NCBI GenBank assembly: GCA_016217695.1
Contig: JACRHE010000011.1
Span: forward strand, 1 to 34,757
DNA length: 34,757 nucleotides
From: Nitrospirota bacterium
Lineage (GTDB): Bacteria; Nitrospirota; Thermodesulfovibrionia; Thermodesulfovibrionales; UBA6898
Direction: 5' to 3'
Position 1 is the first letter of the stretch. Every line of letters begins with the position of its first letter. The translations under genes and the position numbers were made by a program. Positions 1 through 34,757 of the stretch are shown here, in pieces. The notes beneath the pieces were generated by a model. It saw only the letters and a program-made list of their open reading frames with translations. It had not been told where the DNA came from and did not search any database.

Positions 1-238
1 ATTTGAGCCGGTTGCTTAGAAACATCTTGCCATAATGTGTCTTCAGATACTTCTCCCGATGCCTGGCGTCCTCCTCGCTCAAACATGCTTCAAAATAAAT
101 AAGCGTCATCGGCAACCGGTGCTTCGTTGACTGAACCTGCCATTTGTTGTGTTGCTCAAATCTTAATTTCAAATCCCTTGTATAGCCTACGTACTTCTTT
201 CCGTCCTTTTCGCTCAGCAACACATAAGTGTAATACAT
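1..238 (-). CDS. GIY-YIG nuclease family protein (partial, runs off left edge)
   Basis: The minus strand is open from an ATG at 238 to the window edge (79 residues seen). The N-terminus reads MYYTYVLLSEKDG, followed by KYVGYT and RFEQHN. The paired YVL and YVG elements match the GIY-YIG fold, and the visible length fits the single-domain YhbQ/UPF0213-type proteins of about 80-100 aa. These are small nuclease-like proteins related to the UvrC N-terminal domain; their cellular role is poorly known. The start is chosen because the motif sits a few residues after it, although no clear Shine-Dalgarno sequence is visible. It lies 29 bp downstream of the stop of the large surface-protein gene on the same strand. 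It could belong to a mobile or repeat-associated class, but that is not shown. Confidence 0.8.
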   Translation of the reverse strand, partial: MYYTYVLLSEKDGKKYVGYTRDLKLRFEQHNKWQVQSTKHRLPMTLIYFEACLSEEDARHREKYLKTHYGKMFLSNRLK

Positions 239-267
239 TTATGTGTTATAAGGGTTTCGAAATTATT

Positions 268-3200
268 TCATGGGGTCCTCGCGCAACGGAAGCCTACAAT
301 GACATACTCTATCCCGGGCTCGCCATATCTGCGACGCGACGTGCGCAGCTCTCCCGGATTGTAGTTCCAGCTGCCGCCGCGAAACACGCGGACGGTATTA
401 TAAGACGGCCCCTGCGGATTATTCTGAGACGTCGCCGAATATGGCCCAAACCAGTCAGCAACCCACTCCCAAACATTACCGCTCATGTCATAGAGCCCAA
501 GTCCGTTCGGCAGTTTCTGGCCAACTGGGTGCCTAGTGTCACCGGAATTTGCACTATACCAGGCATAATTGCCAACCTCCGCCTCGGCGCTCGTTCCTGC
601 CCATTTTTGGCTCTGCCCACCACTTCTTGCAGCATACTCCCATTCTGCTTCTGTGGGGAGCCGTTTGTCGACTGCCTTGCAATAGGCGTCTGCCTGGGAC
701 CATGTAACCTGCTCAACAGGGCAATTGCCGCCGCATGAAGTGAAATATGACGGGTTTGTCCCAGTCACTGCAAGGTATTCAGTCTGTGTCACTTCATATC
801 TGTCGATAGAGAAGCTGCTAAGACAGACCTGATGGACCGGCAGTTCAAAACTACCTCCAACTCCAAAGGTGTCCCCCATCTGGAAGCACCCGGCAGGGAC
901 AGAGACCATGCCGGGTGAGGGAGGAGGAGGCGTGCCACCGCCGCTGCCCTGTGTCATATTATAAGTATAGTGAGCACTCTCGCCGCTCGAAATAGTGCCC
1001 GTTTTCGTCGCCACAAGTTGTTCGCTTCCACCAGCCGGCTTCACATAAACCTTTATCGTGTAGGTAGCTGACGAATAGCCGCAGCTCTCATACCAATGAA
1101 CCCAATATTCATAAGTGCCATTGGACGCTGGTCCCCACCATATTCGCTCCGGCCCTCTTCCGTCATCCCATGAATCTGTCCCACACGCACCTTTATCGTC
1201 ATAATCCATATGTCCGGCCATATTATTAAAATAGATATGCTCTGCCGTTGGACTTATCACATGCAGATCCACATCAGGCCCTTCACCACTGCCACCGAAA
1301 TCCCACGTTAAAACAAAGGATAGTTCGCCTCGCCCGGCAATCACAGGCGGAACATAAGTGCAGGCCTGTGACAGCACTGGGGTCCCGGTGCACCCTGCAG
1401 GGCTGCTCGATAGCATCGTCCTTGTTTGTGTGTTGTCAGACTGGCATGCCCCCCAGTCGCTGTAGGTGTAGGAAGTGCATATTGGCGGTGCAGACGAGTT
1501 TTTCTTCTGCCATGTCGCCGTATATGTAGCCCCCGTATAGTCAGTCACCGGCCCTTGGAGTTCTGTGGGCGATACCAACTTAAAATTATACGACCCAACC
1601 AAGCTGCCATTAGCGTAATACTGATTAACTGTAATCCCAGATGAACTTATAGTGCCCTGAAAAGAATTGCTGTTGCTAATATTCGTATACTTACCTGTAA
1701 ATGTTGTATTGCTTGTTGCCGTCAGCGTGATCTCATAATTATGATCCCATGTCGCAACCCATGTGCCTTGTAAATCATAAGCCGTACACGGCGGCGGCTC
1801 ATAAGTGCAGGCCTGTGATAGCGCTGGGGTCCCGGTGCACCCTGCAGGGCTGCTCGATAGCATCGTCCTTGTTTGTGTGCCGTCAGGCTGGCATGCCCCC
1901 CAGTCGCCGTAGGTGTAAGTACAGGCAGGCGTGGCGGCCGCCTGCGCCAATAGTTTCTCGTAGTTAATGACTGTCGCGCTGAAATCAGCTATTTCCCGAC
2001 CGAGCACATCTACCTTGATGCCGACATCGGAAAAAAGCCCGCCATACAATTTCCACCAGGGCTGGTCGAAAACATCAACATCGAGCCTTAAGCTGCCGTT
2101 AATATTTCCATAAGGACCTGCCAGGCCATATAAAAGAAGTGCCAATTCGCCACCGGCATAGGCCTTTACCTGCAGACTATCCTCCAGCGTAGGGGGAATA
2201 AAATCGAACTCATTGGAAAAGTCAGCTATGGGACTCCAATCTCCGTTACTATACATTACCCCAGTCGTCAGAGTTGCTGTCTGGGTAACGCCAGAGGTCA
2301 CCCCTATCGTAACATTACCCTCCAGACCCGCCACGAGTGAAAGCTCTGGCACTAAAGTCACCGGGCCAACCTGGATTGGAGCAAATCTGTACTTAGCCAA
2401 TTGGAGCTTCTTTTCAAGAACAGGGACCTCAACTTTGGAAGAGACTTCTATATTGAGGTCCTCAGTTACGATATTCTTGAATTGCAGCTTCTTCAACTTG
2501 AACCATTCGATATCAGCCTCAAACAATATATTGAGAGAAAAAGAAAGAGAGCCATTGATTATTACCTGATCATAAAGCGAGTACGGATCACCATCTCTGT
2601 CGTAGACAACAGTATCGTTGAAATCAATGGTGAATAAGTCACCCTCAAGTCCTGCTGCGCTTCTCCTGACGGCTACACCCTCCCGGTGGGCTTGAGAAGA
2701 AGCAACGTCATTGGGCGAGAGCGTTCTACTGAGCAATATCTTCCCGTTCTCGATAGCCTCTTCAATCGTCGCCTGAATGGTCTGCACCATGACCTGGTCG
2801 CCCTGACTTGCCGTGGCTGTCACCTTTCGAAGAGCTCCATTCGGAGTAAGTGAAGTTACGCCTATGTTAATTATGTCGCCCGTCTTCAAGGCCATGATCT
2901 GAGGAGTCGAGCCGCTAAAGGTGAATGTTGAAATGTCAGAAGAAACATTGACGAGCTGTTGCACTGACTGCGCATCCATGATCTTTGTTGTCGGAGGCAG
3001 GCTGACCGTAGCGCCGGATACGATAAAGCTCGTTGCCCAAATATAATAACGATCAAGACTGCCCGCAGGGGTAACTGCAAGGTAGATCTGATACGTGCCC
3101 GGCGGCAGCCCTGAAACCGGTATGTCTCCAAAGATGGATTCTTCAACCGGCCCTGTTATACCCGCCCTCCATGGGGCAAGGCCTTGCGAAATCGTCTGGA

Positions 3201-3528
3201 TGCCGTTGTCTGATCTCAGGAGATAAATGTTATTTGGATCAAGAGCAGGAGCGAATATCGCAAAATAGATGTCGACCGGTCCGCTGAATTGCTCAAGGCC
3301 GACCCTGATGCTCAGCGTGTCACCGCCCTCTGCCACGGTCCCAATGCCGATCGGATTTGCCTCTGCCGCTATTGCGCTTTTCACAGGCGAGTCTGCAGGC
3401 GTCTTTTCATAATAATAAGCGCTTTCAGGCACCGGCATCGCCAAGGCAGTGCCCGGCAAAACTGAAGCTGCAACGATTAACAGTAGAATGAACAGCAACC
3501 CCTCGCTTACAGCAATAATTTTAGACAT
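268..3528 (-). CDS. Large secreted multidomain protein with TSP1-like repeats and C-terminal FGE-sulfatase (SUMF1-like) domain
   Basis: A 1086-aa protein. The ATG at 3528 is chosen because TGGAGGGATC lies just upstream and the next residues (MSKIIAVSEG, then a leucine-rich core ending in ALA) form a signal peptide; a GTG 75 bp further upstream is less likely. Order of parts: an N-terminal beta-rich extracellular region (to about 200), a long unassigned region (about 200-535), two near-identical 39-residue cysteine modules with DWGACQ and TRTM (about 538-576 and 687-725) resembling thrombospondin type 1 modules, a beta-sheet module between them, a YfaP/DUF2135-like domain with DVDLHV (about 733-855), and a formylglycine-generating-enzyme-like domain (about 873-1086) with RLPTEAEWEYAAR and GNVWEW. 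The segment RGGSWNYNPGELR lacks the cysteine pair of true FGE enzymes, so a binding or structural role is more likely. It is probably exported by Sec and surface-exposed or secreted. Confidence 0.85.
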   Translation of the reverse strand: MSKIIAVSEGLLFILLLIVAASVLPGTALAMPVPESAYYYEKTPADSPVKSAIAAEANPIGIGTVAEGGDTLSIRVGLEQFSGPVDIYFAIFAPALDPNNIYLLRSDNGIQTISQGLAPWRAGITGPVEESIFGDIPVSGLPPGTYQIYLAVTPAGSLDRYYIWATSFIVSGATVSLPPTTKIMDAQSVQQLVNVSSDISTFTFSGSTPQIMALKTGDIINIGVTSLTPNGALRKVTATASQGDQVMVQTIQATIEEAIENGKILLSRTLSPNDVASSQAHREGVAVRRSAAGLEGDLFTIDFNDTVVYDRDGDPYSLYDQVIINGSLSFSLNILFEADIEWFKLKKLQFKNIVTEDLNIEVSSKVEVPVLEKKLQLAKYRFAPIQVGPVTLVPELSLVAGLEGNVTIGVTSGVTQTATLTTGVMYSNGDWSPIADFSNEFDFIPPTLEDSLQVKAYAGGELALLLYGLAGPYGNINGSLRLDVDVFDQPWWKLYGGLFSDVGIKVDVLGREIADFSATVINYEKLLAQAAATPACTYTYGDWGACQPDGTQTRTMLSSSPAGCTGTPALSQACTYEPPPCTAYDLQGTWVATWDHNYEITLTATSNTTFTGKYTNISNSNSFQGTISSSGITVNQYYANGSLVGSYNFKLVSPTELQGPVTDYTGATYTATWQKKNSSAPPICTSYTYSDWGACQSDNTQTRTMLSSSPAGCTGTPVLSQACTYVPPVIAGRGELSFVLTWDFGGSGEGPDVDLHVISPTAEHIYFNNMAGHMDYDDKGACGTDSWDDGRGPERIWWGPASNGTYEYWVHWYESCGYSSATYTIKVYVKPAGGSEQLVATKTGTISSGESAHYTYNMTQGSGGGTPPPPSPGMVSVPAGCFQMGDTFGVGGSFELPVHQVCLSSFSIDRYEVTQTEYLAVTGTNPSYFTSCGGNCPVEQVTWSQADAYCKAVDKRLPTEAEWEYAARSGGQSQKWAGTSAEAEVGNYAWYSANSGDTRHPVGQKLPNGLGLYDMSGNVWEWVADWFGPYSATSQNNPQGPSYNTVRVFRGGSWNYNPGELRTSRRRYGEPGIEYVIVGFRCARTP
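1354..1470 (-). repeat. Intragenic 117-bp repeat, copy 1 (encodes TSP1-like module)
   Basis: This 117-bp block is nearly identical to 1801-1917 (about six differences by eye). Both encode a cysteine-rich module with DWGACQ, TQTRTM and QACTY. High DNA identity in a coding repeat suggests a recent duplication or ongoing gene conversion. Recombination between the copies would delete 447 bp, which is 149 codons and in frame. Confidence 0.9.
1801..1917 (-). repeat. Intragenic 117-bp repeat, copy 2 (encodes TSP1-like module)
   Basis: Partner of 1354-1470. The segment between the copies (1471-1800) encodes an unassigned beta-rich module of about 110 residues. The offset of 447 bp is a multiple of three, so copy-number change would keep the reading frame. 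Confidence 0.9.
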
Positions 3529-3612
3529 ATGATCCCTCCATGAAGAACCCTGGGCAGAAGCCACAGGGCATCTATTATTTGAATGTTTATTTTTTAGTGT
3601 CACTGAAGCGAA

Positions 3613-3658
3613 ATATCCCCCTCACCCTAACACTCTCCCCGACGGGGCGAGGGAATAT
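3613..3658. repeat. GC-rich palindromic element in the leader
   Basis: An inverted repeat with ends ATATCCCCCTC and GAGGGAATAT (one position offset and one mismatch) and an inner CTCCCC-GA-CGGGG hairpin. It resembles the widespread dispersed palindromes built from CCCTCACCCTAA-type arms. It lies in the untranslated leader of the large surface-protein gene. It is distinct from the AAATC-bounded family at 5641, 12427 and 14498. Confidence 0.5.
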
Positions 3659-3773
3659 AAAACCTTCCGGGCTGCTCCCGGACAAGGCCGGGACAAGAGT
3701 CTGAATGACGACAAAAGGATTGGGATCTACTGAGAAATATGAGAAGAAAAAAGGATGGCTATTAAGACTTAAT

Positions 3774-3819
<46 letters not shown>

Positions 3820-3878
3820 CAAGATTTGATCCACAAGAATCTAACACCTCCTGATGAAAACGCGCTGCAAGTACCGTC

Positions 3879-3907
3879 ATTATTTAGGTTTCCATTTATT
3901 TTGTCAA
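3879..3907 (-). promoter_or_regulatory. Predicted sigma70 promoter for the large surface-protein gene
   Basis: On the minus strand a perfect TTGACA (3902-3907) is followed after 17 bp by AATAAT (3879-3884). Transcription would begin near 3872 and give a leader of about 340 nt that contains the TCTG tract and the palindrome at 3613-3658. An ATG at 3880 overlaps the -10 box and so would not be in the transcript. Confidence 0.6.
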
Positions 3908-3947
3908 GGCAAACGAACCGCCTTGAGTAGCGTCATCCCTTTCGTGC

Positions 3948-3977
3948 TTACACGCCATCTGTATCCTGGGTTATAAT
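3948..3977 (+). promoter_or_regulatory. Weak candidate promoter for the small FGE-like gene
   Basis: A perfect TATAAT at 3972-3977 lies 45 bp upstream of the ATG at 4022. The only -35 candidate at proper distance (TTACAC at 3948-3953, 18-bp spacer) is poor, so only the -10 element is well supported. Confidence 0.35.
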
Positions 3978-4021
3978 GTACCGGAAATAGTACGGGACAT
4001 GAGATTGACAGGAGGAAGTAA

Positions 4022-4789
4022 ATGCATATAATTCTACTGGTTTTATACGCCATGCTTGCAGTTGCAGCGCCTGCATCTGCTGAGACTCAGCAGGCAGTGA
4101 CCGGCAAAGACAGGTCAGAGCTTGTGCTCGTGCCTGAAGGCGAATTCATTATAGGGCTGCCTGACGGAGAGCCGGGCAGTGAAGAAAATCCCCTTCGGAA
4201 GATCTATCTGAAGGGCTTTTATATTGATAAATACGAGGTGACGAACGTCAGGTACCAGGCCTGCGTCTCTGCAGGAGCATGCACGGATCCGTCCCTCATC
4301 ATTGATTATGCAAAGGCCTTTTATGAAGACGGCAAGGACTGGTATAAGGACCCTAAAATGGGCGACTATCCTGTTGTCGGACTCACCTGGCGGCAGGCAG
4401 GGATATACTGCAAATGGGCAGGGAAAAGACTGCCCACTGCTTCTGAATGGGAAAAGGCCGCAAGAGGAACAGACGCCAGGGCATATCCCTGGGGAAATAC
4501 ATGGGATGGCAGAAAGGCCAACTGGGACGACAGCGGAAAGAGCGACGGCTTTATAAAGATCGCGTCTGTTGGCAGTTTCCCTCAGGGAGCATCTCCTTGC
4601 GGAGCTGAGGATATGGCCGGAAATGTCAGGGAGTGGGTGGATGACGCCGTACTTAAGGGTGGTTCATGGTACAGCGATCCGATCAGCCTGCGCGCAGGAG
4701 ATCCGGGTCATGAATATATGGTTGAGAGAGACGATGACATGGGTTTCAGATGCGCCATGGACGTGCGCCTTTCACCTGAACCCAGATAA
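4022..4789 (+). CDS. Secreted formylglycine-enzyme-like (SUMF1-type) domain protein
   Basis: 255 aa with an N-terminal signal peptide (hydrophobic core ending APASA, residues 1-20) followed by a single FGE-sulfatase domain: LVPEGEFIIG, the FYIDKYEVTN block, RLPTASEWEKAARG, AYPWGN, DMAGNVREW and LKGGSWYSD near the end. The start is supported by AGGAGG seven bases upstream of ATG. As in the neighbouring large protein, the segment after GGSW has no cysteine pair, so oxygen-dependent formylglycine formation is not expected. It is probably a periplasmic or secreted sugar- or protein-binding member of the fold. It is transcribed away from the 1086-aa protein, which carries the same domain, so the two may be co-regulated paralogues. 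Confidence 0.85.
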   Translation: MHIILLVLYAMLAVAAPASAETQQAVTGKDRSELVLVPEGEFIIGLPDGEPGSEENPLRKIYLKGFYIDKYEVTNVRYQACVSAGACTDPSLIIDYAKAFYEDGKDWYKDPKMGDYPVVGLTWRQAGIYCKWAGKRLPTASEWEKAARGTDARAYPWGNTWDGRKANWDDSGKSDGFIKIASVGSFPQGASPCGAEDMAGNVREWVDDAVLKGGSWYSDPISLRAGDPGHEYMVERDDDMGFRCAMDVRLSPEPR

Positions 4790-4871
4790 GCCTATGAACA
4801 GCAGTTGGAAGAGTTGGCTTGAGCGACTTGGCTCTCCTTTCGTTGCGATTCTTGGCAAAATGGAGCGTTAA

Positions 4872-4915
4872 ACAGCCGTGACTGTCTGAACCCGGAGGGT
4901 GAGTTTCACGGCTGT
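4872..4915. other. Perfect 10-bp stem-loop in convergent intergenic region
   Basis: ACAGCCGTGA (4872-4881) pairs perfectly with TCACGGCTGT (4906-4915) around a 24-nt loop that has its own small ACCC-GGA-GGGT hairpin. It lies between the ends of two convergent genes (4789 and 4998). There is no T-run on either side, so it is not a standard intrinsic terminator. It may be a transcript-end structure or a repeat remnant. The rest of 4790-4997 shows nothing else I can support. Confidence 0.4.
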
Positions 4916-4997
4916 AGCGGAATGAGCTTAGAACCGCAGAAAGAGAGCCTTTTAAGCGAAAGACAGCTTTTTCAACTGCCGAAGATAAGTAAATCTC

Positions 4998-5516
4998 TTA
5001 CTTCAGTCTCTCCCCGGAAAGGTGCAGATGGTCTGTCTCCACCTCTACCAGCGCATCAAATATCTGCCTCACCCGATCATTTGCTGACTCGGCAGCTGCC
5101 TTGCGGTAAAAACCGATAGCTCTCGTCTCCCGTTCATGGGAGCCCTGAAGGTTCTCCCTGTTCTTCACAAAGCAGGCATCATTGCCGGCAGATATGGAGT
5201 CGAGCTTCAGGATCTTTCTCCAGATGCCTGCATGTTCCTGCTCCACCTTTCCCAAAGCCTTGAACAACAACTTTCCCTCGGCATCGTCAGTCTTTCCTGC
5301 AGCGCAGAAATAAAAGGCTGCATTGCTGATCTCCAGCTGCAGTGCCCTTTCCACATTCGCCTTGTCCTGTTCGTTCAGCTCTACGTCAAAGTTGGCCTTT
5401 GCCTCCCTTGCCTCTTTGATATGTCTTCTGTGCGCTCCGCAAAAAGGGCAGTTATCAGGCGGGGTCTCACCTATGTAAGGGTCTCCGCAAATCTCACATC
5501 TCCAAAGCTTAGCCAT
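4998..5516 (-). CDS. Rubrerythrin with N-terminal rubredoxin domain (reverse-type)
   Basis: 172 aa. The rubredoxin-like knuckles come first (C7-x2-C10 and C23-x2-C26). A four-helix ferritin-like domain with the di-iron ligand pattern follows: LEISNAAFYF (E62), VEQEHAG (E94, H95), HERETRAIGFY (around E130) and VEVETDHLH (E160, H163). Classic rubrerythrin has the rubredoxin domain at the C-terminus; this order is that of reverse rubrerythrins, which reduce hydrogen peroxide in anaerobes. The start has GAGGAGAAT six bases upstream. It is monocistronic by spacing, and its upstream region carries a possible PerR-like box. Electron donors are not in the window. Confidence 0.88.
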   Translation of the reverse strand: MAKLWRCEICGDPYIGETPPDNCPFCGAHRRHIKEAREAKANFDVELNEQDKANVERALQLEISNAAFYFCAAGKTDDAEGKLLFKALGKVEQEHAGIWRKILKLDSISAGNDACFVKNRENLQGSHERETRAIGFYRKAAAESANDRVRQIFDALVEVETDHLHLSGERLK

Positions 5517-5531
5517 AATATTCTCCTCAAT

Positions 5532-5567
5532 TAAGATTTATTATAACGAGACTTCCATGACTTGGAA
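5532..5567 (-). promoter_or_regulatory. Rubrerythrin promoter with possible PerR-like box and inverted repeat
   Basis: On the minus strand TATAAT (5540-5545) is a clear -10 element about 25 bp before the ATG. The 15 bp at 5532-5546 (TTATAATAAATCTTA) match the PerR consensus TTATAATNATTATAA at about 11-12 of 15 positions. TTCCA-N5-TGGAA (5553-5567) is a perfect inverted repeat between the -10 and the place where a -35 would be. Peroxide-responsive control would suit a rubrerythrin, but no regulator gene is present here, so this is inference. Confidence 0.4.
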
Positions 5568-5640
5568 CATTGTAGCAAATGATACGGAACTCGACAACGA
5601 TAACAGAATCATTGAGAATCACAAGTTTGAATTTCAATCA

Positions 5641-5710
5641 AAAAATCTCCCCTCTTTGCCTAAGAGGGGAACAGCCCTCCCTTTGGCAAAGGGAGGATAG
5701 GAGGGATTTT
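5641..5710. repeat. AAATC/GATTT palindromic element, copy A
   Basis: A 70-bp element with ends AAAAATCTCCCC and GGGATTTT, containing two inner hairpins: CCCCTCTT/AAGAGGGG and CCTCCCTTTG/CAAAGGGAGG. It is almost the same as 12427-12503 and related to 14498-14545. It lies between the rubrerythrin promoter and the stop of the radical SAM gene. Confidence 0.8.
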
Positions 5711-5749
5711 ACAAAGTAATGTTGCCATCATCAGGACACTGTTAAAAAA

Positions 5750-7186
5750 TCAACTTCTCTTGAAAAGCCCGCTTCTGGCAAATATCCAGAAGAGGCTTCT
5801 TATGCTTTTTGCGGCCACCATAAAGTCATGCGGGGTCCTGAGATCAAGGAGCTTTTTCAGGATAAATGAAGGCCTCGCGTAGAATCTCCGGAATGCTATC
5901 TGTCTGAGCCTGAAGATATCGTCGCGCGTCATGGTATAGGGAATAAATGCAGCGCCCTGATATGTAAAATCCGTAAGCTCGCCGGAGATTGTGCCGTACT
6001 CATCGAGATGGTCATAAAGATACGTACCGGGAAAAGGTGTGATGGCATGGAAGTTCGCCATATCAGGGTTCAGGTCTAAGGCGAAGTCTATGGTCTGAAG
6101 CCCTTCCTCAAAGGTCTCACCCGGAATGCCGAACATGAAAGGGGTGCTGACCTTAAGTCCGACGTCCTTCGCTGCCTGCACAGCCTTTCTGATCTGATCA
6201 GGGGTTGTTCCTTTTCTGACGGCATTGAGATTCTTCTGCACGCCGCTCTCAGCCCCGAAAAGTATTGCCCAGCAGCCTGCATCCCTGAACGCCTGAAGCA
6301 GCGGCTTGTCCACCTGATTGACGCATGCTGAGGCAAACCATGTAAAATCAAGCCTCCTTGCCTTTATCTCCTTTGCGATCTGCATGGCCCTTTCGTAGTC
6401 GGCCGCAAGGGTGTCGTCGATGAACTTAATCTCCCGGTAGCCCTGCCTGATGCAATGCTCGATCTCAGCCATGACACTTTCAACGCTTCTGAACCTGATA
6501 CCGCTCTTTCGCTCCTTATCTATCTGGAAGCAGTAAATGCATCTCCTGTTGCAGCCGCGGGAGGTCATCAGAACGGCTACGGGTTTTCTCCGGTACGTAG
6601 CCGGCGGTGGGATATAGAGGTTCGCGTCTCCCAACAGTTCCCTTGCAGGAAAGGGAAGGGCATCGAGGTCTTCAATAAGGGGTCTCGGCGGATTCTTGAG
6701 AATTCTTCCGCCTTCATGGCAGACCGTGCCCAAAACTCCTTCGAGGTTTCTGCCGTCCCGGAGTCTCTCCAGAATCTCAAGAACCGTAAACTCCCCCTCG
6801 CCAGTGACAATAGCATCAATAGAATCCCTCGCATCCTCAAGACATTGCTCCTGCATTGCAATGGGATAAGGCCCGCCTACACAAATAAAGACATGCCGCC
6901 CCGAAATCCTTCTGATATCAACAGCGGTCTTTTTTGCTTTTTGCCATCCGAAGGTCGTTGCATAAAGACCCACGAATTCAGGATCGAAACGTTTCACTTC
7001 ATTGAGTATCGCCTCATGGGTTGTGAAGGCCCCATTGATGAAGATAACTTCATGGCCGGCCTGCCGGAGCACAGAGGCAACATAGAGAGTCCCGAGAGGC
7101 TGCCAGTAGTTTATCTGGGAACTTGCGGTCTTTGAGGAGAATATCTCTTCAGGAACCCAGGAGGGTATGACTAATGCGCATCGCAT
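5750..7186 (-). CDS. B12-binding-domain radical SAM protein (class B type), substrate unknown
   Basis: 478 aa. Residues about 1-165 form a Rossmann-like cobalamin-binding domain (LGTLYVASVLRQAGHEV, VGLYATTFGW, VTGEGEFTVLEILE). A radical SAM domain follows with the iron-sulfur motif CNRRCIYC (C-x3-C-x2-C) after VLMTSRG, and later AESGVQKNL and GIPGETFEEG. The last about 90 residues are a helical tail common in this class. Such enzymes methylate or rearrange lipids, tetrapyrroles or antibiotics; the substrate cannot be read from sequence. Its start overlaps the end of the FAD oxidoreductase gene by 16 bp, which suggests coupled translation and a shared pathway. Confidence 0.85.
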   Translation of the reverse strand: MRCALVIPSWVPEEIFSSKTASSQINYWQPLGTLYVASVLRQAGHEVIFINGAFTTHEAILNEVKRFDPEFVGLYATTFGWQKAKKTAVDIRRISGRHVFICVGGPYPIAMQEQCLEDARDSIDAIVTGEGEFTVLEILERLRDGRNLEGVLGTVCHEGGRILKNPPRPLIEDLDALPFPARELLGDANLYIPPPATYRRKPVAVLMTSRGCNRRCIYCFQIDKERKSGIRFRSVESVMAEIEHCIRQGYREIKFIDDTLAADYERAMQIAKEIKARRLDFTWFASACVNQVDKPLLQAFRDAGCWAILFGAESGVQKNLNAVRKGTTPDQIRKAVQAAKDVGLKVSTPFMFGIPGETFEEGLQTIDFALDLNPDMANFHAITPFPGTYLYDHLDEYGTISGELTDFTYQGAAFIPYTMTRDDIFRLRQIAFRRFYARPSFILKKLLDLRTPHDFMVAAKSIRSLFWIFARSGLFKRS

Positions 7187-8619
7187 TCTTCGTCACCGGC
7201 AAAAACGAGCTCTCTGTCGTCTATATCAGATGACTGTGAGGAGCCAGGATTCTTTTTCATGATTCTTTCCGCTGTTTCAATGCCGGACTCCAGGGCATGA
7301 TCCATATTGTAATACCTGAACATCCCTCCCCTACCGGTTAGATGCAGGTTCTCAAACCGACTTAAATAGTCATAAATCACTTCGCAGAGTCCCTGGTATC
7401 CCACCTCAAAAAGAGGATATGCCCTGGGAACCCGAACAGCCATGCCTTCGATCACCTCATGCCGTCTAAGAAAGCCGATTTTTTCGAGGTTCTCTACTGT
7501 AATATCGATGAGTCGTTCGTCAGGGGCATTCCATGTCGCATCCCCCCTGAAACAGAAGAATTCCGTCACGACCAGTGTCTTGCCTTCAGGCGCCATCAGT
7601 CCGCTCCAGTTGGTAGGCTCATGGAGCCTGCCAAACGGTATCTTCTTCTCCGGAACATATATCCATGTCTGGTCTGTAACCCTCTCCCTGTCGACCATGA
7701 TCGCAACTACAACCAGGTCCCTGAACCTGAGCCTCGACGCCGCTTCCATAATATGCCCCGGAGGCGCCGGGTCAAGGGATTGTATAAGTCGCGTGAGAGG
7801 CATGCTCGATATGAATTCCCGGCCGAAGAGGATGTCCGGATGTTTCTGACTATTTACAGTAACGCCCTCAATCCTGCAGCCGCAGTGATGGACGCTCCTG
7901 ACGCAGGTCTCTGTGTAGACGGGGTTAAACCTCTCGATCTCCTCCCTCAGCCTCTCTGAAATACGGCCGATGCCCATAGCAGGATAATCAAAGGTATCAG
8001 CCAGGGTCGGAAGGTCTCTGCCGCTGAACCTGAAGAAGGCGTTTCTGATCGCCTTTGAAAGCGAAAGTCCGCTGATGCGCCGGGCTACCCATTCAGCACT
8101 TATGTCGCTGCACTCGATACCCCAGACCTTTTCGCTGTATCCTTTGAAATAGATATCGAACATGGTCCTGCCGAAATTACTCACGACCCAGTCTTCAAGC
8201 GAGATATTATCTCTTTCACTAAAGATTCTTTTCAGTCTTTCCAGTCCGTAATCGGCTACTATTTTGAGTGTGGTCGGGATCCCAAGCCCGAACATGGCAT
8301 TGAACGGCTTCAGCGGATAATCGAAATATCGGTTTCTCATGTAGATCTTGCTGGTGCGGTGAACAGAGAGCAGCTCGCTTCCCATCAATTCCCTTACAAA
8401 GGTATTAAGCCTTTCATCCCTCGTAAAGAAGCGATGACCGCCGAGATCAAAGCGAAACCCGTTCTTTTCAATAGTCTTCGACAGACCTCCGACAGCCGAG
8501 TCCTTCTCAAGGACTGCCACATCATAGCCGGCCCTTGTCAGAACATACCCCGAAGACAGTCCAGCAAGACCGCCGCCTAATATAACTGTTGTCTTCTTGT
8601 TTTTTTCAGCTCGATACAT
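7171..8619 (-). CDS. FAD-dependent oxidoreductase of the protoporphyrinogen oxidase / UDP-galactopyranose mutase-like superfamily
   Basis: 482 aa. The N-terminus has the dinucleotide-binding motif VILGGGLAGLSSGYVL, an acidic end of strand 2 (VLEKD) and GGLSKT, then FDLGGHRFF. The middle block FGRTMFDIYFKGYSEKVWG is typical of the amine-oxidase-like group annotated as protoporphyrinogen oxidase-like or UGM-like. The C-terminus has LHLTGRGGMFRYYNMDHALESG, the second FAD-contact region. A desaturase, mutase or oxidase role on a lipid, sugar or isoprenoid is possible; true HemG/HemY function is not supported by neighbours. GGGGGATAACG precedes the ATG. It overlaps the radical SAM gene by 16 bp, and a TusA-like gene ends 43 bp upstream. 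Confidence 0.8.
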   Translation of the reverse strand: MYRAEKNKKTTVILGGGLAGLSSGYVLTRAGYDVAVLEKDSAVGGLSKTIEKNGFRFDLGGHRFFTRDERLNTFVRELMGSELLSVHRTSKIYMRNRYFDYPLKPFNAMFGLGIPTTLKIVADYGLERLKRIFSERDNISLEDWVVSNFGRTMFDIYFKGYSEKVWGIECSDISAEWVARRISGLSLSKAIRNAFFRFSGRDLPTLADTFDYPAMGIGRISERLREEIERFNPVYTETCVRSVHHCGCRIEGVTVNSQKHPDILFGREFISSMPLTRLIQSLDPAPPGHIMEAASRLRFRDLVVVAIMVDRERVTDQTWIYVPEKKIPFGRLHEPTNWSGLMAPEGKTLVVTEFFCFRGDATWNAPDERLIDITVENLEKIGFLRRHEVIEGMAVRVPRAYPLFEVGYQGLCEVIYDYLSRFENLHLTGRGGMFRYYNMDHALESGIETAERIMKKNPGSSQSSDIDDRELVFAGDEECDAH

Positions 8620-8662
8620 CGTTATCCCCCAAAAAGAAATCTGTTATGGTATCGCGGTCCTG

Positions 8663-8890
8663 TCAGCATCTGCAATACCACCCTCGCACATGCAACAGGT
8701 AGTGTCCCTGACGCTCCTCCATAGAGGCCTGCAAACCGGACATGGCAAGAAAGGTCTTCGCCCGCTCAGCATCCTTGCGCGTTCCTACCATTACATCGAA
8801 AGTAACGTCTCCGTCTGGAAGCGAATCCAGCTTCTGCTTAAGATCTGCACATATTTCACGGGCGCCAAGCCCGCGCTCATCAATGATCAT
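8663..8890 (-). CDS. TusA/SirA-like fold protein lacking the CPxP cysteine, with C-terminal CxC
   Basis: 75 aa. The start IIDERGLGAREICADLKQKL aligns with the TusA N-terminus (DARGLRCPEP-), and the predicted beta-alpha-beta-alpha order and LPDGDVTFDVMV strand also fit TusA. The catalytic Cys-Pro is replaced by Ala10-Arg11. Cysteines remain at 14 and in an unusual C-terminal WYCRC (C73, C75). TusA proteins carry persulfide sulfur, and TusA genes often sit beside YeeE/YedE transporters, as here. Whether the CxC replaces the lost cysteine is inference. The ATG has no strong ribosome site. A strong terminator separates it from the upstream yedE-like gene, so it may have its own promoter or depend on read-through. 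Confidence 0.65.
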   Translation of the reverse strand: MIIDERGLGAREICADLKQKLDSLPDGDVTFDVMVGTRKDAERAKTFLAMSGLQASMEERQGHYLLHVRGWYCRC

Positions 8891-8935
8891 AATGTTTAGT
8901 GTAAATTTAACTGCACCTTTTTTCCATTGAGGGCA

Positions 8936-8987
8936 TAAAAAAACTTAACCTGAGAGAAAAAATGTCGGCTTCTCTCAGGTTAAGTTC
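8936..8987 (-). terminator. Strong intrinsic terminator of the YedE-like gene
   Basis: AACTTAACCTGAGAG (8942-8956) pairs perfectly over 15 bp with CTCTCAGGTTAAGTT (8972-8986). On the minus strand the stem is followed by seven T residues (8937-8943). It lies about 30 bp after the stop of the transporter gene. Confidence 0.9.
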
Positions 8988-9015
8988 TCTTTACAGCTGA
9001 TGCATAATTAAGAAA

Positions 9016-10101
9016 TCATTCCATATCATTCATCGGCTTTATGAACTTGAAATATACCATTGTCCAGTTCCCGAAAATCATTGCAATCGTCGCCAATATG
9101 CTGCCGATAGAGAGTGTGGCAACTCCGGTAAGGCCCTGCCCCACATTACAGCCGCCGGCGGTTATGCCGCTGAAGCCCATAAGAAGACTGCCGAGGAAAA
9201 CGGTAATTATATCCTTTGCAGAAGCAAGTTTCCATGAAAATTCCTTCAATATCTTGGCGCTTATAAAGGACCCTAAAGGCACCGCGATCATGGCAATCTC
9301 TCCCCACGTTACGGTTGAGATGCCGATGCTCGACATAGGGAAAAACTTCGATTTTGCGTCACCGGACACCAAGGTGTTGATCAACTCAGCAGTAGGAGTA
9401 GTAAAATTCATGCCCCTTGCAAAACCTCCTCCCCAGACCTGCGACGCCCAGAAGGTAATCACTCCGGTAAGACCAAGAAGCACACCGGTCACTGACCAGT
9501 AAAGGCCCTTCTGCTTTCCGATGCTGAACGGCTTTCCCTTAAGACTGATAACAAAGATCGCGACCGCTATTGCAGCGATCACGCCCCATTTTATCACCAT
9601 TCCATCTCCGATAAGTGTATACAACGTTAATGACTTCTCAGGATCAGCCAGTTCCACCTTATAGCTCCTGAAAAGATCATAGAGCGGCTTCAACATACCA
9701 GTTGCCGTCGCACCTGCGCTAATCAGAAAACCGAGAACAGCTACCCCGGCTGCAAGCTGACCTTCTCCGGTCTTAAAGTAAATACCGCTTCCACATCCCC
9801 CTGCCAGGACCATGCCAAGGCCAAAGAGATATCCGCCGACAATATTTGCCACGGGATAAAACGACTGCGGTTTCAACTCCATCATACCCATGTCGTTAAG
9901 AAGGTTAGACCCGACAATCAGGACGCCAAGAGCAACGAGATAACTGCGGAATAACGTAAAATCCTGAATGAATATAGTATCCCTGAATGCGGAGTTCATG
10001 CAGAATCTGCCGCGCTGAAGAATAAAACCGAGCATGCCGCCACAGATTAATGCAGTAACAAGGTAATCAATGGTTACAACTGGCACTATAGTCTGTTCCA
10101 T
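9016..10101 (-). CDS. YeeE/YedE-family sulfur (thiosulfate-type) membrane transporter
   Basis: 361 aa, about nine to ten hydrophobic segments. The family hallmarks are present: RGRFCMNSAFRD (C34), AGGCGSGIY (C103) and AGGCNVGQGLTG (C318). In thiosulfate transporter TsuA (YeeE) three conserved cysteines line the pathway and relay the substrate, so the matching three cysteines support uptake of thiosulfate or a related reduced sulfur species. GGGGGAAGG precedes the ATG. It has its own promoter and terminator, so it is a single-gene unit. The TusA-like protein encoded just downstream is a likely intracellular sulfur acceptor (inference). Confidence 0.88.
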   Translation of the reverse strand: MEQTIVPVVTIDYLVTALICGGMLGFILQRGRFCMNSAFRDTIFIQDFTLFRSYLVALGVLIVGSNLLNDMGMMELKPQSFYPVANIVGGYLFGLGMVLAGGCGSGIYFKTGEGQLAAGVAVLGFLISAGATATGMLKPLYDLFRSYKVELADPEKSLTLYTLIGDGMVIKWGVIAAIAVAIFVISLKGKPFSIGKQKGLYWSVTGVLLGLTGVITFWASQVWGGGFARGMNFTTPTAELINTLVSGDAKSKFFPMSSIGISTVTWGEIAMIAVPLGSFISAKILKEFSWKLASAKDIITVFLGSLLMGFSGITAGGCNVGQGLTGVATLSIGSILATIAMIFGNWTMVYFKFIKPMNDME

Positions 10102-10127
10102 ACCTTCCCCCTAAGAAATTTTTTTGT

Positions 10128-10156
10128 AAGTTAGCACAGTAGCGGTCTTTTGTCAA
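10128..10156 (-). promoter_or_regulatory. Promoter of the YedE-like transporter
   Basis: On the minus strand a perfect TTGACA (10151-10156) is followed after 17 bp by TAACTT (10128-10133), a weak -10. An AT-rich stretch with repeated TTATAA words (10160-10190) lies upstream and could be an UP element or an operator. The start codon is 27 bp from the -10. Confidence 0.55.
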
Positions 10157-10191
10157 CGTCGCTTATATATTGATTATAAAGACTTATAATT

Positions 10192-11919
10192 CTATTGACG
10201 GCGCGCCCGGGGGTGGAAAATTCTGACGACTGTCTGATGGCTGAACAAGCCGTCAGACGTATCGAATACCCTCACGTTGTCAAGCCCTTTAACCCTCTCT
10301 GCCATGTCTCCGGAAAGTTCCTGATCCTGACTCTGAGATATTATTACAACCGGAAGCTGCCTTCCCTGTCTGTCAGGAACCTCTTCATAATATTTCGGGT
10401 TTTTGTATACCCAGGTAAAGCGCAGAGAGGAAGTATCGGCGTCATTGGGCAGCGGGTAGTCTTGAGGGTCATAATGATAGATTAATCTCTTTTTAGTAAA
10501 GAGATCGAGTACAGGCAAAGCGACCGCAGGGTTGGCAACAGGTTCTGCAGCAGGCAGGATATAGACCTCAGCCGCATCGTCCTGCAGCGAATCGAGAAAC
10601 TGGCCGGCATATTTCAGATTGACGAAACTTATAGTCTTAAGAAACGGCAGATGAACTGCAAAGGCAATAACGATTGAAAAGGCAGCTATGCTGAAGGCCG
10701 TGAACCTTAGGGCCTCCCTGTTCCTTATCTGAGCCAGGCCGTAAGAGGCTGCCAGACAGACCATCGGGAAGATCATGATTATATAGCGGATTCTCCTTAT
10801 CTGAAATAATATGACCAGGAGTGGAAGCCAGATTGCTATGCAGAATCTCATGTCCTTATTTTTTATCGCCCTGAAAACGGAGTAGAGAGCAGCAATGGTA
10901 ATCCAGGGGTGAATCTGGAAAAAAAAGGTCGACAAAAAGCTCTCTCCCCACCTTCTGAGTCCCGGCATCTGAAAGCTCATGAGCAGTCTGATCTGCTCCG
11001 AAAAAACAGCGAACTTAAGGGCAACGGCGACCCCTGTCAGCAGGCTTGCGATAAATAGAATCATCATCACCCTCTTCCATAATTCCCCTTTCCGCAGCTT
11101 CTCCTGCTTCAGGAGAATAAAAAATATCACGAGGAGCACTGAGAGCATCAGCCAGGCCGAATATTTGGAGAAAAAAGTGAGGGATATTGCGGCGGCAGAG
11201 ACGATGGTCATAAAACCGCCCTGCTCCAGTGCCTTCATGAAGGTATAGACCGACAGCAGAAGAAAAAACATCACCGGGACATCGACAAGCATAAGCGGGA
11301 CCTGGGAAAAGAGATAGGGGATCCCGAGCATGAGAATTCCGGCAGTAAGGCCGGTGCGCTCATCCCATAACGTCCGTCCAATGAAATAAGTAAGCGCCGA
11401 TGTCAGGGAAAAGAGCAACGAGTTGAAGATCTGAATGGGAACCCTGTATTCACCGAACACCCTGAATATGAGTCCATAGAGAAAAGGGACTAAAGGCATA
11501 TCAGTCCAGACAGGTATGGCCCCTCCCCATTCCCTGAAAAAATAGCCGATTCCATTGACCTCAAGATGCTTTGCCTGGGTGAAGTATCTTGAGGCGTCTA
11601 TAATTACCTCGGGTTCTCCATGGAATATGGCCGAAACTCCGAATGAAGCAATAAAAAGGAACATTGCGGGACATCGCTCAGGAAGCGAGGTCTTCGAAAA
11701 AAAGAAGGCCGAAACAAGTCCTGTGATGAGCAGGACAGGAACCATCTCTCCGGAAGCATGGGGGAATGAGTACTGCCAGCTTGTCAGGCGGCTGTCGTCG
11801 AGGCTCCTGGCGGACAAAAGTACCAGATACGTCAGAAGAGAAAGAAGAGATACTGTCAGGAAGACGGAGAGATCAGCCCTGTTACCAGGAGATGACTTTG
11901 TCGGCAGAAAAGATCTCAT
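10192..11919 (-). CDS. ArnT/PMT-like (GT39-type) membrane glycosyltransferase
   Basis: 575 aa with about 12 hydrophobic segments beginning at residue 18. The acidic loop after the first segments (ASRYFTQAKHLEVNGIGYFFREWG) and the block DERTGLTAGILMLGIP followed by PLMLVDVPVMFF are typical of the dolichyl-phosphate-mannose/ArnT transferase superfamily, which moves sugars from polyprenyl-phosphate carriers to lipid A, glycans or proteins outside the membrane. The soluble C-terminal part is short. The start overlaps the 56-aa gene upstream by 38 bp and has only a weak ribosome site; a shorter N-terminus would remove the lead to the first membrane segment. Envelope neighbours (waaC, waaF) support an LPS-related role; the acceptor is unknown. 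Confidence 0.8.
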   Translation of the reverse strand: MRSFLPTKSSPGNRADLSVFLTVSLLSLLTYLVLLSARSLDDSRLTSWQYSFPHASGEMVPVLLITGLVSAFFFSKTSLPERCPAMFLFIASFGVSAIFHGEPEVIIDASRYFTQAKHLEVNGIGYFFREWGGAIPVWTDMPLVPFLYGLIFRVFGEYRVPIQIFNSLLFSLTSALTYFIGRTLWDERTGLTAGILMLGIPYLFSQVPLMLVDVPVMFFLLLSVYTFMKALEQGGFMTIVSAAAISLTFFSKYSAWLMLSVLLVIFFILLKQEKLRKGELWKRVMMILFIASLLTGVAVALKFAVFSEQIRLLMSFQMPGLRRWGESFLSTFFFQIHPWITIAALYSVFRAIKNKDMRFCIAIWLPLLVILFQIRRIRYIIMIFPMVCLAASYGLAQIRNREALRFTAFSIAAFSIVIAFAVHLPFLKTISFVNLKYAGQFLDSLQDDAAEVYILPAAEPVANPAVALPVLDLFTKKRLIYHYDPQDYPLPNDADTSSLRFTWVYKNPKYYEEVPDRQGRQLPVVIISQSQDQELSGDMAERVKGLDNVRVFDTSDGLFSHQTVVRIFHPRARRQ

Positions 11920-12052
11920 CTATAATACGCTCGTAGGGGACCTCATTTTTTGACAGGTCTATAGCCTTCACCTCGTGCTCCCTTGACTGCACTGAGATAA
12001 TCTTCCCGGAAAGATCAGATGGCCCGTCATTAAGAATATGCAGAATCTTCAT
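11882..12052 (-). CDS. Small 56-aa protein downstream of DsrE-like gene (possible DsrH/TusB-like remnant or partner)
   Basis: An ORF below the usual size cut-off, with an excellent ribosome site (GGGAGGATTTGAA before ATG at 12052). The protein begins MKILHILNDGPSDLSGKII and ends DKVISW, with a beta-alpha-beta pattern and no cysteine. The opening strand (ILHILNDGP) recalls the DsrH/TusB start, but the family length of about 95 aa is not reached, so the assignment is tentative. It follows the DsrE-like gene by 36 bp on the same strand and overlaps the glycosyltransferase start by 38 bp, which indicates translational linkage. Confidence 0.65.
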   Translation of the reverse strand: MKILHILNDGPSDLSGKIISVQSREHEVKAIDLSKNEVPYERIIDEIFSADKVISW

Positions 12053-12088
12053 TTCAAATCCTCCCGTACGCCGAAGTAACAGGTCCGC

Positions 12089-12391
12089 TCACAGGACTAT
12101 TAACCTGTCGGAATCGTGGGTCATGACAGCGTTATGATACTGGCTTCCGCTGGCTATCTCCTCAGGGAAGCCTCCGGTCACTATGCCTGCATGTTTTGCG
12201 CTGTAATCACAATAATTTATCGCTACTCCACGAATCTTACACAGACTTCTATATTCAGGAGAGGAAAGCAGTTTTGTGCCGTCGTCCATGGTGAATATGA
12301 TCACCTCATGTCCTCTCGCCAGCGCAGCATTCGTAATGCCGACGAGATGCGAGAGGTGTCTGTCTGTGTTTACGAGAATGCCCAGTTTCAT
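12089..12391 (-). CDS. DsrE-like family protein
   Basis: 100 aa. It starts MKLGILVNTDRHLSHLVGIT, then GHEVIIFTMDDGTKLL, which is the DsrE/DsrF-like alpha/beta pattern. C51 and C61 lie in SLCKIRGVAINYCDYSAKHAG; C61 is at the position expected for a sulfur-carrying or redox cysteine before the small-residue helix. Family members take part in sulfur relay (DsrEFH, TusBCD) or are uncharacterised. GAGGGAGG lies directly upstream of ATG. It is the first of a probable three-gene unit with the 56-aa ORF and the membrane glycosyltransferase. No dsrAB or tusE is near. Confidence 0.75.
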   Translation of the reverse strand: MKLGILVNTDRHLSHLVGITNAALARGHEVIIFTMDDGTKLLSSPEYRSLCKIRGVAINYCDYSAKHAGIVTGGFPEEIASGSQYHNAVMTHDSDRLIVL

Positions 12392-12426
12392 GAAACCTCC
12401 CTCGGATGAAGACTATTAAACGATTC

Positions 12427-12503
12427 AAAAATCTCCCCTCACCCCTCTTTGCCTAAGAGGGGCATGATACCTCCCTTTGGCAAAGGGAGGACAGGAGGGA
12501 TTT
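12427..12503. repeat. AAATC/GATTT palindromic element, copy B
   Basis: A 77-bp element nearly identical to copy A at 5641-5710, with a seven-base insertion in the left arm. It has the same two hairpins and the outer AAAAATC / GGATTT ends. It lies just upstream of the DsrE-like gene. The remaining 12504-12645 has only a lone TATAAT on the minus strand (12613-12618) and no gene. Confidence 0.8.
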
Positions 12504-12645
12504 CCGAGTCAATGTCTTCAGTCTTCTGATCTCTTTAGTAACCCAAACGGCCCGAACAAGTCGAACATATAATGAATCAGGCCCGTATCAGCCCCTTACG
12601 TCTATACACGACATTATAAGTCAATTCAGTCATTTTCGGTACATA

Positions 12646-13662
12646 TTACATAGTTGGCGATGCCAATATTTCACGGACCTTTTCGTAGACATCATCAACA
12701 GATATCCCTTTCATGCATAAAAGGTCCCTGCAGGTTTTTTTAAAACACGGAGAACACCTGACGTCGCTCGTTATCACAGCATGACCCTTTCCATAGGGTC
12801 CTGTTCTGAGCGGACTTGTGGGACCGAAGATTGCAACTACCGGCACATGGAATCCTGCTGCTATGTGCATGGGGCCTGAGTCATTCGAAATCACAAGTCC
12901 GGCATTCCTCATGATATCCACCAGTTCTGCGAGAGTTGTCCTTCCGGCGAGAGAGACCGCCTTCCCCCCTGATGCCTTCACAACCTCTTCAGCTATCAGT
13001 GCATCACCCTTACTGCCTACTACGACGGATTTAAGGGAAAGCATCGCTGCAAGTCTTCCAAAGCCTTCCGCAGGCCAAATCTTTGTATTCCATCTCGCGC
13101 CAGGCACAATAACAATATAGTCTTTCTCATCCCTCAGCGGATTATCCACAGTTGCGGCCCTTAGCGGAAAAGGGAAAGTCACATTTTCAGTATCGCAGCC
13201 GAGAGCCTCAGCTATCCTGAGATACCGGTCAACAGCATGAATATCCCTGCCCCCCTTTACCCTCCTGGTATAACAATTTCTGCTCCCCTCGCGAGCCTCA
13301 TCAAACCCGATTCTTACCCGAGCTCCCGTCGACATGGTTATCATGCCGCTTCTTAAGAGCCCCTGCAGGTCGACGACGATATCATAGCGCTCCTGCTTCA
13401 GTTCTGTAAAAAGGTCCCGAAGTTCCCTCATCGTGCCGCGCAGATCTGAAAACCTTTTCCACCTGTCCTTGTCGATTATTATCAGTCTGTTTATCATCGG
13501 ATGTCCCTCAAGAAGACCTTCCAGCCCTTTTGCTATAACCCAGTGGATGCCGGCTTTAGGGAAGCAGGCCCTGAGCGAATCCAGGAAAGGCAGGCTGTGC
13601 ACTACATCTCCGAGAGAACTCGGCTTGACGATCAATATCTTCTCAGGCGTTTTTTTTATCAA
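12646..13662 (-). CDS. waaC: ADP-heptose:LPS heptosyltransferase I-like (GT9)
   Basis: 338 aa of the GT9 family: ILIVKPSSLGDVVHSLPFL at the N-terminus, VVDLQGLLRSG, and the C-terminal donor-binding block NDSGPMHIAAGFHVPVVAIFGPTSP. GT9 enzymes add heptose from ADP-heptose to Kdo-lipid A or to the first heptose. The SLGDVVHSLP start is closer to WaaC than to WaaF. The start is TTG overlapping the TGA of waaF-gmhB in TTGA, with GAGGACGAC upstream, so it is translationally coupled. The cysteine-rich tail (CSPCFKKTC, LLCMKG) also occurs in the WaaF part next door, so the two are probably paralogues. The exact acceptor is inferred. Confidence 0.8.
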   Translation of the reverse strand: MIKKTPEKILIVKPSSLGDVVHSLPFLDSLRACFPKAGIHWVIAKGLEGLLEGHPMINRLIIIDKDRWKRFSDLRGTMRELRDLFTELKQERYDIVVDLQGLLRSGMITMSTGARVRIGFDEAREGSRNCYTRRVKGGRDIHAVDRYLRIAEALGCDTENVTFPFPLRAATVDNPLRDEKDYIVIVPGARWNTKIWPAEGFGRLAAMLSLKSVVVGSKGDALIAEEVVKASGGKAVSLAGRTTLAELVDIMRNAGLVISNDSGPMHIAAGFHVPVVAIFGPTSPLRTGPYGKGHAVITSDVRCSPCFKKTCRDLLCMKGISVDDVYEKVREILASPTM

Positions 13663-15269
13663 GTCGTCCTCAGTATGATGTCAATGGCCTCGTTCAGGTC
13701 CCTTGCAGTGAAGTCGGCATGCGAGGAAAACCCTTCCTGGCCTGTCTTGACATGGATACCGGCAGCGCCGACAGATTTTGCAAGGAGCATATCAATTTCC
13801 TTGTCGCCTATCATGAAGGACCCCTTGAGGTTAATGCCGAAGTCCTTCCGGGCCCTCAGAAGGAGACCCGGTTCCGGTTTCCTGCAGGAACACCCTTCGT
13901 CCGGATGGTGGGGACAATAATAAAATCCGTCGAAACCGTATCCATCGGTGAAGATGGCATTCACCTTTTTTACAAACTCCTCAGCAACAATGCCGCGCGC
14001 TATTCCTGACTGATTTGAGACCCCGATCTGCAAGAAGCCAGCTTCAGCCAATTTCTTAAGATTGCCTGTCTCGGGGAATATCTCCAGATCCTCCATCCTG
14101 TTAAGGTAATGAGCGTCTTTGCAGAGAGTGCCGTCTCTGTCAAAGAAGACCGCCCTTTTAGTAGCGATGAGCTTTTGAAGTGACTGAAATACCTCATCAG
14201 AGGATATCCGATCCATGCACTGAAGTTCGCCCTTTCTGCATTCCCTCTCAAAGCATGGAGAACATTCCAGGTCCTTTTTTATCACGACATCTCCTTCTGA
14301 CGGAGGTCCTGTCATCTCCGGCGAGGTTGACCCGAAAATCGCGACCATGGGTGTGCCGACAGCATAGCCGACATGCATAGGCCCTGAATCGTTCGTGACA
14401 AGCGCATCGCATTCCGCTATCAGGGCCGACAGCTCCCGCAGGGAGGTCTTGCCTGCCAAATTCATAAGATCGCGGCGTTTATCACTATCGTGAACTGAAA
14501 AATCCCCTCTTCCCCCCTTTATCAAAGGGGGGGCAGGAAGGATTTCGCCGATAGCTGGGTTCTGTTTTTTTATCCCTTCGACAATCTCCGTCGCAATACC
14601 TGTTTCTGAGGAGCCGCCGAGGACTACTATACTCCCCTGTAATTCATGAATGACTCGCACCGCGACCTCCGCAAAACGTTCGGGCCGCCATCTCTTTGAT
14701 GAGCCATATGCAGCACCGGGATTTAATGCAACCACCGGCCGCTTCAGGCGCCTGAGGCGTTCCCTTGCCTCAAGCCTTTCGTCAATCAGCAGGTAGATCC
14801 AGGGCTTGTTTTGTACTACAGGATACCCTGCCCTCTCGAGCAGGTTACTATAATATCCGATATGGTGAAGTCCCCTCGCAGCTGAATCAAAGGGAACGGC
14901 CTCTGTGAGCAGAATCCCTCTGAAGTCCCTGCCATATCCGATCCGCTCAGGTATGCCTGCCAGAAACGTTATTAAAGCCGCGTCAAAGGCGTTCTGAAAG
15001 AGAACTGCAGAGCAGAAGTCATACTGCTTCAGATGACTGGCAAGTCTGAATTTCCCTATCAATCCTTTGTACTGATCAGTATAGAGAATAATCTCGTCAA
15101 CAAAGGGATCTTTCTCAAACAGCGGGGCAACCCAGGGCTTTACAAGGAGCGTTATCTTTGACTCCGGATTTGCCTTTTTCAGAGACCTCAATGCCGGCAT
15201 TGTCATGACAGCATCCCCTATCCAGTTCACTCCCCTTACCAGAATGTTATTGCACTGTCTCCGCGTCAC
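13659..15269 (-). CDS. Fused heptosyltransferase II (WaaF) and heptose-bisphosphate phosphatase (GmhB)
   Basis: About 536 aa from the GTG at 15269, chosen because ILVRGVNWIGDAVMTMP, the usual WaaF N-terminus, starts eight residues later. The frame is open to 15383 but that part has no homology-like features and overlaps the promoter region of the plus-strand gene. The first about 350 residues are GT9: RGVNWIGDAVMT, NPGAAYGSSKRW, TNDSGPMHVGYAVGTP. The rest is a HAD phosphatase: FFDRDGTLCKD (nucleophile DxD), SNQSGIARG and the zinc site CPHHPDEGCSCRKP of GmhB. It makes ADP-heptose precursor (7-phosphate removal) and transfers heptose to the LPS core. An in-frame palindromic element inserts about 16 residues around PPLIKGGRGDFS. 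Confidence 0.85.
   Translation of the reverse strand: MTRRQCNNILVRGVNWIGDAVMTMPALRSLKKANPESKITLLVKPWVAPLFEKDPFVDEIILYTDQYKGLIGKFRLASHLKQYDFCSAVLFQNAFDAALITFLAGIPERIGYGRDFRGILLTEAVPFDSAARGLHHIGYYSNLLERAGYPVVQNKPWIYLLIDERLEARERLRRLKRPVVALNPGAAYGSSKRWRPERFAEVAVRVIHELQGSIVVLGGSSETGIATEIVEGIKKQNPAIGEILPAPPLIKGGRGDFSVHDSDKRRDLMNLAGKTSLRELSALIAECDALVTNDSGPMHVGYAVGTPMVAIFGSTSPEMTGPPSEGDVVIKKDLECSPCFERECRKGELQCMDRISSDEVFQSLQKLIATKRAVFFDRDGTLCKDAHYLNRMEDLEIFPETGNLKKLAEAGFLQIGVSNQSGIARGIVAEEFVKKVNAIFTDGYGFDGFYYCPHHPDEGCSCRKPEPGLLLRARKDFGINLKGSFMIGDKEIDMLLAKSVGAAGIHVKTGQEGFSSHADFTARDLNEAIDIILRTT
14498..14545. repeat. AAATC/GATTT palindromic element, copy C, in frame inside waaF-gmhB
   Basis: A 48-bp element with ends AAAATCCCC and GGATTT and an inner CCCCCCTTT/AAAGGGGGG hairpin, related to copies A and B. 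It is inside the coding frame and is translated as EILPAPPLIKGGRGDFS, between the donor-binding strand region (VVLGGSSETG) and MNLAGKTSLREL. WaaF proteins normally go from the first to the second with a short loop, so the element looks like an inserted, tolerated surface loop. Confidence 0.75.
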
Positions 15270-15365
15270 AGGTAATTTTAGCACGGAGTGTCGGAGAATG
15301 TCCGGAACTGCTCCGCTGCTTTTCTCTAATATGCAAACTCTAAAAAAAATTATTAATACGATTGT

Positions 15366-15394
15366 TTGAAATAATGGGAGCAATTCATTATAAT
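15366..15394 (+). promoter_or_regulatory. Promoter of the two-CW protein gene
   Basis: TTGAAA (15366-15371), a 17-bp spacer, and a perfect TATAAT (15389-15394). The predicted transcription start is near 15401, giving a leader of about 36 nt with AAGGAAG before the ATG at 15437. Confidence 0.75.
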
Positions 15395-15436
15395 CGTGAC
15401 TGTTAATTTTGAGAATTTCGGAAAGGAAGTTCGACT

Positions 15437-15742
15437 ATGAGCAAGCTAAATTGCTGGGAATTAAAAAAATGCGGCAGACAGACCGGAGGGGAACACGTAT
15501 CAGACCTTGGCATATGTCCAGTCGCGCAGGAAGACCGGCTCCACGGGATTCACGGCGGAATAAATGCTGGAAGAAGTTGCTGGGTTGTTTCGGGCACCTT
15601 ATGCAAAGGTGAGGTGCAGGGAACATTTGCCAGAAAATTCAAGAATTGCGAGATCTGTGATTTCTATCGGACGGTAAAGAAAGAAGAATTCCCCAACTTT
15701 CAACTTTCCGTTGTGCTGGCGTCTAAAATCAAAAAGAACTAA
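15437..15742 (+). CDS. Two-CW domain protein
   Basis: 101 aa, cysteine-rich and soluble. It shows the paired CW signature: NCWELKKCGR at the N-terminus, GICPVA, then NAGRSCWVVSGTLC and KNCEICDFY with the EE pair after the last helix. This matches the two-CW family found in anaerobic sulfate- and metal-reducing bacteria. Function is unknown. Nine cysteines suggest a metal or iron-sulfur site; related domains sit next to chemotaxis or signalling proteins, but none is near here. It has its own promoter and terminator, so it is a single-gene unit. Confidence 0.8.
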   Translation: MSKLNCWELKKCGRQTGGEHVSDLGICPVAQEDRLHGIHGGINAGRSCWVVSGTLCKGEVQGTFARKFKNCEICDFYRTVKKEEFPNFQLSVVLASKIKKN

Positions 15743-15807
15743 TTTTTGCAGACATCGGCAGGCACGGCTATGATCTTAAATCCCTTTCTATATTATTAAT
15801 GCCTAGA

Positions 15808-15855
15808 GCGTAAACATGCGAGAGGCTCACTCTCTCCCATGTTTACGCCTTTTTC
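15808..15855 (+). terminator. Intrinsic terminator of the two-CW gene
   Basis: GCGTAAACATG (15808-15818) pairs perfectly with CATGTTTACGC (15838-15848), with an inner GAGAG/CTCTC stem, followed by CTTTTTCTTCTTTT. Its right arm overlaps the stop codon of the convergent CMD gene. The minus strand has no T-run, so it works best for plus-strand transcripts. Confidence 0.9.
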
Positions 15856-16169
15856 TTCTTTTCCTCTAAAACATCATCGAGCCATGAAAGCGCTGCAGAG
15901 ACCGTCGGAAAGCCGACCGTGCTTGTTATCAGCAGAAGCGCATGGTATAACTCCTCCGGCTTTGCCCCTGCCTCCAGAGCCCTCCTCGCATGAGAATGGA
16001 CCGACCCTTCTGAACGTATAGCGGCGGCGGCAGCCAACTGCACAAGCTGGGAGGTCTTTTCATTCAGGGGCCCTGCCTGGCGCGCGGTCTTTCCGAGATT
16101 GTTTAATGCCGAAAAATATTCCTTAAACCTCTTTCTTATCCCCACATACTGATCAGGAAGCTTTGCCAT
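15843..16169 (-). CDS. Carboxymuconolactone decarboxylase family protein without CxxC
   Basis: 108 aa, all-alpha AhpD-like fold: LNEKTSQLVQLAAAAAIRSEGSVHSHARRALEAGAKPEELYHALLLI. The AhpD-type redox motif ExxCxxCxxH is here EGSVHSH, so both cysteines are missing and peroxidase or disulfide activity is not expected. Such cysteine-less members are common and unassigned. AGGAGGAACAT precedes ATG. It follows gspD by 22 bp and is the last gene of the long minus-strand operon. The lysine-rich end (EEKKKKA) is unusual but probably just a tail. Confidence 0.8.
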   Translation of the reverse strand: MAKLPDQYVGIRKRFKEYFSALNNLGKTARQAGPLNEKTSQLVQLAAAAAIRSEGSVHSHARRALEAGAKPEELYHALLLITSTVGFPTVSAALSWLDDVLEEKKKKA

Positions 16170-16191
16170 ATGTTCCTCCTCTTAATAAGAT

Positions 16192-18087
16192 TCAGTCTAT
16201 TCCGCCTTCTCCAGCCTTCTTCTGATAGCTCTTCTCTATCTTCTCTTTGAGACCCTGTACCCTGTCCTTTAATTCTTTAGACATCTCATCAGCCTCTTCA
16301 TGACTGCCGACCACACGCGGAGTGACCATGAGGATCAACTCCTTACGACTGCTCTTGTCCGTTGTAGAGCCGAAAAGATAGCCTAGTATCGGTATATCAC
16401 TGAGAAGAGGTACCCCGTTTCTCGTCTTTTGAACCCTGTCTGTTATAATGCCTCCAAGTACAAGGGTATGGCCGTCCTGAACGATCGCGCTCGTGGTCGC
16501 CTTTCTGGTTTTGAACCCCTGATAATCCTGTCCACCTATCTTAACCGTTGAGCCCACTTCGCTTACCTCCTGAGATATCTTCAGGGTAACCTGCTTCTTC
16601 TCGTTGATATGAGGAGTGACAGTCAAAATGGTACCGGCTGATTTAAACTGAACCTGTGATGTAATATTTGCAGTGGTTTCCTGGGGCTGCGATATGGAGG
16701 TTGCCACAGGCACTTCATCTGCAATCTCTATCTTTGCCTCCTTATTATCAAGGGCGAGGATATGCGGACTTGCCAGGACATTGATCTGGTCCTTTGTCGC
16801 TGCTGCCTTCAGAATCAGATTAAACCTGTTGGGATCAAGAACATTTACAAAAGAACCCGTGGAGAGAGCCGGGATGAACTCATTCTTTGCGGAATCGAAC
16901 AATGATGTGACCGTATTCGTAAAGCCTCCAACTGCGTTGAAATCCTTGCCTTCCGCATGTACGCTCGTCTTCAACAGCCATTCGATGCCGAACTGGGTCG
17001 TATCGTCGAGGGTAATCTCCGCAATCAAAACCTCTATCAAGACCTGCTTGGGCTGAACGTCCAGTTTTTTTATGGTTTCCAGGAGAGTCAGATATCCCCG
17101 GGGAGATGACTTGATAAGGATCGCGTTGATATCCTCATACGCCTCGATCAGGACCTCGCCTTCAATCTCACCGGCCAGCCCTTCTTGCACAGATGCCCCT
17201 GCCTGAGTCGTACGGACAGGTGTGCGCGGGACTGTCGGAACAGGCGCTGGCGCTGGTGCAGCCGCAGGAGTGACGGTTTTTACCGGTGCGCCGCTAGCAG
17301 CCCTCTTCCCGGTATAAATATTCTTCAGGATCTCGACGAGCTTCTTCGCCTCACCGTTTTCTACGTAATAAACAAAGGTCTTGATGGCGTCACGGTCTGT
17401 CGCAGGAATATCTATAGCCTCAAGCAATTTAAGAAATTTCACGATACCGACAGGAGGGGCAGTGATGATGAGCATATTGGACGGTTCGTAGACAACAATG
17501 TCGGTTCCGCGCGGCATGAGGTTTCGCACTATATTGGCAACGTCATTTGCCTTGACATATTCCAGGGGTATCTCCTGCGTGACAAAACTTGCGTCCTTTG
17601 TCAGAGAGATGGTCTTGCCTGATTCGATCCGCACAGGCTGTTGCTTTGCCGCATCGATAGGCACAATACGGTAAAAACTGCCATACTTGACGGCAGTAAA
17701 ACCATTGAATTCAAGTATAGTCTGGAAAGTTGAGAAGAGCTCCGACAGAGGCACCTTGTGATGAGACTGGATAGTTATCTTCCCGCCCACGCCCGGAGCT
17801 ACGATATAATTGATCTTGAGCATCTCCCCGATCGTCTGAATCACTGTCTCTATATCGGCATTTTCAAAGTTCAGCATCACAAACTGTTCTTCAGTCTTCT
17901 TCTCGGCTGCAGGAGGTTCGGTTTTCTTCCCTTCTTCCGGTTCTCTTGACGGCGCTATGTCGGGAAGCCGTAACGCTTCCGCCTCTTTTGCAGGTGTTAC
18001 TGTCTCAACCGGCTTTACAGCCTGTTTGGGGGCGCAAGAGAATACCAGCAAAAAAAGCATGAGGACAGCAGATAACTTAAGGTTCAT
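16192..18087 (-). CDS. gspD: Type II secretion system secretin GspD
   Basis: 631 aa. The N-terminal hydrophobic segment ends LVFSCAPKQ, a near-lipobox, so it may be a lipoprotein. The N0 domain (about 70-150, MLNFENADIETVIQTIGEML) is followed by N1 (IPLEYVKANDVANIVRNLM) and N2 (FVYYVENGEAKKLVEILKNI). A proline-alanine linker comes next, then N3 and the secretin core with VPLLSDIPILGYLFGS, the family signature. It forms the outer-membrane pore of the T2SS. ATG overlaps the gspC stop (ATGA). Length and order fit GspD better than PilQ, because gspC, gspL, gspM and gspK precede it. Confidence 0.92.
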   Translation of the reverse strand: MNLKLSAVLMLFLLVFSCAPKQAVKPVETVTPAKEAEALRLPDIAPSREPEEGKKTEPPAAEKKTEEQFVMLNFENADIETVIQTIGEMLKINYIVAPGVGGKITIQSHHKVPLSELFSTFQTILEFNGFTAVKYGSFYRIVPIDAAKQQPVRIESGKTISLTKDASFVTQEIPLEYVKANDVANIVRNLMPRGTDIVVYEPSNMLIITAPPVGIVKFLKLLEAIDIPATDRDAIKTFVYYVENGEAKKLVEILKNIYTGKRAASGAPVKTVTPAAAPAPAPVPTVPRTPVRTTQAGASVQEGLAGEIEGEVLIEAYEDINAILIKSSPRGYLTLLETIKKLDVQPKQVLIEVLIAEITLDDTTQFGIEWLLKTSVHAEGKDFNAVGGFTNTVTSLFDSAKNEFIPALSTGSFVNVLDPNRFNLILKAAATKDQINVLASPHILALDNKEAKIEIADEVPVATSISQPQETTANITSQVQFKSAGTILTVTPHINEKKQVTLKISQEVSEVGSTVKIGGQDYQGFKTRKATTSAIVQDGHTLVLGGIITDRVQKTRNGVPLLSDIPILGYLFGSTTDKSSRKELILMVTPRVVGSHEEADEMSKELKDRVQGLKEKIEKSYQKKAGEGGID

Positions 18088-18590
18088 TTCGTTACCCTCG
18101 GGTTCGTGATCGTTTTTATTTTATCTATAGTCAGTTCTATCAATTCGTCGTTCCATTTTAACACAGTCTTCCTGCCCGATATATCGACTAATTCAATATT
18201 ATCGGTCTTATCGCCCCTTCTCATGGCTATCGCCTTCGCCTTGTCTATCTCCAGATAGGCAACGTATTCCCCGAACGTATCGAGAATAATTCCCTTCAGC
18301 ACGAGTTCAGGCTTTTTGGGGGGTTCCAGAGGCAGGAGCGCCTCCGCCGAGCCGGACGACTTCGGCTCACGGTATGAGCGGGACGGGTTGAAAAGGTTTC
18401 TGTCATGGATCTCTTTTCCCCATGCAGGCTGATATTTGGCGGAAAGAGAAGACACAGCCTCTTTCCGCCCCTGCTTGTTCGCCGCTACGCCCGACAAGGG
18501 CTCATATCTGAGCGCCTTTGTGTAGAAATTCCAGCAGGTAAAGACGAAGAGGAAGATAATGACTGTGAGCATGACGCCGCGCCTTATCAT
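18084..18590 (-). CDS. gspC: Type II secretion protein GspC-like
   Basis: 168 aa. One N-terminal membrane segment (about 7-24), then a periplasmic part with EIHDRNLFNP, the typical start of the GspC homology region, and LVLKGIILDTFGEYVAYLEID, the HR domain that contacts GspD N0. No PDZ domain follows. GspC links the inner-membrane platform to the secretin. It overlaps both neighbours by 4 bp (gspM stop and gspD start). PilP-like assignment is the alternative. Confidence 0.75.
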   Translation of the reverse strand: MIRRGVMLTVIIFLFVFTCWNFYTKALRYEPLSGVAANKQGRKEAVSSLSAKYQPAWGKEIHDRNLFNPSRSYREPKSSGSAEALLPLEPPKKPELVLKGIILDTFGEYVAYLEIDKAKAIAMRRGDKTDNIELVDISGRKTVLKWNDELIELTIDKIKTITNPRVTK

Positions 18591-19126
18591 ATGTCTGACA
18601 GCCCCGATACCTGCATCTTGAACTTCAGGTCCCTGGGATTTTGCAAATTCGTAATATTGATATTTAGCTTATCTATCTTAATCAGAAACCTGCCTGACTC
18701 CACATGCCTCAGAAAGTCACTGACCTGCTTGATCGTCCCGTTGCCTTCGAAATAGACAGGGATACTGCTGTAGTTCCCTGTCTTCACCTCTGCCAAAGGC
18801 CTTATAGTCATCACCCTGAGGCCCGACTTTTCTGTCATTTCGGACAGCTCACCCTGCAACCGCGCAGATGCGATGAAAGCAGATTTTTCATGGATAAGTC
18901 TTTTTTCGATCTTCTTCATATCCTCCACGACCGCCTTCATCTCTTCCTCGGTGCCCCCTGCTCCTTTTACTGACAGCTCATCCCTGGTCAAGGCAAAATA
19001 TTTCCCCTCAAGTTCCTCCCTCATCAGCCCGCTCCGGGGTGTCAGAAAATAATATTCAAAAGCGAATATTGCCGCCACCAGTATTACCCCGATAAGCGCG
19101 TACCTATTCTTTCTCAATGCCTTCAA
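18587..19126 (-). CDS. gspM: Type II secretion protein GspM-like (PilO fold)
   Basis: 179 aa: a short cytoplasmic start, one membrane segment (ALIGVILVAAIFAFEYYF), a coiled-coil-prone helix (about 50-85), and a ferredoxin-like domain ending KFKMQVSGLSDI. This is the GspM/PilO pattern; it pairs with GspL in the inner membrane. The gene overlaps gspL by 23 bp, as is common for the pair. Identification rests on order and fold pattern, since the family has little sequence identity. Confidence 0.72.
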   Translation of the reverse strand: MKALRKNRYALIGVILVAAIFAFEYYFLTPRSGLMREELEGKYFALTRDELSVKGAGGTEEEMKAVVEDMKKIEKRLIHEKSAFIASARLQGELSEMTEKSGLRVMTIRPLAEVKTGNYSSIPVYFEGNGTIKQVSDFLRHVESGRFLIKIDKLNINITNLQNPRDLKFKMQVSGLSDI

Positions 19127-20384
19127 CCTCCATCTTCAGGGCAAAACGCTCCTCGCCTTCCTTTGAGATAACAGGAGCCGAATACGAGACATTCTTAAAG
19201 GATCTCGAGTTTTCCAGGGCCATGACCAGGCTGGAGGTCTTGCGGGTGAACCCTTCGATCTCCACCTTCCCCTTGTCATCGATCCCGATGGCTATCAGCC
19301 ACGAATCCTCCGGAAGAAGAGAACTCAGATCCCTGAGCGCCCTAATGATAACACTGTTTCTATTCACAAAATCAGAAAGGACCTTCCTGTTGCTCTGCAA
19401 TGCGTCGAGTTTTTTCCGCGCATCGATCACTCCCGCAGCCTTACCCTTGATCAGCAGGCGTCTTGCTTCAATGGATTTCAGTGCGTTTTGGTCTTTGTAA
19501 TAAGAGACGACGCCTGTCAGAAGAAATATAAACACTGAAAGAGCCGCCATCCCGCCGATCAGGTAAGGATAAAAATCCGGCCTCTGCCTTTGAAGTTCAG
19601 GAGGGAGAAAATTAAGCTGAAGGCCCTTTTTCCTCAGCCCTGACAGCGCAAGAGCCTGCGGGAGCGGAAGTTGCAGCTTTCTGCCCCTGAATCGGTCGGC
19701 AAGAGCATTATCGATTTGACCTGTAAAATAGATCTGTCCCGGAAACAGATTGGAGAGCCTCTCTATCTCGCCTGACGGATCGGCATCTCTCGTAAGGCTC
19801 TTTACATAGGCAGGCATCGCATCCCTGAGCCCCTGCACCTCGTAAGCGCTTTCGGTAACAGTGACGCAAATGCCGTGAACGCTTTTCTCGCGGACGGCGT
19901 CTAGGAGGGCGCCGAGTGTAACAAGCGTGCTGCATCTTATTGCCATGAGCTCTATCCCGGCATCCTTTGCGTATCCGGCGATTTCACTGACCAGTTCCAT
20001 CCTCAGAGAAAAAACAAGCGTACGGACCCTTCCCTTTTCACCCGAAAGTATAAGGAAATCGAAGATATACTCGTCTATGGGCAGCGGGAGGTGCTTTTCA
20101 AGCTCAAAGAGAAGGGCCTTCTTGAGATCAGACCTGCTCATCGCCGGCATGTCTATCATCTTATGGGAAAATACCCGGAGAGGCAGGCCGATGACAACTC
20201 CGCGGGGAGCGTAATCCTTCTTCAGCCGCCTAAACGTATCAGCGATCACAACAGCCTTTTCTCTTCCCGTCTCAGGCAGCGCAACCCTGTCGGTCTTCAC
20301 AGACTTACAGCCGCCCAACCCCGCCTCTACAACGGATATTTCAAGACTGCCTGATTCCAGATTAACCCCTGTTATTCTCTGCAC
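19104..20384 (-). CDS. gspL: Type II secretion protein GspL (PilM-PilN-like)
   Basis: 426 aa. The N-terminal about 260 residues are an actin-like PilM domain (MQRITGVNLESGSLEI, VVIGLPLRVF, LKKALLFELEKHLPLPIDEYIFDF). One membrane segment at about 272-292 (LSVFIFLLTGVVSYY) is followed by a coiled coil and a PilN-like periplasmic domain (LRDLSSLLPEDSWLIAIGID). GspL binds GspE in the cytoplasm and GspM in the membrane. The start is GTG with GGAGAGAAA upstream, overlapping the gspK end by 23 bp. Confidence 0.85.
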   Translation of the reverse strand: MQRITGVNLESGSLEISVVEAGLGGCKSVKTDRVALPETGREKAVVIADTFRRLKKDYAPRGVVIGLPLRVFSHKMIDMPAMSRSDLKKALLFELEKHLPLPIDEYIFDFLILSGEKGRVRTLVFSLRMELVSEIAGYAKDAGIELMAIRCSTLVTLGALLDAVREKSVHGICVTVTESAYEVQGLRDAMPAYVKSLTRDADPSGEIERLSNLFPGQIYFTGQIDNALADRFRGRKLQLPLPQALALSGLRKKGLQLNFLPPELQRQRPDFYPYLIGGMAALSVFIFLLTGVVSYYKDQNALKSIEARRLLIKGKAAGVIDARKKLDALQSNRKVLSDFVNRNSVIIRALRDLSSLLPEDSWLIAIGIDDKGKVEIEGFTRKTSSLVMALENSRSFKNVSYSAPVISKEGEERFALKMEVEGIEKE

Positions 20385-21369
20385 TTTCTCTCCAGTAGAG
20401 TGTCTGAATTTTATAGCCCTTTGCTACGGGTTGCCTGTTCAGGACTGCAACGATCCTTGCACCTGGAACTCCGCTGTGGGCGCGAGCCGTCACCTCTACG
20501 CGTAAATTCTGCGCCGCGATAGCATTGAATCCCCGGGCTGAAAAGGGCTGGGGTACGAAGGTGAATCCCCCGGCCTCCGCGCTTCTCTGCTTTAATACCG
20601 CCTCTATCTCGAATGCATCAAGCCCCATCAGTTCCATCACCTCGGTACTCACGGTATTAATATTAAGCGATCCGCTCCCGAATGTTGTTATCAGGCCAAG
20701 CAGGGGTTTTAGCTCCCCTGCCCCATAAAGGTAATCCTTTGTCATACCCTTTACCAAGGCCAATTCCTCAGGCAGATCAAAAAAGGCGTTCTTTGCCTTA
20801 TACGGTTCTTCGAGGTCTTCATAATAGTCGTCTTCAGCTCCTGACAGATGGTGCTCCTTATCAGGGTCCTTCCAGTCAAGAACTGAATCCACAAGCTCAT
20901 CGAGAGTCTCATCCGGAACACCTATGTATGCGAAAAGTCTTCTGAGCCTCTCCCGAGATGCATGGTTTATGTTAATCAGCGACCCCTCATCCGTGATCCT
21001 TATATCCACCTCCCCCCGGCCGACAGCTCTCTTACCGGTTATCGGCTGACTCTCCCTGTCAACACGAAAATTGCCGTCGCCGTCATAAAAATCAAATACA
21101 GTATCCTTGTCGCTCAATATGTAATTGACCGCCTCCTGGTACCCTGACATTGCCATATAATAAGAGATTGTTTCTTCCTTAAGATTGCGGGTGCTGGTTG
21201 TGTTCCATCTGCTGGCATTCAGGTAATTCAGTGCGATAATGCTCAGCAGAACCAGAATCCAGAGGACCATCATCAGGGCAATACCATCCTGAGAATTATG
21301 AATTTTGAATTTTGAAGTAAATGAATTAATTTCAGACTTCATCCTTCCGCCTTCATACTTTCTTTTCAC
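20362..21369 (-). CDS. gspK: Type II secretion minor pseudopilin GspK
   Basis: 335 aa. DGIALMMVLWILVLLSIIAL (about 28-47) is the pseudopilin hydrophobic helix; a glycine precedes it and the usual Glu5 is absent, as is typical of GspK. The large globular part has ITDEGSLININHASRERL and a DWKDPDKEHHLSGAEDDYYE acidic stretch like the calcium site of GspK, then GSLNINTVSTEVM. It caps the pseudopilus tip with GspI and GspJ, neither encoded here. The start could be residue 1 or Met10; the leader of 28 residues is long. It overlaps gspE by 4 bp. Confidence 0.88.
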   Translation of the reverse strand: MKRKYEGGRMKSEINSFTSKFKIHNSQDGIALMMVLWILVLLSIIALNYLNASRWNTTSTRNLKEETISYYMAMSGYQEAVNYILSDKDTVFDFYDGDGNFRVDRESQPITGKRAVGRGEVDIRITDEGSLININHASRERLRRLFAYIGVPDETLDELVDSVLDWKDPDKEHHLSGAEDDYYEDLEEPYKAKNAFFDLPEELALVKGMTKDYLYGAGELKPLLGLITTFGSGSLNINTVSTEVMELMGLDAFEIEAVLKQRSAEAGGFTFVPQPFSARGFNAIAAQNLRVEVTARAHSGVPGARIVAVLNRQPVAKGYKIQTLYWRESAENNRG

Positions 21370-23045
21370 AGTTCCACCTGTGTGACACGCAGGACCTCGT
21401 CGATGGTCGTTATCCCGGCCTGAACCTTCTGTATTCCGTCCTCCCTGAGAGTTCGCATTCCCATGGCAACAGCCTTGTCCTTGATATCCTTGGCCGTAGC
21501 CCTCTTCATGACAAGTTCCCTTATCTCGTCACCCACGGGAAGGACCTCAAAAATACCTACCCTTCCCCTGTATCCAGTACCCGAACAATGTTCACACCCC
21601 TTGCCGACCCATACCTCATTGAGCGAAAAGCCCAGTTTATTACCTATCTCCTCGGGGACAGGCTGTTTTATCCTGCAGCGCTGACAGATCTTTCTCACCA
21701 GCCTCTGGGCTATCACACAGATGAGGGTGGAAGCCACGAGATAATTCTCGATCCCCATATCCATCAGTCTTGTTATGGCGCCGGGTGCGTCGTTGGTGTG
21801 CAGGGTGCTGAAGAGCAGGTGACCGGTCAGGGCGGCATGTATGGCTATGCCTGCGGTTTCCATGTCCCTGATCTCTCCGACCATTATTATATCAGGGTCC
21901 TGCCTGACAATATGTCTGAGACCGCTCGCAAAGGTCAGCCCGATCTTAGGCCGCACCTGAATCTGGTTGATGCCGGGCATCAGATACTCAACCGGTTCTT
22001 CGATCGTGATGATCTTTTTCTCCGGCGAATTGATCTTGTCGAGAGATGCATAGAGGGTGGTGGACTTTCCGCTTCCGGTGGGGCCGGTAATGAGTATCAT
22101 CCCATAGGGCTTCTTTATCGTCTCATCATAGATATCCAGTATCAACCTGTCGAACCCGAGGTCCTCAAGGGTGATAAACGAAGTCTCCTTGTCAAGAAGC
22201 CTCATCACGATGCTTTCGCCGTAAATGGTCGGAAGTGTAGATACCCTGATATCCACATTCTTCCCCTCAATAGTCGCCTTGATCCTGCCGTCCTGGGGCA
22301 GCCTTCTCTCGGCGATGTTCATCTGAGAAAGGAGTTTGATCCTCGATGAGATAGCTGAATACATCCTTACCGGAAGGATCTCTTTTTCATACAGCACGCC
22401 ATCGATGCGGTATCTCGCCCTTACACTTATCTCCCCCGGTTCAACATGGATATCGCTGGCGCGGTCCTTAACGGCATTTTCTATGATCATGTTTACGAGC
22501 TGGATAATCCCTTTCTCCTGTGCAAGGTCCCTGAGATGGCTTATCTCCCCGGTAAGGTCGCCGCCGGACACCTCATCCTCAGCTGCATCTTCGATGAGCC
22601 TCTGCATGACAGCGCTCCGTGAGCCCCGCAGGAGCTGGATCTGCTGCTGAATCTCATCCTTCTTTCCAATACAGAGCTCTATCTCATAACCGAAGGAAGA
22701 CCTCAGGGCCTCAACCCCTTCGGTATTCGTCGGGTCTGAGGTGGCTATCCTGAGTATGTTGCCCTTCAGTTCAAGGGGAAGCATATTATTATTCTCGAGG
22801 AAATTGAAGGATACCTTTTCAAGCGGTATCTCCTCAGGGAAATCCTTTCCTTCCACAACCGGCATGCTGAACTGAACTGACAAGGCCTTAAGGATCCTGT
22901 CCTCAGGCATTGTGCCGTCCATGAGGATCTCGCCGAACTTCCTTTTGAAGCCTTCGGCCTTCTGTATCCCGAGGATCCTCTCCATTTCAGCTCTGGTGAT
23001 AAAGCCCATGTCAAGAAGTATCTCGCCTATCTTTTTGTGCATCAT
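21366..23045 (-). CDS. gspE: Type II secretion ATPase GspE
   Basis: 559 aa. The N1E/MshEN-type domain (about 1-140: IGEILLDMGFIT, AEMERILGIQKAEG) is followed by the ATPase. ASDIHVEPGE lies near 196. Walker A GPTGSGKST is at about 321-329, the Asp box and Walker B at IIMVGEIRDMETAG (387-398), and the His box at STLHTNDAP. The zinc site has C454-x2-C457 and C484-x2-C487. It powers pseudopilus assembly. The ATG directly follows the TAA of mlaD (TAAATGATG), linking lipid transport and secretion genes in one transcript. Confidence 0.9.
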   Translation of the reverse strand: MMHKKIGEILLDMGFITRAEMERILGIQKAEGFKRKFGEILMDGTMPEDRILKALSVQFSMPVVEGKDFPEEIPLEKVSFNFLENNNMLPLELKGNILRIATSDPTNTEGVEALRSSFGYEIELCIGKKDEIQQQIQLLRGSRSAVMQRLIEDAAEDEVSGGDLTGEISHLRDLAQEKGIIQLVNMIIENAVKDRASDIHVEPGEISVRARYRIDGVLYEKEILPVRMYSAISSRIKLLSQMNIAERRLPQDGRIKATIEGKNVDIRVSTLPTIYGESIVMRLLDKETSFITLEDLGFDRLILDIYDETIKKPYGMILITGPTGSGKSTTLYASLDKINSPEKKIITIEEPVEYLMPGINQIQVRPKIGLTFASGLRHIVRQDPDIIMVGEIRDMETAGIAIHAALTGHLLFSTLHTNDAPGAITRLMDMGIENYLVASTLICVIAQRLVRKICQRCRIKQPVPEEIGNKLGFSLNEVWVGKGCEHCSGTGYRGRVGIFEVLPVGDEIRELVMKRATAKDIKDKAVAMGMRTLREDGIQKVQAGITTIDEVLRVTQVEL

Positions 23046-24530
23046 TTACCTTGTAGGGATCTTCGGGATGGTGCCGAAGATATACTTGAAATCTTCATCT
23101 TCAAATCTCAGTCCGCCGCCTACGTAACCTCCACGCCATTTTTTATTCAGTATGTTATCTACACCGCCGCTGACAAACACGTTTTTGAAAACGAAATAGT
23201 CCACGCCCACCTTGACATGCGGGTTTTTTGCATTCCTCTCATCATTTGAAAAGTCCCATATATCTGCAGTCACCTTGCCCCTGTCGCGGTTAAAGAAATA
23301 ATCACCGCCGACGCCAAAGGTATTCTCTGTAAGCCCTATCCTCAGTGCTGCATCCCCAAACCTCTTTGCAAACTGGGCTGTAAACTCTATCTTCTTCCTT
23401 ATCTCCTCTTCCCTGACTATCGTCCCAGGCGGTGAGGTTATGGTCTCTTTAGTCGAAACACTCCCGACAGGATCGCTGACCGCGCCGAGGATATAATACT
23501 TGTCCGGCCTCGGCTGGAGGGTGACATAAAAATATCCCTTTCCGTCTTTAGGCTTGGTCAGGTACTCTGTCTGGAACGTGATGAACGTCCTGAACCTGTC
23601 CACTGCCGAAATCGTCTTGTTGACACCCTCGGCAGCCTTGTTTATCGACTCATAGAGGCGGTCGTCCTTAACGAGTTTCCCGAGGGACCCCTCGCCCTTT
23701 TCTATATTTTTCGCTATGGTATCCATCGACTCAACCGCGTTCTTTACCATCGGCCTGTTCTCTTCTATCATGGCCCTGAGTTCTTTGGACGCCCTGTTGA
23801 GGTTTTCGATGAGTTCCGGTCCGTCGGATTTCAGGGAGCCTGAAAAATCCTTCATATTCGCGACGGCGACGCTGAAATGATCGCTGTTTTTTTCCACAAG
23901 GCTGTTGATAGAGGCCGCCATGGAACTCATGTTTTCAAGGAGCTTTCTCAATCTTGCGTCATTGGCATCGATCGTCCGGTTAAGGCTTGCCGTGACCTCT
24001 CTCATATTGCTGACCGTCTGCCTCAGCGAATCCCTTGTCTCATCGTCTCCGAGCAGTTCATTAAGGGACTCGGACAGTTCGGAAAACCTCTTTGAGAAAC
24101 TTGTGAAATTCCTCACCATATCATCAATATCGACAACTTCCTTCACGTTTTCTATAGTATCGCCGTCCCTGAGCTGGGGCTGATCAGGAGAGCCGACAGT
24201 TATGGCGAGAAATTTGTCTCCGAGGAGTCCGGACGATTTGATCGCAGCCCCCGCATCCCTGTAGAGCTTTATATGGGAATCCATCATCAGCTTTACGCGG
24301 GCCCTTCCCTTTGTGAGCTCTATCCCGTCAATAACCCCCGAGTCAACTCCGGCCACCTTAACCTTTGTCTTTTCATCGAGCCCGGCAGTATTATTGAAAT
24401 ATATATATATAGTGTAGCCCCTGCTCTTGGCCCATTCGAGACCCCCGACCTTAAAGGTCATGAACGCCAGTACCGATAATACAGCAAGAGCGAATACGCC
24501 TACCTTAAGCTCTGTTGAAATGCTTCTCAT
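23046..24530 (-). CDS. mlaD: MlaD/MCE-domain protein with long helical region and beta-barrel-like C-terminus
   Basis: 494 aa, more than twice the size of E. coli MlaD. One membrane segment (VGVFALAVLSVLAFMTF), an MCE domain (about 38-115: YTIYIYFNNTAGLDEKTKVKVAGVDSGVI, GLLGDKFLAI), a long heptad-like helical region (about 130-300), then about 180 residues rich in amphipathic beta strands with aromatic girdle-like residues (FGVGGDYFFNR, VKVGVDYFVFKNVFVSGGVDN, GGYVGGGLRFE). MCE proteins carry phospholipids between membranes. The C-terminus resembles outer-membrane strands, so one chain might bridge the periplasm (inference). It overlaps mlaF by 26 bp. Confidence 0.85.
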   Translation of the reverse strand: MRSISTELKVGVFALAVLSVLAFMTFKVGGLEWAKSRGYTIYIYFNNTAGLDEKTKVKVAGVDSGVIDGIELTKGRARVKLMMDSHIKLYRDAGAAIKSSGLLGDKFLAITVGSPDQPQLRDGDTIENVKEVVDIDDMVRNFTSFSKRFSELSESLNELLGDDETRDSLRQTVSNMREVTASLNRTIDANDARLRKLLENMSSMAASINSLVEKNSDHFSVAVANMKDFSGSLKSDGPELIENLNRASKELRAMIEENRPMVKNAVESMDTIAKNIEKGEGSLGKLVKDDRLYESINKAAEGVNKTISAVDRFRTFITFQTEYLTKPKDGKGYFYVTLQPRPDKYYILGAVSDPVGSVSTKETITSPPGTIVREEEIRKKIEFTAQFAKRFGDAALRIGLTENTFGVGGDYFFNRDRGKVTADIWDFSNDERNAKNPHVKVGVDYFVFKNVFVSGGVDNILNKKWRGGYVGGGLRFEDEDFKYIFGTIPKIPTR

Positions 24531-25284
24531 TACTCACCCCTTCTACCTTTATCGGTCCAACAGCACTTCCGGTAATAAATTGTCTCACGACAGGATTGCC
24601 CGTATCTCTGATTTCTTCGGGCGTGCCTGTCTCGATGATCTTCCCTTCGTAGAGCATGGATATCCGGTCAGCGATCTTATAGGCGCTGTTCATGTCATGG
24701 GTTATGGCGACCGATGTCACGGAAAGCCGTTCCCTCATCTCCACGATAAGTTCGTTTATTGCGTCGGCAGTGATAGGGTCGAGCCCTGTGGTGGGCTCGT
24801 CATAGAGCAGGATCTCCGGCTCATGCGCAATAGCCCTGGCAAGCCCCACGCGCTTCTTCATGCCTCCTGAGAGCTCCGACGGCATAAGGTTCTCAACACC
24901 GACCAGACCCACCATCTTCAGCTTCTCTATGGCGATCTCCCTGATGTCCGACAGCTTCATTTTTCTGTGCCTCGTCAGGGCAAATCCGACGTTTTCCCAA
25001 ACATTCATCGAATCGAAAAGCGCAGCCATCTGAAAGAGCATCCCGAACTTCTTCCGTATTTCATATAGCTCCCTGTCCCTAAGCACCGTAATATCCGCGT
25101 CATTTATAAATACCTTGCCCTTATCAGGTCTCAATATGCCGATAATATGCTTTAGGATAACACTCTTGCCTGAGCCGCTTCCACCGATAACGACCCTGCT
25201 TTCGCCTTTTCCTATCTCAAGGTCAAGCCCCCTTAAGACCTCTTTGGCGCCAAAGGATTTATAGAGTCCTTCCAGCCTTATCAT
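24505..25284 (-). CDS. mlaF: MlaF-like ABC transporter ATPase
   Basis: 259 aa: Walker A GGSGSGKSV, signature LSGGMKKRVGLARA, Walker B ILLYDEPTTGLDP and switch His in SVAITHDMN. The SGGMKKRV form and about 250 aa length are typical of MlaF. It drives lipid movement with MlaE and the MCE protein. It overlaps mlaE by 4 bp and mlaD by 26 bp, so all three are translationally coupled. No mlaB (STAS) gene is present. Confidence 0.92.
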   Translation of the reverse strand: MIRLEGLYKSFGAKEVLRGLDLEIGKGESRVVIGGSGSGKSVILKHIIGILRPDKGKVFINDADITVLRDRELYEIRKKFGMLFQMAALFDSMNVWENVGFALTRHRKMKLSDIREIAIEKLKMVGLVGVENLMPSELSGGMKKRVGLARAIAHEPEILLYDEPTTGLDPITADAINELIVEMRERLSVTSVAITHDMNSAYKIADRISMLYEGKIIETGTPEEIRDTGNPVVRQFITGSAVGPIKVEGVSNEKHFNRA

Positions 25285-26054
25285 CTGAAGAGCCAGTTGG
25301 AGAGGAAATAGTCGGAGATAAGGATAGTCATAGACGACAGGACCACGGCTCCTGTTGTCGCCTTTCCAACCCCTTCAGCGCCTCCGCTCGTATAAAACCC
25401 CCTGTAACAGCTGACAAGAGCTATCGAACCTCCGAAAAAACACGCCTTTATCAAACCGTTGTATATATCGCTGGCCTCAAGAAAGTCCCAGGTCCTTTTC
25501 CAGTATACGACGGAACTGGTATGGAAGATTCCCACGGTTACGACATAACCTCCGATGATACCGATGATATCGGCCACGATCGTAACCGCAGGCAGCATTG
25601 TCAGACCTGAAATAAATCTCGGAACAATGAGGTATTTCACAGGGTTGGTGGCAAGCGTCTCCAGCGCATCTATCTGCTCAGTCACCCTCATCGTACCGAG
25701 CTCCGCTGCCATGGCAGCTCCTGCCCTTCCTGCAACGATCAATCCGGTGAGGACCGGGCCCAGCTCCCTGGTCATGGAAAGGGCAACAACCGTCCCTACC
25801 ACCGACTCTGCCCCGAACCTCTTGAAGCCCGTGTAAGTCTGAAGCGCAAAGACCATCCCGGTAAAGACAGCGGTAACGAGCACAACAGGGAGAGACCGGA
25901 TGCCTATCTCAAGCATCTGGACAAAGGTGTTCCTTATCTCGTAAGGGGGGATAAAGGTCTGCTTTATCGTCTCCAAAAGAAGCATAATTATCCTGCCGAG
26001 TTCAGCTGTAAAGGAAATTATCGTCCGCCCGAGATTCTCTATGAGTTTTGTCAC
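25281..26054 (-). CDS. mlaE: MlaE-like ABC permease
   Basis: 257 aa with five to six hydrophobic segments and the conserved MlaE cores: TAVFTGMVFALQTY, GPVLTGLIVAGRAGAAMAAELGTMRVTEQIDALETLATNPVKYLIVPR, and SCYRGFYTSGGAEGVGKATTGAVV. It forms the inner-membrane channel of the lipid transporter. It overlaps alr and mlaF by 4 bp each. Confidence 0.93.
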   Translation of the reverse strand: MTKLIENLGRTIISFTAELGRIIMLLLETIKQTFIPPYEIRNTFVQMLEIGIRSLPVVLVTAVFTGMVFALQTYTGFKRFGAESVVGTVVALSMTRELGPVLTGLIVAGRAGAAMAAELGTMRVTEQIDALETLATNPVKYLIVPRFISGLTMLPAVTIVADIIGIIGGYVVTVGIFHTSSVVYWKRTWDFLEASDIYNGLIKACFFGGSIALVSCYRGFYTSGGAEGVGKATTGAVVLSSMTILISDYFLSNWLFR

Positions 26055-27151
26055 TGAATATATTCCCTTCTCGATCTGCTCCCAAGCGATGTCATGATAT
26101 CATAGGGAATTGTGTTTATCCTCGACGATAGTTCTTCTGCGAAGATCGTCTCCGCACCCTGCCTTCCCACGATCACTACTTCATCACCCTCTGCTATCCC
26201 GTCGACGTCGGTTACATCAGCCATTGTTACATCCATGCAGACCCTGCCTGCAACAGGTACCCTCTTCCCCCTTACCAGCATCTCGGCATTATTGGAAAAC
26301 ATGCGGCTGTACCCATCCGCATATCCCACAGGTACTATCGCTATCCTGGAGTCCCGTTTTGTTATAAATGTCCTGCCGTAACTGACCGGTGTGCCGGCCG
26401 GAAATGTCCGTATAAGCAATATCTTCGTCTTCACCTTCATCACAGGCATCAGGCCGTAGCGTTCATCCCCGAATGGAGAGCAGCCGTAAAGGATAAGCCC
26501 GGGCCTGACCCCGTCGAAAAAAGCGTCGTCCAGGGAAAGAATAGCCGCGCTGTTTGCCATATGGGACATGAGCGGACGATGAAGCTTATCCGTAACAGAG
26601 GCCCTTATCCTGTTAAACAGCTTTATCTGCTGAAACGCATACGACCTGTCTGACAGATCTGCCTCCGAGAAATGACTCATCAGCCCTGTTACAACAAGAC
26701 CGTCCAAGGCAGCGATAGTGAGTATATCCGAAACAGCGTTTGAAGGATTCAGTCCGGCCCTTCCCATACCTGTGTCGATTTTTACATGAACCGGAATCCT
26801 GATGCCCCGGCTCATTGCTTCGCGCGAAAAGATCTCAGCGATCTTTACATCATGGATTACCGGAATAAGATCATGCATGAAGTAATCAGAGATGTCGGTG
26901 CGGTCAAAAAGTACCAGTATCTTTGCCTTAATGCCTGAATCCCTGAGTACCTTTGCCTCTTCCGTGTATGCGACGGCCAGGTGAGATACGCCTTCATCAA
27001 TCAGTCTTTTAGAGACAGCTACCGCACCGTGCCCGTAAGCATCTGCCTTTACCACGGCGATAACAGGTCTATTGTTGGCAAGTCTGCGGACAGTTGCAAG
27101 GTTGTGCTGAAGGGCGGAGAGGTCGATTTCAGATACAGGCCCCCTATTCAC
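26051..27151 (-). CDS. alr: Alanine racemase
   Basis: About 366 aa from the GTG at 27151; an ATG at 27190 is the alternative. The chosen start leaves seven residues before [11 protein letters not shown], typical of Alr, and overlaps the tatA stop by 8 bp. The PLP lysine lies in [15 protein letters not shown], and the second catalytic tyrosine in [27 protein letters not shown] and GDEVVIVG complete the C-terminal beta domain. It makes D-alanine for peptidoglycan. Its place in an envelope transport operon is unusual but may reflect shared growth-linked expression. Confidence 0.93.
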
Positions 27152-27362
27152 CCTTTTCTTTTCCCCCGCCTCCTTTGCTGCCCTCTTCATCAATATTTTT
27201 CTTGGGTGTAACGTCTATCTCATCAGGCTCAGATGTTGACTTTTTGAAGTTCCTGATAGCCTGACCGATCCCCTTGCCGATCTCCGGCAATCTGCTCGCA
27301 CCAAAAAGAACCAGGATAATGACCAGGATAATGACGAGTTCAGGCATCCCTAATCCAAACAT
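27144..27362 (-). CDS. tatA: Twin-arginine translocase subunit TatA
   Basis: 72 aa: [19 protein letters not shown] membrane helix, hinge [23 protein letters not shown] amphipathic helix, and a charged tail. This is the TatA/TatE pattern. It forms the pore for folded Tat substrates. AGGAGGTACAA precedes ATG. It is the first gene of the long minus-strand operon; tatB and tatC are not in the window. Confidence 0.92.
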
Positions 27363-27447
27363 TTGTACCTCCTGTTATTAGTGACCTGACGGACAGAATG
27401 TCTATTCAAATCCCGCCAGGCATCAAAATGCAATGAAAAGTATCATT

Positions 27448-27476
27448 ATTATAAATAGTTACAGCACTTATTTAAA
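27448..27476 (-). promoter_or_regulatory. Promoter of the tatA-alr-mla-gsp operon
   Basis: On the minus strand TTTAAA (27471-27476), 17-bp spacer, TATAAT (27448-27453). The leader of about 80 nt contains an 8-bp stem CCTGGCGG / CCGTCAGG (one G-U) before the tatA ribosome site. No other strong promoter is seen down to 16 kb, so this could drive all twelve genes. The rest of 27477-27655 is AT-rich with no gene seen. Confidence 0.6.
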
Positions 27477-27655
27477 GTATTTCTCAAATAATGTCAGAGG
27501 ATTCTCTTATCACTGATCCATGACAACAACATTATCTGCTCAGCAGAAATGCACAGCTTTATTTCAGCACGATGCCTGATTTCGATATTTCCTTAGTTTA
27601 TTAAAAAACTACTTTCAATACAAGATAAAACATCTCATTCATAAAGAATTTTCTC

Positions 27656-27685
27656 TTGCTCAAAACACCGAAATTCTGTTATAAA
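27656..27685 (+). promoter_or_regulatory. Promoter of the 6S RNA gene
   Basis: TTGCTC (27656-27661), an 18-bp spacer and TATAAA (27680-27685), giving a predicted start near 27692. Confidence 0.55.
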
Positions 27686-27691
27686 ATATGT

Positions 27692-27890
27692 AAGGGTAAC
27701 AAAGGTGATTACCTGCCCTGTAGGTGATATATGAAAAAGTTGATCCGGCAAATTAGATCTTTTGGGAGCCAGCGTGAGGTGTTGGTGTGCATGTTGCCCA
27801 GGTGGCAAAAGCCTGAAGACACCTTTATGGCACCCACCTATACTCTAGGCGGATCTGATTCTTCATGTACACGACAGGGCGGGATTACAA
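27692..27890 (+). ncRNA. ssrS: 6S RNA (RNA polymerase-binding regulator)
   Basis: The apical region matches the conserved 6S core: TTGGTGTGCATG (27782-27793; E. coli differs at one base), a small hairpin TTGCC/GGCAA, then AAGCCTGAA (27809-27817; E. coli AAGCCTTAA). Around it are an apical stem AGGTG/CACCT plus GGTG/CACC, a large asymmetric central bubble (27748-27776 and 27840-27849), and a long closing stem. That stem has GATCCG/CGGATC, ATGAA/TTCAT, GTG/CAC and CCTGCCCTGT/ACAGGGCGGG (27712-27721 with 27874-27883). This is the open-promoter mimic that binds sigma70 RNA polymerase. Length (about 190-200 nt) and position just upstream of rarA also fit. Ends are estimates. A 110-codon ORF across it is rejected. 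Confidence 0.85.
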
Positions 27891-28060
27891 TTCTGATAAA
27901 TCTGGCAGCTATGGTTTCAGTGCTTTTGGGCAGCATCTTCGCAGAAAATAGAGGAAACATAATCTTCGGGCCGGTCTTTGCAGGCCTTGTAATACATGCT
28001 TTAGACAACTTTTCCTTTAATCACAACGTTTTCTCGACGCCAAAAGTCCTCCTTAAACCA

Positions 28061-28079
28061 TAGTCCTGCCCCGGGACTA
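28061..28079 (+). other. Short hairpin just before the rarA start
   Basis: TAGTCC (28061-28066) pairs with GGACTA (28074-28079) six bases before the TTG start of rarA, which has no good ribosome site. It might reduce initiation or end the upstream transcript. The stretch 27891-28060 shows nothing else I can support. Confidence 0.35.
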
Positions 28080-28084
28080 ACAGC

Positions 28085-29362
28085 TTGGAACTTTTTAACA
28101 GGGAAAAGAGAGTACCGCCTCTTGCGTGGAGGATGCAACCGAAGAACTTCGAAGACTTTCTCGGCCAGCCCCATCTGCTCGACAAAAATAAGCCCCTTCG
28201 GCGCCTCATCGAAGATGACAAGATTGTCTCCCTCATCCTGTATGGTCCGCCCGGGACAGGCAAGACCGCGCTGGCTCATATCATCGCAAGAAAGACAAAG
28301 GCTGATTTCATCCCTCTCAATGCTGTTACTGCGGGCATAAAGGAGATCAGGGAGGCCGTCCAGTCCGTCAGAGGGGAAAAGACCATACTATTTGTTGATG
28401 AGATACACCGATTTAACAAGACGCAGCAGGACGCCCTCCTCCCCCATATAGAGACAGGAGAACTGACCCTGATCGGTGCCTCCACTCAGAACCCTTTCTT
28501 TTCCCTTGTCCCTGCGCTTTCCTCCCGGTCTCTGATCTTTCAGTTTTTCCCTATTCCTTCCGGCCTGATAAAAAAGCTTCTAATGAAAGCCCTTTCGGAC
28601 AAAGGGGGACTCGGCCAATACCCTGTTGTCCTGGAAGACAATGCCGCGGATTTCATCGCGTCTGTCTGTGAAGGCGACGCAAGGCGGGCGCTGAATATCC
28701 TCGAACTCTCCTTTTTATCGTCCTCTGACAGTGCTGCGGCCCAATACCGTATTACCCTGCAGCATGCAAAAGAGATGCTTCAGAACAGGTCCATCTACTA
28801 CGATGAAGACGACCATTTCAATACGATTTCAGCCTTCATCAAGAGCATGCGGGGGTCAGACCCTGATGCCGCTGTTTACTGGCTCGCCAAGATGATCGAG
28901 GCCGGAGAGGATCCGTTATTCATTGCCAGGAGAATCGTGATATGTGCATCCGAAGACGTCGGAAATGCCGATCCCCATGCCCTTTGCGTTGCTGTTGCCG
29001 CCATGCATGCTCTCGAAAAAATCGGTATGCCGGAGGGCAGGATTCCCCTGGCGCAGGCGGCTATCTACGTGGCCTCGGCGCCAAAGAGCAATGCCTCATA
29101 TCTGGCGATCGACAAAGCCGCCGGATGCATTCGGAACGAGCCTCTACAGAAGGTGCCGGATCATCTCAGGGACTCCAGTTATAGGGCGGCCGGCCGGCTC
29201 GGCGCAGGAAAAGGATACCTTTATCCCCATGACTTTGAAGATCATTTTGTAAAACAGGACTATATGCAGACACAGAAATCATTTTACACCCCTTCTTCAG
29301 AAGGATACGAAAAGATCATAAAATCACGGCTGCAAAAAAGGAGGAACAGAGCGCATGGATAA
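28085..29362 (+). CDS. rarA: Replication-associated recombination AAA ATPase RarA (MgsA)
   Basis: 425 aa, start TTG at 28085 chosen because [21 protein letters not shown] follows at the family position. Walker [13 protein letters not shown], Walker [21 protein letters not shown], sensor [15 protein letters not shown] and the C-terminal tetramer part ([41 protein letters not shown]). It acts at stalled replication forks. It overlaps rny by 8 bp and follows the 6S gene. Confidence 0.95.
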
Positions 29363-30917
29363 TATACTCTATCTCGTAATCGCGATCGGCATTGGAATTG
29401 TGTTCGGCCTGATTCTGAGCCTAATTTACAGAGGCACCCTGAAGTCACAGCGGGATGCCGTCGGGAGCGAAAGAAAAAGGATTATAGAAGAGGCTCAGAG
29501 GGATGCCGAAACAGTTAAGAAAGAGGCTCAGCTAGAGGCAAAAGATATCGTATACCAGGCTAAAAACGATGCGGAAAAGGAGCTGAGGGAGAGGCGATCC
29601 GAGCTGAACCACCTGGAGAAAAGACTCAGACAGAAGGAGGAGTCTATAGAAAGGAAGTTTGACCAGATCGACAAGCGTGACCATGAACTGAGCAGGAGAG
29701 AGAAGGAATATAATTCCAAGGAACGCTCTCTGCAGGACAAGGAAAACAGATATACACAGTTGATCAAGGAGCAGTCGCAGGTGCTCGAAAAAATATCCGG
29801 CATAACCTCGGAAGAGGCAAGGCAGGAGATACTGAGGCGGACAGAAGAGGAATCCCGGTTCGAGATCGCTAAGCTCACCAAGAGGATCGAGGATGAGGCA
29901 AAAGAAAATGCGGAAAAGAAGGCCAAGGAGATTATGGGATTTGCCATCCAGCGGTACGCAAGCGATTATGTGGCTGACGCTACGGTAACCGCTGTCAGCC
30001 TGCCCAACGACGAGATGAAAGGCCGGATAATCGGGAGAGAAGGAAGAAACATCAGGGCGCTCGAAGCAGCCACCGGCGTCGATCTTATCGTGGATGATAC
30101 CCCTGAAATGGTCACCCTTTCAGGCTTTGATCCGGTCAGGCGCGAGATAGCCCGTCTGTCCCTGGAACGGCTCATTACGGACGGACGTATCCATCCTACA
30201 AGGATCGAAGAGATAGTAGAGAAGGTAAAGAAAGAGGTGGAGATAAATATCAGAGAGGAAGGCGAGAAATCCGTCTTCGACCTCGGGCTCTCCGGAATCC
30301 ATCCCGAACTTATAAAGACCTTGGGCAGGCTCAAATACAGGACTTCTTACGGCCAGAACGTGCTCCAGCACTCGCGCGAAGTTGCGTATTTCGCCGGCAT
30401 GATGGCAGGAGAACTCGGCGTGGACGTAAAGCTTGCGAAACGCGCCGGACTGCTGCATGACATAGGAAAGGCAGTGGACCACGAAATAGAAGGCACTCAC
30501 CAGGAGATCGGCGCAAACCTTGCGAAGAAATTCGGAGAAAACAACAAGGTGGTCAATGCCATCATGGTGCATCACGGCGAGGGTGATCCGATAACTGTTG
30601 AGGCGGCGCTCGTAGCTGCCGGAGATGCCCTTTCCGCGGCAAGACCCGGCGTTCGCAGAGAGAGCATAGAAAACTACCTGAAGCGCCTGGAGTCTCTGGA
30701 GAAGATGGCGCTGTCGTTTAAGGGAGTTGAGAAATGCTACGCGATCCAGGCCGGAAGGGAAATACGGATTATAGTAAAACCTGACGACGTCACCGATGAC
30801 ATGTCGTCGCTGATAGCCCGGGATCTTTCTAAAAAGATTGAAGCGGAGATGTCTTACCCCGGACAGATAAAGGTCACGGTGATCAGGGAATCGCGGTATG
30901 TGGAATACGCAAAATGA
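29355..30917 (+). CDS. rny: Ribonuclease Y
   Basis: 520 aa: an N-terminal membrane helix (about 5-24), a long charged coiled coil (about 30-195), a KH domain (about 209-275, [17 protein letters not shown]), an HD domain (about 336-430, [10 protein letters not shown] and [12 protein letters not shown]) and the conserved C-terminus ending SRYVEYAK. It is the membrane-bound endonuclease that starts mRNA decay. AGGAGGAACAGAGCGC precedes ATG. It is followed by ymdB as in many genomes. Confidence 0.96.
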
Positions 30918-30940
30918 AGATGAATTATGAAGGATAAAGG

Positions 30941-31723
30941 ATGAAGGTCCTCTTTATCGGAGATATTGTCGGGAAGGTGGGAAGAACGGCAGTCAAGGCC
31001 CTTCTTCCCAGCCTCACCGACAAGTATAAGATAGATCTTGTCATAGCCAACGGCGAAAATATCGCCGGCGGTTTCGGTCTGACAGAGCCCCTTGTCGCGG
31101 AACTCCTTAGGATGGGAGTTCATATCATCACAACAGGCAACCATGTCTGGGACAAGAAGGATTTTATCAATTACATATCAAAAGACAACCGGGTCCTGAG
31201 ACCGCTCAACTATCCTCCCGGCGCCCCCGGATACGGCAGCATCGTCTATTCCCTCCCGAGCGGCCCGAAGGTATCTGTCCTGAACCTCTCCGGCAGGGTC
31301 TTCATGTCGAATCTCGACTGCCCCTTCAGGGCAGCAAAGACCGAGATCCAGAACCTTTCAAAAGAAACAAATATAATTATCGTGGACCTTCATGCAGAGG
31401 CGACCTCTGAAAAGATAGCCTTCGGATATTTTGTCGACGGCAAGGTCAGCGCAGTCATCGGTACCCACACGCATGTCCAGACAGCAGACGAGAAGATACT
31501 CGCAAACGGGACCGCATATATAACAGACGTCGGGATGACGGGTCCGGCGAATTCAGTTATCGGGATCGAGGTAAACCAGATCATCCAGAGGTTTCTTTCC
31601 GGGATGCCTGCCAAGTTTGAAACAGGAACAGGAGAGGGGATCCTGTCGGCCGTCGTTGTTGAGATAAACAATGACACGGGCAGGGCAACTGCGATCCAGA
31701 GGCTTCAGATCACCTATCCGTAA
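30941..31723 (+). CDS. ymdB: YmdB-type metallophosphoesterase (TIGR00282)
   Basis: 260 aa. Metal ligands are in FIGDIVGKVGR (D8), NGENIAGG, TTGNHVWDKKD, VDLHAEATSEK and GTHTHVQTAD. YmdB hydrolyses 2',3'-cyclic nucleotides and works with RNase Y in RNA turnover. AGGATAAAGG lies just before ATG, 23 bp after rny. Confidence 0.93.
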   Translation: MKVLFIGDIVGKVGRTAVKALLPSLTDKYKIDLVIANGENIAGGFGLTEPLVAELLRMGVHIITTGNHVWDKKDFINYISKDNRVLRPLNYPPGAPGYGSIVYSLPSGPKVSVLNLSGRVFMSNLDCPFRAAKTEIQNLSKETNIIIVDLHAEATSEKIAFGYFVDGKVSAVIGTHTHVQTADEKILANGTAYITDVGMTGPANSVIGIEVNQIIQRFLSGMPAKFETGTGEGILSAVVVEINNDTGRATAIQRLQITYP

Positions 31724-31725
31724 TA

Positions 31726-31739
31726 CGCTGCATGCAGCG
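31726..31739. other. 14-bp perfect palindrome between convergent operons
   Basis: CGCTGCATGCAGCG lies 3 bp after the ymdB stop, in the 72-bp gap before the iscU stop. A 6-bp stem without T-run makes it a poor terminator; it may be a shared transcript-end structure. Confidence 0.3.
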
Positions 31740-31795
31740 ACGATTATTTCGCGTCCACTGCCCGTGAAAATATGCGCCAGGTCACAATTGTACTG

Positions 31796-32167
31796 TTAAG
31801 CCTTCTGCTTCGATCTGTAATCCTCTATAGCCTTTTTCAGGGCATCTGCGCCGAGGTTCGAGCAGTGCATCTTCTGAGGCGGGAGTCCGCCCAGCTCTGC
31901 AGCAACCGCCTCCTTCGAGATGGCAAGCGCCTCATCAAGCGTCTTGCCCTTCACCATCTCGGTCACCATGCTGCTGACTGCGATGGCTGCACCGCAGCCG
32001 AAGGTCTTGAACTTCGCGTCAACGATCTTTCCGTCCTTTACCCTGATATAGATCTTCATCGCATCGCCGCATGTGGGATTACCCTCTGTGCCTATGCCGT
32101 CAGCGTCCTCCATATCTCCGACATTTCTGGGATTGGTAAAATGGTCCATCACTCTTTCACTGTACAT
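31796..32167 (-). CDS. iscU: Iron-sulfur cluster scaffold IscU
   Basis: 123 aa, full length. Cluster ligands C33 (NPTCGD, with D35), C58 (TFGCGAAIA) and C102 are present, with K99 and H101 in QKMHCSNL in place of the usual LPPVK motif with HC. It receives sulfur from IscS and passes clusters to apoproteins. The ATG overlaps the iscS end by 19 bp. hscA, hscB, fdx and iscA are absent here. Confidence 0.93.
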   Translation of the reverse strand: MYSERVMDHFTNPRNVGDMEDADGIGTEGNPTCGDAMKIYIRVKDGKIVDAKFKTFGCGAAIAVSSMVTEMVKGKTLDEALAISKEAVAAELGGLPPQKMHCSNLGADALKKAIEDYRSKQKA

Positions 32168-33348
32168 TCTCCACCTTCCTCTCTGTCTCCCCAGCCCTGT
32201 GCATAGGGAGAGATTTCTCTCAGTCTTTTTATAACCGCAGGGAATTCCTGCAGCAGGTAATCTATATCCTCAGGCGCATTTCCCGTGCCAAGGCTGAATA
32301 CGATCGAGCCCTGGGCCAGACCTGATGGGATACCCATAGAAAGAAGTACCGGCGATGCCTTTAGCGCCCTTGAAGAACATGCCGAGCCGCTTGCTGAAAA
32401 GATGCCCTTTGCAGCAAGAAGAAGCAGCATCGCCTCTCCCTCAATGAATTCGACGCAGAAACTGGCATGCCCAGGAAGCCTGTTCTCCCGGTCCCCGGTG
32501 AGATAGACCTTATCCACTTCTGTCATCGTATCAATAATCCGATCCCTCAAAGGCCTCAGATACTCTATCCGCTTTGCCAGTTCAGCCTTCGCAAGCTCTG
32601 CTGCCCTTCCCATGCCCACGATCGCAGGCACATTCTCAGTACCTGCTCTCCTGCCCGACTCCTGTATGCCTCCGTAGATGAGGGGAACTATCCGCATCCC
32701 CTGTTTTACATAGAGGGCACCGGCGCCTTTCGGCCCGTAAAACTGGTGTGCTGCCATGCTCAGGAGATCAACCCCGAGTTCCCTGACATCAACAGGGATA
32801 TTACCAGCTGTCGCCACAGCGTCGGTATGAACCACGATATTTCGTTCCTTGGCCACCTTCACGATCTCCTTCAGGGGCTCTATGGTTCCCACCTCACTGC
32901 TGGCATGGGTAACCGATATCAGGACAGTTTCGTCCGTGATCATCTTCTTTACGGTACCCGGGTCGACAAACCCCTTTTTATCAACAGGCAGATAGGTAAC
33001 TGTAAACCCACTCTTTTCAAGGAACCTTGCCGAGTTAAGGATGGAGTGATGCTCCATCCTCGATACCAGCACATGCTTTCCTTCGTTCTGCCGGGCAAGG
33101 GCTATGCCACGGAGCGCAAAGTTATTGGCCTCTGCACCGCTTGCGGTAAATATGATCTCTGCCGGTTTGGAGCTGATCAGACCTGCGACCCTCTCTCTGG
33201 CCTCCTCGATCGCATTCTTCGCCCTCATGCCATATTCATATACGCTCAGCGGGTTGCCGAACTCCTCTTTGAAATACGGCATCATGGCTTCAAGAACTTC
33301 AGGATGCAGCGGGTTGGCAGCCACGTGATCAAAATAATGCTTTTTCAT
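32149..33348 (-). CDS. iscS: IscS/NifS-like cysteine desulfurase lacking the PLP lysine
   Basis: 399 aa. ATG at 33348 is chosen for the ribosome site GAGGTGATT; a GTG 6 bp upstream is the alternative. Overall the family layout is intact: YFDHVAANP, MEHHSILNSARF (H100/H101), THASSEVGTIEP, HTDAVATAG (D176), GRRAGTENVPAIVGMG and the active-site loop SASGSACSSRALK (C324). The internal-aldimine lysine of SxHKxxGPKG is replaced: the block reads AAHQFYGPKG, Gln202 (codon CAG, 32743-32745). Asn155 and Gln183 of E. coli IscS also appear replaced (Ser150/151, Ala179). A. fulgidus IscS also lacks this lysine. Its activity may therefore be lost or unusual. It lies between tusA-like and iscU genes. Confidence 0.9.
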   Translation of the reverse strand: MKKHYFDHVAANPLHPEVLEAMMPYFKEEFGNPLSVYEYGMRAKNAIEEARERVAGLISSKPAEIIFTASGAEANNFALRGIALARQNEGKHVLVSRMEHHSILNSARFLEKSGFTVTYLPVDKKGFVDPGTVKKMITDETVLISVTHASSEVGTIEPLKEIVKVAKERNIVVHTDAVATAGNIPVDVRELGVDLLSMAAHQFYGPKGAGALYVKQGMRIVPLIYGGIQESGRRAGTENVPAIVGMGRAAELAKAELAKRIEYLRPLRDRIIDTMTEVDKVYLTGDRENRLPGHASFCVEFIEGEAMLLLLAAKGIFSASGSACSSRALKASPVLLSMGIPSGLAQGSIVFSLGTGNAPEDIDYLLQEFPAVIKRLREISPYAQGWGDREEGGECTVKE

Positions 33349-33350
33349 AA

Positions 33351-33602
33351 TCACCTCGTACGCTTCTTGATATAAAATTTAAAAAATTCAGGCGTCTCGT
33401 TCATTCCCAGAAATTCATTGCCCGTCTTTTCGCACCAGGCCGGGATATCCTCAAGGGCCCCGTCATAATCGGTCATTATCTCAAGTATCTGCCCCTGTTC
33501 GAGTTCCTTCATCTGCTCCTCGAGTTTCAGAAGATGCATCGGACACATCATATAGACTATGTCCGTTGTAACATCAGGCTTTACGTTCTGAACGAATTTC
33601 AT
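33351..33602 (-). CDS. TusA-family sulfur carrier
   Basis: 83 aa. DIVYMMCPMHLLKLEEQM has Cys20-Pro21 at the TusA active-site position (CPxP becomes CPMH), followed by GQILEIMTDYDGALEDIPAWCEKTGNEFLGM, the family beta-alpha-beta pattern. It probably takes persulfide from a cysteine desulfurase or another donor. It overlaps iscR by 4 bp (ATGA) and ends 2 bp before the iscS ATG, so it is part of the isc operon. C56 is a second cysteine. Confidence 0.85.
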   Translation of the reverse strand: MKFVQNVKPDVTTDIVYMMCPMHLLKLEEQMKELEQGQILEIMTDYDGALEDIPAWCEKTGNEFLGMNETPEFFKFYIKKRTR

Positions 33603-34081
33603 CTCACAAAGGTCAGTGCTGCGCGATTTTTCCCCGGCTGTCTGTTTTTTTCTTTTTTCTTTATCTCTATCACCTGATTCCCTTTTAACAGATCATCGAG
33701 GGTCATCGCATCGAGAAATCCCTCGATCTTTTCCCCGAGAGACTTCCATAGCAGATGGGTGACGCATCCCTCAACCCTCAGGCACCCCTCCTTCGGATCA
33801 AGACAAGACGTGATGGCAACCGGCCCTTCGAGCTCCCTGAGTATCTCGCCTATGCTTATCCTGTCGGGCTCCCTGCTGAGGACATAGCCGCCACCAGGCC
33901 CTTTTACGCTCTGAATCATGCCGGACTTGCGAAGCTTGTTGAGAATCTGTTCAAGATATGCGACAGACACGTCCTGTTTCTCTGATATCTCCCTGATCGT
34001 TATAGGCCCGCGACCATATCCACTCGCTATCTCGAACATGGCACGAACCCCATACTGACCTTTTGTCGAAAGCTTAAGCAT
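33599..34081 (-). CDS. iscR: IscR-type Rrf2 iron-sulfur regulator
   Basis: 160 aa. Winged helix (MLKLSTKGQYGVRAMFEIAS, EISEKQDVSVAYLEQILNKLRKSGMIQSVKGPGGGYVL) and the cluster ligands C93-x6-C100-x5-C106 with H109, as in IscR. The tail after 145 is basic. It senses [2Fe-2S] status and represses the isc operon. The ATG follows the -10 box by 7 bp, so the mRNA is leaderless or almost so; no ribosome site exists. Confidence 0.92.
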   Translation of the reverse strand: MLKLSTKGQYGVRAMFEIASGYGRGPITIREISEKQDVSVAYLEQILNKLRKSGMIQSVKGPGGGYVLSREPDRISIGEILRELEGPVAITSCLDPKEGCLRVEGCVTHLLWKSLGEKIEGFLDAMTLDDLLKGNQVIEIKKKEKNRQPGKNRAALTFVR

Positions 34082-34088
34082 ATATTAA

Positions 34089-34119
34089 ATTATAATAGCC
34101 TAGTAATTCTGTCAAGTAT
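34089..34119 (-). promoter_or_regulatory. isc promoter with overlapping IscR type-1-like operator
   Basis: On the minus strand TTGACA (34110-34115) and TATAAT (34089-34094) are both perfect but only 15 bp apart. The 25 bp at 34095-34119 begin ATACTTGAC and end CTAGGCTAT, close to the E. coli IscR type 1 site layout (ATAxTTGAC...CTCGGxTAT). The site covers the -35 and spacer, so cluster-bound IscR would block transcription of its own operon. Confidence 0.7.
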
Positions 34120-34157
34120 TATTTGCCTTGTCCGTTATTTTCATGAAATGCCTGTAA

Positions 34158-34322
34158 TTTCACAGTCAATGCCTTGCCGCATTTCCTATTATTGATCTGA
34201 AGAGGGAAGATCATATCAGGGCAGTGGAATTGAAAGACCATCTTATCAGAAAAGGAAAGCAAGCCGGCACCGTCGATGTTCTCATCGCCTTGGCGCGCTT
34301 TCCCATAATTGCCATCTCTTAA
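34158..34322 (+). pseudogene. VapC (PIN-domain toxin) C-terminal remnant
   Basis: In frame to a TAA at 34320-34322 the sequence reads AAFPIIDLKREDHIRAVELK and then KGKQAGTVDVLIALARFP. This matches the C-terminal half of VapC toxins, where GTVDALIAA carries a PIN-domain acidic residue. The N-terminal half with DTS and the end with LLTxDxDF are missing, and a stop lies just upstream at 34155-34157. There is no VapB gene. It is a decayed toxin gene. Confidence 0.6.
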
Positions 34323-34591
34323 CGGTTGATATTGATAGCCCCGCCCTTGTTAGCTGTCCACCATGCTTTGTATTCAGTCAGCTTGGTTCGAATGGCTGTT
34401 TCATCCTTTGTGTCTAAATAACCCTGAAGGGCATTTGTTTCGTCGGTTGCGCTGACTCCGTAATATTTGGAGCGATAATTCAGAAAGACCGTCATGTGGT
34501 CAACTATTGACTTGAGCTTGTCATATAGTTTCGGGTCCTCAGTCTGTATCTGTGATACCCACTTGTCGCACAACCACAACCGACGATCCAT
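34319..34591 (-). CDS. Hypothetical protein, 90 aa
   Basis: I do not recognise this protein. It begins MDRRLWLCDKWVSQI, is predicted mainly helical, rich in Lys, Asp and Tyr, and ends GGAININR. AAGGACGAG precedes the ATG, and the frame stays open about 17 codons upstream without a start. It overlaps the end of the VapC remnant by 4 bp on the other strand. It may be cargo or a decayed part of a mobile element. Confidence 0.45.
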   Translation of the reverse strand: MDRRLWLCDKWVSQIQTEDPKLYDKLKSIVDHMTVFLNYRSKYYGVSATDETNALQGYLDTKDETAIRTKLTEYKAWWTANKGGAININR

Positions 34592-34635
34592 CTCGTCCTT
34601 GATCCACTGAGGGACGTACTTTGGGGACGTTGTTT

Positions 34636-34757
34636 CTAATTATGCTTTGCATCAGTGTTGTGCCTCTCCGCCCTTTCGATGGACCTTATAATGCTCGAAG
34701 TATTTATACCGACGTGACGGGCTATCTCAGCCGACGAAAGCCCAAGCTCATCCCTGC
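34636..34757 (-). CDS. C-terminal end of a possible REP-type transposase (partial, runs off right edge)
   Basis: The minus strand is open from the edge to a TAG at 34636-34638, encoding about 39 residues: RDELGLSSAEIARHVGIN then TSSIIRSIERAERHNTD. This is a helix-turn-helix of the type that closes REP-associated tyrosine transposases (Y1_Tnp family) and some regulators. The catalytic part lies outside, so the class is a guess. Downstream AACGTCCCC words recall the ends of such elements. Confidence 0.5.
   Translation of the reverse strand, partial: RDELGLSSAEIARHVGINTSSIIRSIERAERHNTDAKHN

Follow-up and report, generated by a model that had tools for sequence, protein, structure and literature searches.

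The window analysed here, the whole stretch of 34,757 nt, is contig C60 of a 221-contig, 3.04-Mb Nitrospirota genome (MAG) near Thermodesulfovibrionales, and it carries a 6S RNA gene, rarA and, reaching from inside the 6S gene to just short of rarA, a conserved reading frame that overlaps the RNA (Table 1). The window rarA is closest to those of Nitrospirota MAGs, with at most 74% identity over its full length to that of a Thermodesulfovibrionales MAG. A 6S RNA gene upstream of rarA had been proposed by a sequence-only reading of this DNA, and both assignments were borne out, rarA by its Pfam match and 6S by homology and covariation. Indeed, RF00013 matched the window over the complete model (1-187) with 84.6 bits (E 1.6e-15), above the curated gathering cut-off of 46.4 bits, and this was the sole gathering-level match in the Rfam scan of the 34.8 kb. 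The 183-nt strand has a folding energy of -74.3 kcal/mol, compared with -52.2 kcal/mol for shuffled sequences (z -4.8), none of 200 shuffles being as stable. Across 21 family loci the fold comprises 54 pairs, 18 of which have both sides changed with pairing kept in at least one sequence, and this covariation backs a rod made of a closing stem, an asymmetric central bubble and an apical arm. Moreover, RF00013 matches were found in 53 of 53 good-quality relatives, most of them full-length and above the cut-off, and across the order the gene lies upstream of rarA or rny. The 6S RNA at this locus is, in our judgement, real beyond reasonable doubt.

Table 1. Positions of the features described in the text (window coordinates unless a contig is given).
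Feature	Position	Strand	Remarks
Conserved A+T-rich block, TAGTTTATTaAAAAA ... CAATACAAG.TAAAA	27593..27630	+	Upstream of the promoter; strongly conserved, in 22 family loci (nearly all family genomes)
Putative promoter	27656..27685	+	-35 TTGCTC (27656-27661), 18-nt spacer, extended -10 TG-T-TATAAA (TATAAA 27680-27685)
6S RNA (6S-1)	27707..27889	+	RF00013 and covariation
Closing stem, 5' arm	27712..27721	+	Pairs with 27874-27883
SD-like AGGTGAT then ATG, proposed ORF start	27722..27733	+	SD-like sequence in most intact loci
Conserved reading frame, 110 codons (110 aa)	27731..28063	+	Overlaps 6S; TAG 22 nt before rarA
Central bubble, 5' side, ATCCGGCAAATTAGATC	27743..27759	+	Fully or almost fully invariant among family members
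Apical arm with conserved internal loop GGTGTGCATG / AAGCCTGAA	27782..27817	+	Rfam match and covariation
Closing stem, 3' arm	27874..27883	+	Pairs with 27712-27721
Structured RNA element in the ORF tail	27909..28063	+	CTATGGT/ACCATAG, CTTTTGG/CCAAAAG, AGAGG/TTTCT-type helix, hairpin
Hairpin TAGTCC..GGGACTA before rarA	28061..28079	+	Read from sequence and alignment
rarA (mgsA), AAA+ ATPase	28085..29362	+	Pfam MgsA_C, 229.9 bits
6S-2 class RNA (L135), ~160 nt	G000:C42:624-783	-	31.2 bits; adjoins homoserine dehydrogenase
Third 6S-like match (L134), apical part only	G000:C123:4154-4261	-	41.4 bits

The motifs on which the earlier reading relied are in place, namely TTGGTGTGCATG (27782-27793) and AAGCCTGAA (27809-27817), whose noted one-base differences from E. 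coli 6S RNA agree with the E. coli sequence, and the closing arms CCTGCCCTGT and ACAGGGCGGG, which are complementary with one G-U pair. Compared with 6S RNA/SsrS (RF00013; E. coli ssrS, B. subtilis bsrA), the window RNA has the full model, the closing stem, the asymmetric central bubble and a length of 183 nt, and it shares the apical arm with GGUGUGCAUG/AAGCCUGAA. A 6S gene adjoining rarA is already known in Firmicutes, from B. subtilis 6S-1 and lactic acid bacteria (PMC8414754), and the window shows the same neighbourhood; taken alone, the 6S gene is an ordinary finding.

Upstream of the RNA, promoter-like blocks, CTTGC(T/C) and TATAAA, are conserved in the 22 family loci. Because a strict sigma70 consensus scan did not pick up these boxes, a promoter of its own for 6S is inferred from their conservation, and transcription would be expected to start close to 27692. 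Within the span of 27692-27890 given in the earlier reading, Rfam places the RNA at 27707-27889, and the left boundary of the span lies near this expected transcription start. Within the central bubble, ATCCGGCAAATTAGATC is the likely template for pRNA, with synthesis starting opposite C27749, a candidate start that fits the rules of GG at pRNA position 4/5 and an adjacent A (PMC8414754). In two genomes the apical arm of 6S carries an insertion of about 60 nt, resulting in lengths of 249 nt (G031, L152 2001-2249) and 245 nt (G043, L202); the insertion in G031 is 63 nt long and the reading frame is still open.

The ORF at 27731-28063 is present as noted by the sequence-only reading, in which it was dismissed as spurious, a view that our data do not support. 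The frame starts at 6S position +25, so that its first 53 codons lie inside 6S and about 58 lie beyond the 6S 3' end. Among the 22 family loci with complete 6S, it starts with ATG or GTG, ends 108-116 codons later, before rarA, and is open in 21, being broken in G015 by a TAA directly 3' of 6S. Three further family genomes with contig-edge fragments (G013, G007 and G023), whose 6S is cut by contig ends and which played no part in forming the hypothesis, have stop-free tails too. Because the constraint on the 6S RNA conserves the first 53 codons, these are weak evidence, and the roughly 58 tail codons constitute the real test. Past 6S, the 22 genomes contain one stop in frame, whereas the five alternative frames contain 79, 48, 107, 52 and 34, in a count for which the G009 region was truncated. 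Permutation of alignment columns, done on the full ORF and preserving composition and shared ancestry, gave a mean of 72 stops in the tail when all columns were permuted and 46 when only variable columns were (minimum 14 in 2000 permutations), versus the one observed. In the 6S part, the same procedure gave a mean of 17.8 in-frame stops versus none observed, with 1 of 2000 permutations as low. Insertions and deletions also respect the frame: the linker from the 6S end to the next conserved block and the inner lengths change in steps of three nucleotides, the sole exception (G008) carries a compensated indel pair, and the sole 1-nt indel in the family 6S alignment precedes the start codon.

At the protein level, the three closest genome pairs gave a pN/pS of 0.23 in the ORF frame (p 2e-5) versus 0.65 and 1.20 in the other two frames, a sign of purifying selection, with 9, 4 and 17 differences at the three codon positions. 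The ratio was 0.64 over nine pairs, 0.65-0.84 in wider pairs, indicating weak protein conservation, and 0.85 within the 6S part, where there is no signal. Since the frame-shifted control nearly equals the ORF frame over wide pairs (pooled ratio 0.68 vs 0.65), only the closest-pair value was used. The segment just past 6S is hydrophobic, with a mean best 18-residue hydropathy of 1.8 compared with 0.6 and -0.1 in other frames and 0.45 in shuffles. The window ORF protein had no match in Pfam or NCBIfam, which led us to reject its identification as a known protein, and its AlphaFold (AF2) model was uninformative (pLDDT 48). Taken together, stop avoidance, frame-keeping indels and the closest-pair pN/pS indicate that the overlapping reading frame is under selection, as is characteristic of a dual-function small RNA, and selection on the tail frame is very probably for translation.

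To follow the frame beyond the family, we scored whether it is open over 6S plus 150 nt, with expectations taken from shuffled tails. By this measure it was open in 21 of 22 family loci (1.2 expected), and in 10 of the 26 loci of the first order-level set (0.9 expected). Among held-out loci, the order contributed 3 open frames in 20 loci (0.5 expected, with P 0.01), the remainder of the class 7 in 14 (0.5 expected) and other classes 1 in 6 (0.6 expected). In the pooled held-out order set, tail stops in frame 0 were no fewer than in other frames. Many other families, f10 and f13 among them, have lost the open frame and keep their 6S RNA. These losses, together with the 6S sequence conservation that fixes most of the first 53 codons and the pN/pS in the 6S part, are what would be expected of a plain 6S RNA overlapped by a chance frame that stays open through RNA conservation and shared ancestry. 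However, the 58 tail codons are not part of 6S and hold far fewer stops than any ancestry-keeping permutation, and half of the held-out class loci outside the order are open, so that we consider a chance frame quite improbable. The earlier reading had set conservation of the ORF in relatives against the 6S call. This condition is borne out in part, as the frame is guarded against stops and frameshifts across the family, but the 6S call stands, because lineages without the ORF retain the RNA, which likewise makes 6S function independent of the ORF.

The position of the start codon needs separate consideration. The A/G of the start codon (columns 41/179) belongs to a 6S base pair with compensatory change on both sides, in which A/G pairs with U/C in the stem. 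We therefore rejected ATG/GTG conservation as coding evidence, as it proves nothing by itself in a covarying 6S pair, and the SD-like matches at the ORF start are descriptive, having no expected value. Families f3 and f11 have the 3' end of 6S in another frame, yet the frame fixed by its 5' part remains open into the tail; the frame follows the 5' part of 6S, and we therefore argue that the start lies in the 5' half. Alternatively, a small ORF might start only in the 3' half of 6S or just after it, the 5' half never being translated. G039 and G239 have a frame change within the 3' bubble and nevertheless an open tail frame, which points away from a start in the 5' half, and most of the family has an in-frame AUG in the apical arm. 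Against such a late start, the frame in f3 and f11 keeps to that of the 5' part despite indels in the 3' half, and no conserved start with an SD sequence was found in the 3' half of 6S. We regard the late start as unlikely and a proposed start inside the 5' half of 6S as probable.

Beyond 6S, the tail of the frame also forms an RNA structure, in which the CTATGGT/ACCATAG and CTTTTGG/CCAAAAG arms are nested. Paired cells make up 92% of the alignment and both sides have changed in 10 pairs, values reached by none of 500 shuffles, and in slid controls the paired share dropped to 40-54%. Searches against Rfam up to E 10 returned sub-threshold, chance-level matches only, on which ground a known RNA family was rejected for the element. 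The hairpin before rarA and the ACCATAG arm share bases and are mutually exclusive for this reason, and their competition could be a translational switch for rarA. In genus g7 (G012 L015, G006 L156), however, rarA is gone from this place, leaving a remnant of its first codons before rny, and the frame and tail are kept. Control of rarA is therefore not the whole explanation of the tail, and the candidate role of a leader for rarA only is weakened.

This bears on whether the peptide itself has a role, on which we are evenly divided. The frame might be translated only as a leader with an idle peptide, the ribosomes keeping Rho off the 6S-rarA-rny transcript or opening the hairpin over the rarA ribosome-binding region. 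Weak amino-acid conservation beside strong stop avoidance would fit such a leader, as would the ORF stop codon, which lies in the conserved arm overlapping the pre-rarA hairpin, whereas the low pN/pS in the closest pairs, the consistent hydrophobic segment and the retention of frame and tail in g7 speak against it. On balance, we think a leader with an idle peptide rather unlikely.

The reading that we favour, and hold to be fairly probable, is that of an ordinary 6S RNA with a read-through transcript that also serves as mRNA for a small hydrophobic peptide. By analogy with the 6S family, the canonical RNA would mimic an open promoter and so bind the housekeeping RNA polymerase holoenzyme, from which pRNA synthesis would release it. 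No terminator was found directly 3' of the window 6S, and transcription therefore probably continues into the 110-codon frame. On the resulting mRNA, the frame would begin inside 6S (RTG at 27731, preceded by the SD-like AGGTGAT) and end just before rarA. Transcripts that undergo the presumed processing would serve as 6S RNA, and unprocessed read-through transcripts would be translated into a small peptide, putatively functional, with a hydrophobic segment after its 6S-encoded part. Thus, the 6S stretch may also encode a small, predicted protein. As a wider and tentative extension of this favoured reading, 6S would be bifunctional: one stretch of DNA would specify the regulator of the housekeeping RNA polymerase and also form the 5' half of a gene for a small membrane peptide, and RNA processing would determine which use is made of it, in an arrangement that would be old in this Nitrospirota class and repeatedly lost. 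A point against our favoured explanation is that translation through 6S would unfold the 6S RNA.

6S RNA is regarded as purely non-coding, and a limited search of the open literature turned up no case in which a conserved ORF overlaps it. Unlike known 6S RNA/SsrS, the window 6S has no terminator directly after it, and a conserved frame crosses into the downstream region. Dual-function small RNAs such as SgrS/SgrT, RNAIII/hld and SR1/SR1P combine a regulatory RNA with a conserved small frame, as the window does. In systems of the SgrS/SgrT type, a base-pairing sRNA contains or adjoins the frame. In contrast, the window frame crosses 6S, a protein-binding RNA that would lose its fold on being translated, and extends about 58 codons beyond the 3' end of this RNA. 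Should the 6S transcript be translated as well, the cell would have to decide between inhibiting the polymerase and making the peptide, a coupling that would be new and testable. For annotation, dropping ORFs that lie over RNA genes would here delete a frame protected by selection.

In addition to the window 6S, the genome contains two further, sub-threshold RF00013 matches, on contigs C42 and C123. Paralogous 6S-1/6S-2 pairs are known from B. subtilis, and tandem copies from the B. cereus group (PMC7726162). Like B. subtilis, the window genome has a second, diverged 6S, the C42 RNA, with its own predicted promoter; unlike the copies in both B. subtilis and the B. cereus group, it is unlinked to 6S-1, about 160 nt long and of a type that mostly falls below the Rfam cut-off. 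RNAs of this type occur in 22 of 27 family genomes, score 28-49 bits, and have 40 pairs, 12 of them compensated on both sides (22 genomes), with a conserved TTGAC box and a TAAAAT-like box upstream. Judged by this conserved structure and these promoter-like boxes, the C42-type RNA is a clear 6S-2. RF00013 at its cut-off thus misses the second 6S RNA in most of these genomes. The C123 match fits neither the family 6S-1 nor the 6S-2 class. A third 6S class, grouped by eye and in most cases with a closing stem directly followed by a U-run, was seen in G010, G011, G014, G015 and, twice, G020 (loci L125, L129, L131, L132, L121 and L142).
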